Positions 1-64,000 of a DNA stretch of 64,000 nucleotides are shown here, one piece after another. Under the pieces are notes generated by a model that saw only the letters and a list, made by a program, of their open reading frames with translations, was not told the DNA's origin and searched no databases. The DNA lies in contig NZ_FOIS01000002.1 of assembly GCF_900110455.1 (NCBI RefSeq), forward strand, positions 620,001-684,000, in the 5' to 3' direction. Position 1 is the stretch's first letter; each line of letters begins with the position of its first letter. The translations under genes and the position numbers were made by a program. Source of the stretch: Natrinema salifodinae. Lineage in GTDB: Archaea; Halobacteriota; Halobacteria; Halobacteriales; Natrialbaceae.

Positions 1-525
1 GAAACGCTCCAGACGACCTACGGCGACCTGCGGACGGAACTGCGCCAGCGCAACGTCGAAACCCTCGAACGGTTGTTGAACGAGACGTTCGACCTGGTCT
101 ACCAGAACGACTCCTACGCGGCGATCGACCTGGACGGCGACTACCGGCTGACGGTCTACCAGAAGGACGGCGAGGCGCTCGAGCCCGAGCAACTATCGGG
201 TGGCGAGCGAGCACTGTTCAACCTCAGCCTGCGGTGTGCGATCTACCGGCTGCTGGCCGAGGGCGTCGAGGGGACGGCCCCGATGCCGCCGCTGATCTTA
301 GACGAGCCGACGGTCTTCCTGGACTCGGGCCACGTGACGCAACTGGTCTCCCTGGTCGAGTCGATGCGCGAGTTGGGCGTCGAGCAGATCGTCGTCGTCA
401 GCCACGACGAGGAACTCGTCGGCGCGGCCGACTCGCTGGTCCGCGTCGAGAAAGACGCGACCTCGAACCGCTCGCGACTCGAGCGCGGCGAGCCGCCCGA
501 AATGGAACTGCTCGCGTCGGACTGA
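1..525 (+). CDS. rad50: Rad50 DNA repair ATPase, C-terminal part (5' end outside window)
   Basis: The reading frame is open from base 1, so only the last 174 residues of the gene are here. They form the C-terminal half of an SMC/Rad50-type ATPase head: an ABC signature ([17 protein letters not shown]), a Walker B segment ([13 protein letters not shown]) and a D-loop/H-loop region ending in VVVSHDEEL. In the family this head closes with the N-terminal Walker A half and, with Mre11, processes double-strand breaks. Mre11 would be expected upstream but is outside the window. The short tail after the H-loop is charged. Identity as Rad50 rather than another SMC relies on the [14 protein letters not shown] context and is fairly sure. 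Confidence 0.9.
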
Positions 526-629
526 GCCCCGTTCGAGTTCGCTCAGCCGACGCTCGATAGCGCTGTTTTCGACAGGTTCAACGCAGCTAAAACGGAACCG
601 AGACGAATCGGCAGTCCGCAGCGAGCCGA

Positions 630-1112
630 TCAGACCCCGGTCTCGGACCCGTCTTCGACCCGTTTCGGTGTTTCCTCGGCCCTATCCTCGAGACTCGATC
701 TGAGCACTGCGAGTGCGCGCTCGCAGTCCTCGGTGACGCGGTAGCCGCGCTCCCCGGCGACATCGGTCTCTTCGATGAGACCTGCAGCGGAGAGCACCGT
801 GAGCCGGCCGTGCAGGTCGCTCTCGCAGATATCGTAGGCGTCGAGCAGGGTGCGGACGCCGAGCGGCCCCCGTTCCGCGAGTTCGACGACCAGGCCCAAC
901 GTCTCCTCGTCGTGGACGTTGGTCAGCAGCGTCAGGACGGGATCGTCGACGCTGCGGGCGGCCGTCTCGAGGGGAGATTCGTCGACGTCCTCGAGCCGGT
1001 CGTTCTGGACGTAACACTCGTTGCCGTTGGTTGGATCACGGACGAGACTCGCGGTATCCGAGCGCTTGAGAAGCAGGTATCGTCTGCCGGTGTCGTCCTC
1101 GACTGTTTTCAT
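630..1112 (-). CDS. Winged-helix DNA-binding protein, haloarchaeal
   Basis: This 160-residue protein has an N-terminal part beginning MKTVEDDTGRRYLLLKRS. Residues about 60-140 look like a MarR/ArsR-style winged helix: helices around LTLLTNVHDEETLGLVVELA, a recognition-helix-like stretch (LLDAYDICESDLHGRLTVL), then a wing (AGLIEETDVAGERGYRVTE). The upstream membrane-protein gene overlaps it by four bases (ATGA), so the two are probably co-translated. No sensor domain or cysteine cluster is visible. A role as a regulator of neighbouring repair genes is only a guess from position. The pair of small genes next to polB and rad50 appears typical of haloarchaea. Confidence 0.75.
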   Translation of the reverse strand: MKTVEDDTGRRYLLLKRSDTASLVRDPTNGNECYVQNDRLEDVDESPLETAARSVDDPVLTLLTNVHDEETLGLVVELAERGPLGVRTLLDAYDICESDLHGRLTVLSAAGLIEETDVAGERGYRVTEDCERALAVLRSSLEDRAEETPKRVEDGSETGV

Positions 1113-1684
1113 GATCGGTCGTTCTGGTCCGGTAGATGCTGTTGGGAGACGTCCCCTGAAGTAGTTTCGCCTCCGTTCGCAGCCGGTGTGGTGGTCGGCG
1201 TGTCGGGTGCGTCGGACGCGCCAGGCGTATCGCTGCCGTCGCCGCCAGCGGCGTCGTCGGAGCCGTTGGGGGCGGAGCCGTCATCGGGCGCACGAAACTG
1301 TCGATATCGCCGGACCGCGAACCCGAGTAGGACGAGTCCGCCGCCGACGAGCAGTCCGCTGCGGCGAGTCTCGCCCTCGAAGACGAAAAACAGGATGCCC
1401 AGCGAGACGGCCAGGACGGCGGCGTTGATGACGAGCACCAGCGCCCAGAACGTCTGGAGGAGGTCGGCGGGCACGTCGGTTTCGGCGGTCGAGACGGAGG
1501 GGACGTCGATGGCGTTCGTGGGGTCGCCTGGATCGTCGTCATCCCCGCTTCCCTCACCGTCTACGGGGTCGTTTTCGTTCCCGATCGACACGCGCGGAAT
1601 CGTCAGCGAGTCGCTATCGGGGTCGTTGAGGTCGGCCTCGGGGTCCCACTCCTCGGGCTCGTTCTCGGTCCGGTCGAATACCAC
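1109..1684 (-). CDS. Two-helix membrane protein with acidic N-terminal domain
   Basis: The protein has 191 residues. Residues 1-75 are very acidic and low-complexity. They are followed by two adjacent hydrophobic helices (around FWALVLVINAAVLAVSLGIL and GLLVGGGLVLLGFAVRRY) joined by a short loop, then a Gly/Asp/Thr-rich disordered tail. The pattern predicts a hairpin in the membrane with both tails on the same side. The last four bases overlap the start of the winged-helix gene, so they form an operon. I do not recognise a function. It is probably a conserved haloarchaeal protein, since its neighbour and the polB locus are conserved. Confidence 0.75.
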   Translation of the reverse strand: MVFDRTENEPEEWDPEADLNDPDSDSLTIPRVSIGNENDPVDGEGSGDDDDPGDPTNAIDVPSVSTAETDVPADLLQTFWALVLVINAAVLAVSLGILFFVFEGETRRSGLLVGGGLVLLGFAVRRYRQFRAPDDGSAPNGSDDAAGGDGSDTPGASDAPDTPTTTPAANGGETTSGDVSQQHLPDQNDRS

Positions 1685-1750
1685 ATGCGAGGCGATGTGC
1701 AGCGGGAGGAAAAGGGTTCGCTTCGCAGTCGCCGACCGCCGATCGTCGAC

Positions 1751-1936
1751 TCAGGCCAGGTCTTCGAGCGTGAGGGTTCGAGACGTCTCCACCCACGCGA
1801 GCGGGTTCTCGGCGTCATAGAAGACGACGCCGTCGTCGGTCTCGTAGGACTCGATCGTCGCGGTCCCGGCGGGTTCACTACTCAGTTCGCGCCGATCCGT
1901 CGCGTCGTCGGTCACATCGGTGGACACATCGATCAC
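1751..1936 (-). CDS. Small conserved haloarchaeal protein (61 aa)
   Basis: This is a 61-residue soluble protein with a compact segment ESYETDDGVVFYDAENPLAW and a C-terminal TSRTLTLEDLA. The pattern of a short beta hairpin followed by a helix occurs in several very small haloarchaeal proteins. It lies between the membrane-protein gene (66 bp downstream on the same strand) and the divergent polB promoter. No cysteine pair and no DNA-binding motif is visible. Function is unknown. The start at 1936 fits codon use; nothing longer is open upstream in a convincing way. Confidence 0.65.
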   Translation of the reverse strand: MIDVSTDVTDDATDRRELSSEPAGTATIESYETDDGVVFYDAENPLAWVETSRTLTLEDLA

Positions 1937-2132
1937 CTGATCATGTGCTATGTGTTACCAAGTTAAATGTCTTCTTGCTCCCGCAAGCCGCCTATCCGAG
2001 GGGCCGATTTGCGGTCCACCGCTCGACCGTATCGTCTTCGCTGTCAGTCGTCGGTTCGCGATCGATTGCTATCCCTCGTTCGGCAGTCCGCTGTCGGTTC
2101 GGCGTCGGTCGCCGCGAGCGGGGAGTACGGGG

Positions 2133-2140
2133 GTTTTTAT
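2133..2140 (+). promoter_or_regulatory. TATA box of a leaderless polB promoter
   Basis: The T-rich element GTTTTTAT is centred about 28 nt before the ATG at 2165, the spacing expected when the archaeal transcript begins at the start codon. It supports 2165 as the start, even though the frame stays open further upstream to 1967. Confidence 0.55.
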
Positions 2141-2164
2141 CCGCCGGCTGCTAAGCCCAGTACC

Positions 2165-4918
2165 ATGACTGAGGCGGGCCAGACCGGACTTGCGGACTTC
2201 GACGGCGATCCCGGCGACGACCCCGATACCGAGGCCGACGAGCGCCCGGCGGAGGAGGCCGTTGCCGTCGCCGGCGACGGCGGGTCCAACGCCGCGGAAG
2301 TGATCGACGTCCTCGAGGAAACGCTTCCCGAGTCACAGGGCGAACTCGAACTCGCCGTGATGCAGGTCGACTACACGATCGCCGGCTACGGCGACGACGA
2401 GCGTCCGATCATGCACGTGTTCGGGCGCACGTCCGACGGCGAATTAGAGCACGTCCAGGTCGTCGGCTTCCAGCCGTACTTCTACGCGCCGACGGACACG
2501 CTCGACCGGCCGCCGGCGGAAGCGTACGACCGGATCACCGGCAGCGAGGAGTACGACGAGGACGGCGATCCCTACGAGAGCATCCGGGGCGAGAAGCTCA
2601 CCAAGATCTTCGGCCAGACGCCCCGCGACGTCGGTCAGGTCCGCGACGATTTCGAGCACTACGAGGCCGACATCCTGTTCCCGAACCGGTTCCTGATCGA
2701 CAAGGACATTCGCAGCGGGCTCCGCATTCCGGAGCGACGAGCCGACGACGACACCCTCGTCGTTCCCCACGACGAGGTCGAACCGGCCGACGTCGACACC
2801 GAGCCGCGAGTCAACACGTTCGACATCGAGGTCGACGACCGCTCGGGGTTCCCCGAGGATGGCGAGGAGCCGATCGTCTGTCTCACCAGCCACGACTCCT
2901 ACCGCGACGAGTACATCATGTGGCTCTACGAAGCCCCGATCGGCGACGGCGAGATTCCAACCGAGATCGACGGCTACGATCCGATCGAAGGCGAGATCGA
3001 TCACGAGGTCCGGAGCTTCGAGGAGGAGGAAGCCATGCTCGCGGCCTTCCTCGACTACGTCGATAAGACCGATCCCGACATCCTCACCGGCTGGAACTTC
3101 GAGGACTTCGACGCACCGTACTTCCTCGACCGACTGGAGGAACTACAGGGACCCCACCACGAACACGACCTCGAGCCGGACCGCCTCTCGCGCGTCGACG
3201 AGGTCTGGCGCAGCAACTGGGGCGGCCCCGACGTCAAGGGCCGCGTCGTCTTCGACCTCCTCTACGGCTACCAGCGGATGGTCTTCTCCGAACTCGACTC
3301 CTACCGCTTAGACGCCGTCGGCGAGGAGGAACTCGGCGTCGGCAAGGAGCGCTACGCCGGCGACATCGGCGACCTATGGGAGGGCGACCCGACCAGGCTG
3401 CTCGAGTACAACCTGCGCGACGTCGAACTCTGTGTCGAACTCGACCGCCAGCAGGAGATCATCCCGTTCTGGGACGAGGTGCGCTCGTTCGTCGGCTGCA
3501 AGTTAGAGGACGCGCCGACGCCTGGCGACGCGGTCGACATGTACGTCCTCCACGAGGCCTACGGCCGATTCGCGCTGCCCTCGAAGGGCCAACAGGAGGC
3601 CGGCGAGGAGTACGAGGGCGGCGCCGTCTTCGAACCGATCACGGGCGTCAAGGAAAACGTCACCGTGCTCGACCTGAAGTCGCTGTACCCGATGTGTATG
3701 ACGACGATCAATGCGTCGCCGGAGACGAAGGTCGATCCGGAGGAGTACGACGGCGAGACCTACGTTGCACCGACCAGCCCCGACGGGACGCACTTCCGAA
3801 AGGAACCCGACGGCGTGATGCGCGAGATGATCACGGAACTGCTCGCCGAGCGCGAGGAGAAGAAGGGACTGCGAAACGAGTACGATCCCGGAACCCCCGA
3901 ATACGAGCAATACGACCGTCAGCAGGGCGCCGTGAAGGTCATCATGAACTCGCTGTACGGCGTCTCGGGCTGGGAGCAGTTCCGGCTGTACGACAAGGAG
4001 GCCGCCTCCGCGATCACCGCGACCGGCCGCGAAGTGATCGAGTTCACCGAGACTGCCGCGAACGAACTCGACTACCAGGTCACCTACGGGGACACCGACA
4101 GCGTGATGCTCGAACTCGGATCGGCGATCTCGCAGGAGGAAGCCATCGAGAAATCCTTCGAGATCGAGGAGCACATCAACGAACGGTACGACGACTTCGC
4201 GCGGGAAGACCTCAACGCCGAGGCCCACCGGTTCCAGATCGAGTTCGAGAAACTCTACCGGCGGTTCTTCCAGGCCGGTAAGAAGAAACGCTACGCCGGC
4301 CACATCACCTGGAAGGAAGGGAAGGACGTCAACGATATCGACATCGTCGGCTTCGAGTACCAGCGCTCGGACATCGCCCCGATCACGAAGGAAGTTCAAC
4401 ACCGCGTGATCGAGATGATCGTCCGCGAGGGCGACGTCGAGGGTGCAAAGGAGTACGTCAACGAGGTCATCGAGGACGTGCTCGCGGGCGAGATCTCGCT
4501 CGAAGACATCGCGATCCCGGGCGGAATCGGGAAGCGACTGGGCAACTACGACACGGACACGGCCCAGGTCCGGGGCGCGAAGTACGCGAACCGCTTCCTC
4601 GGGACCAATTTCCAGCGCGGGAGCAAGCCCAAGCGCCTGTATCTCGACCGTATCGATCCCTCGTTCTTCGAGCGCCTCGAGGACGAGGAAGGGTTCGACG
4701 CCCGCACCGATCCCCTCTACGGCGCGTTCAAGCGCGATCCCGACGTGATCTGCTTCGAGTACGAAGACCAGATCCCCGAGGAGTTCGAGGTCGACTACGA
4801 CACGATGCTCGAGAAGACGCTGAAGGGGCCGATCGAGCGCATCCTCGAGGCGCTGGACGTCTCTTGGGAGGAAGTGAAAAGCGGGCAGGAGCAGACGGGC
4901 CTCGACAGCTTCATGTAG
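2165..4918 (+). CDS. polB: Family B replicative DNA polymerase (PolB1), intein-free
   Basis: This is a 917-residue DNA polymerase with 3'-5' proofreading exonuclease. Visible exonuclease motifs are Exo I (FDIE near residue 219), Exo II (NFEDFDAPYF, about 311) and Exo III (YNLRDVELC, about 415). Polymerase motifs are A (DLKSLYPMCMTT, about 503), B (KVIMNSLYGVSG, about 591) and C (YGDTDSV, about 641). The last residues, QTGLDSFM, form a PCNA-interacting (PIP) box. The three classical intein sites of archaeal PolB (in motifs A, B and C) are uninterrupted. The leaderless promoter fixes the start; the frame open from 1967 would add an implausible Arg/Ser-rich extension. The N-terminus also carries a PIP-like QTGLADF. 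Confidence 0.97.
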   Translation: MTEAGQTGLADFDGDPGDDPDTEADERPAEEAVAVAGDGGSNAAEVIDVLEETLPESQGELELAVMQVDYTIAGYGDDERPIMHVFGRTSDGELEHVQVVGFQPYFYAPTDTLDRPPAEAYDRITGSEEYDEDGDPYESIRGEKLTKIFGQTPRDVGQVRDDFEHYEADILFPNRFLIDKDIRSGLRIPERRADDDTLVVPHDEVEPADVDTEPRVNTFDIEVDDRSGFPEDGEEPIVCLTSHDSYRDEYIMWLYEAPIGDGEIPTEIDGYDPIEGEIDHEVRSFEEEEAMLAAFLDYVDKTDPDILTGWNFEDFDAPYFLDRLEELQGPHHEHDLEPDRLSRVDEVWRSNWGGPDVKGRVVFDLLYGYQRMVFSELDSYRLDAVGEEELGVGKERYAGDIGDLWEGDPTRLLEYNLRDVELCVELDRQQEIIPFWDEVRSFVGCKLEDAPTPGDAVDMYVLHEAYGRFALPSKGQQEAGEEYEGGAVFEPITGVKENVTVLDLKSLYPMCMTTINASPETKVDPEEYDGETYVAPTSPDGTHFRKEPDGVMREMITELLAEREEKKGLRNEYDPGTPEYEQYDRQQGAVKVIMNSLYGVSGWEQFRLYDKEAASAITATGREVIEFTETAANELDYQVTYGDTDSVMLELGSAISQEEAIEKSFEIEEHINERYDDFAREDLNAEAHRFQIEFEKLYRRFFQAGKKKRYAGHITWKEGKDVNDIDIVGFEYQRSDIAPITKEVQHRVIEMIVREGDVEGAKEYVNEVIEDVLAGEISLEDIAIPGGIGKRLGNYDTDTAQVRGAKYANRFLGTNFQRGSKPKRLYLDRIDPSFFERLEDEEGFDARTDPLYGAFKRDPDVICFEYEDQIPEEFEVDYDTMLEKTLKGPIERILEALDVSWEEVKSGQEQTGLDSFM

Positions 4919-5121
4919 GACCTCGTCCATTTCCGCCCTCGGGACCCTACTTTGGTGCCGAATGTGCGGTCCGTCAGCGCCGGAATCGATGGTCGTGATC
5001 ACCGGACGAGCACAACGCGAGTTTTCCTTTCGGAAAGTTATTTTTCTGATGTGGGACAGTATACAAATGGATACGAAAACGTTATCAGTCAGACGACCCA
5101 CCGTTTAGGTGACAGAGTACT

Positions 5122-6027
5122 ATGGCACGTCTCGAACTAAACAACTTGCACGCGGAAGTCGTGGAGGTCGACGAGAAAATTCTCGAGGGCGTCAATCTCG
5201 AAGTCGAATCGGGCGAGATTCACGCCCTGATGGGGCCGAACGGCTCCGGGAAGTCGACGACCGCGAAGGTCATCGCCGGCCACCCCGCCTACGAGGTCAC
5301 CGAGGGTGAGGTCCTGCTCCACCTCGAGGAGGACGAGTTCGGCGAGGACATCGAGATCGACGAGGACCAGCGCACCTGGAACCTGCTGGACCTCGAGCCG
5401 AACGAGCGCGCCGCGCTCGGCATCTTCCTCGGCTTCCAGTATCCCGCCGAGATCGAGGGCGTCACGATGACGAACTTCCTCCGGACGGCGCTCAACGCCA
5501 AGATCGAAGAGCGCGAGGAACTCTTCGAGGAAGAGGAAGGCGAGGAAGAAGCGGACGACGAAGGCTTCGAATCCTCGCCGATGGAGGGCCCCGAGGACGA
5601 GGGCGAGGTCGGCGTCGCCGAGTTCCAGCAGATCCTCCAGGAGAAGATGGAGCAGCTGGACATGGACGAGAAGTTCGCCCAGCGCTACCTCAACGCCGGC
5701 TTCTCCGGCGGCGAGAAGAAGCAAAACGAAGTGCTGCAGGCCGCCATCCTCGAGCCGTCGGTCGCCGTCCTCGACGAGATCGACTCCGGGCTCGACATCG
5801 ACCGCCTGCAGGACGTCTCCAGCGGGATCAACGCGCTGCGCGACGAGCAGGGCACCGGCATCCTGCAGATCACTCACTACCAGCGCATCCTCGACTACGT
5901 CGAACCCGATCACGTCCACGTGATGATCGACGGTCAGATCGCCAAGAGCGGCGGTCCCGAACTCGCCGAGGAGCTCGAGGACAAGGGGTACGACTGGGTC
6001 CGCGAAGAGGTCTACGGCACCGCGTAA
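5122..6027 (+). CDS. sufC: SufC, ATPase of the SUF Fe-S cluster assembly complex
   Basis: This 301-residue ABC-type ATPase works with SufB and SufD as the SufBC2D scaffold that builds Fe-S clusters in the cytoplasm. Walker A is GPNGSGKSTT (residues 38-47), the ABC signature is FSGGEKKQNEV (about 194) and Walker B is VAVLDEIDSGLD (about 213), followed by an H-loop ITHYQRIL. A very acidic insert of roughly 40 residues (Glu/Asp-rich, about 130-170) makes it longer than the usual 250 aa, a common halophilic adaptation. A GGTGA ribosome-binding-like sequence lies 9-14 nt before the ATG. It is the first gene of sufCBD, and sufB follows after 61 bp. No cysteine desulfurase gene is adjacent. Confidence 0.95.
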   Translation: MARLELNNLHAEVVEVDEKILEGVNLEVESGEIHALMGPNGSGKSTTAKVIAGHPAYEVTEGEVLLHLEEDEFGEDIEIDEDQRTWNLLDLEPNERAALGIFLGFQYPAEIEGVTMTNFLRTALNAKIEEREELFEEEEGEEEADDEGFESSPMEGPEDEGEVGVAEFQQILQEKMEQLDMDEKFAQRYLNAGFSGGEKKQNEVLQAAILEPSVAVLDEIDSGLDIDRLQDVSSGINALRDEQGTGILQITHYQRILDYVEPDHVHVMIDGQIAKSGGPELAEELEDKGYDWVREEVYGTA

Positions 6028-6088
6028 CCGGATTCAGCTAGAACAACCGTAATAACGCTACAGCCGTAACCACAACTACGATCAACCA

Positions 6089-7519
6089 ATGAGTTCCGAA
6101 CAAGACCACCTAAAAGAGACAGACACTGAGGCCCGGTTCGAGTTCAAGAAAGAACAGAACGCCGCGGTCAAATCCGAGAAGGGCCTGACCGAGGAGGTCA
6201 TCCGCATGATCTCCGAGGACAAGGACGAGCCCGACTGGATGCTCGAGCGCCGGCTGCGCGCACTCGAGCAGTACCAGAACATGCCGATGCCGTCGGGCTG
6301 GCCCGGCATGCCCGATCTCTCCGAGCTGGACGTCGAAGAGATCATTCCCTACATCCGCCCGGACGTCGACAAGCGCGAAGGCGTCGACGACTGGACGGAG
6401 CTGCCCGACGACATCAAGGACACGTTCGACAAGCTGGGCATTCCGGAGGCCGAGAAGAACGCGCTCTCCGGCGTCGGCGCCCAGTACGAGTCTGAGGTCG
6501 TCTACCAGAACATGCAGGAGCGCTGGGAGGAGAAGGGCGTCATCTTCATGAACATGGACGAGGCCGTCCAGAAGCACCCCGACCTCGTCAAAGAGCACTT
6601 CATGACGACCTGCGTGCCGCCGAGCGACAACAAGTTCGCCGCGCTGCACGGGGCCGTCTGGTCGGGCGGCTCGTTCGTCTACGTCCCCGAGGACGTCACC
6701 GTCGAGATGCCCGTCCAGGCGTACTTCCGCATGAACTCGGAGGGGATGGGCCAGTTCGAGCACACGCTCATCATCGCCGAGGAAGGGTCCGAAGTCCACT
6801 ACATCGAGGGCTGTTCCGCACCCAAGTACGGCACCCACAACCTCCACTCCGGCGGCGTCGAAGTCTTCGTCGGCGAAGACGCTCACGTCCAGTACTCGAC
6901 CGTCCAGAACTGGTCGAAGAACACCTTCAACCTGAACACCAAGCGCGCCATCTGCGAAGAGAACGGCACGATGGAGTGGGTCTCGGGCAGCATGGGCTCG
7001 AAAGCGACCATGCTCTACCCGTGTACCATCCTCAAGGGCCGCGGCGCGACCGACACCCACATCACCATCGCCTTCGCCGGCGAGGGGCAGGACATCGACA
7101 CCGGCGCGAAGGTCTACCACAACGCGCCCGAGACGAGCTCGACCATCGAGTCCAAGTCGATCTCCAAGGACGGCGGCCGCACCAACTACCGCGGTCTCGT
7201 CCACATCGCCGACGGCGCCGAGAACTCCTCGACCGCCGTCGAGTGCGACGCGCTGATGTTCGACAACGAGTCGACGTCGGACACCATGCCGTACATGGAG
7301 ATCGAGGAGTCGAAGGTCGACGTCGCTCACGAGGCGACCGTCGGTAAGATCGGCGACGAAGACATCTTCTACCTCCAGAGCCGCGGTCTGGACGACGACG
7401 ACGCCAAGAAGATGATCGTCGCCGGCTTCATCGAGCCGATCACGGAGGAACTGCCCATCGAGTACGCGGTCGAACTCAACCGCCTCATCGAACTCGAGAT
7501 GGAAGGTAGCCTCGGATAA
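6089..7519 (+). CDS. sufB: SufB, Fe-S cluster scaffold protein
   Basis: This 476-residue SufB is the main scaffold subunit on which clusters form before transfer to apo-proteins. It has the N-terminal helical part (DEPDWMLERRLRALEQY), the family hallmarks KNALSGVGAQYESEVVYQ and EEKGVIFMNMDEA, the beta-helix core with EGCSAPKYG (a conserved Cys), and the C-terminal segment FDNESTSDTMPYMEIEE leading to VGKIGDEDIFYLQSRG. Length is standard and there is no intein, although SufB is a frequent intein host. It sits between sufC and sufD; sufD starts 1 bp after its stop, so tight co-translation is expected. Confidence 0.96.
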   Translation: MSSEQDHLKETDTEARFEFKKEQNAAVKSEKGLTEEVIRMISEDKDEPDWMLERRLRALEQYQNMPMPSGWPGMPDLSELDVEEIIPYIRPDVDKREGVDDWTELPDDIKDTFDKLGIPEAEKNALSGVGAQYESEVVYQNMQERWEEKGVIFMNMDEAVQKHPDLVKEHFMTTCVPPSDNKFAALHGAVWSGGSFVYVPEDVTVEMPVQAYFRMNSEGMGQFEHTLIIAEEGSEVHYIEGCSAPKYGTHNLHSGGVEVFVGEDAHVQYSTVQNWSKNTFNLNTKRAICEENGTMEWVSGSMGSKATMLYPCTILKGRGATDTHITIAFAGEGQDIDTGAKVYHNAPETSSTIESKSISKDGGRTNYRGLVHIADGAENSSTAVECDALMFDNESTSDTMPYMEIEESKVDVAHEATVGKIGDEDIFYLQSRGLDDDDAKKMIVAGFIEPITEELPIEYAVELNRLIELEMEGSLG

Positions 7520-7520
7520 T

Positions 7521-8735
7521 ATGAGTACGCAGGTACACGCCAATCTGACGGAAGAACAGGTACGCCAAATTTCGGGCGACCTCGACGAGCCCGAGTGGCT
7601 CCTCGAGACGCGTCTCGAGGCCCTCGACGCGCTCGAGACGCTCGACATGCCCGACGTCATCCGGACGCCTGGCCGCGACTGGACGAACCTCCACGACCTG
7701 GACTTCGAGTCCTTCGTCGACCCGCTGAACGCGGCCGAGGACAAGGACCAGGTCGGTCCCGACGAGGCCGTCGTCCTCCCGTGGGCAGAGGCCGTCGACG
7801 AGCACGAAGCCCTCATCAAGGACCACTTCGGCTCTATCGTCGATCCCCAGGAGAACTACCTGACGGCGCTCTCGACCGCGCTGTTCAGTACCGGGACGGT
7901 CGTCTACGTCCCCGAGGGCGTCGACGCCGAGGACGTCACCATCCGAACCGAGCAGAACTCCCAGTCGCTGTTTAACTACACGCTCGTCGTCACCGAGGAG
8001 TCCGCGTCGGTGACGATCTTAGAGCGCCAGGCGACCGGTGAGGAGCAGGACGAACAGTACTACAGCGGTATCGTCGAGGTCGTGGCCGGCGAGAACAGCA
8101 ACGTCCAGTACGGCAGCCTCCAGAACCTGTCGGAGGACGCCTACAACTTCACGCTCAAGCGCGGCGACGCCGGCACGTACGCCACGATCGACTGGATCGA
8201 GGCCAACCTCGGCACGCAGCTGACCAAGACCGAGGTCTCGACGGAACTCAACGGCGAGTCCTCCGAGAGTCAGATCGTCGGGGCCTTCTACGGCCACAAC
8301 GACCAGCACTTCGACCTCGACGCGAAGGTCTGGCACCGCGCCGAGCACACGACGGCCGACCTCGTCACCCGCGGTGTCACCGACGACATCGCCCGCTCTG
8401 TCTACGAGGGCGTCCAGGACGTCGGCAAGGATGCCTGGGACACCAGCTCCTACCAGCGCGAGAACACGCTGATGCTCAGCGACGAAAGCGAGGCCGACGC
8501 CTCGCCGAAGCTGATCATCAACAACCACGACACCGAGGCCAGCCACTCCGCGACGGTCGGCCAGATCGACCAGGAGGATCTGCTATACATGACCTCCCGT
8601 GGTGTCAACCCGCGTGCGGCGCGGAACATGCTCGTCGAGGGCTTCTTCGTGCCGGTCCTCGAGGAGATCGCCGTCGACGAACTGCGCGACGATCTCGAAG
8701 AGCTGATCGCTGCGCGACTTCGCCAGCGCGACTAA
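7521..8735 (+). CDS. sufD: SufD, Fe-S cluster assembly protein
   Basis: This 404-residue paralogue of SufB forms the SufB-SufD heterodimer in the scaffold complex. The N-terminal helix (LDEPEWLLETRLEALDALETL) parallels SufB. The beta-helix core runs through VVYVPEGVDAEDVTI, and the C-terminal family signature SATVGQIDQEDLLYMTSRG ends in VEGFFVPVLEEI. It follows sufB with a one-base gap, as in the common sufBD order. The start ATG at 7521 directly follows the TAA of sufB. With the next two genes it makes an iron-themed neighbourhood. Confidence 0.95.
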   Translation: MSTQVHANLTEEQVRQISGDLDEPEWLLETRLEALDALETLDMPDVIRTPGRDWTNLHDLDFESFVDPLNAAEDKDQVGPDEAVVLPWAEAVDEHEALIKDHFGSIVDPQENYLTALSTALFSTGTVVYVPEGVDAEDVTIRTEQNSQSLFNYTLVVTEESASVTILERQATGEEQDEQYYSGIVEVVAGENSNVQYGSLQNLSEDAYNFTLKRGDAGTYATIDWIEANLGTQLTKTEVSTELNGESSESQIVGAFYGHNDQHFDLDAKVWHRAEHTTADLVTRGVTDDIARSVYEGVQDVGKDAWDTSSYQRENTLMLSDESEADASPKLIINNHDTEASHSATVGQIDQEDLLYMTSRGVNPRAARNMLVEGFFVPVLEEIAVDELRDDLEELIAARLRQRD

Positions 8736-8912
8736 CTCGACCGGGAGCGGCTTCCGGTACCGGGTCCCGATTACCGACGCTCGAGGTGGGTCGGCCGCCT
8801 CGAACCGCTTCGTACTTCGTCCGTCGTCGCCAGGTAGCGTTCGACGCTCGATTCTCTCGTTTCTCGTCGCTGCTCCGAGACGACTAAGTAACAGCGGTCC
8901 TCTTGTCGAGGT

Positions 8913-9407
8913 ATGAGTCTGGGACAGCGTGTCTCGAGCGACCACCAGCTAACCCGGTTGCTCCAGATCGGGGTCGTGCTGGAGGAAGTCGTCGAGTCAC
9001 GCGCCGCCCACCACATCGAGTCTCTCCCGCCCGACGAGCGGGCGGCGTTCGACGAGGAGGTGGAGGAGCTGCTCGCGGAGGCCGCCGAGGAATCGGCTGA
9101 TCACCGCGAGCGGCTCGAGGCGCTGATCGACGATCTCGAGGCCGAGACGGTCGAATACGAGGAAATCAACGCCCTGGTCGACGCGCAGTACGGGCCGCCG
9201 GAGGACACCGACGGCGTCCTCTACGACCAGCTGGCAAACGAGGAGACGGCCTACAAGTTCTACGACGACCTGATTCAGGCGATCGAGGCCTCCGACGCCG
9301 AGTTCGCGGTCGACCGCGATCGGCTGCTCGATACGCTGTCCGGCATCCGCGAGGAGGAAAAGGAGGGCGTCGAGGAAGTCACCGAGATCATGGAGCACAG
9401 AGCATGA
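8913..9407 (+). CDS. Ferritin-like helical-bundle protein
   Basis: The protein has 164 residues and is almost entirely helical, Glu-rich, with helices of the type found in ferritin/rubrerythrin-like four-helix bundles: VVLEEVVESRAAHHIESL, FDEEVEELLAEAAEESADHRERLEALIDDL and LANEETAYKFYDDLIQAIE. Repeated E..H/EE..H spacing (ESADH, EETAYKF) could supply di-metal ligands, although the canonical ExxH pairs are not fully clear. A TAAGTAAC element about 25 nt before the ATG suggests a leaderless transcript. It is followed by a metal-dependent repressor gene, which supports a role in iron or metal handling. The exact function is inference. Confidence 0.75.
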   Translation: MSLGQRVSSDHQLTRLLQIGVVLEEVVESRAAHHIESLPPDERAAFDEEVEELLAEAAEESADHRERLEALIDDLEAETVEYEEINALVDAQYGPPEDTDGVLYDQLANEETAYKFYDDLIQAIEASDAEFAVDRDRLLDTLSGIREEEKEGVEEVTEIMEHRA

Positions 9408-9580
9408 TCGCGGGGCAGACGAACGCGGCGATCGCCAGCACCAGGCGGACCGGTTCGCCGTCTCACACGCGCATTGATTCCCGGATTCGGTTTCGGTTAC
9501 ACCGGCGCACGACCGCACTCGCGACCACGACCGCGACGGCACGCAGCGGCATCGACGGCACTGACGGAGGGATGCAATGA
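9404..9580 (+). CDS. Possible 58-aa bridging ORF between the ferritin-like and sirR genes
   Basis: An ATG at 9404 overlaps the stop of the ferritin-like gene (ATGA). Its frame ends at a TGA that overlaps the sirR start (ATGA again), leaving 58 codons between the two junctions. Double overlap of this kind is typical of coupled genes. The deduced peptide is Arg/Thr/Ala-rich and unlike an acidic halophilic protein, which argues it may be only a translational bridge or chance. No family is recognised. Confidence 0.3.
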   Translation: MIAGQTNAAIASTRRTGSPSHTRIDSRIRFRLHRRTTALATTTATARSGIDGTDGGMQ

Positions 9581-10011
9581 ACACTGCAGATCAGTATCTC
9601 AAGGCGATCTACCTGGCCCAACGCATCGAGGACGGTCCCGCATCGACCGGCATGCTCGCGGATCTGCTGGAGGTGAGTCCGGCGAGCGTCAACGAGATGG
9701 TCGGTAAACTCGAGGACCGCGAACTCGTCGAACACGAGAAGTACAAGGGTGCCAGCCTGACCGACGAGGGGCTCGAGCGCGCCCACAACGCCCTTCAGAC
9801 CTACTGTATCATCGAGCGGTTCCTCGCGAACGTCCTCGAGGTCGAGGAGTTCCGGGACGAGGCCCGTGCCCTCGAAAGCGTCATCGACGATACGGTCGCC
9901 GAACGACTCGACACGATCATCGATCGTCCCGAGCAGTGTCCCGACTGTTTCGACCCCGAGGCGGACTGCTGCGAACTGCTCGAACTCGAAGCCAGCGGCC
10001 ACGCGGACTGA
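9577..10011 (+). CDS. sirR: SirR/DtxR-family metal-dependent transcriptional regulator
   Basis: This 144-residue DtxR/MntR-type repressor has an N-terminal winged helix (NTADQYLKAIYLAQ, then MLADLLEVSPASVNEMVGKLEDRELVEHEKYKGASLT). A dimerisation and metal-binding region (IIERFLANVLEVEEFRDEARALE) follows, where family members usually carry a metal-binding H..E pair. The tail has a cysteine motif, CPDCFDPEADCCEL. Family members bind Mn2+ or Fe2+ and repress uptake or control iron storage genes. It lies at the end of the iron group (sufCBD, ferritin-like), possibly co-transcribed with the ferritin-like gene. The C-rich end is typical of haloarchaeal members. Confidence 0.9.
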   Translation: MNTADQYLKAIYLAQRIEDGPASTGMLADLLEVSPASVNEMVGKLEDRELVEHEKYKGASLTDEGLERAHNALQTYCIIERFLANVLEVEEFRDEARALESVIDDTVAERLDTIIDRPEQCPDCFDPEADCCELLELEASGHAD

Positions 10012-10145
10012 TCGCGACGTCGGTGGTACCCCGCCACTCGCGTCTCGAGTCTCGTTCTCCCGCGCTCACTTGGTAGTCAGATCTCGTCCGATCAGCCCAC
10101 GACCCCAGACCACCGACCCGACACCGCCCGATCACGACCCGCGAC

Positions 10146-11951
10146 TCACGGGTCACGATCGTCGAATCGAACGTACCGCCGTCCGACAAGCGCAGCCGCA
10201 GCGAGGGCGACGATGACCGCGACGCCGAGTCCGATCGGGAACCGCTGCTGGTCGCCCGCCCAATCGGCCTCGAAGACGTCGGCGTAGTAGCCCGCGACGT
10301 CTCGGCCGTGAAGCGCGACGAGTACCTCGCGGTTGTTCTCGAGGGAGTTCGAATTCCAGTTGGCGCTCCCGACGACCGCGATTTCCCGGTCGATCACGAT
10401 CCCCTTTGCGTGAATCTTCTCGAACCGGTCGGTGTCGTCGACCAGGCGAACCGAAATCGAGAGCTCCTCGCGGTCCGCGACGCGTTCGAGGTCGGCCGCG
10501 AGCGCCTCGTTATCGTCGGCGTCGTACCAGGCTGAGCCGAGCAGGAGCCGGACGTCGACGCCGCGGCGCGCCGCGTCGAGGGTCGATTCGAGCAGCGAGA
10601 CGTCGGCGGCGACGGTCGGTTGGACGATGAGAATTTCGTCGTCGGCAGCGGCCAGCAGCGCCTGCAGTCGTCGCTCGGCGTTGTCGGGTGCGACCAAGAG
10701 CTCGGCCGACTCGACGGGGACCGGGTCCGGCTCGTGAGTCGTCGGAAACTCGGTCGCCGAGAGGTCGGCCGACTCGTCGTCGACGAACGAGGTGGTCGCC
10801 CGGTAGTCGTCCCCGGCGACCGTGTCCGGGCCCTCGAAGTCGGCCCGGAAGACCCTCACGAGCTCGTCGGCCAGGCGCTCGTCCTCGAAGCGGACGCCCC
10901 AGCCGCGGCTGCTCTCGCCGCCGACGCCCGCGGGTTTCCAGTTCTCGGTGGTGACCAGCACGCGGTCGTCGGCGACGGCGTACTTGGGGTGGTGATAGCG
11001 GTACCGTGCCCCGTCGCCGCCGACGGCGCGGACGTCCACTCCGGCGGCCTCGAGCGTCTCGATGACGTCGGCGGTCGGCGCCGGCGTGCCGCCGACCGGG
11101 CTCGCTTCGAGGAGGACCGCGACGTCGACCCCGCGCTCGGCGGCGTTCGCGAGCGCCGCTGCGATCGGCTCCGAGGTGACGGTGTAGCCAGCGAGGAGGA
11201 GTCGATCGTCGGCGTCGCGGATCGTCTCGCGGGGAACCTGCGGCGAATCCGGGAGGACAAAGGCCGTCGCCTGGTCGACGTCCGCGGTCGAAACAGGGAG
11301 GCAGGTCGCGTCGCGGGGCCACCACTGCCCGCGGCCGTGGTCCGGGTCGCCAGGCGAAGCGGTTCCGGCCGGTCCGTCGGCGTCCGTAGCCGGTTCCGTC
11401 CGGTACCACCGCTCGGCGGTCGGCGCGCGGTCGTACGCGACCGCGTCGATCGTCGTCGTCCCGTTCCGGAGCCGAAGCTCGTCGCCGTCGGCGGCGAGCT
11501 TGAGGTGGCCGTCGAGTGCGAGCACGGGCGCGTCTGTCAGCGACTCGGTGACGTTCGGAGCCGTGCTCACGGCGACGCGCCCGGATGCGGTCTCGTTCGG
11601 GAGCGTCGCCGTCGTGTGGCCGTCCGTGAGCGTCCAGTTCGCGAGGGCAGTCCCCGGCGGGACCTCGAGGACGGCGAACTCGCCGACGTTGCCGTCGGTC
11701 GTCGGGTTCGGATAGAGGCCGACGATCTGTGGCCCCGCGGACGCCTCGGTTTGGCGTTCGGTCGGGACCGCCGACTCGGCCGCTCGCGGGGGACAGGCAC
11801 GGTCGGTCGCAGTCGCGTTCGGGATCGGCGTCGATCGAGCGGTCACCGAGTCGCTTCGCGGTTCCGTTCCCGGCGGTCCGACGAGCGTCGCGGCGCTCCC
11901 GACGAGCGAACAGACGATGAGAGCGCCGAGAACGACCCGCCGGAGATCCAT
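10146..11951 (-). CDS. Exported phospholipase D-family protein with lamin-tail domain
   Basis: The protein has 601 residues. It starts with a signal peptide (VVLGALIVCSLVGSAATLVG) and ends with a transmembrane anchor (GVAVIVALAAAALVGRRYVR), so it should face outward. Residues about 75-190 resemble a lamin-tail domain (LYPNPTTDGNVGEFAVLE...WTLTDG). Two PLD catalytic HKD motifs follow: HHPKYAVADDRVLVTTENW (about 319) and IHAKGIVIDREIAVVGSANW (about 513). Both keep His, Lys and Asp/Asn, so the enzyme is probably active as a phosphodiesterase, either nuclease or lipase. Lamin-tail plus PLD architecture is often seen in haloarchaeal surface nucleases. It is transcribed alone, convergent with sirR. 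Confidence 0.88.
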   Translation of the reverse strand: MDLRRVVLGALIVCSLVGSAATLVGPPGTEPRSDSVTARSTPIPNATATDRACPPRAAESAVPTERQTEASAGPQIVGLYPNPTTDGNVGEFAVLEVPPGTALANWTLTDGHTTATLPNETASGRVAVSTAPNVTESLTDAPVLALDGHLKLAADGDELRLRNGTTTIDAVAYDRAPTAERWYRTEPATDADGPAGTASPGDPDHGRGQWWPRDATCLPVSTADVDQATAFVLPDSPQVPRETIRDADDRLLLAGYTVTSEPIAAALANAAERGVDVAVLLEASPVGGTPAPTADVIETLEAAGVDVRAVGGDGARYRYHHPKYAVADDRVLVTTENWKPAGVGGESSRGWGVRFEDERLADELVRVFRADFEGPDTVAGDDYRATTSFVDDESADLSATEFPTTHEPDPVPVESAELLVAPDNAERRLQALLAAADDEILIVQPTVAADVSLLESTLDAARRGVDVRLLLGSAWYDADDNEALAADLERVADREELSISVRLVDDTDRFEKIHAKGIVIDREIAVVGSANWNSNSLENNREVLVALHGRDVAGYYADVFEADWAGDQQRFPIGLGVAVIVALAAAALVGRRYVRFDDRDP

Positions 11952-12119
11952 CGCTCCGTTTGGCCGCCTTCCGGTACTTAAACTATCGGCTCATCGACTG
12001 AATTCGAATCGATGGCGATCGTCAGCGGGATCGGGTTGCGAAAACGCAGCGAAACGAAAATCCGTCGAACGGTCGGCTTCGATCGACCGACTCGGAAGGA
12101 GAAGACTACCCGGCAGCCG

Positions 12120-13475
12120 TCAGGCCGCGGGCTCCAAGTCGACGTTCTCGGCCTCGGCCTGGACCAGGTAGGCGCGGTCGTCGTCGTACTCGGCGACAAT
12201 CTCGAGGGCCTCCTGGGTGCCGATGCGGTTGAGCGCCCAGGCGGCACTGGCGCGGACGCGGTCGGACTCGTCGTCGTCGAGGACGTCAGCGAGCGGCTCG
12301 ATGGCGCGGGTGTCGCCGATCAGGCCGAGCGCGCGGGCGGCCCAGCTGCGGACGTCGGCCTCGTCGGCGACCAGCTGCTGGGCGATCGGTTCGACGGCGT
12401 CCTCAGAACCGACCTCGCCGAGCGCGCGGAAGGCCGGCTGCTGGAGGGTCGGGTTGGAGTCGACGTAATCGAGCAGCGCGTCGACGACCTCGTCGTCCGC
12501 GACGCCGATCGTCCCCAGGATTCGCATCGCCGCCTGGTCGCGGCGGTTGGCCTTCTGGAGCATCGGCTCGATGGCCTCCTCGGGGCCCATCCGTTCTAAG
12601 GCCTCCATGCAGTGTTCCTCCATGAAGTCGGAGTCGAACGTCTCCAGAGCCAGGAGGATCATGTCGACGTTGCCCCGCTTCTCGTGGACCTTGAGCGCGT
12701 GCCACTCCGGCGGGAAGTCCTTGACGTGGTCGAGCACGTCGTAGTAGCCCTCGCGGCGGAGCTGTTCGCGGACCGCGAGGTCGGACCACTCGGTCGCGTC
12801 GTCGATGTCGCTTTGGAGGTCGTCGGTTGCCTCGAGCAGGCCGGCGATGGTCTCGGCGTCGTCGTCCGCGTCGAGTTCGGCGTCCTCGACCGCCGCGACC
12901 GCGTCGTCGAGGGTCGCGTCGAGTTGCTCGGGGACGTCGTCACCTTCGTCGACCAGCGAGACCGATCCGCCGAGCAGGTCGTTGAATTCGTCGAGGAAGT
13001 CGTCGACCGCCTCGATCAGTTCGGCGTTCCCCTCCTCGGTCCAGCGGGTGCCCGTGATCGTGCCGCTGGCGTCTTCGATCTCGTCGACGACGTCTTCGCC
13101 GTAGGGCCCGCGCTGGTCCTCGAGGTCGGATTCGAGATCGGAGACATCGCTCTCGATCTCGTCGTAGCGCTCCTGGAGTTCCTCTTCGGGTGCGGGCTCT
13201 TCGTCTTCCTCGTCTTCGTCCTCGTCGGTCTCCGGCGGCTCCGGAATCTCGACGGTCTCGAGGTCCTCGCGGAACGAGTCGATGTCGGCCTCGACGACGT
13301 CGAGATCGTCTTCGGTCTCGGCCGCCTCCAGGTCCGCCTGTAAGTCCTCGAGGTCGGCCGCCAGGTCCTCGAGCCGGTCGTCGATCGCCTCGAGATCGAC
13401 TGACTCCTCCTCGTCCGGTTGCTCGTCCGCTTCTCCGGCGGCTGCGTCGTCACCGGTCGCCTCGTCCTCACTCAT
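12120..13475 (-). CDS. HEAT-repeat protein with acidic coiled N-terminus
   Basis: The protein has about 451 residues. The first 220 are extremely acidic and heptad-like (EAIDDRLEDLAADLEDLQADLE and similar), predicted to form a coiled coil. The C-terminal half carries at least five HEAT/PBS-lyase-type repeats, for example ALERMGPEEAIEPMLQKA, AFRALGEVGSEDAVEPIAQQ, AARALGLIGDTRAIEPLADVL and AAWALNRIGTQEALEIV. Such repeats are protein-interaction scaffolds. The ATG at 13475 (MSEDEATG) is preferred over 13502, which would add a short Ser/Arg-rich leader. No catalytic residues are seen, so the partner is unknown. Confidence 0.85.
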   Translation of the reverse strand: MSEDEATGDDAAAGEADEQPDEEESVDLEAIDDRLEDLAADLEDLQADLEAAETEDDLDVVEADIDSFREDLETVEIPEPPETDEDEDEEDEEPAPEEELQERYDEIESDVSDLESDLEDQRGPYGEDVVDEIEDASGTITGTRWTEEGNAELIEAVDDFLDEFNDLLGGSVSLVDEGDDVPEQLDATLDDAVAAVEDAELDADDDAETIAGLLEATDDLQSDIDDATEWSDLAVREQLRREGYYDVLDHVKDFPPEWHALKVHEKRGNVDMILLALETFDSDFMEEHCMEALERMGPEEAIEPMLQKANRRDQAAMRILGTIGVADDEVVDALLDYVDSNPTLQQPAFRALGEVGSEDAVEPIAQQLVADEADVRSWAARALGLIGDTRAIEPLADVLDDDESDRVRASAAWALNRIGTQEALEIVAEYDDDRAYLVQAEAENVDLEPAA

Positions 13476-13541
13476 GCTCCCACCTCGGGACGACGCCGAC
13501 ACGTGACAGTGTGCATACCGTAGGGTCGTTCCAGCACGGCC

Positions 13542-14270
13542 CTAAGCGTTTCCATGCACGTCGACTTCCTCCGCCGGCTGGCCGTCCTCGCGCCAGTAGA
13601 ACCAGGGACTGAGCGTCATGTAGGCCAGGCCGAGCGTCAGGAGGGCGTAGGGGAACGTCCGGCCGGCGAAATCGGGGATGAGGACGGCCAGGACGTGGAC
13701 GACGCCCATGATGGCGGCGTCGCGAGCGAGCAAGTCGGGGTACCGGATCCGCGAGACCATCAGGTAACAGAACGCAGCGGTGACCGCGAGCACGAGCCAC
13801 GGCTGGGTCTCGTGGGCGAGGATCGCCGCGCCGAGCACCGTCGCGGCCAGCGTCGTCTGGACGCCCTCGGTGTAACTGCCGGAGATGTCGTAGGCGGTGT
13901 ACATCCCGAGGCGGGTGACGGCCATCGCGACGAACAGTGCACAGACGGCCGTCGCAACCAGGAATTCGGTCGAAATTGCGTCGGTTCCTATCGCTGGGCC
14001 GTCGGTGACGACGACAAAGGAGAGGACGGCGGGGGCGACCGCGAAGGAGGCCACGTCGGCGAGCGAGTCTAAGTACGGGCCGGCGTCAGTGCCGCCGTAC
14101 CGGCGCGCGAGGATGCCGTCGAGGCCGTCCGCGACCGCCGCCAGGAGGATCAGGCGGGCGGCGAGGTCGATGTCGACGGCGGCGACGACGACCGCGACGA
14201 ACCCCAGGGCGGCGTTGGCGATCGTTACCGCGTCGGCGACGCCGAGTCGACCGACGAACCGGGGGAGCAT
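13542..14270 (-). CDS. pssA: CDP-alcohol phosphatidyltransferase, probable archaetidylserine synthase
   Basis: This 242-residue integral membrane enzyme of phospholipid head-group synthesis carries the CDP-alcohol signature DGLDGILARRYGGTDAGPYL followed by DSLAD (about residues 48-72), with all the Asp residues that bind the metal ion and CDP. About seven hydrophobic helices follow. In archaea this family member transfers archaetidyl from CDP-archaeol to L-serine. Serine as substrate is inferred from PssA-like length and helix pattern, since inositol and glycerol enzymes share the signature. Transcribed alone; the neighbouring cupredoxin gene is divergent. Confidence 0.85.
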   Translation of the reverse strand: MLPRFVGRLGVADAVTIANAALGFVAVVVAAVDIDLAARLILLAAVADGLDGILARRYGGTDAGPYLDSLADVASFAVAPAVLSFVVVTDGPAIGTDAISTEFLVATAVCALFVAMAVTRLGMYTAYDISGSYTEGVQTTLAATVLGAAILAHETQPWLVLAVTAAFCYLMVSRIRYPDLLARDAAIMGVVHVLAVLIPDFAGRTFPYALLTLGLAYMTLSPWFYWREDGQPAEEVDVHGNA

Positions 14271-14379
14271 ATCGCGGATTCGACGGGGAGCTACCTTACG
14301 TGTTTTCGTTTCCCGACCGCCGGCTCGATTTCGAGAACTGAACCGGGGCGGTTATACCGCGACTGTCCTAAGATCCGGT

Positions 14380-14817
14380 ATGCACCGGCGCGCCTATCTC
14401 GCCGCCGTCGGCACCGCCGCGTCGACCGGCCTGGCGGGGTGTTCGTCCGCGCTCAACGTTCTCGGGGACGACCCCTGCACCGGCGAGAACTGCCACATCG
14501 GGATGAGCCGTACCGAGTTCCTCCCCGAGGTCTACGAGGTGACCGTCGGCGACACCGTCATCTGGAAGAACACGAGCGAGGCCGACCACACCGTCACGGC
14601 CTACGAGTCGCGCATTCCCGACGGCGCCGACTACTTCGCCACCGGCGACTTCGACGACCAGGCGAGCGCCTACGACGCCTGGCACGACGACCGCGGCGGT
14701 CGCCTGGCGCCCCGGGAGACGTTCGAGTACACCTTCGAGGTGCCCGGAACCTACGAGTACTACTGCATTCCACACGAGCGGGCCGAGATGGTCGGCGAGA
14801 TCGTCGTCACCGAGTAA
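14380..14817 (+). CDS. Cupredoxin (halocyanin-like) lipoprotein
   Basis: This is a 145-residue secreted blue-copper-domain protein. The N-terminus MHRRAYLAAVG has a twin-arginine motif and a lipobox ending LAGC (Cys at about 20), so it should be lipid-anchored outside the membrane. The cupredoxin fold spans about 45-145. Candidate copper ligands are His in EADHTVTAY and the Cys-His-Met set in YYCIPHERAEMVGEI. Family members carry electrons between membrane complexes. A TTATACC element about 25 nt upstream supports a leaderless start at 14380; the frame is open much further upstream but overlaps the divergent pssA gene. Confidence 0.9.
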   Translation: MHRRAYLAAVGTAASTGLAGCSSALNVLGDDPCTGENCHIGMSRTEFLPEVYEVTVGDTVIWKNTSEADHTVTAYESRIPDGADYFATGDFDDQASAYDAWHDDRGGRLAPRETFEYTFEVPGTYEYYCIPHERAEMVGEIVVTE

Positions 14818-14960
14818 TCCGCGGTCCGTCGTTTGTAGTCCATAATTCGTAACCCGTAATCCGTAACCGGACGCCGAGTCGCGGACTCGCCGCTCGCGGC
14901 ACTCCTGTCGGCACGGGACATCTCAAAGAAAAGGCGTTGCAGCGAAATCGGCGTCTGCGA

Positions 14961-15596
14961 TCAGGCCGCGACGTCGTCTTCGTCGACGTCGACCGCGGTC
15001 GCTTCCTCTTCGGCGACTTCCTCGGGGTGAGCCTCGAGGGTGGCCTTCTGGATCTCGACGCGGCGCAGCGGGTAGATCGTCTTGGCCTCGCCGTAGATCG
15101 CCGAGGAGAGACGGCCTTCGACGACGCTGTCGATAAGCTCCTCGAAGGTCCGCTCGGCGGCGGCCTCTTCGATCATCTCGACCATCTGCTCGCGGATGGC
15201 CTTCTCCTGGCTCGCGTCGGCCTTCTTGGTCGTGAAGGCGACGGGCTGGATCTGGACCCGGTAGTCGTCCGTCGTGAGGACGGTGACGTAGGCCTCGATC
15301 TTCGAGGCGCCACGTCGGACCAGCGAGCGCAGGTAGTCACGGGTCAGGGAGTGCTCCTTGAACTCCGTGTAGGCGCTGTCGCTGCCGACGTCGGTGATCT
15401 TGAAGGTCAGCTTCGTGTTGTTCTCGCTGGCGCTGTCGTTGAGTTCGCCAAGCGTCGTTTCGATGGTCCGGCCGTAGACCTTGTCCGGTTCGTCAGCGGG
15501 CGTCTCACCGAGTTCCTGGCGGTCGAACTGTTCGGGTGCCAGGACGGTGTACCACCGCTTTTCCTGTTTCGCGCGTGAGACTGATCGTTCACTCAT
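14961..15596 (-). CDS. rps3ae: 30S ribosomal protein eS1 (S3Ae)
   Basis: The protein has 211 residues and is the archaeal/eukaryotic small-subunit protein eS1. Characteristic stretches are KRWYTVLAPEQFDRQELGET at the N-terminus, YGRTIETTLGEL, TKLTFKITDVGSDSAYT and the C-terminal YPLRRVEIQKATLEAHPEE. It ends with an acidic tail common in haloarchaeal orthologues. It is the last gene of the uS15, RecJ-like, Pcc1, eS1 operon. Its ATG overlaps the Pcc1 stop by four bases, implying coupled translation. Confidence 0.96.
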   Translation of the reverse strand: MSERSVSRAKQEKRWYTVLAPEQFDRQELGETPADEPDKVYGRTIETTLGELNDSASENNTKLTFKITDVGSDSAYTEFKEHSLTRDYLRSLVRRGASKIEAYVTVLTTDDYRVQIQPVAFTTKKADASQEKAIREQMVEMIEEAAAERTFEELIDSVVEGRLSSAIYGEAKTIYPLRRVEIQKATLEAHPEEVAEEEATAVDVDEDDVAA

Positions 15597-15928
15597 TGTG
15601 TATCGTGTGCTGTGTCGCTGTCGGTGTCGGACACAGATCCCGTGTCCGTCGGGTGGCGTGCGGTTCGTGCGTTGGTCGCGACGTCGATCGCGACTTCGAG
15701 GTTGACCACGTAGTCGTCGACCGTCGATCGGAGTCCGCTGGTCGTCTCGCGCTCGATGCGCGTGACGACCGTCCCTGCACCGTCGTCGGCTCCGTCTTCG
15801 GTGTCGGCCACTTCTGGCGTCTCGCGTTCGACGGTCGTCGTCATCTCGGCGGTGTTGTCGGGACTGAGCGCCCGCGCGACGAGCACGGGGTCGTCGCAGT
15901 CCGTCCGAATCGTCGCTTTCCGGCTCAT
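15593..15928 (-). CDS. pcc1: KEOPS complex subunit Pcc1
   Basis: This 111-residue protein begins MSRKATIRTDCDDPVLVARA, followed by LSPDNTAEM, with a C-terminal helix containing STVDDYVVNLEVAI, the pattern of Pcc1. Pcc1 dimers scaffold the KEOPS complex (Kae1-Bud32-Cgi121) that makes t6A37 in ANN-decoding tRNAs. A central acidic, low-complexity loop is an insertion. The start at 15928 is set by the four-base ATGA overlap with the upstream RecJ-like gene; the frame runs open further upstream only because it shadows that gene. It also overlaps eS1 by four bases. Confidence 0.88.
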   Translation of the reverse strand: MSRKATIRTDCDDPVLVARALSPDNTAEMTTTVERETPEVADTEDGADDGAGTVVTRIERETTSGLRSTVDDYVVNLEVAIDVATNARTARHPTDTGSVSDTDSDTAHDTQ

Positions 15929-17103
15929 AACAGTTCCCTCACCGTCGCGATGATTGTCGACTCGTCGGTCTCGGGGTCGAATCGCAGGTAGCCGCGGCGA
16001 TGGCCGACGTCGTACGCGCCGCCGAGTTCGCGGGCGACGCCCTCGACGGTCGCGCCGAGGGACTCGGCCTGGCGGGTCGCGATCGCGGCGTCTCCGTCGC
16101 CGATGGCGAGGACGGTCGGTTCCGGCGACCGGTAGGCCGCCGCGATCCGAGCGACCGCCTCGACGGGCCCGTCCTCGTCGTCGATCCCGACGACGAACAG
16201 CCCGTCGTAGCGGCCGGTCGACGCCGCGTCGAGCGCCTCGTGGGCGCGACGGCCGTACTTCCGCCAGGCGTCGAGCGCCGGCGCGCGGACGTCGTGTCCC
16301 ATCGCGAGTGCGGTGCCCGTACCGGGTTCGGCCCGGGCCGTCGCATCGAGCACGTCGGCGAAGCCGCCCAGCGTCGCGAAGACGCCGTCGGGCGTCGCGT
16401 ACGGCCGCAACGCCCGCGCGATCGATTCCGATGTCGCGTCGGACGACTCGTCGGCGCCGACGACGTCGAGGGCGACCAGCGAGCCGAGCTCGCGGTGGTC
16501 GTCCGCGTCGAACGCCGCGGGATCGTCGCCGACCGCGTCGCCGATGGCCTCGCGTGCCGCGTCGGGATCGCCCGACCACGGCGCACGCAGGAGCGTCGAG
16601 GACGCGAGTCCGTCGACCGGGTTCGCGGTTGGCACCGCGACTCCCGGCCGGCGCTCGACGAGGCCGCGTTCGCGCGCGGTCTCGAGGAGCCACTCGCTCT
16701 CGCCGGCGCCCGGCTGGCCGCCGCCGGCGACCAGGCCGGCGAGCGCACAGACCGGATCCGGCGTTGCGCCGAGTTCGCGGACGAGATCGACCGCTTCGAG
16801 CGTCGCGGGGCGATCGACCGCCGGGAGCTGGACGAGATTCGAAGCTGCGTCCGCGTCGGCGGTCCCGACGACGACCGTCGCGTCGCCCTCCGCCGTCGGC
16901 GCTCGGACGCGTTCGGATCGCTCCGTGACCGTCCGGCCGACCGTCACCTGAAACGGCGTGTCGCGGTCGGCCAGGGCCGTCGCGAGAAGCCCCGTTGCGG
17001 CGAGCGCGTCGCCGTCTGCGCGGGCGACGATGCGGACGAAGCCGGCGCTCTCGAGTGCGCTCGTGGCGGACGCCGGCTCGGCGGATCGACCCTCGGTGGC
17101 CAT
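15925..17103 (-). CDS. RecJ/DHH-superfamily protein, apparently without the DHH catalytic motif
   Basis: The 392-residue protein resembles archaeal RecJ-like (DHH phosphoesterase) proteins that are linked to ribosomal protein genes. The N-terminal segment RIVARADGDALAATGLLATA matches motif I (usually DxDG), VVVGTADADAA may be motif II, and the C-terminal ELGGAYDVGHRRGYLRF resembles the DHHA1 substrate-binding GGH region. No DHH triplet is found between them, so nuclease activity is doubtful. It overlaps pcc1 by four bases and follows uS15 by 16 bp. Related archaeal proteins act in replisome or repair complexes; the role here is inference. Confidence 0.8.
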   Translation of the reverse strand: MATEGRSAEPASATSALESAGFVRIVARADGDALAATGLLATALADRDTPFQVTVGRTVTERSERVRAPTAEGDATVVVGTADADAASNLVQLPAVDRPATLEAVDLVRELGATPDPVCALAGLVAGGGQPGAGESEWLLETARERGLVERRPGVAVPTANPVDGLASSTLLRAPWSGDPDAAREAIGDAVGDDPAAFDADDHRELGSLVALDVVGADESSDATSESIARALRPYATPDGVFATLGGFADVLDATARAEPGTGTALAMGHDVRAPALDAWRKYGRRAHEALDAASTGRYDGLFVVGIDDEDGPVEAVARIAAAYRSPEPTVLAIGDGDAAIATRQAESLGATVEGVARELGGAYDVGHRRGYLRFDPETDESTIIATVRELL

Positions 17104-17119
17104 GCGAGTATAGTGTTAG

Positions 17120-17590
17120 TTACTCGTCCTCGAGCAGCTCCGTCGCGACCTCGTAGGAGTACGCGAAGTCCGGCTCGAGCTCGTCGCCGCGGTAGTAGTC
17201 GACCAGACGGCGCACCTTCGACTCGGTGTTCTGCAGGGCGCGCTTGTTCTGGTGGTCCTGGGGATTCTCCTGGACGTGCTCGCGCAGGCGCACGGCGCGC
17301 TCCATGAGGTTCCGAAGGTCCTCGGGGATATCGGACGTGGCGTCGTTCTCCTCGAGAATCTCGGTGATCTTCTTCCCGGTCGCCAGCTTGACGTCCGGGA
17401 CGGGCGTGCCGGTGACGCCTTCGTCACGCAGCTTCATCCCGATCTGGCTGGGTTCGTAGCCCTGCTCTGCCAGTTCGACGACCCGATCTTCGATGTCTTC
17501 GGGGTCGACGTCGCTCCACTCCGGCGGTTCGTCTGCCGACGGCTTGTCCGAACCGGACGAGCCGCGGCGGCGGGTGTGCATTCGTGCCAT
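17120..17590 (-). CDS. rps15: 30S ribosomal protein uS15
   Basis: This 156-residue archaeal-type uS15 starts MARMHTRRRGSSGSDKP, then has the archaeal N-terminal extension (EDIEDRVVELAEQGYEPSQIGMKL) and the core rRNA-binding helices (RNLMERAVRLREHVQENPQD, KRALQNTESKVRRLVDYY). It is the first gene of the uS15, RecJ-like, Pcc1, eS1 operon. The start at 17590 is chosen because the MARMHTRRRG opening is conserved and the upstream extension in frame is not protein-like. A strong inverted repeat lies 38 nt before the start codon. Confidence 0.96.
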   Translation of the reverse strand: MARMHTRRRGSSGSDKPSADEPPEWSDVDPEDIEDRVVELAEQGYEPSQIGMKLRDEGVTGTPVPDVKLATGKKITEILEENDATSDIPEDLRNLMERAVRLREHVQENPQDHQNKRALQNTESKVRRLVDYYRGDELEPDFAYSYEVATELLEDE

Positions 17591-17627
17591 TGTTGAGGAT
17601 AGGAACCGCACTGACCGCTCCGTACGC

Positions 17628-17649
17628 GACAGTCGGGGCTCCGACTGTC
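17628..17649. promoter_or_regulatory. Perfect 9-bp hairpin upstream of rps15
   Basis: GACAGTCGG (17628-17636) and CCGACTGTC (17641-17649) are perfectly complementary around a 4-nt loop. The hairpin would sit in the 5' leader of the ribosomal operon mRNA. It could be a leader structure for autoregulation or simply mRNA processing. No T-run follows, so a terminator is less likely. Confidence 0.45.
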
Positions 17650-17829
17650 CGTGCACTTCCGCAATCCCAAGCCGTCCGGAACAGTGGACGGCGGAGTCAG
17701 ATTTGCGGCCGTGCGCTTCCCACTCATCTCTTCGTTCGGACGAACTAAAGGGTTTCTAGACCGGCACCGTGGCCGCTGCTCGGACGCCGGTCGAAGCGTC
17801 CCTCGCGGCTCGCACCGCCGATCCGGGCC

Positions 17830-19470
17830 TCACTGCTGTCCCACGCGGTGCTCCTCCGCGCCCCAGTACTCCTCGCGAAGCTCGTACTTCTGGACCTTGC
17901 CGGTCGCCGTCTCCGGGAGGTCCTTGACGAAGTCGACGCTCGTCGGTTTCTTGTAGCCCGCCAGGCGCTCGCCGACGAAGTCGACGATGTCGTTTTCGGC
18001 GGGATTCGCGTCCCGCCGCGGGACGACCAGCGCCTTCGGCGTTTCGCCCCATTCCTCGCTGGGAACCGGGATGACCGCGGCCTTCAGGACGTCCGGATGG
18101 TCGTAGAGGACGTCCTCGACCTCGATGCTCGAGATGTTCTCGCCACCGGAGATGATGATGTCCTTCTTGCGGTCCTGGATCGCGACCATCCCGTCCGCGT
18201 CGATCGTCGCCAGGTCGCCGGTGTGGAAGTAGCCCTCCAGCCGCTCGGAGAACGCTTTTTCCGTAGCATCGGGCTTGTCGAGATAGCGGTCCATCACCTG
18301 GTTGCCGCGGACGACAATCTCGCCGATGGTCTCCCCGTCGCGGGGGACGTCGGTGCCGTCCTCGTCGACGACCCGGACGTCGGTACAGAGCGTCTCGCTG
18401 CCCTGCTTGACCTTGAGTTCGCGGCCGCGCGCAGCGAGCCGGCGCGGCGAGTTGCTCGTCGTGATGATCGGCGCGGTCTCGGTGAGCCCGTAGATGTGGA
18501 TGATCCGCCAGCCGAACTCGTCCTCGACGGTCTCGATGGTGGCCGTCGCGGGCGCCGACCCGGCGGTCGCGATGCGGACGTCGCGGTCGCCGGTCGTCTC
18601 GACGGCTCCGGCGGTTTCACCGCCTTCGCTCCGCTGCCCCGACGGCGCAGCGCTCTCCTCGTAATGGCCGATGAGGTTGTTGAGCACCGTCGGCGCGCCG
18701 CACATGAACGTCACGTCGTACTCGCGTACGCGCTCGAAGACCCCCTCGGCGTCGAATGTCCGCTGGCAGACGTGGGTCCCGCCGGTGCCCGTGATGGCGT
18801 AGGTGTGGCCCCACCCGTTGCAGTGGAACATCGGCAGCGTCCAGAGGTAGGTGTCGTCGTCCCGGATCTCCATGTGCTGGTTCAGAACTAAGGCGTGCCA
18901 GTGTTCGGTCCGGTGAGTCCGCACGACCCCCTTCGGATCGCCCGTCGTCCCCGAGGTGTAGTTGATGCTGGCGTCGTCGTCCTCGCTGATCTCGGGCCGG
19001 TCGGGCTCCTCGGTCGGCTGTCCGTCGAGGACCGTCTCGTAGTCTTCCCAATTGCCGTCGATCTCATCGGCCCGATAGCCGACAAACGTCTCCGCCGGGA
19101 TCTCGTCGCGGATCGCCTCGGCCTTCCCCGCGTAGTCGTAGTCCGCGACGATCGTCCCCGCCTCGCAGTCGTCGAGGATGTATTCGTACTCGCCTGGCGT
19201 CAGCCGATAGTTCAGCGGTACGAACACCGCCCCGAGCTTGTTCGTCGCGTACAGCGCCTCGATGAAATAGTGCGTGTTCGGCGCGAGCACGGCGACGCGA
19301 TCCCCCTGCTCGACGCCCCGCTCCGCGAGCGCGTGCGCGAATCGATTCACCCGCTCGTTCACCTCGGCATAGGTGTACTCCGTCCCGTCGTGGGCGACGA
19401 TCCCCGTGACGTCGCCGTAGATGTCGACCGCCCGGTCAAGGAAGTCCGTGGTGCGCATCTCTTCTTTCAT
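17830..19470 (-). CDS. AMP-dependent acyl-CoA synthetase
   Basis: This 546-residue ANL-superfamily enzyme activates a carboxylic acid with ATP and joins it to CoA. The AMP/ATP-binding P-loop is YTSGTTGDPKGVV (about 175). Further core motifs are IYGLTETAP (about 325), YFHTGDLATIDADGMVAIQDR (about 415) and the C-terminal domain with GGENISSIEVED and the catalytic-Lys region ETATGKVQKYEL. A Gln/Glu/Gly-rich loop near 280 is an insertion. The sequence looks most like medium-chain or long-chain fatty acyl ligases (AlkK-like). Substrate cannot be read from sequence. Monocistronic, upstream of the tRNA gene on the opposite strand. Confidence 0.9.
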   Translation of the reverse strand: MKEEMRTTDFLDRAVDIYGDVTGIVAHDGTEYTYAEVNERVNRFAHALAERGVEQGDRVAVLAPNTHYFIEALYATNKLGAVFVPLNYRLTPGEYEYILDDCEAGTIVADYDYAGKAEAIRDEIPAETFVGYRADEIDGNWEDYETVLDGQPTEEPDRPEISEDDDASINYTSGTTGDPKGVVRTHRTEHWHALVLNQHMEIRDDDTYLWTLPMFHCNGWGHTYAITGTGGTHVCQRTFDAEGVFERVREYDVTFMCGAPTVLNNLIGHYEESAAPSGQRSEGGETAGAVETTGDRDVRIATAGSAPATATIETVEDEFGWRIIHIYGLTETAPIITTSNSPRRLAARGRELKVKQGSETLCTDVRVVDEDGTDVPRDGETIGEIVVRGNQVMDRYLDKPDATEKAFSERLEGYFHTGDLATIDADGMVAIQDRKKDIIISGGENISSIEVEDVLYDHPDVLKAAVIPVPSEEWGETPKALVVPRRDANPAENDIVDFVGERLAGYKKPTSVDFVKDLPETATGKVQKYELREEYWGAEEHRVGQQ

Positions 19471-19720
19471 TATTTGTCACTCGATACCACAGACCATGTC
19501 ATCGCCCTAATTTCTATCTCCGCCTTCCTCTCGTTGGGATGGTCGTCACTCGATCGGAATCGGTACTCGAGTCACATTCCGCGCGATGTGAGCGACGGTG
19601 GCCTGGTACTATGCGCTCGCTGTGCGGACTCGATTCGCCGGCCGCCAGGATCGGCGTTCCGCGGGACGAAACCGTGTCCCACGACAGCGAACCCCGCTTC
19701 CGTCGTCGAATATCGAGGGG

Positions 19721-19727
19721 TTTATAC
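19721..19727 (+). promoter_or_regulatory. TATA box for tRNA-Ala
   Basis: TTTATAC lies about 35 nt before the mature tRNA 5' end, which would place transcription start a few bases upstream of the tRNA with a short leader. Confidence 0.5.
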
Positions 19728-19758
19728 AGTCGTACGCGAAATGTGCTGATGCGAACGA

Positions 19759-19830
19759 GGGCTCGTAGATCAGAGGTAGATCACTCCCTTGGCATGGGAG
19801 AGGCCCCGGGTTCAAATCCCGGCGAGTCCA
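19759..19830 (+). tRNA. tRNA-Ala (anticodon GGC)
   Basis: The gene is 72 nt and folds as a complete cloverleaf. The acceptor stem GGGCTCG pairs with CGAGTCC and includes a G3:U70 wobble, the alanine identity element. The anticodon arm CTCCC-TTGGCAT-GGGAG gives anticodon GGC, and the T arm carries GTTCAAATC. The discriminator base is A and no CCA beyond it is encoded. An integrase gene follows directly, so the 3' end is the likely attachment site of the island. Confidence 0.95.
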
Positions 19831-19944
19831 CTCGAAATCTGGCACCTCAGGCCTTCTATTTGCGGAATTCCGTCCCCTAAGGGTGTTCTGACAGCTATCG
19901 ATACGACAGTGCTGACAGCTGCTTGCTCGAGAGTCATGTTCCTA

Positions 19945-20952
19945 TTATAGGTCTTCGATGAAGTCGCGTCGCTGTTCCATCTTCTCACAGTCTGTACGGC
20001 GGTCGTAGTGGCGATCGAGAACTTCCGAGGAAACGTCACACCGATCGCTGACGATCTTCTCGGGGATGTCCTCGCGGAGCTGGTATGTGATCGCGCCGCG
20101 CCGGATCGTGTGCGGCGAGAGACTGCTCGGGCAGTCGTAGTAGTGCCCGTACTCCGTGGCTTCGCAGTCATTCGGATCGCGGTCGTGGGGGCACTCTTCG
20201 ATCATACAGGGCTGTGTGAGTCGGTACACCTCCGACCGAATCTGACCGGAACTCAGCCGGCCCCGATCGCTCGTGATGAGCGGCTCACGCCCGTGCTTGT
20301 CCACGACATCGTGACGGTGGAATCGGATGTACTCGTCGAGGACATCGCAGTAGTAGTCGTCGAGCGCCATCGCGCGCTCGGCCGGCTCCTGGTTCTTGAG
20401 CGGCGTGCCCGTATCGGGGCGGTGGCGAAGCCAGAAGCACTGCTCGTCGGGCTCGTAGTCCTCGAGGTCGACCGCGCGAAGACTCCCGAGGCGAATCCCT
20501 GTGTGCCAGAGGATCGCCATGATGACGTGCTCGCGGCTCGCGCGCTTGTACCGCTCGAGGTAGCCGATGATCTTGTGGGCGCGATCGGCGTCGAGTAGTT
20601 CGTCGCGGGCCTCTTCACCGCGGTCGACATCCGGCAGTTTTACCCGCTCGCGCATCCCCGGTTCGACGGCGTCGATCGACGCGCAGAACTCGAGGAACAC
20701 GCGGAGCGTCGCGAGCTGCCCGCGGAGCGTGACGATGTTCACGTCCTCCTGTCGCCACACCCGGTATTGATGGAGATGCCGGCCGGTGAGATCGTTGAGG
20801 TTATCGATGCCGACCTTCTCACACCACTCGACGAAGGCGTCAAGCCGGTACTTGTGGTTCTGGAGCGTCTTCTCGCTCACCTCGAGTTCACGGTGCGAGA
20901 CGTAGAGATCGACCGCCTCGCGGGGTGAGATCGGCTCGAGGTCGTCGCTCAT
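19945..20952 (-). CDS. int: Tyrosine integrase of the island
   Basis: This 335-residue tyrosine recombinase has both domains. The N-terminal SAM-like core-binding domain (residues 10-100) has SEKTLQNHKYRLDAFVEWCE. The catalytic domain has R154 (HTGIRLGSL), H281 and R284 (PHTIRRGAI) and nucleophile Y316 (DRHYDRRT). A cysteine-rich loop (CMIEECPHDRDPNDCEATEY) inside the catalytic domain may bind zinc, as in other haloarchaeal integrases. It lies 114 bp from the tRNA-Ala gene and points toward it, the usual arrangement for an element integrated at a tRNA. Its start overlaps the 81-aa gene by four bases. Confidence 0.93.
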   Translation of the reverse strand: MSDDLEPISPREAVDLYVSHRELEVSEKTLQNHKYRLDAFVEWCEKVGIDNLNDLTGRHLHQYRVWRQEDVNIVTLRGQLATLRVFLEFCASIDAVEPGMRERVKLPDVDRGEEARDELLDADRAHKIIGYLERYKRASREHVIMAILWHTGIRLGSLRAVDLEDYEPDEQCFWLRHRPDTGTPLKNQEPAERAMALDDYYCDVLDEYIRFHRHDVVDKHGREPLITSDRGRLSSGQIRSEVYRLTQPCMIEECPHDRDPNDCEATEYGHYYDCPSSLSPHTIRRGAITYQLREDIPEKIVSDRCDVSSEVLDRHYDRRTDCEKMEQRRDFIEDL

Positions 20953-21194
20953 GTCTCTACCTCTCCGAGTTCAGACTGATCGTCGGCGAGTCGACGGCGG
21001 CCTCGAGAGTTCTCCGGCTGGATGTCCCGGACCTCGTCGGCCCAATCCTCGAGTCGCCGGCGAACGCGCTCGAGTTTGGCGTCGAGTTCGTCGACGGACG
21101 CGGCGCTCACCTCGGCACGGATCTTGTCGCGATCGTCAGTCGACGTACCGCGCGTGAGTTCGGTTGTGATCGAGATCGCGTCGTCCTCGCTCAT
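20949..21194 (-). CDS. Small coiled-coil protein coupled to the integrase
   Basis: The 81-residue protein has a central helix VDELDAKLERVRRRLEDWADEV that should form a coiled coil, with polar ends. It overlaps the integrase start by four bases and is itself overlapped by the upstream Cys-rich gene. Small proteins encoded beside archaeal integrases can act as directionality factors or accessory DNA-binding proteins. That is a hypothesis here; no HTH is evident. Confidence 0.7.
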   Translation of the reverse strand: MSEDDAISITTELTRGTSTDDRDKIRAEVSAASVDELDAKLERVRRRLEDWADEVRDIQPENSRGRRRLADDQSELGEVET

Positions 21195-21358
21195 GTGTGC
21201 CTCGCGACGCCGATGTTCGTTGGCTGATTGCCCTCGTCCTCGTACTCCGCTGCGAGTTCGTCTGCGCAGTCCTCACAGAGATAGCCGTCAGGAGTAATCA
21301 CTTCCTTCAGCCCGGTACACCGGGGCGTATCACAGGAATAGAGCGAGTAGCCGTTCAT
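21191..21358 (-). CDS. 55-aa zinc-ribbon protein
   Basis: The peptide MNGYSLYSCDTPRCTGLKEV continues with a second knuckle LCEDC. The CX4C and CX2C pairs (residues about 9-14 and 30-33) suggest one zinc ribbon. It overlaps both neighbours by four bases (ATGA), making it the middle link of a coupled chain that ends in the integrase. Such tiny zinc proteins are common on haloarchaeal viruses and integrative elements. Function is unknown. Confidence 0.65.
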   Translation of the reverse strand: MNGYSLYSCDTPRCTGLKEVITPDGYLCEDCADELAAEYEDEGNQPTNIGVARHT

Positions 21359-21561
21359 CGATTTACCTCCAGATCGCTACTGGGTATGAGATCGATACTC
21401 GCCGCTCGAGCAGTTGCGCACGATCGACAGGCTGATGCGTCGCGGTGAGCGTCGTAGCCGTCCGCGTCTGCGCCGCAGGTACAGCGAGCGTCAGACCTTT
21501 TGGCTGGCGATGCCTCTTGCCGTGCGTGGGGTACACGCCCCACGTGAGTTCCGCAATTCAT
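21355..21561 (-). CDS. Cys-rich small protein (68 aa)
   Basis: It starts MNCGTHVGRVPHARQEASPA and carries a CTCG knuckle and a CRSC knuckle (about residues 27-50) separated by an Asp/His-rich loop, so it is probably zinc-binding. ATG at 21561 is preferred to an open extension further upstream. It overlaps the 55-aa gene by four bases and is the first gene of the integrase transcription unit. Confidence 0.55.
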   Translation of the reverse strand: MNCGTHVGRVPHARQEASPAKRSDARCTCGADADGYDAHRDASACRSCATARAASIDLIPSSDLEVNR

Positions 21562-21711
21562 TGTGTATTCCGGAGCTACCTTCTGGGCGGCGTGCCAGCG
21601 CCGCCCGATCTCACATACCAACAAGAGTCATCTTCAGCCGAGTTGGTAGCTCCGTGTTTCTGTGTATAGGCTCTCTTTGCATATATGCGACGGCTGACTA
21701 AAGTAGGTCAG

Positions 21712-21732
21712 TATTCTCCAAAGCGGAGAATA
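21712..21732. promoter_or_regulatory. 21-bp palindrome, likely repressor operator
   Basis: TATTCTCC and GGAGAATA form a perfect 8-bp inverted repeat around AAAGC. It lies 39 bp before the first PhiH1-like repressor gene and between the divergent integrase and repressor units. It is the natural candidate operator for the winged-helix pair; binding is not shown. Confidence 0.5.
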
Positions 21733-21770
21733 TCGTAGGAATAGGTTAGTGTGTTCCGAAGTGGGCAGTA

Positions 21771-22082
21771 ATGAGGCAGTCGGGAACCTGGATGACAATC
21801 TGGGACGATCGCATTCTCGAGACTATTCGGAAGGAAGGTGCAAAACCAGTCGGCGAACTCGCCGAAGAAGAGGGTCTTCGGATTTCCCACTCTTCTGTCT
21901 CACGGCGCTGTAAGAAGCTCGCTGAACATGGATTGCTGACCCCGCTCGGAAACGGTGTCTATACTATTACTGACAGAGGGGAGGCCTATCTTGATGAGGA
22001 GTACGACGCTGAGAATGAGGTCTTCCTCAATGGCAACGGTTCGAGAGACGGCCCCACAGTGAGTGAGACATCGGAATCGTGA
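21771..22082 (+). CDS. PhiH1 repressor-like winged-helix protein (first of pair)
   Basis: The protein has 103 residues. MRQSGTWMTIWDDRILETIRKEG opens a winged-helix domain (helices to about residue 55, SHSSVSRRCKKLAEHGLL as recognition region), then a wing (LGNGVYTITDRGEAYL) and an acidic tail. Haloarchaeal phage PhiH1 repressor relatives have this exact layout and opening. It overlaps the next gene by four bases. In an integrated element it would be expected to control lysogeny or excision genes such as the divergent integrase unit. Confidence 0.8.
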   Translation: MRQSGTWMTIWDDRILETIRKEGAKPVGELAEEEGLRISHSSVSRRCKKLAEHGLLTPLGNGVYTITDRGEAYLDEEYDAENEVFLNGNGSRDGPTVSETSES

Positions 22083-22369
22083 CGGATCGAAGACCAGCCC
22101 GATGGATGTGTACGCTCAACGAGCGGATCCTTGAGTACCTCGAAGAGGATTCTTGGTCAACTCCTCGCTATATGGAACAGGCTATGGGATTCAATGCTTC
22201 TCGAGGGAGAATCCAAGAGCGGTGCCGAATGCTTACACAGGCTGGTCTCATCACACCGGTGTTTAGCGATCATCACATGTACGAAATCACTGGTAAAGGT
22301 CAGGAGTACCTCGAGGGAGAATTAGATGTAGAGAATCTTCCTCAGCCTACGATTCACCGTCTTCTCTAA
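22079..22369 (+). CDS. PhiH1 repressor-like winged-helix protein (second of pair)
   Basis: The 96-residue protein uses a GTG start inside the previous stop (GTGA overlap). MTDRRPARWMCTLNERILEY is a typical opening for these repressors, followed by a winged helix (STPRYMEQAMGFNASRGRIQERCRML) and wing (TPVFSDHHMYEITGKGQEYL). It is a diverged paralogue of the first gene, so heterodimers or a regulatory cascade are possible. The tandem arrangement points to duplication within haloarchaeal elements. Confidence 0.8.
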   Translation: MTDRRPARWMCTLNERILEYLEEDSWSTPRYMEQAMGFNASRGRIQERCRMLTQAGLITPVFSDHHMYEITGKGQEYLEGELDVENLPQPTIHRLL

Positions 22370-22462
22370 TCATCGCGATAGAGCCGGCAGACCCGTCCGA
22401 TAACTGGTAAAGCTGTGTTCTGAGTGTAGAAGATATATTCAACACAGAGAACGAGATGTCAC

Positions 22463-22525
22463 ATGAAATTTGAAGTACTTGACTCCTTCACATTCCACAG
22501 TTGCCACTGGGTACATCGGGTCTGA
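22463..22525 (+). pseudogene. Short 20-codon ORF behind a well-placed promoter, possible gene remnant
   Basis: GATATATTC at 22431-22440 lies about 27 nt before an ATG at 22463, ideal leaderless spacing. The frame MKFEVLDSFTFHS continues only to codon 20 before TGA. A second open segment with protein-like composition resumes by 22608-22790. The two could be pieces of one broken gene, or the short ORF could be a leader peptide. An imperfect hairpin (GGTAGTT and AACTACC) follows the stop. Confidence 0.3.
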
Positions 22526-22634
22526 GGTAGTTGTGGGCTCGAAAACTACCGAGACACTCCTGCTCCTTCTGAATCCGCCAGAATATTAAATAAGAGACAA
22601 AGCTTATAGGTAAATAATTCCCAATAGTTCACTC

Positions 22635-22790
22635 TTGCAATTCTCTGCGTTGCACACAGCCGGTAAACATGTCAGAGAAGGACCGTTATTACTTTATGCT
22701 GTGGACAATGAGTTTGCGACTAAGAAGGCATGGGAAGAGACTAGCCATCTCGCACCCATCCCACTTACAGACAGGCAAGGGGAACAATAA
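22635..22790 (+). CDS. Possible 51-aa ORF (TTG start) or 3' remnant of a broken gene
   Basis: In this frame the peptide contains KHVREGPLLLYAVDNEF and KKAWEETSHLAPIPL, with amino-acid use like a real protein. The stop TAA overlaps the next ATG (TAATG), indicating coupled translation. The only start in reach is TTG at 22635. It may instead be the intact tail of a gene whose 5' part decayed. No family is recognised. Confidence 0.4.
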   Translation: MQFSALHTAGKHVREGPLLLYAVDNEFATKKAWEETSHLAPIPLTDRQGEQ

Positions 22791-23017
22791 TGCCACAGGA
22801 AATCATCTTCGGAGAAGAAAAACGCGAATACGTTCTTGATGCACTCAACCGAGAGGTTGATGACGACGGATTTGTCGTCAAACCTAACGGGGAGCGCGTC
22901 CTAGCCACTGACGGGGAACCTATCAAAGCGGATGACATTGGGTATATTGGCCACGGTTCTACTGACTTTGTCCGCGACGATATCTCTGAAATTCGCAAGT
23001 ATCTCCACGATTCATAG
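22790..23017 (+). CDS. Unknown 75-aa protein of the AT-rich operon
   Basis: The protein has 75 residues starting MPQEIIFGEEKREYVLDALN, is mixed alpha/beta in character, and has VKPNGERVLATDGEPIKADD and GYIGHGSTDFVRDDISEI. There are no cysteines, no membrane segments and no known motif. It overlaps the preceding ORF by one base and is followed 8 bp later by the 332-aa gene, so all are likely one transcript. Confidence 0.65.
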   Translation: MPQEIIFGEEKREYVLDALNREVDDDGFVVKPNGERVLATDGEPIKADDIGYIGHGSTDFVRDDISEIRKYLHDS

Positions 23018-23025
23018 TATTCTAT

Positions 23026-24024
23026 ATGGGCGATTGGGACAATTTTCTGGGAAATCTTTTTTCGAGTAGCGATACCAGCGGCAATACTCACGACGAAAAC
23101 GAGGACCAATCTCCGTTAGCCGAAGACGACCCCCATCACAAATATTCGACAGGGACAGCGCTCGAGGTCGACCAATCACCAGATAAGCCCGACGAGTTAC
23201 CTGACCAATCACAATATGACGTTGTCTCCATCACAGCCCTAGACGACGGTCAAATTTATCAAGTCGATACAGTAAATGGCCGGGAGGTTTTGTTTGTAGA
23301 CCCAGAGAACGCGGGAGACGCCCGTCAACCCGACGCTAAGGCTTCAATCAGAGACGGCAAAGAAAAAACAGGTGGTCTATCACCATCTAAAACACATCCT
23401 CTGATTGCTGCCTATCATGGCACAGGGAAGGAATATATGGATTCTCTTGAAGAGTTTTACGAACATAAAGTTCCTGCTCGTTTTGTAGAAATGATTAAAG
23501 ATGCTGCCTTGCTACGTTATGCTGAAGCCTACGATAATCTCTCATTGTTGGATGTTCGAGAGCGGAAAGAAGAGATGACTAAATATGGAGACGAAGCCCT
23601 ACACGTGGCATCATTTTGTTCGTCAGGGTTCTTTGATTACGATGGGATTTTCCAGAAGAAATACCGGGAACGGGTTCTCAATGGCTCGGATACCAAAGAC
23701 AACTATCGTGACGCCTTCATCCGAATTATCCGCACGGCTCCATTCGTAGAATTTGTTAAAAGCGATCATCAGGAGGCGTATTATATAGATGGTGACCTTG
23801 AACCGTATAAACAAGTCTACGATGACGCCCTACGTAAAGCTCGACATATCGACGAATATGCCTGGAACTTCGAATATATTCAAATCCGTGGAACCGGGCA
23901 CGATACACATCCCACTGTCAGAAACACTTGTCAGTATTTCAATACCCACCACGATAGCCTTGATTGCCTCCTTGAGATGGAAGAACGAGATCTCGTATTT
24001 CGATTCGATCCAGATACGCTCTAA
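23026..24024 (+). CDS. Unknown 332-aa soluble protein of the AT-rich operon
   Basis: Residues 1-60 are acidic and low-complexity (SSSDTSGNTHDENEDQSPLA). Residues about 60-110 look like a small beta domain (YDVVSITALDDGQIYQVDTV), and the rest is helical with conserved-looking aromatic and charged pairs (EFYEHKVPARFVEMIKDAAL, YAWNFEYIQIRGTGHDTHP). No nuclease, ATPase or TIR-type motif is recognised. AT-rich codon use differs from the core genome. The 4-helix membrane gene follows after 6 bp, a two-component layout seen in some anti-phage modules; any such role is speculation. Confidence 0.7.
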   Translation: MGDWDNFLGNLFSSSDTSGNTHDENEDQSPLAEDDPHHKYSTGTALEVDQSPDKPDELPDQSQYDVVSITALDDGQIYQVDTVNGREVLFVDPENAGDARQPDAKASIRDGKEKTGGLSPSKTHPLIAAYHGTGKEYMDSLEEFYEHKVPARFVEMIKDAALLRYAEAYDNLSLLDVRERKEEMTKYGDEALHVASFCSSGFFDYDGIFQKKYRERVLNGSDTKDNYRDAFIRIIRTAPFVEFVKSDHQEAYYIDGDLEPYKQVYDDALRKARHIDEYAWNFEYIQIRGTGHDTHPTVRNTCQYFNTHHDSLDCLLEMEERDLVFRFDPDTL

Positions 24025-24030
24025 TACATA

Positions 24031-24420
24031 ATGTCGTACCTTCGAGATGCACTAGAGATCATCAATGACGATACACCAGTCTTTGCATTCCTCCCGGTGG
24101 CTAATGTTACTTACCTCCTCATTCTTGAATATCAACCAAGGGTATTTCTCGGCGGTATTCTTGTGACACTACTTTCCTCTCTTCTATATTTACTTATTGA
24201 CCAAGATCCAGCATATGATAGCCAGAAAAACTGGGTAAGGGTGATATTCGTCACTTGGTTAGTCCTCTATGCTGAAAGCATTCGTCGACTTTTTGAAGAG
24301 CTTAATCGAAATCTTGTTTTTCCAGAAATTCTCATCTTTGTCTCAACAACGTTCATTAGTCTCGTTGTCTGTGACAAGATACTAAAGAATGTACTGGACG
24401 ATTATACAGGGACAATCTGA
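24031..24420 (+). CDS. Four-helix membrane protein of the AT-rich operon
   Basis: The 129-residue protein has four predicted membrane helices: near VFAFLPVANVTYLLILEY, GGILVTLLSSLLYLLI, VIFVTWLVLYAESI and LIFVSTTFISLVVCDKI. Loops are short and one is charged (DQDPAYDSQKNW). It follows the 332-aa gene by 6 bp and ends 5 bp before the convergent recombinase gene. Small four-helix proteins paired with a soluble partner are often effectors or toxins, but nothing in the sequence proves that. Confidence 0.7.
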   Translation: MSYLRDALEIINDDTPVFAFLPVANVTYLLILEYQPRVFLGGILVTLLSSLLYLLIDQDPAYDSQKNWVRVIFVTWLVLYAESIRRLFEELNRNLVFPEILIFVSTTFISLVVCDKILKNVLDDYTGTI

Positions 24421-24425
24421 TCCCC

Positions 24426-25013
24426 TTAGAGCCAGCTAACTTTCTGGCGTTCTCGTTGCTGTGCCTCTGGACTGTAGCTACCCCGATAATGCTCGAGGAA
24501 GGTCTCGAGGTCGTTCCATCCGCCCCAGTCACACACTAGGAGAGGGTCGACATCGTCGGAGGCGAGCGCGGTCGCCCAGGTCCGTCGGAGATCGTGGAAC
24601 CCGAGGTGATCCCAGCCGGCGTCTCCAGTCTCGTCGTACAGCTGGTCGGCAGCCGATCGCACCCACCGCCGGAGCGACCGCGTACTGGTGATCTCGACGA
24701 GCGACGAGCTGGTCGGGGCGTCGCGCACGTCGTCGACTGTCCGGATTGTCGTCGCGAGATCGCGCGGAACCGGTGTCTCTCGGAACTTGTCGCCCTTCCC
24801 GTGCCAGACACGGAGCATCGTCCCGGCGTCGGTATCGACGATGTCCTCCGGCGCAACGTCGAGGACTTCGTGTGAGCGGAGCCCGCACCGCGCTCCGAGT
24901 GCGAACGCGATCCGCTGTTGGGTGTCGTCGGCCGCCTCAAGCAACTGTTCTACTTCGTTCTGGCTGAGCCAGACCTTCATGTCGTCGCGGTTCTCGTGCT
25001 GTTGGAGATTCAT
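24426..25013 (-). CDS. Minimal tyrosine recombinase (catalytic domain only) at the head of the cassette array
   Basis: This 195-residue tyrosine recombinase has all catalytic residues visible: R46 (CGLRSHEVL), K73 (HGKGDKF), H140 and R143 (HDLRRTW), W166 in the usual second-His place (GGWNDLETF), and nucleophile Y176 (EHYRG). Only about 17 residues precede the catalytic fold, so the N-terminal core-binding domain of Xer and phage integrases is absent. The gene reads away from the repeat array, and a 24-bp palindrome sits 3 bases before its ATG. Short integrases of this kind occur in haloarchaeal viruses and plasmids. Position and site similarity make it the candidate enzyme for the 29-bp sites. 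Confidence 0.9.
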   Translation of the reverse strand: MNLQQHENRDDMKVWLSQNEVEQLLEAADDTQQRIAFALGARCGLRSHEVLDVAPEDIVDTDAGTMLRVWHGKGDKFRETPVPRDLATTIRTVDDVRDAPTSSSLVEITSTRSLRRWVRSAADQLYDETGDAGWDHLGFHDLRRTWATALASDDVDPLLVCDWGGWNDLETFLEHYRGSYSPEAQQRERQKVSWL

Positions 25014-25015
25014 GC

Positions 25016-25039
25016 GTCCGGGTAGCCTGCATCCCGGAC
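25016..25039. promoter_or_regulatory. 24-bp palindrome at the recombinase start, related to the array sites
   Basis: GTCCGGG (25016-25022) and CCCGGAC (25033-25039) are perfect inverted repeats separated by 10 bp, touching the recombinase start codon region. The outer GTCCG/CGGAC bases match the arms of the downstream 29-bp sites, but the spacing is 2 bp shorter. It may be an operator for self-repression or an attI-like primary site. Confidence 0.5.
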
Positions 25040-25071
25040 AAGAACCGCCGGGAATCTAGTTTTTTCGGTGG

Positions 25072-25093
25072 GGCTCGAGGGAGAGATCGAGCC
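25072..25093. repeat. Inverted repeat next to array site 1
   Basis: GGCTCGA (25072-25078) and TCGAGCC (25087-25093) are perfectly complementary around 8 nt and end 5 bp before site 1. None of the other sites has it, so it could be an accessory element special to the recombinase-proximal site. CTCGAG-type words are frequent in this genome, so chance is possible. Confidence 0.35.
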
Positions 25094-25098
25094 GATTC

Positions 25099-25127
25099 TG
25101 TCCGACTCTGTATGAGTTCTCGGACAC
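25099..25127 (+). repeat. Cassette-array site 1 (recombinase-proximal)
   Basis: A 29-bp site: left arm TGTCCGACTCT, 7-bp centre GTATGAG, right arm TTCTCGGACAC. The arms share an inverted TGTCCGA/TCGGACA core. It lies 85 bp upstream of the recombinase ATG and starts the array. Confidence 0.8.
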
Positions 25128-25230
25128 CGCGCTCGCGATAACTACAGATACGAACTCATCACCAGCGAGGATAGAATATCAATACTCCCAACAATTTACC
25201 TTGTTAGAACGACATAGACAGAATAAGAGT

Positions 25231-25776
25231 GTGGCACGAACAGGAAAACGTCGGTGGCGGTATGCAACCGACACTGATCTTGAAGACGAGATCCGGTCTA
25301 ATACCCTCCCACGGGTCAAATCTGCACTCTCTGATCCCGTCAGCTCTGATTGTCCGAATAGCTGCTTGTGCCACAATGTCGATGAACGACGGATAGCAGA
25401 ACTTCTGAAGGGGTTTGCCGATGGATCGCTGTGGACTGATGGTGTCTACGTTCTCGAGTGTCGCCAACGGACGGTCACTGAAAAAGTGCTTCGCGAGGAA
25501 TTCCACCTTCAAACGGATCGAAGGTGGGCACATCGAGCACAGGAAAGAGACCGCCTATTGTATGTTGGCGTAACTCAGAGAGCCGCGACCCGATTGAAAC
25601 AACATGCTGCAGGTCGGGGACGAGGAGCCCACTTCACTCAAATCTTCCCGGCCAGTCGGCTACTTTCGATTGACTGGTACGGATCAACTTCTGAGGCCTA
25701 TCGAGCAGAACCAATTACGGCCGATGTCCTGGATGAAGTGACCAGTGATGATGTGTACGTATCGCAACCAGGGTGA
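25231..25776 (+). CDS. Array unit A: GIY-YIG-like protein
   Basis: The protein has 181 residues if the GTG at 25231 is used (a TTG at 25201 would add 10 residues). Residues about 70-165 resemble a GIY-YIG fold: DGVYVLEC for the GIY strand, then after about 30 residues LLYVGVTQRAATRLKQHAAG for the YIG strand and the catalytic-Arg helix, then GRGAHFTQIF. The tail has EAYRAE, which could hold the metal-binding Glu. A CPNSCLCHN cysteine cluster near residue 48 may bind zinc. Nuclease activity is inferred. It is the only gene between sites 1 and 2. Confidence 0.65.
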   Translation: MARTGKRRWRYATDTDLEDEIRSNTLPRVKSALSDPVSSDCPNSCLCHNVDERRIAELLKGFADGSLWTDGVYVLECRQRTVTEKVLREEFHLQTDRRWAHRAQERDRLLYVGVTQRAATRLKQHAAGRGRGAHFTQIFPASRLLSIDWYGSTSEAYRAEPITADVLDEVTSDDVYVSQPG

Positions 25777-25801
25777 TACTGAACACTACTTCACGAGCGC
25801 C

Positions 25802-25830
25802 TGTCCGGCTCTACTCTACTTCTCGGACAT
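25802..25830 (+). repeat. Cassette-array site 2
   Basis: Left arm TGTCCGGCTCT, centre ACTCTAC, right arm TTCTCGGACAT. Same length and orientation as site 1; 25 bp after the GIY-YIG-like gene stop. Confidence 0.8.
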
Positions 25831-25908
25831 GCTTCTATGGTCACTAATGACCTGTCATAACTAATATTCATCCCTAAATCTATTACAGTTTGATTCTAAC
25901 ACGATAGT

Positions 25909-26028
25909 ATGGGAACATGCCCTGGTTGCGATCGAGATGTAACGCCAGTCAATAAAGGTGGTATCGGACACGGAGTGAACGAATACGTCTGCCCAAAGTG
26001 TGATATTATTCTCGGAGTTACGTCCTGA
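25909..26028 (+). CDS. Array unit B: 39-aa zinc-ribbon protein
   Basis: A complete tiny gene: MGTCPGCDRDVTPVNKGG leads to a second knuckle VCPKCDIILG. The two CPxC knuckles (residues 4-7 and 29-32) form a classic zinc ribbon with nothing else. It fills the 243-bp interval between sites 2 and 3, so this unit is a one-gene cassette. Partner or target is unknown; such ribbons often bind nucleic acid or act as antitoxin-like adaptors. Confidence 0.65.
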   Translation: MGTCPGCDRDVTPVNKGGIGHGVNEYVCPKCDIILGVTS

Positions 26029-26073
26029 CGAATCGCAGACTAAATTCACCGGAAAATCGACTCCGGAACACCC

Positions 26074-26102
26074 TATCCGGCACTACTACGATTCTCGGAC
26101 AT
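26074..26102 (+). repeat. Cassette-array site 3
   Basis: Left arm TATCCGGCACT, centre ACTACGA, right arm TTCTCGGACAT. Same orientation; 45 bp after the zinc-ribbon gene. Confidence 0.8.
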
Positions 26103-26149
26103 CAGCATCGTCCCGTATTCTTTTAAATTAGTGAATGATATCAGACGCT

Positions 26150-26308
26150 ATGCCCGTGTTCGAGATTCTCAAGTCGCTCTTCGGCTCAGCAGTTATTGGG
26201 TTCGGTTTATTTCTCCTCGCTATGGTCTTGTTTGGGATGGTCTTAGGAGTGTTATATCTTGGCCCCCATCGACCTAATCGAAGGAGGAAACGCCATAAGA
26301 GGAGGTAG
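26150..26308 (+). CDS. Array unit C: 52-aa single-span membrane protein
   Basis: MPVFEILKSLFGSAVIGFGL continues into a long hydrophobic helix (FLLAMVLFGMVLGVLYLG) and ends in a strongly basic tail (NRRRKRHKRR). One transmembrane helix with a positive cytoplasmic end is predicted. It is convergent with the HEXXH membrane protein gene in the same unit, 41 bp apart. Small proteins of this shape include toxins and membrane-complex subunits; no evidence distinguishes them. Confidence 0.6.
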   Translation: MPVFEILKSLFGSAVIGFGLFLLAMVLFGMVLGVLYLGPHRPNRRRKRHKRR

Positions 26309-26349
26309 CAGTAGGCCTCGCGGTCAGTAGACTATCTGTACTCATCATC

Positions 26350-26736
26350 CTATTCAGGCGAATTCATCCAATCATCGGGTGTAGCTAAGGACTGAATGTC
26401 CTTCCGACTCACCAGTCCTGCAGCAACCAAAGGGAGACGAACAAAAACATCAAACCATTGGCCAGCGTGGACGAGTGGTTGCACTTCGTACCAGAATATG
26501 AGTACACCTGGCAATAGTAGAATAAGGGGTGCCCCTCCGGAGAGTCTATACACGAATGGACGCACATCTGTGCTGCTCCAGTCAACACTACATGGGAAAA
26601 TCTTGAAGCAGAATACCATCTCGTGCTGGCGAGTCCAAGGGACGCCAGCGAGGTAGTGTGTTCCCTCGTGAGCCCACATCCCGATGTAGGCCGTAGTAAA
26701 GAGTACGATGAGTGGATGCCGATTTCCGAACAACAT
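26350..26736 (-). CDS. Array unit C: membrane protein with HEXXH motif (putative metalloprotease)
   Basis: The protein has 128 residues from ATG at 26736; an open extension upstream would run through site 4 and is rejected. Predicted helices are LIVLFTTAYIGMWAHEGTHYL, APLILLLPGVLIFWYEV and VFVRLPLVAAGLV. The first contains HEGTH, a zinc-metalloprotease HEXXH, placed inside a membrane helix as in site-2-protease or DUF3267-like proteins. The third zinc ligand is not obvious. A role in membrane proteolysis is plausible but unproved. Confidence 0.6.
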   Translation of the reverse strand: MLFGNRHPLIVLFTTAYIGMWAHEGTHYLAGVPWTRQHEMVFCFKIFPCSVDWSSTDVRPFVYRLSGGAPLILLLPGVLIFWYEVQPLVHAGQWFDVFVRLPLVAAGLVSRKDIQSLATPDDWMNSPE

Positions 26737-26804
26737 CCGTCCTCTTTGCACCGTCGAATAATAATTTTCTGGATAGAGAGAAGGAATACCACTCCACGAT
26801 CGTC

Positions 26805-26833
26805 CGTCCGACTCTACCGCAATTCTCGGACAC
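26805..26833 (+). repeat. Cassette-array site 4
   Basis: Left arm CGTCCGACTCT, centre ACCGCAA, right arm TTCTCGGACAC. Same orientation; 68 bp upstream of the HEXXH gene start and 80 bp before the next gene. Confidence 0.8.
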
Positions 26834-26913
26834 AAATTTGCGGTACTAGCCATGACCAGACTCGACAGACTATATACACAGTAATTATTACATATCAAGC
26901 AGACCACTCGGTA

Positions 26914-27915
26914 ATGCGTAGCTGGTTGAGAGGTCTTGAGTGGTTTGCTGGAGAACTGTTATCGTTTCTTGGGTTTCTACTCCCCGTTTTAGCCACTTTT
27001 GCCGCTGTTTTCTTAGGTGTCTATCTCAATGGGGTTGTCGATAGGGAGCGCAAACGAGAGATGAAAATCTTCCGCCCACTTTTGGACGAGACGGGCGAAG
27101 TAAAGGACGCTTCCGCATCGAAGCCGATCCGCTCTCTGATCGAGGATGGAGAACATCGTTCGGTATTGCTCGACGTCCGTCCCGTGGAATTCCATACAAT
27201 GGATCAGACAACTCGAAAAGAACTCATGGCGTATCTGAAAGCAGTGGGACGGTTGGCGGAACTAGATGACCCCACGCTCGCGGCGAGTGCAGTGCTTCAC
27301 GAGAGCGGATACGGAAAGCACTTCACAGAACAACTCCCCTCAGATATGTTGCTTAAACCGGACGAAGGAATTCAATCAGAGAAATCGATCTCGGGGCCAG
27401 GCCCACATATTGTATCCGGCCGTCGAACCGTCATTTCCGGCCCGAATGCGGTCCTACCATCACGCTCCACGAAGGTCAGCAGTGATGCCCGTCAACCGTT
27501 ACTACCTATTTTGGTCGAAAACGCATCACTGCTCATTGAGTTGGACTCTGGTGCAGAACTTCGAGCAGTTTTCGAGTCCCATACCGATATCGATGTCGGA
27601 TATCTTGACGAGCAATGTCCGAATTGGGCTGACGAACTCTGGAAAACATTGCAGCGACCATGGAAGGGGGAGCCAATCAACTATGAGGACGGACTGGCCA
27701 GTAATGACAAAAGTTCTGATGATAAGAGCCAGCATATTGTAAAAGGGGAGGACTTTCGAGGAGTTCTCACAAGTGCAGGAATCGCGTTACAACTTCGTCG
27801 TATGAAACAACGATACCAGGTGATTAATCACGCGGAGCAGTTGCACGGACAACTTCTTGTCCGCCTATCACGACCATTGTACCATCCGAAGCGAATTCTA
27901 CTTGCCAGACACTGA
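26914..27915 (+). CDS. Array unit D: unknown membrane-anchored protein
   Basis: The protein has 333 residues from ATG at 26914; the frame is open upstream, but that part overlaps site 4 and the opposite-strand gene. An N-terminal hydrophobic stretch (ELLSFLGFLLPVLATFAAVFLGVYLNGVV) gives one or two membrane helices. A soluble part follows with a beta-rich middle (LLDVRPVEFHTMDQ, LLIELDSGAELRAVFES) and a basic helical C-terminus (LRRMKQRYQVINHAEQLHGQ). No known domain is recognised. It ends 17 bp before site 5 and is the sole gene of the unit. Confidence 0.65.
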   Translation: MRSWLRGLEWFAGELLSFLGFLLPVLATFAAVFLGVYLNGVVDRERKREMKIFRPLLDETGEVKDASASKPIRSLIEDGEHRSVLLDVRPVEFHTMDQTTRKELMAYLKAVGRLAELDDPTLAASAVLHESGYGKHFTEQLPSDMLLKPDEGIQSEKSISGPGPHIVSGRRTVISGPNAVLPSRSTKVSSDARQPLLPILVENASLLIELDSGAELRAVFESHTDIDVGYLDEQCPNWADELWKTLQRPWKGEPINYEDGLASNDKSSDDKSQHIVKGEDFRGVLTSAGIALQLRRMKQRYQVINHAEQLHGQLLVRLSRPLYHPKRILLARH

Positions 27916-27932
27916 CCACAGCCAAGACTGGC

Positions 27933-27961
27933 TATCCGACTCTATCAGTCTTCTCGGACAC
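27933..27961 (+). repeat. Cassette-array site 5
   Basis: Left arm TATCCGACTCT, centre ATCAGTC, right arm TTCTCGGACAC. Same orientation as the others. Confidence 0.8.
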
Positions 27962-27986
27962 CCCCGTCAGAGATGAGAAGATGGCT

Positions 27987-28283
27987 TTATTCTCGAAGGC
28001 GAAGTGACCCTTCAGGAACAGTATAGGTTGTTGTTCCCGACTTGAGTTCTCCGTCGACGAGTACGAGATCGTGGATTCGATATAGGGGATCAGAATCATT
28101 CACCGCTTTGCCATAGTGTTCTGAGTACGTCAGTACAGTGCCATCAGAGCGCTTCACTTCCTCTTCACCGGCGACTTTGTCTGTCACCTTAAGAACGATG
28201 GCAGGATATGGATCTGCATCATAGCCGGGTGGCGACTCAGAGATTACTATGTCTTTCCTGCTGAATTTCGGAGCCTTCTCCAT
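27987..28283 (-). CDS. Array unit E: small beta-rich protein (98 aa)
   Basis: MEKAPKFSRKDIVISESPPG is followed by short strands (YPAIVLKVTDKVAG, TVLTYSEHYGKAV, LYRIHDLVLVDGEL), resembling a small SH3-like or beta-barrel fold. No motif identifies its activity. It is the only gene between sites 5 and 6 and is read against the array direction, so unit orientation is not fixed. Confidence 0.6.
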   Translation of the reverse strand: MEKAPKFSRKDIVISESPPGYDADPYPAIVLKVTDKVAGEEEVKRSDGTVLTYSEHYGKAVNDSDPLYRIHDLVLVDGELKSGTTTYTVPEGSLRLRE

Positions 28284-28364
28284 GATGCTCTACCAGATTA
28301 TCTGACTGACAATATATAAAGAATATTGGTTGAGTTGATCTCGAACCGATCGAGACGACAGAAG

Positions 28365-28393
28365 AGTCCAATACTGGATGAATTCTCGGACAC
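28365..28393 (+). repeat. Cassette-array site 6
   Basis: Left arm AGTCCAATACT (diverged), centre GGATGAA, right arm TTCTCGGACAC (intact). Exact 29-bp spacing; ends 3 bp before the stop codon of the HEPN-like gene. Confidence 0.75.
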
Positions 28394-28396
28394 CCT

Positions 28397-29350
28397 TTAT
28401 TGCGCTTTTTGATTGGAAACGGGCCGGATCGATTCATCATCTAATTCCCGTAAGTGAGATCTCAGCTCGTTCAACTCTTCTAATAAGTCGAGTGCGCTCA
28501 TACACTGACGGAGTGCTTCATCTCTCCCAACTTGTTCATAATCGGAATGAGCTACGTTGTTCCGATATTTAATTAGAATAGCAATCTGATGATACTGGCG
28601 ATCAGAAAGTACTTTCCCATGCTTTTCGGGCATATCTATTCGATTGAGTGCCTTGTTCCGGAAGTGAAATCTTGCGTCTTCCCAATCAATTTCGTCATTA
28701 TATGCACGAATAGATTTAACCTTTCTATCTCTTCCCAGCTGCAGTAAGCACTTTTCAACTGCTCGCCCCAAGACCAGTAGCGCTGTTGAATAATAGCCTA
28801 AGCAATAAAGATCAGCGGCCTCTCGAATAGTGCTCTTGTATTCTTTAGGTGTATCTTTCATATGGAAGTCAACATCCATGAACTCAAAAAATTCTGTTAA
28901 GCGACCCAAGATACCTTGAGAGAAAGCCTCAGATGTATTCTCACATATTCTTCGAGCTTCGCCGCAGAGTTGCCTTCGTTCATCAGGATCAGACTCTGCG
29001 TTTTGATAGCGCATTTCTTCAATTCGCCAATATCCATGCGCAATATCCTCTTTGAACGACCCAAACCAACTTTCATGCGCTAAATGAGGGAAATTCCAAG
29101 CAATTGCTTCGACATTCCTCATTAACCTTAATATCGCGCGACGGGAGTCACTGATCAGTTTCTTTGATGGTTCTTTCTCTTCTGATCCACATTGTTCAAC
29201 AAAACCCTCGAGAGTTTCTATATGATCTCTTATCTCGTCATAGAATTCCTTCAATTTGAAAATGCGATAAATGACGTTCGAGTTATGATGGTGCCATTCA
29301 TCATCGATATGGCGAAAGGCAATATTTTCACGTAGATCCTCCTGTGTCAT
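28397..29350 (-). CDS. Array unit F: HEPN/DUF4145-like helical protein
   Basis: The protein has 317 residues from ATG at 29350. It is entirely helical. The C-terminal half (about 180-300) has AADLYCLGYYSTALLVLGRAVEKCL followed by KYRNNVAHSDYEQVG. The R-x4-H motif (RNNVAH) is the signature of HEPN domains, many of which are RNases in toxin or anti-virus systems. The N-terminal half contains long helices (LKEFYDEIRDHIETLEGFVEQ). RNase activity is inferred. The gene reads against the array direction. Confidence 0.6.
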   Translation of the reverse strand: MTQEDLRENIAFRHIDDEWHHHNSNVIYRIFKLKEFYDEIRDHIETLEGFVEQCGSEEKEPSKKLISDSRRAILRLMRNVEAIAWNFPHLAHESWFGSFKEDIAHGYWRIEEMRYQNAESDPDERRQLCGEARRICENTSEAFSQGILGRLTEFFEFMDVDFHMKDTPKEYKSTIREAADLYCLGYYSTALLVLGRAVEKCLLQLGRDRKVKSIRAYNDEIDWEDARFHFRNKALNRIDMPEKHGKVLSDRQYHQIAILIKYRNNVAHSDYEQVGRDEALRQCMSALDLLEELNELRSHLRELDDESIRPVSNQKAQ

Positions 29351-29371
29351 AGGAACTGTCAACCACTATAA

Positions 29372-29400
29372 TGGCATATAACCTTCGTCTTCTCAAACAT
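29372..29400 (+). repeat. Possible decayed array site between units F and G
   Basis: The right-arm position reads TTCTCAAACAT (9 of 11 match to sites 2 and 3), but the left arm is mostly lost. It lies exactly between the HEPN-like gene and the next gene, where a site would be expected. It could be chance. Confidence 0.3.
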
Positions 29401-29496
29401 CCACCTTGGCGTATCACGACAAGTTCATTGACTGAAGAAGCATCACATCAGGATACGGGTTCCAAATGTGGGTTTAATGATAGGTGAGCGGCTTAC

Positions 29497-30384
29497 ATGG
29501 TACAACTAACAGATATGAACGAGCGAGAGTTGTATGCAGACGACTGGATGGGTGTCGACTGGAGCGAATGGCTATCTCTCGATCTGGTAGACGGTGATCT
29601 GACCGCAATTTCGACCGATCCAGGACTCTACCGCGTTCGCCATTGTGACCGTGACGGCCTCGAGTACATCGGTCAAACCGGTCGGAGTACACGCGGACGG
29701 GTGAGTGCATTGGCACGAAACGTCCACTCTAAGGAGATGCCGTTCCGCGATCCGCACACCGCTGCTCCGTGCCTCTGGGCAGTTCGTGATCGAGACGGAC
29801 CGGCGTTCGAAGTGTCGACCGCGACACCGTCGCTCGCTACTCACGACCAGGACCGAAAAGGCCTCGAGGAAGCACTCATCGCGATAGCACGTCGCGAAAT
29901 GGGTAAAAGTCCGACCGCGAACTTCGGTCGGATCATCCCCGGCTACTCACAGTCAGGATACCGAAGTGATGGATACGTGGGTGGCCCGCTCAAGGAGGGA
30001 GAGGCCGAATCAAACACCGAACCCGGTCGGGGGCCAGTTCCGTGGAAAAACGTCGACGACGTGACTGCATCCGATTGGATGGGTCTCGAGTGGAGTGGCC
30101 CCTATCGGCTTGAAGATCGACTTGAGCCGGATCTACCCGACGCGGGTGTCTACCGAATTTGGTACGAAGGTGACGCGCCACCACTGGCGTATATCGGCGA
30201 GACGAAAGCATTCTCACGACGACTCCGGCAACACGAGAACACGTTTGGTAGTGAGGCGCTGTTTTCAGTAGCCGTCCCAGACGGAATGGACGCAAAACAC
30301 AAGCGAACCGAGGTCGAGACTGACCTGATTGGTACGCACTATCTCGTGACACAGCGATCACCGACAGCGCAGTTCGGGAATTGA
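29497..30384 (+). CDS. Array unit G: protein with two tandem GIY-YIG-like domains
   Basis: The protein has 295 residues. Two homologous halves each begin with a W-rich lead (ADDWMGVDWSEWLSLD and ASDWMGLEWSGPYRLE) and continue into GIY-YIG strands: PGLYRVRHCD with LEYIGQTGRSTRGRV, and AGVYRIWYEG with LAYIGETKAFSRRLRQHEN. Each half keeps the YIG and the following Arg helix. Glu residues downstream (EEALIAIARREMG, EVETDLIGTHYL) may be the metal ligands. Internal duplication of a nuclease-like domain is evident. Start 29497 is used; an ATG at 29515 is an alternative. Confidence 0.65.
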   Translation: MVQLTDMNERELYADDWMGVDWSEWLSLDLVDGDLTAISTDPGLYRVRHCDRDGLEYIGQTGRSTRGRVSALARNVHSKEMPFRDPHTAAPCLWAVRDRDGPAFEVSTATPSLATHDQDRKGLEEALIAIARREMGKSPTANFGRIIPGYSQSGYRSDGYVGGPLKEGEAESNTEPGRGPVPWKNVDDVTASDWMGLEWSGPYRLEDRLEPDLPDAGVYRIWYEGDAPPLAYIGETKAFSRRLRQHENTFGSEALFSVAVPDGMDAKHKRTEVETDLIGTHYLVTQRSPTAQFGN

Positions 30385-30424
30385 GTTAGTAGCAGAGACC
30401 AGATTCGGCGCAGTCTACGAGTTT

Positions 30425-30453
30425 TGTCGGACTCTGTTCCCATCCTCAGACAC
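30425..30453 (+). repeat. Cassette-array site 7
   Basis: Left arm TGTCGGACTCT, centre GTTCCCA, right arm TCCTCAGACAC. One mismatch in the left arm and two in the right arm against site 1; spacing and orientation are kept. Confidence 0.75.
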
Positions 30454-30556
30454 ACCACTCGTAGTTGTACTCATACAAATCCACTAGATAGCAAATTCAG
30501 TTCATGGCGGAGATCAAATATCCTTTATGTGAATCTCCCAGACTATCTCCATAGAG

Positions 30557-31531
30557 ATGCCTCATTCAGGGAAACACCCACGCGATGACGTAAACCCGCT
30601 TTTTCGGAAGCTAACCCCAATAGGATATCACTATAACGGAAGAAACAATCAGAGGTTCGTCGGAACAGGATTTTTCTATTTTCATCAGTGGGGATTAGAT
30701 GATTATGATGACCCCAGTCTTCCTTCTACTGGACCATATCTCGTCACAAATAAGCACGTAATAAATCCACCTGATAAGAGTGATCCAGATTCACTTATCA
30801 TACACATCCGCCAATCCAGAGCCATAAGGGAGACAACCCGAAAAACTGTTGACCTTTATGATAGCGATGGATCGAAAAAATGGAGAGAGCATCCCGATAA
30901 TGAGTGGATCGATATTGCAGTCCTGCCCTTAGACTTCGATATCAAGTCTGCACATGCATTTCATCGTGCAGACATTCCTAATTATGGAAATGCTGTATCT
31001 GGTGGGGATGTTGCTAAAGTAATTGGTTATCCAAACTTACTAACTGATTTCCATTACCTTCCAATAATGCGAGATGCTTTGATTTCCAGCCCCTATCAAG
31101 TAGCTTATCATGATTCACCGTATTTCTTCATTGATTCAAGGTTACATAATGGTATGAGTGGAAGCCCTGTTATTCACATTCCAGATTATTATGAACTAAA
31201 TGATGTAGAATCGGACCTTAAAATCTCAGATGAGGAAGAAGAATTGATAGATTCTCTCCGAGTCACTGGTCCAGCAAAACGGCAGAGTCCGACATTATTG
31301 GGGATCCATTCTGATGAGGAATTTGAAACAGAAAGTCGACTCTCTCTTGATGATATTAGGGACAAGATCACAGATGACAATAGTGAACCAGGTCTAGAAG
31401 ATTATCTTGAGGAACTTGATAACCGACTAATGAGTGTGGAGCAAGATTCGGGGCTAAACCGAGTTTGGCACGCAAATCTGTTGGACGATATAATACGAAA
31501 CTGCGATAATGAGGATGTGGGCACTGTCTAG
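30557..31531 (+). CDS. Array unit H: trypsin-like serine protease, C-terminus cut by an IS
   Basis: The protein has 324 residues. The chymotrypsin-fold triad is visible: His in YLVTNKHVIN (about 74), Asp in DEWIDIAVLPLD in the variant NEWIDIAVL (about 117) and Ser in HNGMSGSPVI (about 202). FVGTGFFYF is the usual first strand. The last residues before the stop (VGTV) and the TAG itself come from the left end of the IS element, so the natural C-terminus and any right-hand array site are lost. Single trypsin-like proteases occur in anti-phage modules, but a role here is inference. Confidence 0.75.
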   Translation: MPHSGKHPRDDVNPLFRKLTPIGYHYNGRNNQRFVGTGFFYFHQWGLDDYDDPSLPSTGPYLVTNKHVINPPDKSDPDSLIIHIRQSRAIRETTRKTVDLYDSDGSKKWREHPDNEWIDIAVLPLDFDIKSAHAFHRADIPNYGNAVSGGDVAKVIGYPNLLTDFHYLPIMRDALISSPYQVAYHDSPYFFIDSRLHNGMSGSPVIHIPDYYELNDVESDLKISDEEEELIDSLRVTGPAKRQSPTLLGIHSDEEFETESRLSLDDIRDKITDDNSEPGLEDYLEELDNRLMSVEQDSGLNRVWHANLLDDIIRNCDNEDVGTV

Positions 31532-32261
31532 TTAAGCACCTCCGCTGGCGTCTGTCCGTTGAGTGACTGGTGTGGTCGTTGTATGTTATAATAGTGTCCA
31601 AATTGTTCAAGCCATTCGCGGACGCTCGCCCGACTGCCCACCCACGAGTTATGGAAGCGGTCAACTCGCATTTTGAAGGTATGAAACCACTTTTCAATCA
31701 GGTTTCGATCACCGTAGTCGAGCTGACCGCTCAACCCTAACCGAGAGAGGGCAGTCAGATATCCATAGCCATCGACGAGAAATACGGTATCGGAGAGATC
31801 GTGTTTCTTGGTCAATCGATGCAGGAACGCAGCGGCTGGATCGGTACCTCGTCGTCCAAACACTGTGACATCGAGAACGAGCCGAGAGTCTATGTCTATT
31901 GCAGCGTACACCCAAGACCAGTCGCCGTTAATCTTGACAGCGGTTTCATCAATGGCGACCCGCGACGGCTTCGCCGTCCTCAGAACGCTTCGCGTTCTGA
32001 TGGGCCGCACGAGAGCTTCGCTCTCGTGGACGTCAGCGGGTCTTGTACGCTGTCAGCCAGCCGATGTACCCAGTGCCAGATTGCTTGATGAGAGCGTTTG
32101 ACGCCGATCAAGCGAAGAATTGCTTGTGTCTCTCGAAGCGAACAGCCGGTCGCGTGGAGGCGGACGGCGAACACCCTGACGGGCGTCGCCGTCCGCTCAC
32201 GCTCCCAAGCTTCATCAAATTCCGTCGCGTAGCACTCGCTGAGCAGGTCTGCGAGCGTCAT
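31528..32261 (-). pseudogene. IS6-type DDE transposase broken by a hairpin-rich insertion
   Basis: The N-terminal part (RERTATPVRVFAVRLHATGC, HQAIWHWVHRLADSVQD) holds the HTH region. The C-terminal part holds the catalytic core: first Asp in AIDETAVKINGDWSW, then the NLIEKWFHTFKMRVDRFH segment with the last Glu, and the terminal RPHQSLNGQTPAEVLN. Between them about 56 extra bases with a stop codon shift the frame, so no full-length protein can be made from this copy. The extra bases are two GCGAAGC-loop palindromes. Confidence 0.75.
31964..32028. repeat. Three consecutive GCGAAGC/GCTTCGC hairpins in the transposase gene
   Basis: Perfect palindromes at 31964-31978 (GACGG-CTTCG-CCGTC), 31981-31999 (CAGAACG-CTTCG-CGTTCTG) and 32008-32028 (CACGAGAG-CTTCG-CTCTCGTG), with the same core loop. 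The first belongs to the transposase coding sequence; the other two are the insertion that broke it. d(GCGAAGC) is known to fold into an unusually stable mini-hairpin. Confidence 0.75.
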
Positions 32262-32306
32262 AGCCAAACTAGCTCTACGACCTGCTCGCTTCTCAAACCG
32301 CGCTAA

Positions 32307-32429
32307 CTAGACGGTGCCATCTCTCACATTGCCCTCTTCATCGACCAATCCAAGCGCCCGAAGCTCGCTCTTCGGGAGCACAACACCGCCCGACGTACGA
32401 CCAACTTGTACCAACTGATGGATCGGCAT
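32307..32429 (-). pseudogene. AbrB/SpoVT-like protein, 3' part cut by the IS
   Basis: MPIHQLVQVGRTSGGVVLPK begins a haloarchaeal AbrB-type DNA-binding protein. After 40 residues the frame runs into the IS right end and stops at the TAG in its inverted repeat (…DGTV). Full-length relatives continue beyond this with a C-terminal part. The gene was therefore truncated by the same IS that cut the protease gene on the other side. Confidence 0.65.
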
Positions 32430-32534
32430 GGCTACGTTCCTAACTGGTGCTGAATCTGTTTAATCATTAATCTCACCAGTACGAGACTATGATATTCTCG
32501 ACCGCTATCACTCGCTCGAGAGTCCCATCAAAAC

Positions 32535-32858
32535 ATGGGTGCAGACAACCCGCCACCGACCAACGAAAAGCCTATCGATGAGGTCTACCACGACCGAAAT
32601 CTCCTCGCGATCGCCTTTGCGAGAGCGATCCGACTCACCTGGGACCCGAACACTGCGGGCTGGTACTGGCACGACGAGTGGCCGGTCGTCTGTGTCGATA
32701 TCCCGACTGGCCAGAAATCGTGGCACGTCACGCCCGACCTCAAGGATGTCCTCGAGCGCTCACCACTCGACGAGAGCGAACCGACCGGCGGCTACGATGG
32801 CCACTCGCGGACGCTCAAGAACTGCCGGCTTGCCCGCTATATCACCCGATCCTACTGA
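32535..32858 (+). CDS. Island protein, 107 aa, unknown
   Basis: The protein has 107 residues with aromatic-rich GWYWHDEWPVVCVDIPTGQ and a C-terminal TLKNCRLARYITRSY. It has a compact alpha/beta look and no known catalytic motif. It overlaps the next gene (TGATG), and similar short proteins are usual beside zinc-finger genes on haloarchaeal viruses and plasmids. GC content is closer to the chromosome than the array region. Confidence 0.65.
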   Translation: MGADNPPPTNEKPIDEVYHDRNLLAIAFARAIRLTWDPNTAGWYWHDEWPVVCVDIPTGQKSWHVTPDLKDVLERSPLDESEPTGGYDGHSRTLKNCRLARYITRSY

Positions 32859-33613
32859 TGACGGAGCGGATCGAGTTCGGATCGAAAGCGGCGGCCGACA
32901 GTTTCCGCGACGAGTACGCGGACCACCTCTGCAGTGACGACGACCGACGGCTCAAGACCGTCGCGATCTCCTCGAGCGCTCCCGACCACGTCCTCGAAAC
33001 GGCGACGATCGAGGCCGCGGCCGGACGATCCGAACGTGGCGGCCGCGGCGGCCAGGCCGAGATGACCGATCACGAACGCGAGTCGATCGACTTCTCTCGA
33101 ACCTCGGTGCCCCACGCCAGGAGCGTGAAGGGACTGATGATCGAGCAGGGCGTCGACGACTGGCTCGCGTACTACGACCACACACTCAGCGTCGACGAAC
33201 ACCGCGAAGTGGCAAAGCGAGCGACTCGCGACGAACGCGGTGACCGTCTCGACGCCGACACCAACGTCGACGATCGTCTCGCCGACCTCGAGGGTGCACA
33301 GGGCGAGCAGTGCGGCCACGCTCGCGACCACTGCGAGGACGGCGAAGACGAGGCCTGCGAGTTTCTCGTCGAGGCGTGCGGCTTCGATGAAGACGACGTC
33401 GAGGCACTCGTCGCCGAAGCCCAGGCAGACGACCCGCCAGGCGAACTGTACGGCGCAAAGAACCTCCTCTGGCGACGCTACCAGATCGCCGTTGCGGAGG
33501 CAAAGGAGGCCGCGGCGGCGATCAACGAGATGAACGACCTTCTCGGGGAGTCAGCGACGGCGTTCCGCGAGCTGGGCGATCGCAAACTGACGAAAGACGA
33601 CATCGACTGGTAA
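32858..33613 (+). CDS. Island protein, 251 aa, acidic helical, unknown
   Basis: The protein starts MTERIEFGSKAAADSFRDEY, chosen by the TGATG overlap with the previous gene. It is acidic and helical. A His/Cys patch (EQCGHARDHCEDGEDEACEFLVEACG, in parts) may bind metal, and the C-terminal helix EAKEAAAAINEMNDLLGESA looks like a coiled coil. No family is recognised with certainty. The following gene starts 4 bp after its stop, so the three genes 32535-33992 likely form a unit. Confidence 0.65.
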   Translation: MTERIEFGSKAAADSFRDEYADHLCSDDDRRLKTVAISSSAPDHVLETATIEAAAGRSERGGRGGQAEMTDHERESIDFSRTSVPHARSVKGLMIEQGVDDWLAYYDHTLSVDEHREVAKRATRDERGDRLDADTNVDDRLADLEGAQGEQCGHARDHCEDGEDEACEFLVEACGFDEDDVEALVAEAQADDPPGELYGAKNLLWRRYQIAVAEAKEAAAAINEMNDLLGESATAFRELGDRKLTKDDIDW

Positions 33614-33617
33614 CCAC

Positions 33618-33992
33618 ATGACCTACTTCTGCCCCGTTGAGGGGTGCGACAAGCACGCAGACGAATGGAGCGATGAGCAACCGCCCTTTGCCTCGAGGGA
33701 GGCGGTCAGGAGCCACATCAATGCGAAGAGTGGCGACGACCACCAGCGAGCAAGGGACCAAGGGGCCTGGAAGGCGGCCCCGACCAGCAGCGAAGGCGCA
33801 GACGGCGGCGAGGTCGAGAGCAGCGACGAGCAGCAGCCCAAAGCAACCGAGAGCAGCAACGACCAGCAAACCGAGCAGACAGAAAGCGGCGACGAAGGGG
33901 GTGACAGCAGCCCCTCGAGCAACGACACGACTACAAGAGCAGCGACAAGCCGGATCTTGATCGCCAGTACCCAAGTTCAAGCAGAACGGTGA
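33618..33992 (+). CDS. Zinc-finger protein of the island, 124 aa
   Basis: The first 45 residues hold a C2H2-like finger: YFCPVEGCDKHADEWSDEQP, then a helix FASREAVRSHINAKSGDDH that supplies two His. The rest is a Ser/Glu/Asp/Gln-rich tail. Near the end another frame (around 33920-34070) reads a more protein-like KSSDKPDLDRQYP, so a frameshift in the tail is possible. C2H2-type single fingers are a hallmark of haloarchaeal mobile elements. Confidence 0.65.
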   Translation: MTYFCPVEGCDKHADEWSDEQPPFASREAVRSHINAKSGDDHQRARDQGAWKAAPTSSEGADGGEVESSDEQQPKATESSNDQQTEQTESGDEGGDSSPSSNDTTTRAATSRILIASTQVQAER

Positions 33993-34087
33993 GACCGACC
34001 GCAGGGGCGCTGTCGAATTACTCAGTAATAGGTTCAACACCTCGCCAGCGGGAAGGGAGGACTCGCTAAAAATTGGATGGGCGACGG

Positions 34088-34765
34088 TTATTCGATCTCG
34101 ATCGACCACTCGCCGTCAGATTTGATCTCTACGTAGCCGATCTCTTCGTACTCGAACTGAGACGGGTTGGTGATGCTGCCTTCGTTGAACACGAATTGGC
34201 GGGAATCACCCGTCGACGAGAGGATGTTGACGCTAATACTTTCTCCATCGAAGTCGCCGGATGGCTGGTAGGTGCCGTCGAATTCGAACGGACCGCGGAC
34301 TTCGTTTCCGCTGCCGCTGATGGAGAGCGGCGGACGTTCGCCGCCCGTATCACGCGGCTGCTGGATGGTTACGTCCCAGTCACCATCGGCGACAACGCTG
34401 AGTACGTATGACCCGTCGTCGATATTTCGAGCCGTCTGCCCGGTATACGCTCCCGACGAGTCGGCAAACAGCGTGCCGGATCCGTCTTCGGGGACGAGGC
34501 GGACTCCAAACTCATCCTCGCCCTCGTGCGTAGCGTCGACGATGGTCAGGCCGCCTTCAATGGGGACATCTTCGATAACGTCGTCTCCGCTTCCGGAGAA
34601 TTCTTGATCAGCAGGCTCGTCCACGGGTTCGTCTTCTTCCTCGGCTGTCTCGTCTTCATCGCCATTTGAAGCGTCCTCATCGTCAGCTGCCTCGTTCGAG
34701 CAGCCAGCGAGTGGGATAGTGAAGCCTCCCAGTGCGACTAATTGCACGACGCGTCTTCGGTTCAT
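34088..34765 (-). CDS. Tat lipoprotein, unknown function
   Basis: The protein has 225 residues from ATG at 34765. MNRRRVVQLVALGGFTIPLAGCS is a twin-arginine lipoprotein signal, with the lipobox Cys near residue 22. A long acidic linker follows (DEDETAEEEDEPVDEP), then a beta-rich domain with two similar halves (GSYVLSVVADGDWDVTIQ and GYVEIKSDGEWSIEIE), typical of cell-surface beta-sandwich modules. The repeat of a W-centred strand suggests internal duplication. It is outside the island proper and monocistronic. Confidence 0.75.
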   Translation of the reverse strand: MNRRRVVQLVALGGFTIPLAGCSNEAADDEDASNGDEDETAEEEDEPVDEPADQEFSGSGDDVIEDVPIEGGLTIVDATHEGEDEFGVRLVPEDGSGTLFADSSGAYTGQTARNIDDGSYVLSVVADGDWDVTIQQPRDTGGERPPLSISGSGNEVRGPFEFDGTYQPSGDFDGESISVNILSSTGDSRQFVFNEGSITNPSQFEYEEIGYVEIKSDGEWSIEIE

Positions 34766-34794
34766 CCGAATACGTTCGTACAATTAGTGTCAAT

Positions 34795-35145
34795 TTAAAA
34801 ATTGAGTGTGGTTACAGGAATTGAAGAAAGTAGTGTATCAGCGATAGCGTACGGGTCGTCTCCGGCCCGAAGAGCGCGATTCACGACCGATAGCGAGACC
34901 GGGATCACCATCAGCAGAACGAGCGCCAGGCCGGCGCGGTCACGCACGTGCTGCGGGGCGTTCGAGTAGTCGTATCGATACTTCGAGCGCGGTACTCTCA
35001 GTCTGGCCACCACGTCGATTGCACGCCGTCCCTGGTCGATCGAGTCGTTTCGAAGGTCGGCTACGAGGTCGACGCAGTAATTCCGGTGGTATAGTGACCG
35101 AGAGATCCATTCAGCGGCCAGCCGACGTTCGGTCGCGACGAGCAC
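34795..35145 (-). CDS. Hypothetical membrane-associated protein (116 aa)
   Basis: GTG start at 35145. A basic N-terminal half (DVVARLRVPRSKYRYDY) is followed by one hydrophobic helix (GLALVLLMVIPVSLSVVNRA) and a short tail. It stands upstream of, and in line with, the lipoprotein gene (29 bp away). No family is recognised, and the coding call rests on open length and a membrane helix, so it is uncertain. Confidence 0.45.
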   Translation of the reverse strand: MLVATERRLAAEWISRSLYHRNYCVDLVADLRNDSIDQGRRAIDVVARLRVPRSKYRYDYSNAPQHVRDRAGLALVLLMVIPVSLSVVNRALRAGDDPYAIADTLLSSIPVTTLNF

Positions 35146-35244
35146 ACAATTTCGAGAGCGCTCCCTATATACGTTCTATCTCGTGTACGCATTCGACAAT
35201 CACGCATAGGCTTTTCTATGCTGCCAAAATTCGTTCGGATAGAA

Positions 35245-37167
35245 ATGGCCGGTAGCGATATCCTGAGACGGAAATATTTGAAATTAGCCGCGGTCAGCGG
35301 CGGCTCCGCGGCCGTCGCAGGCTGCGGGGGTTTTTTCGAAGATTCGACGGACGGGCCGGAGACGAACGCTGAACCGTCCGCGGGCGAGATCCCCGAACTA
35401 CGGATGGAGACCGCCGACTTCGCATCCGTGCGCCAGTTCGACAACGAGAACTACGCGCAGCTACACGCCTCTCGGAAGCGACGGGCGATCGAGATCCTTC
35501 TGACGGACCCGGCGGTTAACGACCTCGTTAGCGACTGGATCGCGAGCTTCGAGGCGTACGAGGTCATGACAAACCACTTGGAGACGATCAGCCTGCAGGG
35601 GCCGACCTCGCTGTCCATCGAGGAACGGGGCTTCCCCGACGGTGACACGGCCGAATTCGAGATCACGGCGGAAAATCGGCAAACCGTCTACGGATTGATC
35701 GACCGCCACCGCGACGAAATCGTCGCTCTCGAAATCACCGAGCCCCAAGACGTTGGCTGGACGAAAACGCAAAACGCCTACGAGATGGCGATCGGACAAC
35801 TGATCCACGAGACCGAGCCGGTCCGAGACGCCTTCGGGGACATGTCCGAGCGAGAGTGGTACCCCTCCTGGAAGGGTTCGGGCGGAGGATTTACCGGTCT
35901 CGGCCAGGCGGACCTGCGCCACGGCAACGGAGCGACCACGGTGATGTACGTAAAAGACGACGGGGCGGTTCGGATCATCAACGCGTTCGTCGACGGCTCC
36001 GATCCGGAGAATCCGGAGATCATCTCCGTGTCCATCCTCAATAACGCCGTGGAGTATCCGCCCACCGAGATCGCCGAAACGATCGAACCAGCCGCCAATT
36101 CGGTGGTGGACTCCCTCCCGGACGTTCCGCCCGAACACCGCCCCTACTACACGGCGAACGATGGCTATCACCGGATCGAACCGCCAGACGAGTCCTTCGA
36201 TCAGGACGACTGGACCATCGAGTGGGAGCCCGCCAACTATCAGGGCGTGACCCTCTCGGCGTCGTACCGTGACAGCCCGGTCTTCGAAGCGATGAACGCG
36301 CCGATCACGCTCACGGGCTACTACTTGCCGCCGCGAGAGGGGCGGAACACGTTCGACTGGTACTTTCCGGACGGGGACACGGTGTTCAACGGCGATCTCT
36401 TCTTCTGGGACGTTCACGGACGGGCCACCGGCGGACCGGGACTGATCGGAAAGCTCGACTTCCCGGCCCGCGGCGCCACTCCGAGCGGGTTCCAGCTGAA
36501 GAGCCACTTTCACACCGGCGCGGTCGGACGAGGGAGCGTCGATTTTCACACCGGATTCCGTTTCGGTCCCTACAACTACGATATCGCCTACGAGTTCTAC
36601 GAGGACGGCGTCTTCTCTCCGATCTTCCGGCGGACCGGTCCGGGCTACGTCAACCTGTTCGTCCAGAAGATTCGCGAGAACGCCGACACGTACGGGGAAT
36701 CCGGCTCCTACGAGGAGCCTGTCGTCCAACACTACACCGCGACCCAGGCGATCGACGTGACGCCTGGTACCGAGGACGGTGTGGCGGTCGAACTCTTCGA
36801 CGGTGACGAGTGGACGACGCCCGAGGAGGAGTTCTACCTCGAAGCCGAAGCGGGAATGATCGCCCGGTTCAGCAATCCCGACGGGCCGGAGACGGTCGAC
36901 GTGCCCCTCGACGACGACATGGAACTCGTCGTGGTTCGCCGAGACGAGACGGAGATCGGGCCAGGCGAGTATCCTGCCCACCGACGCGAGGACGAGGAGA
37001 CGCCGTCGAGCCTCGCTCATCCGGCGCAGTACGTCGATGGCCAGGCCGTGCAGGGAGAGCGGGTCATCGTCTGGCTGCTCATGGTCGGGGCGACGAGTCA
37101 GGTGCCCCACCCCACGGGGACGGCAAACTTCGTTACGTCGGCACAGCTGACGCTGTCCGGGTACTGA
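35245..37167 (+). CDS. Secreted copper amine oxidase-like protein with altered copper site
   Basis: The protein has 640 residues. A Tat lipoprotein signal (LRRKYLKLAAVSGG, lipobox AGC) is followed by the C-terminal catalytic-like region of copper amine oxidases: PYNYDIAYEFYEDGVF, where Y445 sits at the topaquinone position, and VIVWLLMVGATSQVPHP near the end. H496 lies 51 residues after Y445, as the first HxH ligand does in known enzymes, but the second His is Thr498, and the third-ligand His of the TH.P motif reads Gln. Copper binding is therefore doubtful. Length is about family size. Next gene is 12 bp downstream. Confidence 0.7.
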   Translation: MAGSDILRRKYLKLAAVSGGSAAVAGCGGFFEDSTDGPETNAEPSAGEIPELRMETADFASVRQFDNENYAQLHASRKRRAIEILLTDPAVNDLVSDWIASFEAYEVMTNHLETISLQGPTSLSIEERGFPDGDTAEFEITAENRQTVYGLIDRHRDEIVALEITEPQDVGWTKTQNAYEMAIGQLIHETEPVRDAFGDMSEREWYPSWKGSGGGFTGLGQADLRHGNGATTVMYVKDDGAVRIINAFVDGSDPENPEIISVSILNNAVEYPPTEIAETIEPAANSVVDSLPDVPPEHRPYYTANDGYHRIEPPDESFDQDDWTIEWEPANYQGVTLSASYRDSPVFEAMNAPITLTGYYLPPREGRNTFDWYFPDGDTVFNGDLFFWDVHGRATGGPGLIGKLDFPARGATPSGFQLKSHFHTGAVGRGSVDFHTGFRFGPYNYDIAYEFYEDGVFSPIFRRTGPGYVNLFVQKIRENADTYGESGSYEEPVVQHYTATQAIDVTPGTEDGVAVELFDGDEWTTPEEEFYLEAEAGMIARFSNPDGPETVDVPLDDDMELVVVRRDETEIGPGEYPAHRREDEETPSSLAHPAQYVDGQAVQGERVIVWLLMVGATSQVPHPTGTANFVTSAQLTLSGY

Positions 37168-37179
37168 GAGCGATCGACG

Positions 37180-38487
37180 ATGCCTCCGATCGACGACCGC
37201 GAGAACGCTCGTGTGACGGCGAAACCCTCGCGGAGAGCGTTCCTACGCGCGGCGGTTGCGAGCGGCGGAAGCGCCGCGCTCGCGGCCTGCCTCGACGATG
37301 AATCGTCGCTGGACGCTCCGTCGGGCGTGGCAGAGCCCGCCTCGCTTCCCGACCGACAGCACGCCTGGAACGACGCGTTGCCGAGGGATGGAGACGGAAA
37401 CGTTAGACCGCCCGCCCACCACGTCTTCCTCGGCCTGTCGCTGACGAGCGAACCGGACGCCGCGGCTCGGGAGACCGTGGCAACGGCGCTGCGCGAGGTC
37501 GAGCAGGCCCTCGAGTGGAGCGGGGACGGGGTCCTCTTTACGATCGGCTATACCCCGGCGTACTTCGACCGATTCGACGCGTCGCTCGACGACGCCGTCG
37601 ACCTTCCGGAGCCGGATCCGATCGTCGTCCTCGCCGTCGAAAGCAACGCAACGGTTGATACGAACGACGCGCTGGTACACCTTGCGAGCGACGACGCCGC
37701 CGTGGTGCTCGCCGTCGAAGCGGCCCTGTTCGGCGAGCGTGGCCGGCTCAACGGCCGATCGCTGTCGGCGACGCTCGACGCGGTCTTCGAGCGATCGACC
37801 CGTCGAACCGGCTTCGTCGGTCCGGGCCTTCCGGCCGACCGACAGGACGGTCTCGAGGGAATCCCCGAGGGCGAGCCGGTGCCCGACGCGGCCCCGTTCT
37901 TCATGGGCTTCCGGTCGGGCTTCCGAGAGAGCCAGGCGACCGAAGATCGGGTCACGATTCAGGAGGGACCCTTTGCCGGCGGAGCGACGCAACACTTCGA
38001 GACCCTCGAACTCGACCTTGACGTCTGGTTCGAAGAGAGCGACCACGAGCAGCGCGTCGCACGGCTGTTCAGTCCCGAGCACGCCGAGCGAGGGGCGGTC
38101 GGCGAGTACGGCGAACGCCTCGGGGCCGAAACCGGCGTCGACGCGGTCACCGACGCGATCCACGAACACGCCCGGAAGGACGGCGTCGTGGGGCACGCCC
38201 AAAAACTCGCTCGAGCGCGCGAGGACGGCGAGCCGGTGTTGCTCCGGCGGGACGTCAACACGACCGACGGCGACGCCGCCGGGCTCCACTTTCTCTCCCT
38301 GCAGCGGGAGATCGGTGAGTTCACCCGCGTGAGGGAGGCGATGGTCGGCGAGGAGTTCGGCCGGTACGGGCTCGGGCCGCGCCAAAGTAACGGGATCCTC
38401 CAGTATCTCCGAGTCCGACGGTGGGGAAGCTACCTCGTGCCGCCGCGGGCGCATCGGGCGCTCCCGACGCCCGCCCCCGAGCCGTGA
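37180..38487 (+). CDS. Secreted DyP-type peroxidase-like protein with Ser in the GxxDG motif
   Basis: The protein has 435 residues. The Tat signal is PSRRAFLRAAVASGG with a lipobox ending AAC. The DyP fold is recognised by HHVFLGLSLTS, the C-terminal LLRRDVNTTDGDAAGLHFLS (heme-edge Arg) and GHAQKLARA, which resembles the SHxR proximal-His segment. The hallmark GxxDG catalytic loop reads MGFRSGF, so the catalytic Asp is Ser246. Peroxidase chemistry may be lost or changed. It is 12 bp after the amine oxidase-like gene, so the two probably act together at the cell surface. Confidence 0.75.
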   Translation: MPPIDDRENARVTAKPSRRAFLRAAVASGGSAALAACLDDESSLDAPSGVAEPASLPDRQHAWNDALPRDGDGNVRPPAHHVFLGLSLTSEPDAAARETVATALREVEQALEWSGDGVLFTIGYTPAYFDRFDASLDDAVDLPEPDPIVVLAVESNATVDTNDALVHLASDDAAVVLAVEAALFGERGRLNGRSLSATLDAVFERSTRRTGFVGPGLPADRQDGLEGIPEGEPVPDAAPFFMGFRSGFRESQATEDRVTIQEGPFAGGATQHFETLELDLDVWFEESDHEQRVARLFSPEHAERGAVGEYGERLGAETGVDAVTDAIHEHARKDGVVGHAQKLARAREDGEPVLLRRDVNTTDGDAAGLHFLSLQREIGEFTRVREAMVGEEFGRYGLGPRQSNGILQYLRVRRWGSYLVPPRAHRALPTPAPEP

Positions 38488-38747
38488 GCGGCAGCGGACG
38501 GAATCCTCGCCGAGTCCACCTCGCTACCGAACCGTTTCTGAGGAGCGGACGGCGACCGATTTCGGTCGCGGCGCGACGACGGTCGACGAGCGTCGGAGGG
38601 ACGCTTTCACTTCCGGGACGACCAGTCGAGGATCCCATCCGTCACCACCGCCATCGACGTGGCCCCTGCAATTTGTTCGGTGGAGACCGTTCGTACGGTA
38701 TCGTTAGCTCGCAAACAGCCCCCTGAATTTAACTGTACTTTTGTCGC

Positions 38748-40148
38748 ATGCCCGCCATGACATTCGGCCACATGCCGCTGCAGCTGGGGGGCCTGGCGCC
38801 GGTCGTTTCGCTCGTAATTGGCGTCGCAGCGATCGTGTTTCTCCTGATCGTCCTCGATCTGCCACCGTTCGTCGCGCTCGTCCTCTCGGGGTTTGCCGTC
38901 GGCACCGTCACGCCCGCGATCCCCTTCCCCGAGGTTCCGGGGGAGTACGCCGGCGCGTTCGGCGACGGAATGGCCGGGATCGGGATCCCGATCCTGATGG
39001 CGGCGGTCATCGGAAAGGCGATGATCGAGAGCGGCGCCGCGGACCGGATCGTCCGCGGGTTCACCGCGCTCTTCGGACAGGAGCGAACCGAATTCTCGCT
39101 GTTCGGCAGCAGCTTCGTGATCGCGATCCCGGTGTTCTTCGACAACGTGTTCTACCTGCTCGCGCCGCTCGCGCGAGCGGCCCGCTCCCGGACGGGCGCC
39201 GATTACACGCTGTTCATCGTCGCCGTGGGTGCCGCCGGGGCCGTCACCCACGGGTTCGTCCCGCCGACGCCTGGCCCGCTGCTCGCGGCGAACGAACTCG
39301 ACGCCAACATCGGCACCACGATCGTTATCGGCGTCCTGACCGCCGCCCCGACCGCGATTATCGCCGGCCTAGGCTACGGCTACTGGATCAATCGGCGACT
39401 CAACATTCCCCTTCGCGACGCGATGGGGACCACGGTCGAGGAAGTCCAGGAGAAGGTCGATACCCCGACCAGCGCCCTGCCGGGGTTGTTCGAGTCCCTG
39501 CTCCCGATCCTCCTAGCGGTCCTCCTCGTCGCTTCGAACACCTTCGTCGAAACGTTCGTCGGCGAGGACTCGGCGGCGGCGGCCTTCACCGGCTACGTCG
39601 GCGATCCGAACTTCGCGCTGACGATCGCCGCGCTGTCGGCGGCATACACGTTCTACCGCGTGAGCGAGTTCGGCGACGAGGAGTTCTCCGACGAACTCAC
39701 GGACGCGCTCAAAAGCGGCGGGAACATCGCGGCGATCACCGCCGCCGGCGGCGCGTTCGGCGCGATGCTCGCCGAAGCGGGCGTCGGCGAGTACATCGCG
39801 GGCGGGCTGGAAAACGTCGGGCTGGGGCTGCTCGTGACGGCGTGGGTGATCGCCGCCGGCGTCCGCGTCGTTCAGGGATCGGCGACCGTCGCGATCGTCA
39901 CCACGGCCGGGATTATGGCGCCGTTTACGGGCGAATTGACGGTCAACGCGGCCTACCTCGTCATGGTGATCGGGGCGGGCGCAACCTTCTGTTCGTGGTA
40001 CAACGACAGCGGCTTCTGGATCGTCAAGGAGATCGGCGGACTCACGCAGGCAGAGACGCTCAAAACGTGGACCGTGGCGACGATTCTGATCGGGATCGTC
40101 GGCCTACTCAGCACGCTCGTTCTCTCGACGGTCCTCCCGCTCGCCTGA
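38748..40148 (+). CDS. GntP-family gluconate:H+ symporter-like permease
   Basis: The 466-residue polytopic membrane protein has about 12-14 helices. Family stretches are VIGKAMIESGAADRIVRGF, VIAIPVFFDNVFYLLAPLA, AAGAVTHGFVPPTPGPLLAA and GSATVAIVTTAGIM, all typical of GntP transporters of sugar acids. TTTAA at 38728-38732 is 27 nt before an alternative ATG at 38757 (MTFGHM), so a leaderless start there is possible. No sugar-acid kinase or dehydratase lies next to it, so the substrate (gluconate, glycerate or similar) is open. Confidence 0.88.
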   Translation: MPAMTFGHMPLQLGGLAPVVSLVIGVAAIVFLLIVLDLPPFVALVLSGFAVGTVTPAIPFPEVPGEYAGAFGDGMAGIGIPILMAAVIGKAMIESGAADRIVRGFTALFGQERTEFSLFGSSFVIAIPVFFDNVFYLLAPLARAARSRTGADYTLFIVAVGAAGAVTHGFVPPTPGPLLAANELDANIGTTIVIGVLTAAPTAIIAGLGYGYWINRRLNIPLRDAMGTTVEEVQEKVDTPTSALPGLFESLLPILLAVLLVASNTFVETFVGEDSAAAAFTGYVGDPNFALTIAALSAAYTFYRVSEFGDEEFSDELTDALKSGGNIAAITAAGGAFGAMLAEAGVGEYIAGGLENVGLGLLVTAWVIAAGVRVVQGSATVAIVTTAGIMAPFTGELTVNAAYLVMVIGAGATFCSWYNDSGFWIVKEIGGLTQAETLKTWTVATILIGIVGLLSTLVLSTVLPLA

Positions 40149-40275
40149 GATCGTCCCGGCTCACCTGCTCGCCGCCGTCGATCGCATCGACACTGGCGAT
40201 AGCGCACCGCCGACGACCGGTGACCCGACCTGGATTTGCCCACGTTAGAAGTCGCGAAATTCAACCGACCGGTAC

Positions 40276-40283
40276 TATTTAAT
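40276..40283 (+). promoter_or_regulatory. TATA box of the PRC-barrel gene
   Basis: TATTTAAT is centred 28 nt before the ATG at 40307, supporting a leaderless start there rather than at the upstream in-frame ATGs. Confidence 0.5.
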
Positions 40284-40306
40284 ATCGGTACGTGATGGCC
40301 CGCGAT

Positions 40307-40555
40307 ATGAGCGAGCTGTTAACGCAGAGCCTCGTCGGCAAGTCGATCGTCGGCACCGACGGCACCGTGTTCGGGACGCTGTACAACATCACGATGGACG
40401 TCGAATCCGGTGCGCTCCAGTCCCTCGTCGTCGACCCCGGAAGCCGATTCTCGACGTCGAGCAGCGTCCGGACCGACGACGACGGTCGACTGCGGATCCC
40501 CGTCAATCGGGTCACGACGGTCAACGATCAGATTATCGTCCGTTACCGCGAGTAG
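40307..40555 (+). CDS. PRC-barrel domain protein (82 aa)
   Basis: The protein is a single PRC-barrel: LVGKSIVGTDGTVFGTLYNI, GALQSLVVDPGS, then RIPVNRVTTVNDQIIVRY. PRC-barrels are small beta-barrels found in RNA-processing and photosynthetic reaction-centre proteins; free-standing ones are common in haloarchaea. Start 40307 fits the TATA spacing. Monocistronic; function unknown. Confidence 0.85.
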   Translation: MSELLTQSLVGKSIVGTDGTVFGTLYNITMDVESGALQSLVVDPGSRFSTSSSVRTDDDGRLRIPVNRVTTVNDQIIVRYRE

Positions 40556-40646
40556 GCGCCCGTCGCGCCCGCGAGTTTCGGTCGCCTGGCCGGTCGGCGA
40601 GAGCGAACCCGCGCCGCGATTTTACTGACGCCGACCGTCGACGCGC

Positions 40647-40838
40647 TTACTCGCTGGCCGCGTCTCCAGTCGAATCGCCCTCGGACTCTTCGACGAGTTC
40701 GAAATCGGTCGAGCCGCAGGAGCAGCCCTCCTGACCGATGATTCGGATCTCGCCGTCCGGCCACTGTCGCGCCGCGTAGACGGATCCACAGGCTGTACAC
40801 GCTGCGAGCACTCTCGTGACATCGTCTTTATGTGCCAT
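40647..40838 (-). CDS. Zinc-ribbon small protein (63 aa)
   Basis: MAHKDDVTRVLAACTACGSV opens with a CxxC knuckle, followed after 23 residues by CSCGS, giving one zinc ribbon. A short acidic tail follows. Start 40838 is chosen over an upstream in-frame ATG at 40856. Haloarchaeal proteins of this size often bind nucleic acid or zinc. No partner is evident. Confidence 0.7.
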   Translation of the reverse strand: MAHKDDVTRVLAACTACGSVYAARQWPDGEIRIIGQEGCSCGSTDFELVEESEGDSTGDAASE

Positions 40839-40943
40839 CCCCACCCGAGAAATCACAAAACTCGGGAATGAAACTTTCCACTTGGGAACGGTTCGCGATG
40901 CTCTGACATCGCACGAGAGGAAACAAGACTCCCTGAGAAGGGT

Positions 40944-41123
40944 TCATTCCGGATGAACGATATACCCCCGTGCTTCGAGTTCCTCGAGTACTTCGTCGGG
41001 AACCGCCGCTTCGGGCGCGCTCGTGTCGGCGTACGTGAGTTCGTTGTCGCCGACGACTTCGAACGCGTAGTCGGTTCCCTCGTAATCGACCACGACCCGG
41101 GCGTCCTCGATCGTGAAATCCAT
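40944..41123 (-). CDS. Small conserved-looking protein (59 aa)
   Basis: MDFTIEDARVVVDYEGTDYA is followed by FEVVGDNELTYADTSAPEAA and PDEVLEELEARGYIVHPE. It has the strand-strand-helix look of a tiny alpha/beta domain and typical acidic halophile composition. It is 105 bp upstream of the zinc-ribbon gene on the same strand and may share its transcript. No function is recognised. Confidence 0.65.
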   Translation of the reverse strand: MDFTIEDARVVVDYEGTDYAFEVVGDNELTYADTSAPEAAVPDEVLEELEARGYIVHPE

Positions 41124-41258
41124 CGGAATCGGTCGGGGCTACGCCCACGCGTCGCATAAAATTGGGCCGGGAATGGGCCGGTATCCCGGCCCGCTGTGAG
41201 CCCCCTCTTTTCAGGGGAAAGCCGCCGTCTATTACCCTCTCGTGACGTCGGTTCGGGT

Positions 41259-41465
41259 ATGGAAGAAACGATGTTTCTCGCCGCGTTCACTCGCCTCGTC
41301 GGTCGACGACCGTCAGCCGATCGAGGGAGATACCGACCGCACTCGTTCGAACCGAGAATCGGCTCGGCGACCGTCGACTGCGGCTTCCGGACCGCACCGA
41401 GCGCCGCCGAACCGGGCGACGGTGACTGCGATCGGGCGGTCCGTGCCGGCGGTGGGGTCGGATGA
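41259..41465 (+). CDS. Possible leader ORF of the cation/proton antiporter (68 aa)
   Basis: An ATG at 41259 has a TATA-like TCTATTA 28 nt upstream. Its frame (MEETMFLAAFTRLVGRRPSA...) ends at a TGA that overlaps the antiporter ATG (ATGA). The composition is Arg/Gly-rich and not clearly protein-like. It may be a translated leader that controls antiporter expression, or the true promoter-proximal ORF of the transcript. A 7-bp hairpin (GGGCCGG/CCGGCCC, 41175-41192) lies upstream. Confidence 0.35.
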   Translation: MEETMFLAAFTRLVGRRPSADRGRYRPHSFEPRIGSATVDCGFRTAPSAAEPGDGDCDRAVRAGGGVG

Positions 41466-43789
41466 CGGTCATCGAGCCGCTCGGCCACCACGAACTGTTC
41501 CTGGTCGTCGCCCAGCTCGCGGTGTTGCTGTTCGTCGCGCGAGCGCTGGGCGAAGCGTTCAGTTCGATCGGGCAACCCGCCGTCGTCGGCGAACTCCTCG
41601 CCGGCGTCGTCCTCGGGCCGTCCATTCTCGGCGTCGTCGCGCCGGGGCTCTACGCCGGTCTCTTCGAGGTCTCCCCGGCCCAGTTTCACTTGCTGGAGAT
41701 CGTGTCGTGGATCGGGCTGATCATGCTCCTCGTCGTCACCGGCCTCGAGACCGATATCGATCTCATCGTCAGTAAGGGACGGACGGCGATCATCCTCTCG
41801 CTCGGAGGTATCCTCGTCCCGTTCGCGACCGGCTTCGGGTTGGGCTGGATTCTCCCGGTGGAATTCATCGCCGCGCCCGAACAGCGGCTCGTGTTCAGCC
41901 TGTTCATCGCGACGGCGATGAGCATCTCCGCGATTCCGGTGATCGCGAAGGTGCTCATCGAACTCGACGTGATCCGTCGGGACATCGGCCAGCTCATCCT
42001 CGCTGCGGGAATGGTCGACGACACGCTCGGCTGGATCCTGCTCGCGACCGTCGCCGGGCTCGCGCGAAGCGGCGTCGTCGACGTGAACGCGGCGGTGACG
42101 ACGATCCTCTCGGTCGTCGTCTTCCTCGGGGTCGCGTTCACCGTCGGCCGGCGCCTCGTCAGCGAGATCGTGCGGTGGGTAGACAACGTCATCGGCGGCG
42201 AGGCGTCGATGATAACCGCGCTGATGGTCCTCGCCCTCAGCGTCGGAGCGATCACGCAGTACATGGGTCTCGAGGCGATCCTCGGCGCGTTCGTCGTCGG
42301 CATCCTCGTCGGCCAGGTCAAGCGCTTCGACTACCACCTGCGTCACACGTTCGAAGTGATGACTCTCGGCGTCTTCGCGCCGATCTTCTTCGCCATCGCC
42401 GGCCTGCGGATGGACGTCGCGAGCCTGGCGGATCCGACGGTGCTCGCGGTCGGGCTCATCGTGCTGGGAGTCGCGTGCTTCGGGAAGTTCGCCGGCATCG
42501 TGGGCGCCGCGCGCCTGGCCGGCCTCTCCCGCTGGGAGGGGATCACGATCGGCGGCGGGATGAACGCCCGCGGCGCGATGGAGATCATCGTCGCGACGAT
42601 CGGGCTCGGACTGGGGATCTTGACGTCGGACATGTACAGCATCATCGTCATGGTCGCGATCGTCACGTCGCTGATGGCGCCCGCGATCATGCGCTGGTCG
42701 ATCCCGAAGATCGAGATGACCGACGACGAGCGACGGCGGCTCGAACTGGAGGGCCAGCAGCGACGGAGCTTCGTCGGCGGGCTCACGACGGTCCTGTTGC
42801 CGACTCGCTGCAGTACCGATTCGCAGTTTGCCGCCCGGTTGGCCGGATCGCTGAGCCGCGGTCAGGGGATCGAGGTGACGAGCATGTACCTCGAGCGCGG
42901 CGACGGTGGCGAACGCGGTGCGCTGGCTCCACTCCGATCGCTGTTCGGGAGGCGGACGAGGGCGGCCCGCGGTGACGGCGGGACGGCGCCGAACGATAGA
43001 AACCCTGACGGGAACGGACCCGCCGGTCGAGACGGCCGGGTCGACGCCAACGGCGGCGACGACTCGCGTCGCGAGAGGGCGGATCGCTGCCGGGAGCTGA
43101 TGGAACGCCGACTCGATCTCCCGCGCTCGCAGACCAGGTCCATCGTTCGGGCGGAACGAACGAGCGCGAAGGACACGGTGATTCGGGAGGCCGGAGAGGG
43201 CTACGATATGCTGGTACTCGGCGCGTCAGAGCGTGGGACCCGCGCCGACGCCCCGTTGTTCAGCGCAACCATCGACGAGATCATTCGCGACGCTCCGTGC
43301 CCGGTGCTGGTCGCGAGCACGAACCGCGACGAGGCGGGCGCGCGGAGCGGGGACGACCGCTCCGTACGGCGCATCCTCTTACCGACCGTCGGCGCCGAGT
43401 ACAACCACCACGCCGCTGAGGTGGCCTACACCATCGCGCGCGATCAGGACGCGGTCGTCGATGTCGTCCACGTCGTCGCTCCCCCGCAGGTGGACGACGT
43501 GTTCGTCGATCGACCGGGCGTGGAATCGGGGGTGCGTCTCGGCGAGCGAATCGTCGAGGAAGAGGCGGCGCCCGGTCGCCAGCTCGGCGTGGCGGTCGAC
43601 ACGAATGTGATCGTCGGCGAGCGGGAGCCGGAGAAGGAGTTGACGGCGCTCACTCGGACGGAAGCGTACGACCTCGTCCTCCTCGGCAGTAGCCTCCGCC
43701 CGCTCACCGGTCGCGCGTTCTTCGGTCACCGCGTCGAATACGTGTTCAAACACGCCGCCTGTCCCGTCGCGGTGCTCGCGTCGATGTGA
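41462..43789 (+). CDS. CPA2-family cation:proton antiporter with two C-terminal USP domains
   Basis: The protein has 775 residues. Residues 1-390 form a 12-helix CPA2 transporter: FSSIGQPAVVGELLAGVVLGP, the ion-binding motif region MVDDTLGWILL (double Asp) and GLEAILGAFVVGIL. Residues about 430-620 and 630-775 are universal-stress-protein domains; the second has the nucleotide-loop pattern LGSSLRPLTGRAFFGHRVEYV and the first LGASERGTR. It probably exchanges Na+ or K+ for H+ and is tuned by nucleotide binding. It overlaps a possible leader ORF by four bases. Confidence 0.9.
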   Translation: MTVIEPLGHHELFLVVAQLAVLLFVARALGEAFSSIGQPAVVGELLAGVVLGPSILGVVAPGLYAGLFEVSPAQFHLLEIVSWIGLIMLLVVTGLETDIDLIVSKGRTAIILSLGGILVPFATGFGLGWILPVEFIAAPEQRLVFSLFIATAMSISAIPVIAKVLIELDVIRRDIGQLILAAGMVDDTLGWILLATVAGLARSGVVDVNAAVTTILSVVVFLGVAFTVGRRLVSEIVRWVDNVIGGEASMITALMVLALSVGAITQYMGLEAILGAFVVGILVGQVKRFDYHLRHTFEVMTLGVFAPIFFAIAGLRMDVASLADPTVLAVGLIVLGVACFGKFAGIVGAARLAGLSRWEGITIGGGMNARGAMEIIVATIGLGLGILTSDMYSIIVMVAIVTSLMAPAIMRWSIPKIEMTDDERRRLELEGQQRRSFVGGLTTVLLPTRCSTDSQFAARLAGSLSRGQGIEVTSMYLERGDGGERGALAPLRSLFGRRTRAARGDGGTAPNDRNPDGNGPAGRDGRVDANGGDDSRRERADRCRELMERRLDLPRSQTRSIVRAERTSAKDTVIREAGEGYDMLVLGASERGTRADAPLFSATIDEIIRDAPCPVLVASTNRDEAGARSGDDRSVRRILLPTVGAEYNHHAAEVAYTIARDQDAVVDVVHVVAPPQVDDVFVDRPGVESGVRLGERIVEEEAAPGRQLGVAVDTNVIVGEREPEKELTALTRTEAYDLVLLGSSLRPLTGRAFFGHRVEYVFKHAACPVAVLASM

Positions 43790-43821
43790 GCGGACGGTGG
43801 CGGATCGGCCGCGCGAATTAC

Positions 43822-43844
43822 CGCCAGCTACCCGACAGCTGGCG
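43822..43844. terminator. Hairpin between convergent genes
   Basis: CGCCAGCT and AGCTGGCG are perfect 8-bp complements around 7 nt. The hairpin is in the gap between the antiporter gene and the opposite-strand HTH gene. No clear T-run follows in either direction, so termination is a weak guess. Confidence 0.35.
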
Positions 43845-43935
43845 CTCGTACGTTACGGCGGTCGTGACCCTGTCGTTCCGTCAGTCACGGCAGAGAGAAC
43901 ATCGTCGGTCGCCAGCTATCGAGTCGGTCGCTTGA

Positions 43936-44328
43936 CTATTCGTTGAGATGAGATCGATATCCTTTGGGTTCGAATCCACGCCGGCAGATCACGCGCTTTC
44001 GCCCCACGGTGATCGCGCTGATCTGGTTGTCGTCCTCCATCCGATCGATGACGTCCTCGAGTCGGTCTTGGGACCAGCCAGTCTCCTCGCAGACGGTCGA
44101 TTGATCGACGCGGCCGCCGCGTTTGACGAGTAGCCTGAGAACCTTGTCCTCGTCTCGCAGCTCCCGTTCGTCGACGCCGTACTCGATCTCTTCGGCGTAG
44201 CTTAACGTTTCGTCCTCGCGTTCCTCGTCCGGTTCGTCGGTCGTTGCCCCGGACTCGCCCGAGAGGGACTCGTCGGCCGAATCGCTCCAGAGAGACGAGA
44301 GGCGAGTCCAGAGTGTACTGAATACCAT
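43936..44328 (-). CDS. HTH protein with hydrophobic-free acidic linker (130 aa)
   Basis: MVFSTLWTRLSSLWSDSADE starts a 130-residue protein from ATG at 44328. An acidic linker (DEPDEEREDETLSYAEE) is followed by a winged helix: RDEDKVLRLLVKRGGRVDQS, then ETGWSQDRLEDVIDRMED and a wing ISAITVGRKRVICRRG. It looks like the haloarchaeal transcription-factor type that carries a C-terminal HTH. Convergent with the antiporter gene. A CATAAAATC element about 65 nt upstream could be its promoter. Confidence 0.75.
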   Translation of the reverse strand: MVFSTLWTRLSSLWSDSADESLSGESGATTDEPDEEREDETLSYAEEIEYGVDERELRDEDKVLRLLVKRGGRVDQSTVCEETGWSQDRLEDVIDRMEDDNQISAITVGRKRVICRRGFEPKGYRSHLNE

Positions 44329-44656
44329 GTGTTGTTCACGCTCCGTTGGGACTGTCACAGCTTGAACGCCCACCTACCTTGATTTTATGCTCCATGCGTT
44401 ACACGACTGCGAACCGTCAGTTATGGCGTGACTATCGTGACGGTGCCGCCATCGAATAGCGACCACCTTGCGGGTCGCAAGTCAGTTATCACTTTCGGCG
44501 ACCGACAGGCTCGCCGACCAACGAACCGACGTCGGTCCGCGAGCGCCGACCGCAGACGCGAGAACGGCGGTAGACACCGATTTCCCGCGAACCCGGTTCG
44601 ATCGCACTCCGCTCGGCGCTGCGACCGCAAAGCGAGCGACCGCACCGGCGGTTCCG
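44329..44656. other. 328-bp gap without a convincing gene
   Basis: This gap lies between the HTH start and the surE stop. Both strands were read. The open frames are short and Arg-rich, and no RNA fold stands out. It probably holds the promoter of the HTH gene and the 3' end of the surE transcript. Confidence 0.5.
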
Positions 44657-45454
44657 TCAGCACCGGTCTCTCTCGAGATACGCGTCGGCGAGCGAGTCGA
44701 GCGCCTCGTGGTGGTTCGTCGAGTGGGGCGCGGTCAACGGCGAAACGCTGATCCGCCCCTCGACGACGGCTCGCCGGTCGGTTCCCGCCGGATCGGGTAG
44801 CGAGTCGGGAGTCATATCGTCCCAGACCCGGTCGTGGAGGGAGACGTGACCGCCGTCGCGCTCCGCGTCCATCTCGTAGCGTTTCGACGGACGCGTGATC
44901 TCGATCGGCGCGGGCTCGCCGTCCGGCAGCGGCACGTTGACGTTGAGGTAGGCCGCGTGCTCGAAGACGCCCGCGTCGAGCGCGCGCTCGGCGAGATACG
45001 TCGTCACGCGAGTCGCTTCGGCGTAGTCGGCCGGCGTCAGTTCGATCTCCGCGAACGGCGTGTCGTCGACTGGCACGTACAGCGACGTCGCGATCGCGGG
45101 CACGTCGAAGAAGGCCGCCTCGACGGCCGCGCTGATCGTTCCCGACCGCCCCAGCACGTACTCGCCGAGGTTCGCGCCCTTGTTACAGCCCGCGACGACC
45201 AGGTCCGGGTAGGGACCGAGTTCCGCCAGGCCGGCGACGACGCAGTCGGCGGGGGTGCCGTGGACCGCGAAGCCGAGTTCGTGCTCGTCGACCTCGACCT
45301 CGTGGGAGAGCGACCGGCCGCAGGCGCTGCGGTCGTCGGCCGGGGCGACGACGGTGACGTTGGCGTGCTCGGAGAGGGCATCGTACAACGCCCTGATACC
45401 GGTGCTGTCGATCCCGTCGTCGTTGGTCAACAGGATCTCGCGGTCGTCGCTCAT
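44657..45454 (-). CDS. surE: SurE 5'/3'-nucleotidase
   Basis: The 265-residue acid phosphatase of the SurE family cleaves nucleoside 5'- and 3'-monophosphates. The metal-binding motif ILLTNDDGIDSTGI (residues 7-20) contains the conserved NDDG. Further conserved patches are VVAPADDRSACGRSLSH and GTPADCVVAG, then SGCNKG in the variant VVAGCNKGANLG, which carries Asn ligand and active-site loop residues. Standard length. Start at MSDDRE. Transcribed in the same direction as the methyltransferase and tyrA genes. Confidence 0.94.
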   Translation of the reverse strand: MSDDREILLTNDDGIDSTGIRALYDALSEHANVTVVAPADDRSACGRSLSHEVEVDEHELGFAVHGTPADCVVAGLAELGPYPDLVVAGCNKGANLGEYVLGRSGTISAAVEAAFFDVPAIATSLYVPVDDTPFAEIELTPADYAEATRVTTYLAERALDAGVFEHAAYLNVNVPLPDGEPAPIEITRPSKRYEMDAERDGGHVSLHDRVWDDMTPDSLPDPAGTDRRAVVEGRISVSPLTAPHSTNHHEALDSLADAYLERDRC

Positions 45455-45560
45455 GTCACGCCGGTCGGGCGGCGGCGCGAAAAGCCCACCGCTTCTGCGC
45501 GCGGCGGGGACGACCCGGCCGTGGCGGGTCTCGGACTCCGATTCCGTCGTCGATTCGCTC

Positions 45561-47171
45561 TCAGCCGATCCGATCGACGATCGTCTCCTCGTCGACGACC
45601 AGATTGTACGCCTCCTCGTCGTCGTTCCAGAGCGCGAGGATCTGCTCGAACGAACAGACCTCGCCGTAGTCGGCCTCGAGCAGCGGTCGGTTGAGCGACG
45701 TCTCCTTCGTGAGGACGGCGTAGTGGTCGATCGCCTCGCTGCCGTCACTGATCTTGAATAGGGGGTTCGATCGCCCGCCGCGACCGTCGTCTCCGCTCCC
45801 GTCGCCGTCGTTCAGCGACCGGCTGAGCTTCGCCGCCACCAGGTCGATCCGATTGGTGACGTGGCGTTCCATCTCGGCCATCTTCGCCCAGTCGCTGGTC
45901 TCGAGGTCGATATCGACGCGCCGACGGCCGTCGAGTCGGAGCAGCGAGTAGGAAAATTGGACGTCGACGTTGACGAACTCGCCAGGCGCGTGGTCCTCGT
46001 CGTCGGCCGGTGCGGCCTCGTCGAGTTGCCGCTGGAATCCCGGCACGGCCAGGTCCGGCCGAACGTCGAACGACCAGCCTCGGTCCGAGGGCGTTTCGCC
46101 TGGCCAGAGCCGGACGGGAGGGCCGTAGACGGTCACTTGGCCGCGCCTTCGGGCGGTCGCGTCGGGTTCGTCGTCGGTCTCCGCGCCCTCGTTTCCGTCT
46201 CCGTTTCCGTTGTCGTCGCCGCTCGCGGCAGGCACCTCGCTCGGGACCCACAGTCGGTCGTCTTCGACGTCGCGCTCGACCTCGCGCAGTTGGACACTGG
46301 TGTTCTTGTCCGCGGGCGCCATCGCCAGCAGCGTCCCGTCGGGGGCGAGCGTCTCGAGGTACGAGCGCGTGACCGCGACGGGGTCGTCGAGTTCGCTCAG
46401 CACGTTACAGGCGAGGACCAGGTCGAAGCCGTCGTCCGGGGCCGTGGGATCGAACCCGTCGGCGCCGTCGGCGCCGATCGCAGTAGCCGGATCGAACGCC
46501 TCCGCGGTCGTCCGGTGGATCGTCGTATGGACGTTCCGGCCCGTCTCCGCGAGCAACTCCTCGAGCACGTCGGCGGCCGCGCTGGGCTCGATCGCGTGGT
46601 ACTCCAGCAGCGACCCGTCGGGAAGGTAATCACAGAGCCCGAGCGCGGGGCCGCCGACACCCGCGCCGACGTCGAGCACGCGGAGGTTCCGGCCCAGCAG
46701 TTCCCGCTCGGCCAGGTCGTCGAGCGCGTACTGGACCGCCGCATAGTAGGCCGGCAGGTGGTAGATCGCGTAGCCCGCCGCGACATCATCGTCGTACTCG
46801 ACCGGCCGCCGCTCGAGGTAGCGCGATTTGAACCGGCGGATCGTCGACCGGAGCAGGTCCCCCGACGCCCCGTCGTACCAGGTCGGGCCGTAGCGATCGG
46901 CGAGCAGGTCCTCGAGACGGCGCTCGTAGTCGGCGGGGAACCGCTCGACCGGGCCCCGCCGAGGCCGGACCGGCTCGTCGTCGACGGGGACGAACGTGCC
47001 GTCCTCGCGCTCGACGAGCCCGAGGTCGGCGGCCTCCTCGCGGAGTATCTGTTTGACGACCGCGGGATGTGGGCTCCCCGCGACGTACTCGCAGATCTCG
47101 TCAGGATCGATCGGCCGGACGTTGCGCAGGTACTTCGCGTTCGAGCGGACGGCTTCGCGTTGATCGGTCAT
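45561..47171 (-). CDS. Rsm22-family small-subunit methyltransferase-like protein
   Basis: The 536-residue SAM-dependent methyltransferase is related to mitochondrial Rsm22 and its archaeal relatives, which act on or assist the small ribosomal subunit. The core begins RVLDVGAGVGGPALGLCDYL (SAM motif I, about residue 162), then EYHAIEPSAAA, and DLVLACNVLSELDDP (motif IV region). A C-terminal part has FSYSLLRLDGRRRVDIDL. An acidic disordered stretch near 320-345 is an insertion. The gene overlaps tyrA by four bases. Confidence 0.85.
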   Translation of the reverse strand: MTDQREAVRSNAKYLRNVRPIDPDEICEYVAGSPHPAVVKQILREEAADLGLVEREDGTFVPVDDEPVRPRRGPVERFPADYERRLEDLLADRYGPTWYDGASGDLLRSTIRRFKSRYLERRPVEYDDDVAAGYAIYHLPAYYAAVQYALDDLAERELLGRNLRVLDVGAGVGGPALGLCDYLPDGSLLEYHAIEPSAAADVLEELLAETGRNVHTTIHRTTAEAFDPATAIGADGADGFDPTAPDDGFDLVLACNVLSELDDPVAVTRSYLETLAPDGTLLAMAPADKNTSVQLREVERDVEDDRLWVPSEVPAASGDDNGNGDGNEGAETDDEPDATARRRGQVTVYGPPVRLWPGETPSDRGWSFDVRPDLAVPGFQRQLDEAAPADDEDHAPGEFVNVDVQFSYSLLRLDGRRRVDIDLETSDWAKMAEMERHVTNRIDLVAAKLSRSLNDGDGSGDDGRGGRSNPLFKISDGSEAIDHYAVLTKETSLNRPLLEADYGEVCSFEQILALWNDDEEAYNLVVDEETIVDRIG

Positions 47172-47989
47172 GGTGGGTCGCCTCCGTTCGCGTTCTCGGT
47201 TCCGTTTTCGTGTCCGTCTCTGCCTTCGCCGCTGCCGTCGCGCCGGTCGTCACCGCCGTGCCAGTTCGCCGCCGCCTCCCGGTACAGCGACTCGAGTTCC
47301 GCGGCGTCGGCGGCGGCGATGTCGGCCGCGGCGTCGGCGACCGCGTCCGCGCCGTCGAAAGTCGCCTGGATGTCGGCGTAGACCCGCGGCGTTCCCTCGG
47401 TCACCTGACGGGCGAGCCGCCGCAGGTCCGCGTAGATCGGCGTCTCGAATCCCTCGGGAACCGACTCCGCCGCGAGGGCAAAGGAGAGGAGCGCGGCGTG
47501 GGTCGCCGCCTGGATCGTCTCCATCGCCCGGTCGTGCTCCGCGGCCGTCGTCTCCAGCAGGTCGTTCCCGCGAGCTTCCAGCGCCGCCAGCAGGTCGTCG
47601 GTCGCCTGGCCCGACCGGTCGCGAACGACGGCGATCGAACCGGGTGCGCGTTCCGGTGCGAACAACGGGTGGAGGCTCACCCGTTCCAGCGCCGGCGCGT
47701 GTCGTTCCATCGCTTCGATCGCGGGTTCCATTACGCCCGAGACGTCGACGATCCCCCGCTCGGCCCGGTCGGCCTGGTCGGCGATCGCCTCGGTCACGTG
47801 GGTCATCGGGACCGCCAGGCAGACGACGTCGTACCCGGCGTCTCCCTCGAGGTCGGCGACTTCGCCCCCGATAGCGTCGGCCGCGGCGACCGCGGCGTCG
47901 TCGTCGACGTCGGCGAACGCGACCCGGGCGTCGATCGCGTCCCCGAACCAGGTCCCCATCGACCCCGCGCCGACGATCAGTACGTCCAT
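47168..47989 (-). CDS. tyrA: Prephenate dehydrogenase
   Basis: This 273-residue NAD(P)-dependent enzyme of tyrosine synthesis converts prephenate to hydroxyphenylpyruvate. The N-terminal Rossmann loop is MDVLIVGAGSMGTWFGDAI. The family motif GIVDVSGVMEPAIEAMERHA and the substrate-site region RVSLHPLFAPERAP follow, with HDRAMETIQAATHAAL as the dimerisation helix carrying His. The tail after residue 245 is Gly/Asp-rich and disordered. It overlaps the Rsm22-like gene by four bases, so they are translated together, although the link is not functional as far as known. Confidence 0.9.
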   Translation of the reverse strand: MDVLIVGAGSMGTWFGDAIDARVAFADVDDDAAVAAADAIGGEVADLEGDAGYDVVCLAVPMTHVTEAIADQADRAERGIVDVSGVMEPAIEAMERHAPALERVSLHPLFAPERAPGSIAVVRDRSGQATDDLLAALEARGNDLLETTAAEHDRAMETIQAATHAALLSFALAAESVPEGFETPIYADLRRLARQVTEGTPRVYADIQATFDGADAVADAAADIAAADAAELESLYREAAANWHGGDDRRDGSGEGRDGHENGTENANGGDPP

Positions 47990-48145
47990 CGCCCGCCCCT
48001 ACCTGCCGACGTCGCAAAAGCCGTTCGATCCGCCGGCTCGCGCGACTCTCCGCGCGTCCGAAACGTCGGGGTCGTGGGAGCGAGGAACGAGGAATTGGAA
48101 ACTGGGGCAGGGATGGGATCTGACCCACTGCGCGAGTCGCGGCCC

Positions 48146-48865
48146 TCAGTGGTCGTGATCGTCGTGGCCGTCGTCGCCGTGGCCGCCGTCGCCGTGATCG
48201 TCCCCCACCTGTCCGTCGGGACCCGCCTCGAGCGCGTCGCGGACCTGTTCGTTGTACCGCTCGAGTTGCTCGATGGCGGCGTCGGGGCGCTCGTCGGCGG
48301 GCGGCTCCAACCCGGGTTGACCGTCCGGCTCCGGCCAGCCGACGACGACGGTGCCGACCATTCCCTCCTTCTCGTGGGGCGTACAGGCGTAGTCGTAGAC
48401 GCCTTCGACGTCGAACGTTCGCTCGAAGGTCTCGCCGTCGTCGCTCAACAACCCGCTCTCCCAGGGCTCGGCGTCCTCGGGGATCCGCTGTTGATCGCCG
48501 TAGGCATCCGGATGATATGCGATCGTGTCGTGGGTGCCGCTCTCCAGAACCCACTCGACGGTCCCGCCGACCTCGACGTGAACGACGTGGGGGATGAAGT
48601 GCCGGCCCGCGTCGTTGGACCCCATCCCGACCTGTATTTCGGAGACCGGCTGCCCGACCTCGTGGTCGGGCGAGTGGTCGTGGTCGCCGTGCTCGTCCCC
48701 GTCGGGATCGTCCGACCGGTCGCCGGCGTCGTCCGAGCCGTCGGTGCCGTTCTGTGCCTCCTCCGCCTCCGTTTCGTCCCCGCCGAGACAGCCCGCGAGT
48801 CCGAGTGCGAGGACACCGCTCCCGGCAGTCAACAGTCGGCGGCGACGAACGTCTGGTCCAATCAT
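48146..48865 (-). CDS. Halocyanin-like copper protein with a His/Asp tail
   Basis: The protein has 239 residues. The signal VRRRRLLTAGSGVLALGLAGC is a Tat lipoprotein type. After an acidic linker comes the blue-copper domain (about 75-165): a ligand His in ESGTHDTIAYHP, and YACTPHEKEGMVGTV with Cys, His and Met ligands. The last 20 residues are alternating His, Asp and Gly (GGHGDDGHDDHDH), a likely metal-binding or copper-loading tail. A second His-rich segment (DEHGDHDHSPDHE) lies in the linker. It should carry electrons at the outer membrane face. Confidence 0.9.
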   Translation of the reverse strand: MIGPDVRRRRLLTAGSGVLALGLAGCLGGDETEAEEAQNGTDGSDDAGDRSDDPDGDEHGDHDHSPDHEVGQPVSEIQVGMGSNDAGRHFIPHVVHVEVGGTVEWVLESGTHDTIAYHPDAYGDQQRIPEDAEPWESGLLSDDGETFERTFDVEGVYDYACTPHEKEGMVGTVVVGWPEPDGQPGLEPPADERPDAAIEQLERYNEQVRDALEAGPDGQVGDDHGDGGHGDDGHDDHDH

Positions 48866-49100
48866 TTTTCACGATAGCTCCAACACCGTCGCAGAAAAGG
48901 GTTCGTACGGATCGCATGACACGATCTCGTAATTTAAATGCAGTAGCGTTCGCCTAGAATACAATCGGCCTCCTTCGCCCGAGGCACGCGGCTACTTCGA
49001 TTGCTCCCCGCTCCGTTCGTCTGACCGTCGGTTCGCCGGCGGGTTCGAGACGTCGCCGGGAGGACCCGGATTCTTGAGGGTTCGGCACGGACGGACGACC

Positions 49101-50210
49101 ATGACCCGAATCGGAGTCGTCGGCGCCGGCGCGGCCGCCGCCGCTGCGACCACCATCCTCGACGACGCGCCAGGCGGCGCGACGATCACGGTCCTCGAGC
49201 AGTCCGGCGGGCTCGGCGGTCGCGCCGCGACCCGGCGACGCGACGACGTCGTCTACGATTACGGCGCGAACTATCTCAAGACGGACGACGAGCGGGTCGT
49301 CGAACTGGTAGCCGAGACGCTGGATACGGACGGCCTGGTCGACGTCGCCGGCCCGGTCTGGACGTTCGACCGGGAGGGACGGGTCTCGGCGGGCGACGAC
49401 CGCGACGAGCACAAGTGGACGTACCGCCGCGGGTTGACCCAGCTCGCAAAGCGGCTGTTCGACCGCACGGACGCGACCGTCCACCGGGAGACGCGCGTGG
49501 AGGCGGTCATCCGGGGTCGGGACGCCGACGGCGACGGTGAGAGGGGCGAGACTGAGGCCGCCTGGTGGCTCGAGGGCGCCGACGGGCAGCGGTGGGGCCC
49601 CTTCGACGTCCTCCTGCTGAACCCGCCGGCGCCGCAGACCGCCGACCTGTTGCGGTTGGCCGAGTGGGACGCCGACGTCCGCGAGGCGCTCGTCGCGGCC
49701 GCCGAGGCCGTTCCGTATCGGACGATCTGGACGGGGATCTTCCACTATCCGTTCGAACTCGAGCGACCCTACTACGCGCTGGTTAACGCAGACAAGGACC
49801 ACGAGGTCGGCTGGGTCGCCCGCGAGGAGTGCAAGCCGGGTCACGTCCCCGACGGCGAGTCGCTGCTGATCGTCCAGGCCAACCACGAGTGGTCGGTCGA
49901 CCGCGCCGACGAGCCGGTCGACGCGTCCCTCGGCCTGCTCGCGGGCCTGGTCGCCGACCTCGCGGGCGACGAGCGCCTGCGCGAGCCCGACTGGACGGAC
50001 CACCAGGTGTGGCGGGACGCGTTGCCCGAGGACGGCGTCGCCGACGAACCCGTCCGGCGCGTGGAGCGGGCGGGACTGTACTGTCTGGGTGACTGGGTCG
50101 CCGGCGAGGGACGGCTCCACGCGGCGCTCCGGAACGGGCTCGAAACCGGCGAGCGGATCGTCGACGCCGCGGACCTCGGATCCTCACAGCGCCGCGGTGA
50201 CCACGTCTAA
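49101..50210 (+). CDS. FAD-dependent oxidoreductase, renalase/amine oxidase-like
   Basis: This 369-residue flavoprotein has the N-terminal dinucleotide loop TRIGVVGAGAAAAAATTIL and the next motif LGGRAATRRRDDVVYDYGANYL, typical of renalase-like enzymes. Near the C-terminus GLYCLGDWVAGEGRLHAALRNG is the second FAD-contact motif. No membrane helix. Substrate is unknown. Start at ATG 49101 gives the best family fit. Its 3' end overlaps the opposite-strand trkA by 27 bp (convergent). Confidence 0.85.
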   Translation: MTRIGVVGAGAAAAAATTILDDAPGGATITVLEQSGGLGGRAATRRRDDVVYDYGANYLKTDDERVVELVAETLDTDGLVDVAGPVWTFDREGRVSAGDDRDEHKWTYRRGLTQLAKRLFDRTDATVHRETRVEAVIRGRDADGDGERGETEAAWWLEGADGQRWGPFDVLLLNPPAPQTADLLRLAEWDADVREALVAAAEAVPYRTIWTGIFHYPFELERPYYALVNADKDHEVGWVAREECKPGHVPDGESLLIVQANHEWSVDRADEPVDASLGLLAGLVADLAGDERLREPDWTDHQVWRDALPEDGVADEPVRRVERAGLYCLGDWVAGEGRLHAALRNGLETGERIVDAADLGSSQRRGDHV

Positions 50211-51521
50211 CACCCGGGTATCGACGAAGACGACCACGTGGTCGCCGCCCTCGACGACCGTCTCGCCCCGGGGCGTGATCAGCTCCCCGGCGCGGGTGAT
50301 CGCGCCGACGACGACGCCGTCGGGGAGGTCCGCGATCGCGTCCTGAATGCGCGTCTCGAAGAGCACGCTATCGGAATCGATCTCGATCTCGAGGACCTCC
50401 GCGCGGTCGGACTCGAGCATCGCGACGTTCTCGGTCTGTTGCTCGCGGGTGAACCGCGTGATCTCTTCTGAGGTGACCAGGCGTGGGTTGACGCCGATGT
50501 CGATGCCCACCGTCTCGAAGAGGTCGACGTACTCGCCTGACTCGACGATGCCGATGGTTCGCTCGACGCCGAGCCGCTTGGCGAGCAGCGAGACGAGCAG
50601 GTTCCGCTCGTCGCTCTCGAGGGCGGCGACGACGATGTCGGATTCGTCGACGTGCTCGCGCACGAGAAAGTCGATGTCGGTCGCATCGCTCTCCAGCACC
50701 AGGGTCCCCGGCAGTCGCTCGGCCAGGTCTCGGGCCCGATCGCTGTCGCGTTCGATCAAGCGCGGTTCGAGACCCTGTTCCTCGAAGAGCCGGGCCGTCT
50801 GGTAGCCAATCTCGCTGCCCCCGACGATGACGACCTCGCGGGCCTCCTCGAGGGTCGGCGCGGGCGTCAGCGACCCCGCGAACGCGCGAACGCTCTCCTC
50901 GGAGCCGATGACGACGACGTCGTCGCCCGCGCGGATGACGGTGTCGCCGCGGGGGACGATGATGTCGTCGCCGCGCAGGATGGCCGCGAAGGTCAGCGAC
51001 TCGTAGCGGTCGGCCTCGGAGACGGTCTCGCCGGCGATGGGGCTGGCCGATTCGACTTCGAATTCGGCCATCTGTACGAGCCCGCCCGCGAAGGTGTCGA
51101 CGTCGCGAGCGCCGGGCAGGCCGGCGATCCGGACGATCGCCGCGGCGGTCTGGAGGTCGGTACAGACCATGAAGTCGACGCCGAACGCGCCCTTCGACTG
51201 CTCCCAGGTCCGGAGCAGGTTCGTCTTCTTGATGCGGGCGATCGTGAACGGAGCGCCGACGGCTTTCGCCGCCCCGCAGACGACGATGTTGGTCTCGTCG
51301 ACGTCGGTGCTGGCGATGACCAGGTCCGCGTCCTCGATGCCGGCCTCCTCGAGCGTTCCAATCGAGGTGCCGTCGCCCTCGATCGCCAGCACGTCGTGGG
51401 AGTAGGTGACCGCCTCGATCCGCTCCGAGTCCGTGTCGATGATGACGACGTGGTGGTCGTCGTCGAGGCTCTCGGCGATGTTCGATCCCACTTCGCCCGC
51501 GCCGACGACGATCACGCGCAC
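50184..51521 (-). CDS. trkA: TrkA, potassium-uptake regulatory subunit
   Basis: The 445-residue protein has two RCK units. The first NAD-binding loop is MRVIVVGAGEVGSNIAESL, and the second EVVIVGGSEIGYQTARLF (about 228). Each is followed by a TrkA-C domain (ILRGDDIIVPRGDTVIRAGD and VVVGAITRAGELITPRGETV). TrkA binds NAD+/NADH or nucleotide and gates the membrane K+ channel TrkH. No trkH gene is visible next to it in the window. K+ uptake is central to salt-in osmoprotection in haloarchaea. Confidence 0.93.
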   Translation of the reverse strand: MRVIVVGAGEVGSNIAESLDDDHHVVIIDTDSERIEAVTYSHDVLAIEGDGTSIGTLEEAGIEDADLVIASTDVDETNIVVCGAAKAVGAPFTIARIKKTNLLRTWEQSKGAFGVDFMVCTDLQTAAAIVRIAGLPGARDVDTFAGGLVQMAEFEVESASPIAGETVSEADRYESLTFAAILRGDDIIVPRGDTVIRAGDDVVVIGSEESVRAFAGSLTPAPTLEEAREVVIVGGSEIGYQTARLFEEQGLEPRLIERDSDRARDLAERLPGTLVLESDATDIDFLVREHVDESDIVVAALESDERNLLVSLLAKRLGVERTIGIVESGEYVDLFETVGIDIGVNPRLVTSEEITRFTREQQTENVAMLESDRAEVLEIEIDSDSVLFETRIQDAIADLPDGVVVGAITRAGELITPRGETVVEGGDHVVVFVDTRVLDVVTAAL

Positions 51522-51657
51522 CGACGGATCACCCGCTGGACTCGCGGACTCAAATCGGCGCTACTGCCGCTCATGACAGGTGGATCGCCGTCGACGGGTA
51601 AGTGGGTTGGCCCTGATTAGGAACGGCGTGCCGTCGAGACGCCTCACCCCCGCGACC

Positions 51658-52179
51658 TCAGGGCATCTCGTGGATCGTCAACTCGACGTCGCGGGGCCGC
51701 CCCTCGATGTCCGCCACCAGGCGCTCGACGACCTCGCGGGCCTCGCCGAGGAGTTTGGGTTCGACCTTCGAGACGACCCAGTCCAAGGAGACGAACCGCG
51801 GCAGCGAGAGCGCGTCTTCGTTAGCCGAGTGCGGGTCGTAGACCGCTTCGAAGTAGATCCGGCTCGCCGTCTCCGCGTCCGCCGGCGCGGCGTCGGGCTC
51901 CGGTTCGACGCGCCACTCGCCGCGGGCGTCGATATCGGTGACCAGGCGCCACTGCAGGGACTCGGGCGGCGCGATGTCGGTCACTCTCGACCGGGCGGTG
52001 TAGCTGAGCTTCCACCAGGCCAACTCGAGGTCGTAGACGGAGCCGACGTCGCCGTTGCCGTCGACGCGGACCTCCTTTAGGTGGTCCGTGTACCGCGGGT
52101 AGTCGGTAAATGACCGCACGTACGGAAAGACCTCCTCGGGTGACCGATGGGCAACCGTACTGAGGAGAATTCTGTCCAC
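51658..52179 (-). CDS. SRPBCC/polyketide-cyclase-like protein
   Basis: The 173-residue START-fold protein begins ILLSTVAHRSPEEVFPYVRS, typical of the SRPBCC/coenzyme-Q-binding family that shelters a hydrophobic ligand. Strand pattern LEVSYTARSRVTDI in the form LSYTARSRVTDIAPPESLQW and a C-terminal helix SKVEPKLLGEAREVVERLVADI are visible. No catalytic residue can be named. It is divergent from the FAD protein gene. Ligand unknown. Confidence 0.8.
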   Translation of the reverse strand: MDRILLSTVAHRSPEEVFPYVRSFTDYPRYTDHLKEVRVDGNGDVGSVYDLELAWWKLSYTARSRVTDIAPPESLQWRLVTDIDARGEWRVEPEPDAAPADAETASRIYFEAVYDPHSANEDALSLPRFVSLDWVVSKVEPKLLGEAREVVERLVADIEGRPRDVELTIHEMP

Positions 52180-52302
52180 GACCGTCGTACGGGGGGTTCG
52201 GAAGTAAGGATTTCCATCGCGTCACTCGCCGCCACCGACGGCACCGCAAAGCGAAGCGGGGAGACGGCAACCTTCTATACCCGCGCGGGCAACGACCCAT
52301 CC

Positions 52303-53085
52303 ATGCGAGACGTCTGCATCGTCGGCGGCGGCGTCGCCGGCCTGGCCGCCTCGATCTTCACCGCCCGCGCGGGTCTGGACACCCTCGTCGTCGACGGCGG
52401 GGAGTCCATCCTCGCGCGCAATGCCAGCCTCGAGAACTACCCCGGCTTCCCGGACGGGGTCGACGCCCGCCGGTACCTAGAATTGACGCGCGAGCAAGCC
52501 CGGAACGCCGGCGTGGAGTTCGAACTCGGCCGCGTGACGCGCGCCAAACCGGTCGACAGCGCGGTGCCGTCGGGATCGCGAGACGCCGGTGAACCCGGCG
52601 GTCAGCCGGACCTCGAGCAGGGGTTCGTCCTCGAAACCGAGGGCGGCGAGCCGCTCGATGCCCGACGGCTGATCGCCGCCTCCTGGTCCGACAGCGACTA
52701 TCTGGTCCCGCTGGACGTCGGCCGGACCCAACGCGGCAGCAAACACTTCGTCTCGGTCGACGACGCCGGCCGGACGGCCGTCGCCGGCGTCTACGCCGCG
52801 GGCCGGCTCGCCGACGAGCCCCACCAGGCGATCGTCGCGGCCGGCCACGGCGCGAAGGTCGGGCTCGCGGTCATCCACGACTCCGAAATTAACTTCTATC
52901 ACGACTGGGTCGCCCCGGAGGGCTACTTCACCGGCCGCGACCGCGAGGTGCCGCCTGGCTGCGAGGAGATCGACGACGAAGAGCGACGCGAGCGCGACGA
53001 CCAGGCCCGCGAGACGATCCGCGAGGCGTTCGCCGAGCCGGTAGACGAGCGGCCGACGATGCATCCGAGCGTCGACCGGGACTGA
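52303..53085 (+). CDS. Truncated-type thioredoxin-reductase-like flavoprotein
   Basis: The 260-residue protein begins MRDVCIVGGGVAGLAASIFT, followed by NYPGFPDGVDARRYLEL, both like thioredoxin reductase. The second FAD motif GVYAAGRLADEPHQAIVAAG is present. The CxxC redox pair is absent, and the NADPH-binding domain is largely missing: only a short segment leads straight to the C-terminal FAD motif. It is therefore a reduced homologue, possibly working with another electron donor. Start 52303 is chosen for the canonical Rossmann opening. Confidence 0.8.
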   Translation: MRDVCIVGGGVAGLAASIFTARAGLDTLVVDGGESILARNASLENYPGFPDGVDARRYLELTREQARNAGVEFELGRVTRAKPVDSAVPSGSRDAGEPGGQPDLEQGFVLETEGGEPLDARRLIAASWSDSDYLVPLDVGRTQRGSKHFVSVDDAGRTAVAGVYAAGRLADEPHQAIVAAGHGAKVGLAVIHDSEINFYHDWVAPEGYFTGRDREVPPGCEEIDDEERRERDDQARETIREAFAEPVDERPTMHPSVDRD

Positions 53086-53215
53086 GCGCCGACGCCCGTC
53101 GTCGGCATCGAATCGCCGATCGCGAGCGTCGACATCGACTCGTTTCCGCGAACCGTACCGCACCCGGTGAGTTAACATGGGGAACGTGGAAGATACGTCC
53201 TATCGCTTTCCTCCT

Positions 53216-55405
53216 ATGACCGGGACGAACTGGCGGATCGACGGGACCGACGATCACATCGCTCTCGCCACCGCGGCGGAACGAGAAGCGTTCGGCGCCG
53301 CGACTCGATACGCTCGGACGCACGACCTCTCGACGCCGGCCGAATCGGCCTATCTCGCGGTGCTCCCCGCGGCCCGCCGCGATATTCTCCATCGATTCGT
53401 CCGCGGCCTGCTCCGCGGCGACCCGGCCGGTCTTCCGGACTCTCGGATCGTCGCGCTCGAGTCGTCTCCGTCCGCCCGGTCCGACTCGAGAGACCCGTCG
53501 ATCCCGGACGATCCTGAGCCCCTTTCGGCGCTCGACGTGGCCCGACTGCGGTCGATCGCCGCGTCGCTCCCGGACACGTGTCGGCGGGTCGCGCTCGTCC
53601 CGCTTCCCGCGGCCGACGGCGTTCTGGTGGCCGAAATCGCGGCGCGCCACGGCTACGATCGATTTCGCCTGGTCGGACCGGTCTATCGCTGGTCGCCTGC
53701 TACTACTCCCGAGACCGCCGAGGCCGAGTCGGTCTCGCACCCGGTCGACCTCGTCCCGTCCCTCGAGCGCGAGGGCGCGTTCAGCGACGCCGACCAGGCC
53801 GACCGGATCCGCGCGGAGGTGGCCGAGAGCGTCGCCAATCTCGCGCTAGCGCGACTCGCCGCGGCCGTTCGGTCGCAAGCCGTCGGAGACGGGACCGAAG
53901 AGGGGACGACGGACGGGTCGCCCCTCGAAGCGATCCCGGCCGGCGTTCCGGCCGCCGACGCCGCGGCCGCCTTCGAGCGGATCGTCACCGACGGTCACCC
54001 GTTTCACCCCGGCGGCAAGATCAGACGCGGGATGACCGCCGCCGAGGGGCTCGCCTACGCGCCCGAGTTCACCGATCGGATCGACCTCCGGTTCGTCGCG
54101 ATCGAACGGGAGTACGCACTCGAGACCCGGGCTCGCGCGACCGACGCCGACCGCCTCACGGACCGGCTGTTCGCGACGTTCGGAGGCCTCGAAGGCGCGG
54201 TCGAGCGCGCACTGCCGGGCTCGCGCGGGGCCGACGAGTACGCCGTCGTCCCCGTCCACCCGCTGCAGTACCACCGCACGATTCCGGACCGATACGCGGA
54301 TCAGTGCGCCGACGGCCGCGTCGTCCCGATCCCCGAGTACGCGCATCCGGCGACGCCCCAGCTCAACCTTCGGACCGTCGTCCCGTACGACACCGAGCGG
54401 ACCCCCGACGGGCCGCTGCCCCGCTGCAAGCTCGCGATCCCCGTCCAGACGACGAACGTCGTCCGAACGCTGTCGCCCCACGCCGTCTCGAACGGGCCGC
54501 AGGTGACCGACGTCGTGCGCGCGATCGAGCGGCGGGAGTCCCTCGAGACGCTGGGCCTACTCGCCGAGTCCGCAGCGTCCTGCTATCACCCGCCGGGCGG
54601 TCCCCACCCGAGCGGCGAGGGGTTCGACGACGCCCGCCACCTCTCGGGACTGCTTCGGTCGCCGCCCGCGGCCCATCCGCTCGTGACGGACGGGACGGTT
54701 CCGGTGGCGGCCTCGAGCCTGGTCGCCGAGTCGCCGTCGACTGGGCGGCCCCTGGTCTGCGACCTGATCGAGCGCTACGGCTCGAACACTGACGCCGCGA
54801 GCCCCGATAGCGCGGTACTCGAGTTCGTCCGGCGGTACGCGGCGGTCGTCGTCCCCGAACACCTGCTTCTGCTGTGTAAGTACGGCATCGCCCTCGAGAG
54901 CCACCTCCAGAACAGCCTGATCGTCTTCGATCGCGCGGACGCGGTTCCGACGGCTACCCTGGTTCGCGACCTCGGCGGGATCCGCGTCCACGGCGGCCGC
55001 CTGGCCGACCGCGACCTCTCGATCGACCCGTACCCGGATTCCGATTTAGACGCCGACGGCGAGGCCGACCTCCACCGGAAGCTGTACTACGCGCTCTTTC
55101 AGAACCACCTGGCGGAACTGGTCACGACGATCAGTCACGAACTGGGCGTCGACGAGCGGGCCTGCTGGGAACGGATCCGCGAGCAGTGCGACCACGCCTT
55201 CGATCGGATTCGGGCCGGCCAGGCGGTCCCCGAGGAGCGAGTCCGCCGCGACGAACGCGCCCTGTTCGACGATCCGGCGACGCACAAGGCGCTGACCGCG
55301 ATGCGACTGCGGGGTAAGCGCCACGAGTACGTGACGAGCGAGGTGTCGAATCCGCTTTCGGCAGTCGGTCGGCAGCGGATCGACGCGCGCGAGACGGAGC
55401 CGTAA
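53216..55405 (+). CDS. NIS siderophore synthetase (IucA/IucC family)
   Basis: This 729-residue enzyme would condense amine or alcohol groups with citrate or a similar acid in siderophore synthesis. Family motifs are GHPFHPGGKIRRGMT (ATP loop region), VVPVHPLQYHRTIP, YGIALESHLQNSLI and RDLGGIRVHGGR. The start at 53216 (MTGTNWR) is preferred because a TTAA element sits where the 53177 ATG would be. The N-terminal part before residue 250 is less conserved. No other siderophore genes are adjacent, although iron genes occur elsewhere in the window. Confidence 0.88.
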   Translation: MTGTNWRIDGTDDHIALATAAEREAFGAATRYARTHDLSTPAESAYLAVLPAARRDILHRFVRGLLRGDPAGLPDSRIVALESSPSARSDSRDPSIPDDPEPLSALDVARLRSIAASLPDTCRRVALVPLPAADGVLVAEIAARHGYDRFRLVGPVYRWSPATTPETAEAESVSHPVDLVPSLEREGAFSDADQADRIRAEVAESVANLALARLAAAVRSQAVGDGTEEGTTDGSPLEAIPAGVPAADAAAAFERIVTDGHPFHPGGKIRRGMTAAEGLAYAPEFTDRIDLRFVAIEREYALETRARATDADRLTDRLFATFGGLEGAVERALPGSRGADEYAVVPVHPLQYHRTIPDRYADQCADGRVVPIPEYAHPATPQLNLRTVVPYDTERTPDGPLPRCKLAIPVQTTNVVRTLSPHAVSNGPQVTDVVRAIERRESLETLGLLAESAASCYHPPGGPHPSGEGFDDARHLSGLLRSPPAAHPLVTDGTVPVAASSLVAESPSTGRPLVCDLIERYGSNTDAASPDSAVLEFVRRYAAVVVPEHLLLLCKYGIALESHLQNSLIVFDRADAVPTATLVRDLGGIRVHGGRLADRDLSIDPYPDSDLDADGEADLHRKLYYALFQNHLAELVTTISHELGVDERACWERIREQCDHAFDRIRAGQAVPEERVRRDERALFDDPATHKALTAMRLRGKRHEYVTSEVSNPLSAVGRQRIDARETEP

Positions 55406-55519
55406 TCCGGTTGCGGTGGCCCGCCCCGGGTCGCGGCGATCCGCAGTGACCGGCGAGCGGGACGTCGACCGGCGGTGGCTCGCTACGCTTAACATACCGC
55501 GAGAAAGAATGGCAGACGA

Positions 55520-56692
55520 ATGCTCGAGGGAGTCAACGTCGCGCTCGGGGTGACGGGATCGATCGCGGCCGTCAAGACGGTCGAACTCGCCCACGAGTTG
55601 CGACGCCACGGGGCCGCGGTCCGCGGAGTGATGACCGACAGCGCACGGGGGATCGTCCACCCCTGGGCCGTCGAGTTCGCCACCGACAACGACGTCGTCA
55701 CCGAGATCACGGGGAGCGTCGAACACGTCGATCTCTGCGGCTACGACGGCTGGGCCGACGTCTTCCTGATCGCGCCGGCGACCGCGAACACCGTCGGCAA
55801 GATCGCCGGCGCCGTCGACGACACGCCCGTAACGACGTGCGCGACGACCGCGCTCGGGGCCGACACGCCGATCGTCGTCGCGCCCGCGATGCACGAACCG
55901 ATGTACGACCACCCCGGCGTCCTCGAGGCCATCGAGACCGTCGAGGAGTGGGGCGTCGAGTTCGTCGACCCGCGCATCGAGGAGGGGAAAGCCAAGATCG
56001 CCAGCGAGGAGGCCATCGTCTGCGACGTCGCCCGCGCGGCCGGCGACCGCCCGCTCGAGGGCGAGCGCGTCGTCGTGACCAGCGGCGCGACCAGCGAGTC
56101 GATCGACCCCGTCCGCGTCATCACGAACCGCTCGTCGGGTAAGATGGGTCGAGCCGTCGCGAAAGCGTGCTACGTTCGCGGAGCCGACGTCACCCTCGTC
56201 CACGACGGTCCCGACGTCCCCTACGCCGACGTCCGTCAGGTCGAGAGCGCCGCGGAGATGCTCAGTGCGACCCGTGAGGCCTGCGCCGCCGCCGACGCGC
56301 TGGTCTCGGCGGCCGCAATCGGCGACTACACCGTCGAGGAGAGCGACGAGAAGATCCGCTCGGGCCAACGGCTCACGCTCGAACTCGAACCGACGCCGAA
56401 ACTCATCGACGAGATCCGCGACGAGTATCCGACCCTCCCGATCGTCGGCTTCAAGACCGAGACCTCCGGCGACGAACCGGCGATGATCGACCAGGCCAGA
56501 AAGACGCTGGACCGAGCCGACCTCGCCTTCGTCGTCGCCAACGACGCGAGCGTGATGGGAGCAGAGGCGACGACGGCGCTGCTGGTCCACGCGAGCGATG
56601 CGGCCCGCTACGAGGGGACAAAAGCCGGGCTAGGCGGCGAGGTTGCCGATTCGATCGCGGCCGTCCTCGGCGCCGACGAGACGACGGACTGA
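55520..56692 (+). CDS. coaBC: CoaBC: phosphopantothenoylcysteine decarboxylase / phosphopantothenate-cysteine ligase
   Basis: The 390-residue bifunctional enzyme covers two CoA biosynthesis steps. The N-terminal flavin decarboxylase domain has NVALGVTGSIAAVKTVELAH, active-site His in CGYDGWADVFLIAPATANT context, and APAMHEPMY. The C-terminal ligase domain has VVVTSGATSESIDPVRVITN, SSGKMGRAVAKACY and the dimer loop AAIGDYTVEE. Length is typical. It follows the NIS synthetase by 114 bp on the same strand and is probably a separate transcript. Confidence 0.95.
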   Translation: MLEGVNVALGVTGSIAAVKTVELAHELRRHGAAVRGVMTDSARGIVHPWAVEFATDNDVVTEITGSVEHVDLCGYDGWADVFLIAPATANTVGKIAGAVDDTPVTTCATTALGADTPIVVAPAMHEPMYDHPGVLEAIETVEEWGVEFVDPRIEEGKAKIASEEAIVCDVARAAGDRPLEGERVVVTSGATSESIDPVRVITNRSSGKMGRAVAKACYVRGADVTLVHDGPDVPYADVRQVESAAEMLSATREACAAADALVSAAAIGDYTVEESDEKIRSGQRLTLELEPTPKLIDEIRDEYPTLPIVGFKTETSGDEPAMIDQARKTLDRADLAFVVANDASVMGAEATTALLVHASDAARYEGTKAGLGGEVADSIAAVLGADETTD

Positions 56693-56811
56693 TACGATCG
56701 GATCGGTCAGGAGAACTATATGGGTGGGGTTCATCCGACCGAATCGATGGGTATCCGAACGGGTCTGGCATCGAACGCGCGACCGGCAGCAGCCGCTGCT
56801 GGCCGCGCGAG

Positions 56812-57495
56812 GTGATCGAGGTGGCACAACAGCAGCGCCTGCAGGACACCGACGCCGATCGCGCCAGCGACACCGCTTCGGCGACGACTGATGCCGCCGA
56901 CGAGGAAGCCGGCGACGCCGCGGTCGCCGATGCGGCTACCGCCGACGACCCGCTCTCCAAGGGGGAAGTCTTCGAACTGCTCCGGAACCAGCGACGGCGC
57001 TACGTCCTCCAGTTTCTCAAGCAGGACGACCGGCCCGTCGAACTGGGGGATCTCGCCCAGCAGGTTGCCGCCTGGGAGTACGAGACGACTCTCGACGGGG
57101 TCACGCCCGCACAGCGAAAGCGGGTCTACACGACGCTCCAGCAGACGCACCTGTCGAAGATGGACTCGGCCGGCATCCTTCGATTCGACTCCGACCGGGG
57201 GGTCATCGAGCCGACCGACCGCACCCGCGACATCAGCGTCTACCTCGAGATCGTCCCTGGCCGAGAGTTCGCCTGGCGGGAGCTCTATCTCTCCTTGGGC
57301 GCGACCAGTTGCGCGCTGGTCGCCGCGCTGTGGCTCGGAATCTATCCGCTGACGGAGCTGTCGAACCTGCTCTGGATGGGCGTCGTCGCGGCTACGATCA
57401 CCCTCACGGCGATCGCACACGTCCACTACGAACGGAACATGCGCCTGGGACACGGCGACCAGCCGCCCGAGCTCAGCTACCGCAGCGACGAGTGA
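56812..57495 (+). CDS. HTH protein with two C-terminal membrane helices
   Basis: The protein has 227 residues. The N-terminal Ala/Asp-rich tail (about 50 aa) is followed by a winged-helix-like domain (KGEVFELLRNQRRRYVLQFLK, then HLSKMDSAGILRFDSDRG). Two membrane helices close the protein (TSCALVAALWLGIYPLTEL and LLWMGVVAATITLTAIAHV). This membrane-HTH pattern is widespread and conserved in haloarchaea, often of unknown signal. Start at 56812 follows the coaBC stop by 119 bp. Confidence 0.78.
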   Translation: MIEVAQQQRLQDTDADRASDTASATTDAADEEAGDAAVADAATADDPLSKGEVFELLRNQRRRYVLQFLKQDDRPVELGDLAQQVAAWEYETTLDGVTPAQRKRVYTTLQQTHLSKMDSAGILRFDSDRGVIEPTDRTRDISVYLEIVPGREFAWRELYLSLGATSCALVAALWLGIYPLTELSNLLWMGVVAATITLTAIAHVHYERNMRLGHGDQPPELSYRSDE

Positions 57496-57680
57496 CGGCG
57501 CCTGACGGCGCGGATGGAGGCGGCTGGAAGAACGGGGTACGGGTTGCTATTCGAACGGACCATCGAACGGGACCGTGCTGACTCCTATTGAGTGGTGTTC
57601 CCACGCAGCAGCCGGTCACGAGGCCGCGAACCGTACGTCTGTATCGTCAACTTTTACTCCGCTACCGTCCCACCGACGAC

Positions 57681-58250
57681 ATGGATCAGCTGAAACAGTC
57701 CCTCCTCGATGCGCCGATTATCGAGAAAAACGGTTACCACTACTTCGTACACCCGATCAGCGACGGGGTCCCCAAGCTCGATCCGACCCTCTTACGAGAG
57801 ATCGTCATCCGAATCATCCGAAAGGCCGAACTCGAAGAGGTCGACCGGATCGTCACGCCCGCGGCGATGGGGATTCACATCTCGACCGCCGTCTCGCTGA
57901 TGACCGACATCCCGCTGACCGTCATCCGCAAGCGACAGTACGGCCTCGAAGATGAGGTCGCCATCTCCCAGAAGACCGGGTACTCGGAGAACGAGATGTA
58001 CATCAACGACGTCCGCGAGGGAGAGCGCGTGCTCGTGCTCGACGACGTGCTCTCGACCGGCGGCACGCTCGCGTCGGTGCTCGAGGCCCTAGACGGGATC
58101 GGCGCCGAGGTCATCGACACGGTCGCGGTCATCAAGAAGGTTGGCGGGGAGAACAAGATCGAAGACACCGACTACGACGTCAAGACGCTGATCAACGTCG
58201 ACGTCGTCGACGGCGAAGTCGTCATCGTCGACGAAGAAGGCGACTCGTAA
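57681..58250 (+). CDS. hpt: Hypoxanthine/guanine phosphoribosyltransferase-like
   Basis: The 189-residue purine salvage enzyme has the PRPP-binding signature [20 protein letters not shown] (about 116-135) and the N-terminal [31 protein letters not shown] typical of haloarchaeal adenine/hypoxanthine transferases. [13 protein letters not shown] lies in the flexible-loop region. Base specificity cannot be read; archaeal orthologues are annotated both ways. Start at 57681 is the usual MDQL opening; the open frame further upstream is a shadow. Confidence 0.88.
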
Positions 58251-58286
58251 TCGCGGCCCACTTCTCACTGTCCGGTCGTCGATCGC

Positions 58287-58348
58287 CAATCGTCGCTCGG
58301 ATCGGCCGTCGGTCGTCAATCGTCAATCATCGCTCGGATCGGCCGTCG
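58287..58348. repeat. Two-copy direct repeat, 25 bp, period 37 bp
   Basis: CAATCGTCGCTCGG... at 58287-58311 and a copy differing at one position at 58324-58348. They lie in the gap between the phosphoribosyltransferase and the next convergent gene. Probably a local duplication with no clear function. Confidence 0.6.
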
Positions 58349-58424
58349 CTGTTTACGGCGCTAGTCCTCGCCCCGCCGTCGCGAGGTCGACTGCCGACCT
58401 CGTCGAGGCGGGACGCGGCGGCCG

Positions 58425-58967
58425 TCAGCCGGATTTCGACTCGGACCCGTCCGGGAGCAGTGGCTCGTACTCCTCGTGGCGGACGGACCCGAGAACTGTA
58501 CCGTCCAGCGTCTCGACGTGGGTATACAGGACATTCTCCTCCTCGGCCGCCGCGATCATGCCGTCGGCGTACCGGCGCTGGTACTGCCCGGCCAGCAGGA
58601 TCGCCGTCTCGGTGTTCGGATCCAGTAACTCGGTCACCAGGTAGACGTAGCCCTCCGTCTCGTTGCGGTAGGCCTCGTATCGGGAGAACTCGCCTCGTTC
58701 GTAGGCGTCGGTAAACGAGTCGGCATCGTTGTCCGGGATCACGTAGACGGTCCCGAACCGATCGTCGGGGCCAACCTCCCGGCTCATCGGCGCCGTATCG
58801 ACGGCCGCGATCGAAACGACGTCCCAGCCGTCGTCGCGGCGTTGCTCGGCGATCGCGTCCGTGTCGTCGAGCGTCCGCGACCACGCCACCTTCCGGGCGT
58901 TACCCGCACCGCTACGCCGCTCGGCGTCCTCGACGGTCCCGTCGTCGCTGCGCCCAGATCCAGTCAT
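58425..58967 (-). CDS. Conserved haloarchaeal protein (180 aa), unknown
   Basis: The protein is acidic and soluble. A disordered head is followed by an alpha/beta core: WSRTLDDTDAIAEQRRDDGW, DVVSIAAVDTAPM, DRFGTVYVIPDNDADSF and EGYVYLVTELLDPNTETAIL. Paired strand-helix units suggest a small Rossmann- or ferredoxin-like fold. No catalytic motif is evident. It is divergent or convergent with neighbours and stands alone. Confidence 0.72.
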   Translation of the reverse strand: MTGSGRSDDGTVEDAERRSGAGNARKVAWSRTLDDTDAIAEQRRDDGWDVVSIAAVDTAPMSREVGPDDRFGTVYVIPDNDADSFTDAYERGEFSRYEAYRNETEGYVYLVTELLDPNTETAILLAGQYQRRYADGMIAAAEEENVLYTHVETLDGTVLGSVRHEEYEPLLPDGSESKSG

Positions 58968-59064
58968 ACGTGTGTCCCGGTCCTAAACCAAGGTAATTCT
59001 TTCCACGGACGACCGCCGCGGCCGCGCAGGTCGCCTCGCACTCGATCGCTCTCCGAGGCGGGAG

Positions 59065-59523
59065 CTACGCGATCCCGAAGACCGCTTCCAGCAGGTACGA
59101 GACGGCCAGCACGAAGACGCTGCCGACGAACAACTTCGTCGGCGGCGCCAGGCGACGCTCGGGCGGCGGGAGTCGGAGCCAGCGCAGCGGCGGCAACGCT
59201 CGGACGTATCGCTGAAACCGAGTCTCGTCGCGCTCGGCCGGCACCGCGTCGTCGTAGCCGCCGGTGACGGTATCGGCGTCGTGGTCGAAATCGGTCGCCG
59301 ACGCGGGCCAGAGCCGAAGCGTCGCGTAGCCCATCAGGAGAAACCCGGCGCCGAACAGGAGATACTTCGCGCGGAGGAGCCCGCCGCCGGTGAGGACGCC
59401 GACGACGACGGCGCCGACGGTCGTCGTCACCGCCACCGCCAGCGCGTACGTGAGCGCGTCGAGACCGACGAGTACCGCTGCGGAACGGCGGTCGTCGGCC
59501 GGTGCGTCCGTTTGATCCGTCAT
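59065..59523 (-). CDS. Membrane protein near the peptide ABC transporter
   Basis: The protein has 152 residues. Two helices near the N-terminus (AVLVGLDALTYALAVAVTTTV, GAVVVGVLTGG) and a third (YLLFGAGFLLMGYATLRL) precede a basic loop (ERRLAPPTKL). A final helix (FVGSVFVLAVSYLLEAVFG) follows. It lies 28 bp downstream of the ABC ATPase gene on the same strand and may be the last gene of that operon. Function unknown. Confidence 0.72.
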   Translation of the reverse strand: MTDQTDAPADDRRSAAVLVGLDALTYALAVAVTTTVGAVVVGVLTGGGLLRAKYLLFGAGFLLMGYATLRLWPASATDFDHDADTVTGGYDDAVPAERDETRFQRYVRALPPLRWLRLPPPERRLAPPTKLFVGSVFVLAVSYLLEAVFGIA

Positions 59524-59550
59524 CGATAGTATCTGCTAGCGGGTGGTAGC

Positions 59551-60957
59551 TTACCGGTGTCGGTCGTCGAGGACCTCGTCGGGCTCCCGGTAGCCGCTGC
59601 CGTGGCGGTGACAGAGGCTTCGGTGCCCCGTCTCGCTGACGACGTGGTAGTCGGGCTCGACGGGGTCAACCTGGTCCCCGGGTGCGGCGTCGGCCTCGGC
59701 GTTACAGCCGTCACAGACGCTGCCGAACTCCTCGGTCAGGATCTCGAGTGCCGTTTCCTCGTCGTTCTCGCGGACGTGATCGGCGACCTCGTCGAGCGCC
59801 GTCTCGACGGCCGACGGAAGCTCGTGACCGGCGAACAGTTCGTCGTAGATCTCGTCGATCGTCCCGAAGCGGGCCTCCTTGCCGAGGAGCTCTCGGAGCC
59901 GATCGGTGATCGTGCGCTCGGTCCGCTCGCGCTCGCGGAGCACCTCACGAAGCGTGCTGAGCCGGGTCCATAACTCGTCGTCGAGGCCCTGATACTTCTC
60001 CGGTCGGATGCGAGCGGGACACCGGGTCGCGAACGGACAGCCGTCCGGCGGATGCCGGGGGCTGGGCGGCGTCCCGTGGAGCGTGATCCGGTCTCGGTCG
60101 ACGGTCGGATCGGGTTCCGGAATCGCCGACAGCAGCGAGTGCGTGTAGGGGTTGGCCGGATCCGCGAACAACTCCTCGGTTGGGCCGAGTTCCATGATGT
60201 TACCGAGGTACATCACCGCAACTCGGTCACAGATGTGGCGCACGACAGAGAGGTCGTGGGCGATGAAGAGGTAGGTCAGCCCGAACTCCTCCTGGAGGTC
60301 CTCGAGCAGGTTGATCACTTCGGCCTGCACCGAGACGTCCAGCGCCGAGACCGGCTCGTCGAGGACGATGAAGTCGGGCTCGAGCGTGAGCGTCCGCGCG
60401 ATCCCGATCCGCTGGCGCTGTCCCCCGGAGAACTGGTGGGGATACCGGTAGTAGTGCTCGCGCTGGAGCCCGACGGTCTCGAGCAGTTCCCGGACGCGCT
60501 GGCGGCGCTCCCGGGGCGTCTTCCAGTCGTGAACGTCCAGCGGCTCGCGGACGATCTCCCCGACGGTCATCCGATCGTTGAGACTCGACTCGGGGTCTTG
60601 GAACACCATCTGGGCGTTCCGGCGCCACTCCTTGAGGTCGGCGCCCGACAGCTCCGTGACGTCGGTGCCGTCGAACCTGATCTCGCCGTCGGTCGCGGAC
60701 TCGAGCTGGACGAGCGTCCGCCCCAACGTTGTCTTCCCGCAGCCGGATTCGCCGACCAGGCCCAGCGTCTCGCCGCGTTTGATGTCGAAGGAAACGCCGT
60801 CGACGGCCTTGACCGGCGTGCCGCCGAGCAGGTTGTCGCCCTCGTAGTAGGTCCGCAGGTCGCGGACCTCGACCATCGCGTCCTCGTCGGCGTCCTCGCC
60901 GTCGGCTCCCGATACCGTCCGTTCCGTTCCCGTTCCGGTTCGAATTTCCTGACTCAT
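59551..60957 (-). CDS. Oligopeptide/dipeptide ABC transporter ATP-binding subunit (OppF/DppF-like)
   Basis: The 468-residue ATPase has Walker [15 protein letters not shown], signature [14 protein letters not shown] and Walker [19 protein letters not shown]. The C-terminal oligopeptide-type segment has [20 protein letters not shown]. The tail beyond residue 330 is unusually long and includes [10 protein letters not shown] and [10 protein letters not shown], which could bind zinc or iron. It overlaps the next ATPase by one base (TGATG). It powers uptake of peptides through the permeases encoded upstream. Confidence 0.9.
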
Positions 60958-62252
60958 CAGTCGTCACCTCGCGTCGGTCGGCCGCTGGTGTCCGGCTTCG
61001 CTCCCGGTTCGGCGTCCGTCTCGACTCCCGCCTCCAGATGGCGTTCGAGTGTCGCCTCGGTCGGAAGCTCCTCGGGATACAGCAGGCACGCGGCCGTGTG
61101 GTCGCCGTCGCCCCCGTCGATGGGGACCGCGTCCGGATGGATTTTGCTGCACTCCTCGGTCGCCTCCGGACACCGCGGTGCGAACCGGCAGTAGGTCGCC
61201 GGTTCGTTCGGCGTCGGGACCGAGCCCTCGATCGTCCGGAGGCGCTCGCCTCCGTGTCGACCCGGAATCGCCTCGAGCAGCCCCCGCGTGTAGGGGTGTT
61301 TCGGCGCCGCGAACAGCTCCTCGACGCCCGCGGTCTCGACGATCTCGCCGGCGTACATCACGTTGACGCGATCGGCGATCTCGGCGATCACGCCCATGTC
61401 GTGGGTGATGAACATGATCGCGAGGTCGCGCGTCTCCTGCAGGTCGGCGAGCAGATCCAGGATCTGCGCCTGGATGGTCACGTCCAGCGCGGTCGTCGGC
61501 TCGTCGCAGATCAAGACCTCCGGATCGCAGGCCAGGGCCATCGCGATGACGGCCCGCTGTTGCATCCCGCCGGAGAACTGGTGGGGATACTCGCTCACCC
61601 GCCGGCGGGCGTCGGGGATCCCGACGTCCTCCAGCAGGCTGATCGCTTCCCGCGTGGCCGCCTGGCCGGAGAGATCCTGGTGAAGTTCCAGCGCTTCTTC
61701 GATCTGGTTGCCGACGGTGTAGACCGGATTCAGGCTCGTCAGCGGATCCTGGAACACCATCGCGATGCGCCCGCCGCGCATCGCGCGCTGGACCTCGCCG
61801 GTACAGCGGGTGAGCTCGACGAAGCCGTCCTCGATCGTCGAGGGATCGGACGCATCGCCCTCGGTCACGAAGATGCAGTCCGACTCGTCGACGCGCGGGT
61901 GGTCGTACAGCGCAGACGGGTCGTCGCCGTCGGGGTCGGCGACCGCAGTCGATGCTGCGTCCGATCCGACGGTCACGGCCCGCTCCGGGAACCGCTCGGC
62001 GAACTCGCGGACCGTGTCGGCGTGCTCGAACCGGATGCTCGAGCCGTCGAGGATCCGACCAGGCGACTCGACTAAGCCCATGATCGACCTGGCGGTGACG
62101 CTCTTGCCCGAACCGCTCTCGCCGACGATGCCGGTCGTGGTTCCGGGCGCGAGGTCGAAGTCGACGCCGTCGACGGCGCGAATCACCTCCTTGTCGGTGA
62201 AGAACGCGGTCTGGAGGTCCCGCACCGAGAGGATGGAATCGGTCGTCATCAC
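60957..62252 (-). CDS. Oligopeptide/dipeptide ABC transporter ATP-binding subunit (OppD/DppD-like)
   Basis: The 431-residue ATPase has Walker [15 protein letters not shown], signature [15 protein letters not shown], Walker [19 protein letters not shown], and the C-terminal [15 protein letters not shown] typical of the family. About 80 extra acidic residues (positions 65-140) are inserted between Walker A and the Q-loop, common in haloarchaea. It overlaps the permease gene by four bases. Works with the OppF-like subunit as the ATPase pair. Confidence 0.9.
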
Positions 62253-63973
62253 CCACCACCTCCGGTCGCTGCGGCGCCTTCAGCGCCCTCGCCGCTGTCG
62301 CTCTCCGGATCGATGGCGTCGCGGATCCCGTCGCCGAGGGCGTTAAACGCCGTCACGACGAGCACGACCAGGACGCCGGGGAGGGTCGCGATGTGCCAGG
62401 AGGACGTCGCGATGAACGCCTGGCCCTCGTTGACCGCGCGGCCCCATTCGGGCGTCGGCGCCTGAATGCCGTACCCGAGGAAGGACAGCGCCGCCACGCC
62501 GATAATGACGCCGCCGAGCGACAGCGACGCGTACACGAGCATGTAGCCGGCGATGTACGGCGACATGTGTTTTCGCATCGTCGCCGACGGACGCTGTCCG
62601 TAGCTCCGCGCGGCGTCGACCCATTCCTGCTGTGCGATCTGAAGCGACGGGCCGCGGACCGCTCGCCAGAGGAACGGCCAGCCCGTCGCTGCGAAAATCA
62701 AAGCCAAGAGTATGCCTCCGTCGTAGATCGTTGCGATCGGGTGGTTCGCTTCCATGAACAGCACCGAGAGTAGTAAGACGACCAAGAACCGCGGCATCGA
62801 GATCACCGAGTCGCTGACGAGGACCGTCACCATGTCGAGCAGGCCCTTGTAGTAGGCGGTCATCAGCGCCAGTCCCGTGGCGGTCGCCGCCATGAGGCCC
62901 GTCGCCAGAACGCCGATGACCAACGACGCGCGCGCGCCGTACGCGACGAAGGTAAACAGATCCTTGCCGTCCTGATTGGTCCCGAACGGCGCGAACCGAT
63001 CGAACTGGTCGTAGCTCAGCGGCCCGACGTTCTGCTCGCCGCCTTGCGACCGGGTCGCCATGTTCGCATCGCCGTGGGTGATCGTCTGGACACCGTCCTC
63101 GCCGTAGTACGTGATCTCGTGTTCGTACGGCGCGTAGAGGTTCGCTTCGGCCGTCACCGGACTGAGCGCCGGCGCCCAGATCGCCATCACGATGAACATG
63201 AAGACGACGACGATGCCGAACAGCCCCCAGTAGTGGGTTCGAAGTCGGTCGACGCTGTCGTCGCGGGGCGTCCAATCGGCCTCCCGGTAGTGCTCGCGGA
63301 AGACCTGATACCCCCTCCAGAACCAGCCGAGGAGGGCGAACGCGTAGATGTAGACGACCGCGACGCGGAGCGCCCAGGCCCACGCGGGTGAGAGTCCGAG
63401 GAAAGTCCCCTCCCAACTCCCGTCGGGCGTCTGGTAGCCCTGATTCGGGATCGTCTCCCGGCTCGTCAGCGTCTGCAACTGAGTGACCGTCTCCAACCGG
63501 CGGACGAGCCAGGCGACCGCGGCGTCGAAGACGCCACCGACCGGCGTCGCGGCCAACAGGACGGTGACGACCCCGAGCACCGCGGCGACGATCGCGTACT
63601 CGAGAACCGCGTCGCGCTGGCCGCGGGCGGAAATCCCGACCCGGTCGGTCAGCGACCAGGGGACGACCAGCCACTTGAGGACGACGGCGACCAGCGCGAG
63701 GATCGCGAGCCAGGTCGCTACGTACCCGGCCGTACTGACGACCGCGCCGCCTGGTCCCGTGAGCGCACCGGCGACCGCAGCGGGGATCGTCGTGATCGAC
63801 TCGATCCCGAGCCGGACGGTGTTGCCGAGCCGGAGGAGTCCGGCCGCCACCATCCGGACCTCGAGTGCGAGCAACACGAGGAGAACGGCCAGCCAGCGAA
63901 GTGCCGGCCGTGGTTGCGCAGCGATGCGTTCGCGAAGCGTCTTGTCGTCGAATTCGGCGTGACTCACACTCAT
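62249..63973 (-). CDS. ABC transporter permease (OppC/DppC-like) with long N-terminal extension
   Basis: The protein has 574 residues, about twice the usual 290-300. The C-terminal half is the standard permease: GVLATGLMAATATGLALMTA, the EAA loop region QEWVDAARSYGQRPSATMRKHM and WGRAVNEGQAFIATSSWH. The N-terminal 240 residues hold five or more extra helices (RWLAVLLVLLALEVRMVAAG and others) and an extracellular loop. Five overlapped genes form this operon. It forms the inner-membrane channel with the DppB-like subunit. Confidence 0.88.
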   Translation of the reverse strand: MSVSHAEFDDKTLRERIAAQPRPALRWLAVLLVLLALEVRMVAAGLLRLGNTVRLGIESITTIPAAVAGALTGPGGAVVSTAGYVATWLAILALVAVVLKWLVVPWSLTDRVGISARGQRDAVLEYAIVAAVLGVVTVLLAATPVGGVFDAAVAWLVRRLETVTQLQTLTSRETIPNQGYQTPDGSWEGTFLGLSPAWAWALRVAVVYIYAFALLGWFWRGYQVFREHYREADWTPRDDSVDRLRTHYWGLFGIVVVFMFIVMAIWAPALSPVTAEANLYAPYEHEITYYGEDGVQTITHGDANMATRSQGGEQNVGPLSYDQFDRFAPFGTNQDGKDLFTFVAYGARASLVIGVLATGLMAATATGLALMTAYYKGLLDMVTVLVSDSVISMPRFLVVLLLSVLFMEANHPIATIYDGGILLALIFAATGWPFLWRAVRGPSLQIAQQEWVDAARSYGQRPSATMRKHMSPYIAGYMLVYASLSLGGVIIGVAALSFLGYGIQAPTPEWGRAVNEGQAFIATSSWHIATLPGVLVVLVVTAFNALGDGIRDAIDPESDSGEGAEGAAATGGGG

Positions 63974-64000
63974 CCTGAATACCCCACACGTGGATCGAGG
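63970..64000 (-). CDS. ABC transporter permease (OppB/DppB-like), 3' end only
   Basis: The last nine codons read LDPRVGYSG before TGA, which overlaps the OppC-like start by four bases (ATGA). DPRxxY near the end is usual for DppB-type permeases, so this is the C-terminus of the partner permease cut by the window edge. Confidence 0.6.
   Translation of the reverse strand, partial: LDPRVGYSG

Follow-up and report, generated by a model that had tools for sequence, protein, structure and literature searches.

The 64,000-nucleotide stretch of Natrinema salifodinae DNA analysed here (the window) contains, on the minus strand at 24426..25013, a gene for a tyrosine recombinase of 195 aa that consists of the catalytic domain only (PF00589, E=5e-18). 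The R-K-HxxR-H/W-Y residues that define the tyrosine recombinase superfamily (PF00589) are all present, and the proposed catalytic residues R46, K73, H140, R143, W166 and Y176 are invariant in 14 aligned homologues. A predicted structure had a pLDDT of 50 and was hence set aside. A second tyrosine recombinase, an ordinary two-domain, XerC-like protein of 335 aa, is encoded at 19945-20952, 3.5 kb from the platform recombinase. Using an E-value below 1e-30 as the cut-off, relatives of the 195 aa recombinase were found in 115 of the 391 genomes of the class and in 42 of the 86 haloarchaeal genera sampled, as well as in named genomes including those of Natrinema, Natrialba, Halostagnicola and Salinarchaeum. 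Most of the loci of these relatives that were inspected have a common layout.

To the right of the recombinase gene is an array of six sites of approximately 26 bp, all in the same orientation (plus strand), with the pattern NTCCGRCNCT-N7-TTCTCGGACA. They are found at 25100..25125 (site 1), 25803..25828 (site 2), 26075..26100 (site 3), 26806..26831 (site 4), 27934..27959 (site 5) and 28366..28391 (site 6, with 2 mismatches). A possible degenerate seventh site in the same orientation at 30426..30451, with 3 mismatches, is doubtful and may be due to chance. The consensus obtained by direct reading is TGTCCGACTCT-N7-TTCTCGGACA, and the GTTRRRY core is absent from it. The pattern has seven matches in the window against 0.29 expected, and matches with 0–2 mismatches are confined to this locus genome-wide. 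The array sites are simple inverted arms, 25–26 bp in total, with a hypervariable 7 bp centre; homologous loci contain arrays of 1–7 such sites, with an opposite-strand control near zero, and the exact pattern was absent from viral contigs. In site 1, the left arm belongs to the platform, the right arm (TTCTCGGACA) belongs to the first cassette and the hypervariable centre is GTATGAG. The cassette on the right of site 3 (26102-26806) recurs, 96 % identical, as the first cassette of another locus (L072).

Two proteins with a GIY-YIG domain are encoded at 25201-25773, in the first cassette, and at 29497-30381, beyond the last clear site. A trypsin-like peptidase (30557-31531) matches the candidate defence family PDC-S45, and its gene adjoins a transposase-like gene (31528-32010). 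When a defence role for the cassettes in the window was sought, just short PDC-S14 matches and this peptidase match past the last clear site were found, and none in the cassettes proper. Certain 7 bp centres (ACCGCAA, CATCGAA, ACTGCAG and CTCCGAG) recur among unrelated cassettes at the sites in 25100-28391 and in the homologous arrays, seemingly above what random 7-mers would give, which leaves the impression that a limited pool may circulate. In one instance (L190, G202:C1:1403325-1413038), about ten sites of the same type and orientation were found far from the platform recombinase of that genome (G202:C1:417032), with genes for regulators, an acetyltransferase, an alpha/beta hydrolase and a methyltransferase between them. 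This cluster appears to be the counterpart of an integron CALIN. In L218/L219, one cassette carries mixed site types.

The 86 bp separating the recombinase start codon from site 1 contain two inverted repeats, both of which are present as described in an earlier note on this DNA. One, here called P1, is a 24 bp palindrome, GTCCGGG-N10-CCCGGAC, at 25016-25039. The other is GGCTCGA-N8-TCGAGCC at 25072-25093. P1 had been described as covering the recombinase start region; it in fact lies beside the start, with a gap of 2 bp between it and the start codon (CAT, 25011-25013). The second inverted repeat ends 6 bp before site 1, which begins at 25100, and not 5 bp before it as had been stated. Taken singly, neither inverted repeat stands out: the window contains 331 perfect 7 bp inverted repeats with loops of 3–20, compared with 176 in shuffled sequences, and about 6 % of random 86 bp stretches include at least one. 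The arrangement GTCCG-N14-CGGAC occurs once in the window. As neither repeat is unusual alone, a comparison was needed to make the case for P1.

The regions from the start codon to site 1 of 40 homologues were aligned. For the seven pairs of P1, 81 % of cells were kept, compared with 11–34 % when the pairing was slid by 1–3 bp, and four of the five outer GTCCG/CGGAC pairs were kept in 39 or 40 of the 40 homologues, with the fifth kept in 32. In nearly 80 automatically assigned haloarchaeal homologues, P1 was located 0–12 bp upstream of the recombinase start codon, and the palindrome is conserved there in near and remote relatives alike. In the second inverted repeat, 41 % of cells were kept compared with 14–28 % when slid; the best pair was kept in 23 of the 40, and no pair in more than 58 % of them. 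P1 is thus, on this alignment, real and conserved, while the second inverted repeat, broken in most homologues, is judged to be a chance palindrome without function as such because it is not conserved in related loci. The earlier note had suggested this comparison and had named a lack of conservation as the outcome that would speak against its proposal. P1 passed, and the second inverted repeat did not. Its candidacy as an operator or a part of the platform was dropped, the pairing being broken across the 40 homologues. In one locus (L055) with a recombinase copy at 73 % identity, P1 is interrupted by an insert carrying inverted repeats of its own. In the phage collection, the sole near-full-length match to the recombinase was from Haloferax phage LSV-48N (36 %), and no P1-like layout was found at the start of its integrase gene.

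The likeness of P1 to the array arms, which share GTCCG/CGGAC with it over a span 2 bp longer, had been pointed out in the earlier note, and is attributed here to the same protein very probably binding both. In several separate clades the arms of the sites have changed, and P1 has changed with them. The mirrored changes are TTCCG (L109, L110, L120 and L121), GTCG (L127 and L129), GTAGG (L150 and L158), GTCCAA (L154 and L159), GTCTG (L157) and GCAC (L138, L140 and L144). A permutation test that involved no hand assignment was performed on 17 representatives obtained by 60 % clustering (<60 % identical to one another). The longest string common to the start-codon zone and the site 1 zone of the same locus had a mean length of 6.35, compared with 5.44 when permuted, and only 10 of 20000 permutations gave a value as high. 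The same test applied to the spacer between P1 and site 1 showed no effect (z 0.1). Because the P1 arms track the site arms, binding by the recombinase is the simplest reading, and this co-variation strongly suggests that P1 is a putative site to which the recombinase itself very probably binds. Related recombinases with differing site arms, namely GTCCTCGA, GCAC, GTAGG, GTCCAA and GTCG (L132-L137, L138/L140/L144, L150/L152/L158, L154-L156/L159 and L127/L129), form a family of recombinase-site pairs, and the G192 genome carries two specificities.

P1 had been proposed as an attI-like primary site. It spans 24 bp (23 or 25 in a few cases) compared with 25–26 bp for site 1, and in the 40-homologue alignment its centre is conserved (1.7 bits at 25026 and 2.0 bits at 25029), whereas the site 1 centre has 0–0.6 bits. 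Within the genus, P1-like copies number a few per genome and most are 81–86 bp from a site, unlike the scattered array sites; some have no listed site nearby and are assumed to be relict platforms. Exchange is seen at site 1. In 58 pairs of loci with left flanks at least 90 % identical (mostly platforms) and different first cassettes, the 7 bp centre of site 1 differs at 4.07 positions on average; the corresponding values for the left and right arms are 0.05 and 0.19 of 10. Because exchange is visible there across these pairs, site 1, and not P1, appears to be the crossover site and the equivalent of attI. P1 was rejected for this role, as its centre shows no turnover, its span is different, and its copies are not scattered but stay with the recombinase.

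The centres move with either neighbour or with none: with the left cassette in the comparison of L072 with this window and in L195/L197, with the right cassette in L205/L212 and L067/L193, and with neither side in L066/L202. Such mobility, seen by comparing loci and not as single events, fits a Tn916-like two-strand exchange in which the centre is unmatched. An integron-like single-point crossover was first hinted at by the cassette shared between L072 and this window, which kept its right centre, and was rejected as centres turn over on near-identical platforms.

The distance from the left arm of P1 to the left arm of site 1 is 83–85 bp in most homologues. It is 94–96 bp in L077, L262/L043, L095, L051, L053, L118, L122, L160, L285 and L286, 105 bp in L045, L272 and L159, and 113–114 bp in L154, L155 and L156, values that are close to 83–85 bp plus one, two or three helical turns. 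Two assigned loci depart from these values (L103, 81 bp, and L054, 86 bp). The spacing classes require 10 changes on the recombinase tree. For eight length-changing lineages, chosen as independent by our own reading of that tree, the mean cosine at a period of 10.5 bp was 0.97, a value reached in none of 200000 random draws (two of 200000 when three related lineages were merged into one), in a test limited to loci for which a P1/site 1 pair could be assigned, which was not possible with confidence for about 15 distant homologues. For some loci with weak scores, among them L045 (105 bp), the assignment was manual. In L077, L262/L043 and L045, which are closely related cases, the extra 10–21 bp lies between the promoter and site 1, and the phasing therefore does not appear to be a by-product of promoter spacing. 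On these distances, P1 and site 1 would be on the same face of the helix, eight turns apart in this window. The earlier proposal that P1 is part of the platform is supported to this extent, though not as the crossover site.

The promoter in question is the sequence CCACCGAAAAAACTAGAT at 25054..25071 on the minus strand, which resembles a haloarchaeal BRE/TATA pair and which we take, by this resemblance, to be the promoter of the recombinase gene. Most positions in 25063-25070 have 1.8–2.0 bits in the 40-homologue alignment. The transcript would be expected to start near 25032, approximately 26 bp downstream of the motif and inside P1. P1 is thus located between a conserved promoter motif and the start codon, with arms that track the sites, which favours the earlier suggestion of a self-repression operator as far as position goes; repression itself we infer. 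Recombinase bound at P1 would cover the start region of its own transcript and could block initiation, leading to self-repression. It would probably also contact recombinase bound at site 1, closing a loop of approximately 85 bp that holds the promoter. Such a loop would tighten repression and might single out site 1 as the place where incoming cassettes are preferentially accepted. In this account the crossover happens there rather than at P1, and the second inverted repeat is uninvolved. The loop is proposed because of the location of P1 at the start region together with its phasing to site 1. Comparison shows that P1 is conserved, that its arms follow specificity, that its centre is fixed and that its spacing to site 1 is phased. 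Very probably, P1 is both an operator bound by the recombinase and an accessory site, in phase with site 1 on the face of the helix and lying over the start region of the promoter. That it is also looped to site 1, giving self-repression together with a prepared acceptor, we consider the likelier account, with reasonable rather than high confidence.

The recombinase could instead repress its own gene from P1 without any contact to site 1. In the assigned homologues, P1 lies between the promoter motif and the start codon and its arms co-vary with the sites, both of which speak for such an operator. However, no constant distance to site 1 would be required of an operator of this kind, whereas whole helical turns are kept and the inserts fall outside the interval between promoter and P1, and we regard a pure operator as rather unlikely. 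Conversely, P1 could be an accessory recombination element that regulates little or nothing, comparable to the attI1 DR repeats or the arm sites of phage integrases. Phasing to site 1 and a span and centre unlike those of the crossover sites are in keeping with this, and traces much like those of repression and a loop would be expected from an element with a purely architectural function in recombination. An accessory site could lie elsewhere, but P1 is always directly at the start codon, on the downstream side of the promoter motif, however far away site 1 is, and this role on its own seems improbable.

Two further readings appear very improbable. The GTCCG/CGGAC common to P1 and the array sites is what led the earlier note to a primary attI-like crossover site, with the second inverted repeat as part of a platform or operator. 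Besides the shorter span, the conserved centre at P1 against the exchanged one at site 1, the location of the P1-like copies in the genus mostly beside platforms and the broken second inverted repeat, recombination between P1 and site 1 would remove just about 85 bp. Equally hard to credit is an unrelated host regulator that binds P1, its likeness to the sites being due to chance, as the arms of site 1 have changed in sequence several times independently and P1 has followed them. The combination of operator and accessory site, looped to site 1, is the reading retained here.

Integrons are the textbook example of a device that gathers genes as cassettes. No published description of arrays of the present type in haloarchaea was found in the open-access literature. 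A wider possibility, which we put forward tentatively and consider somewhat less than even, is that these loci represent a widespread, undescribed haloarchaeal cassette-capture system that originated separately from integrons. In it, a minimal tyrosine recombinase would loop an operator palindrome to a phased platform site, silencing itself while readying the acceptor, and would carry out a two-strand exchange that ignores the 7 bp centre. If so, there would be a second cassette device that uses another recombinase and another kind of site, and whose recombinase was found in nearly half of the sampled haloarchaeal genera. This would point to more than one origin of gene-cassette platforms and provide a natural comparison for platform silencing and the choice of entry site. 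The co-varying pairs of recombinase and palindrome would also be a ready set of recombinase specificities, testable in laboratory haloarchaea.

The resemblance to integrons lies in the overall organization. The recombinase gene adjoins the same-orientation cassette array and points away from it, a single platform site is found beside the gene, the sites separate unrelated genes, and clusters of sites occur far from a platform recombinase, as CALINs do. The components differ. The integron-integrase model TIGR02249 gives the recombinase 37.4 bits against a cut-off of 265, over residues 3–96 only, and in a protein of 195 aa in all no extra segment was seen near HxxR, where the IntI-specific domain (near patch III) would be expected. 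The sites are 25–26 bp inverted arms without the R''/L''/L'/R' boxes and the RYYYAAC / GTTRRRY of attC. The 7 bp centres stay with neither side, unlike in the single-strand attC x attI exchange, and the 58 locus pairs do not fit a single-strand, single-point crossover in which the platform half is left unaltered. As it departs from integrons in the IntI family score and domain, in the attC structure and in the single-point crossover, the locus appears to work like an integron but is not one. The integrons reported from archaea are IntI-type, and the report makes no mention of Halobacteria or haloarchaea (PMC9668308). In attI1 of class 1 integrons, the accessory sites DR1 and DR2 are extra integrase-binding sites beside the crossover site (PMC8946536). 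P1 differs from these in being a palindrome at the recombinase start codon that is expected to act as an operator and lies 8–11 helical turns away from the crossover site.

Parallels for the individual parts are also found in other tyrosine recombinase systems. The attachment region of self-regulating phages such as P2 overlaps the int promoter, and the integrase probably regulates its own gene from a neighbouring binding site. The recombinase described here would similarly act on its own gene from an adjoining site, but that site is a separate, non-recombining palindrome phased with the crossover site. Tyrosine recombinases of the Tn916 / CTnDOT type act on coupling sequences, where a short variable centre lies between conserved arms and the partners need not match. 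The array sites likewise have a variable centre flanked by conserved arms; in Tn916 and CTnDOT, one large element moves with its own integrase, whereas here many small cassettes would be moved by a recombinase that stays in place.
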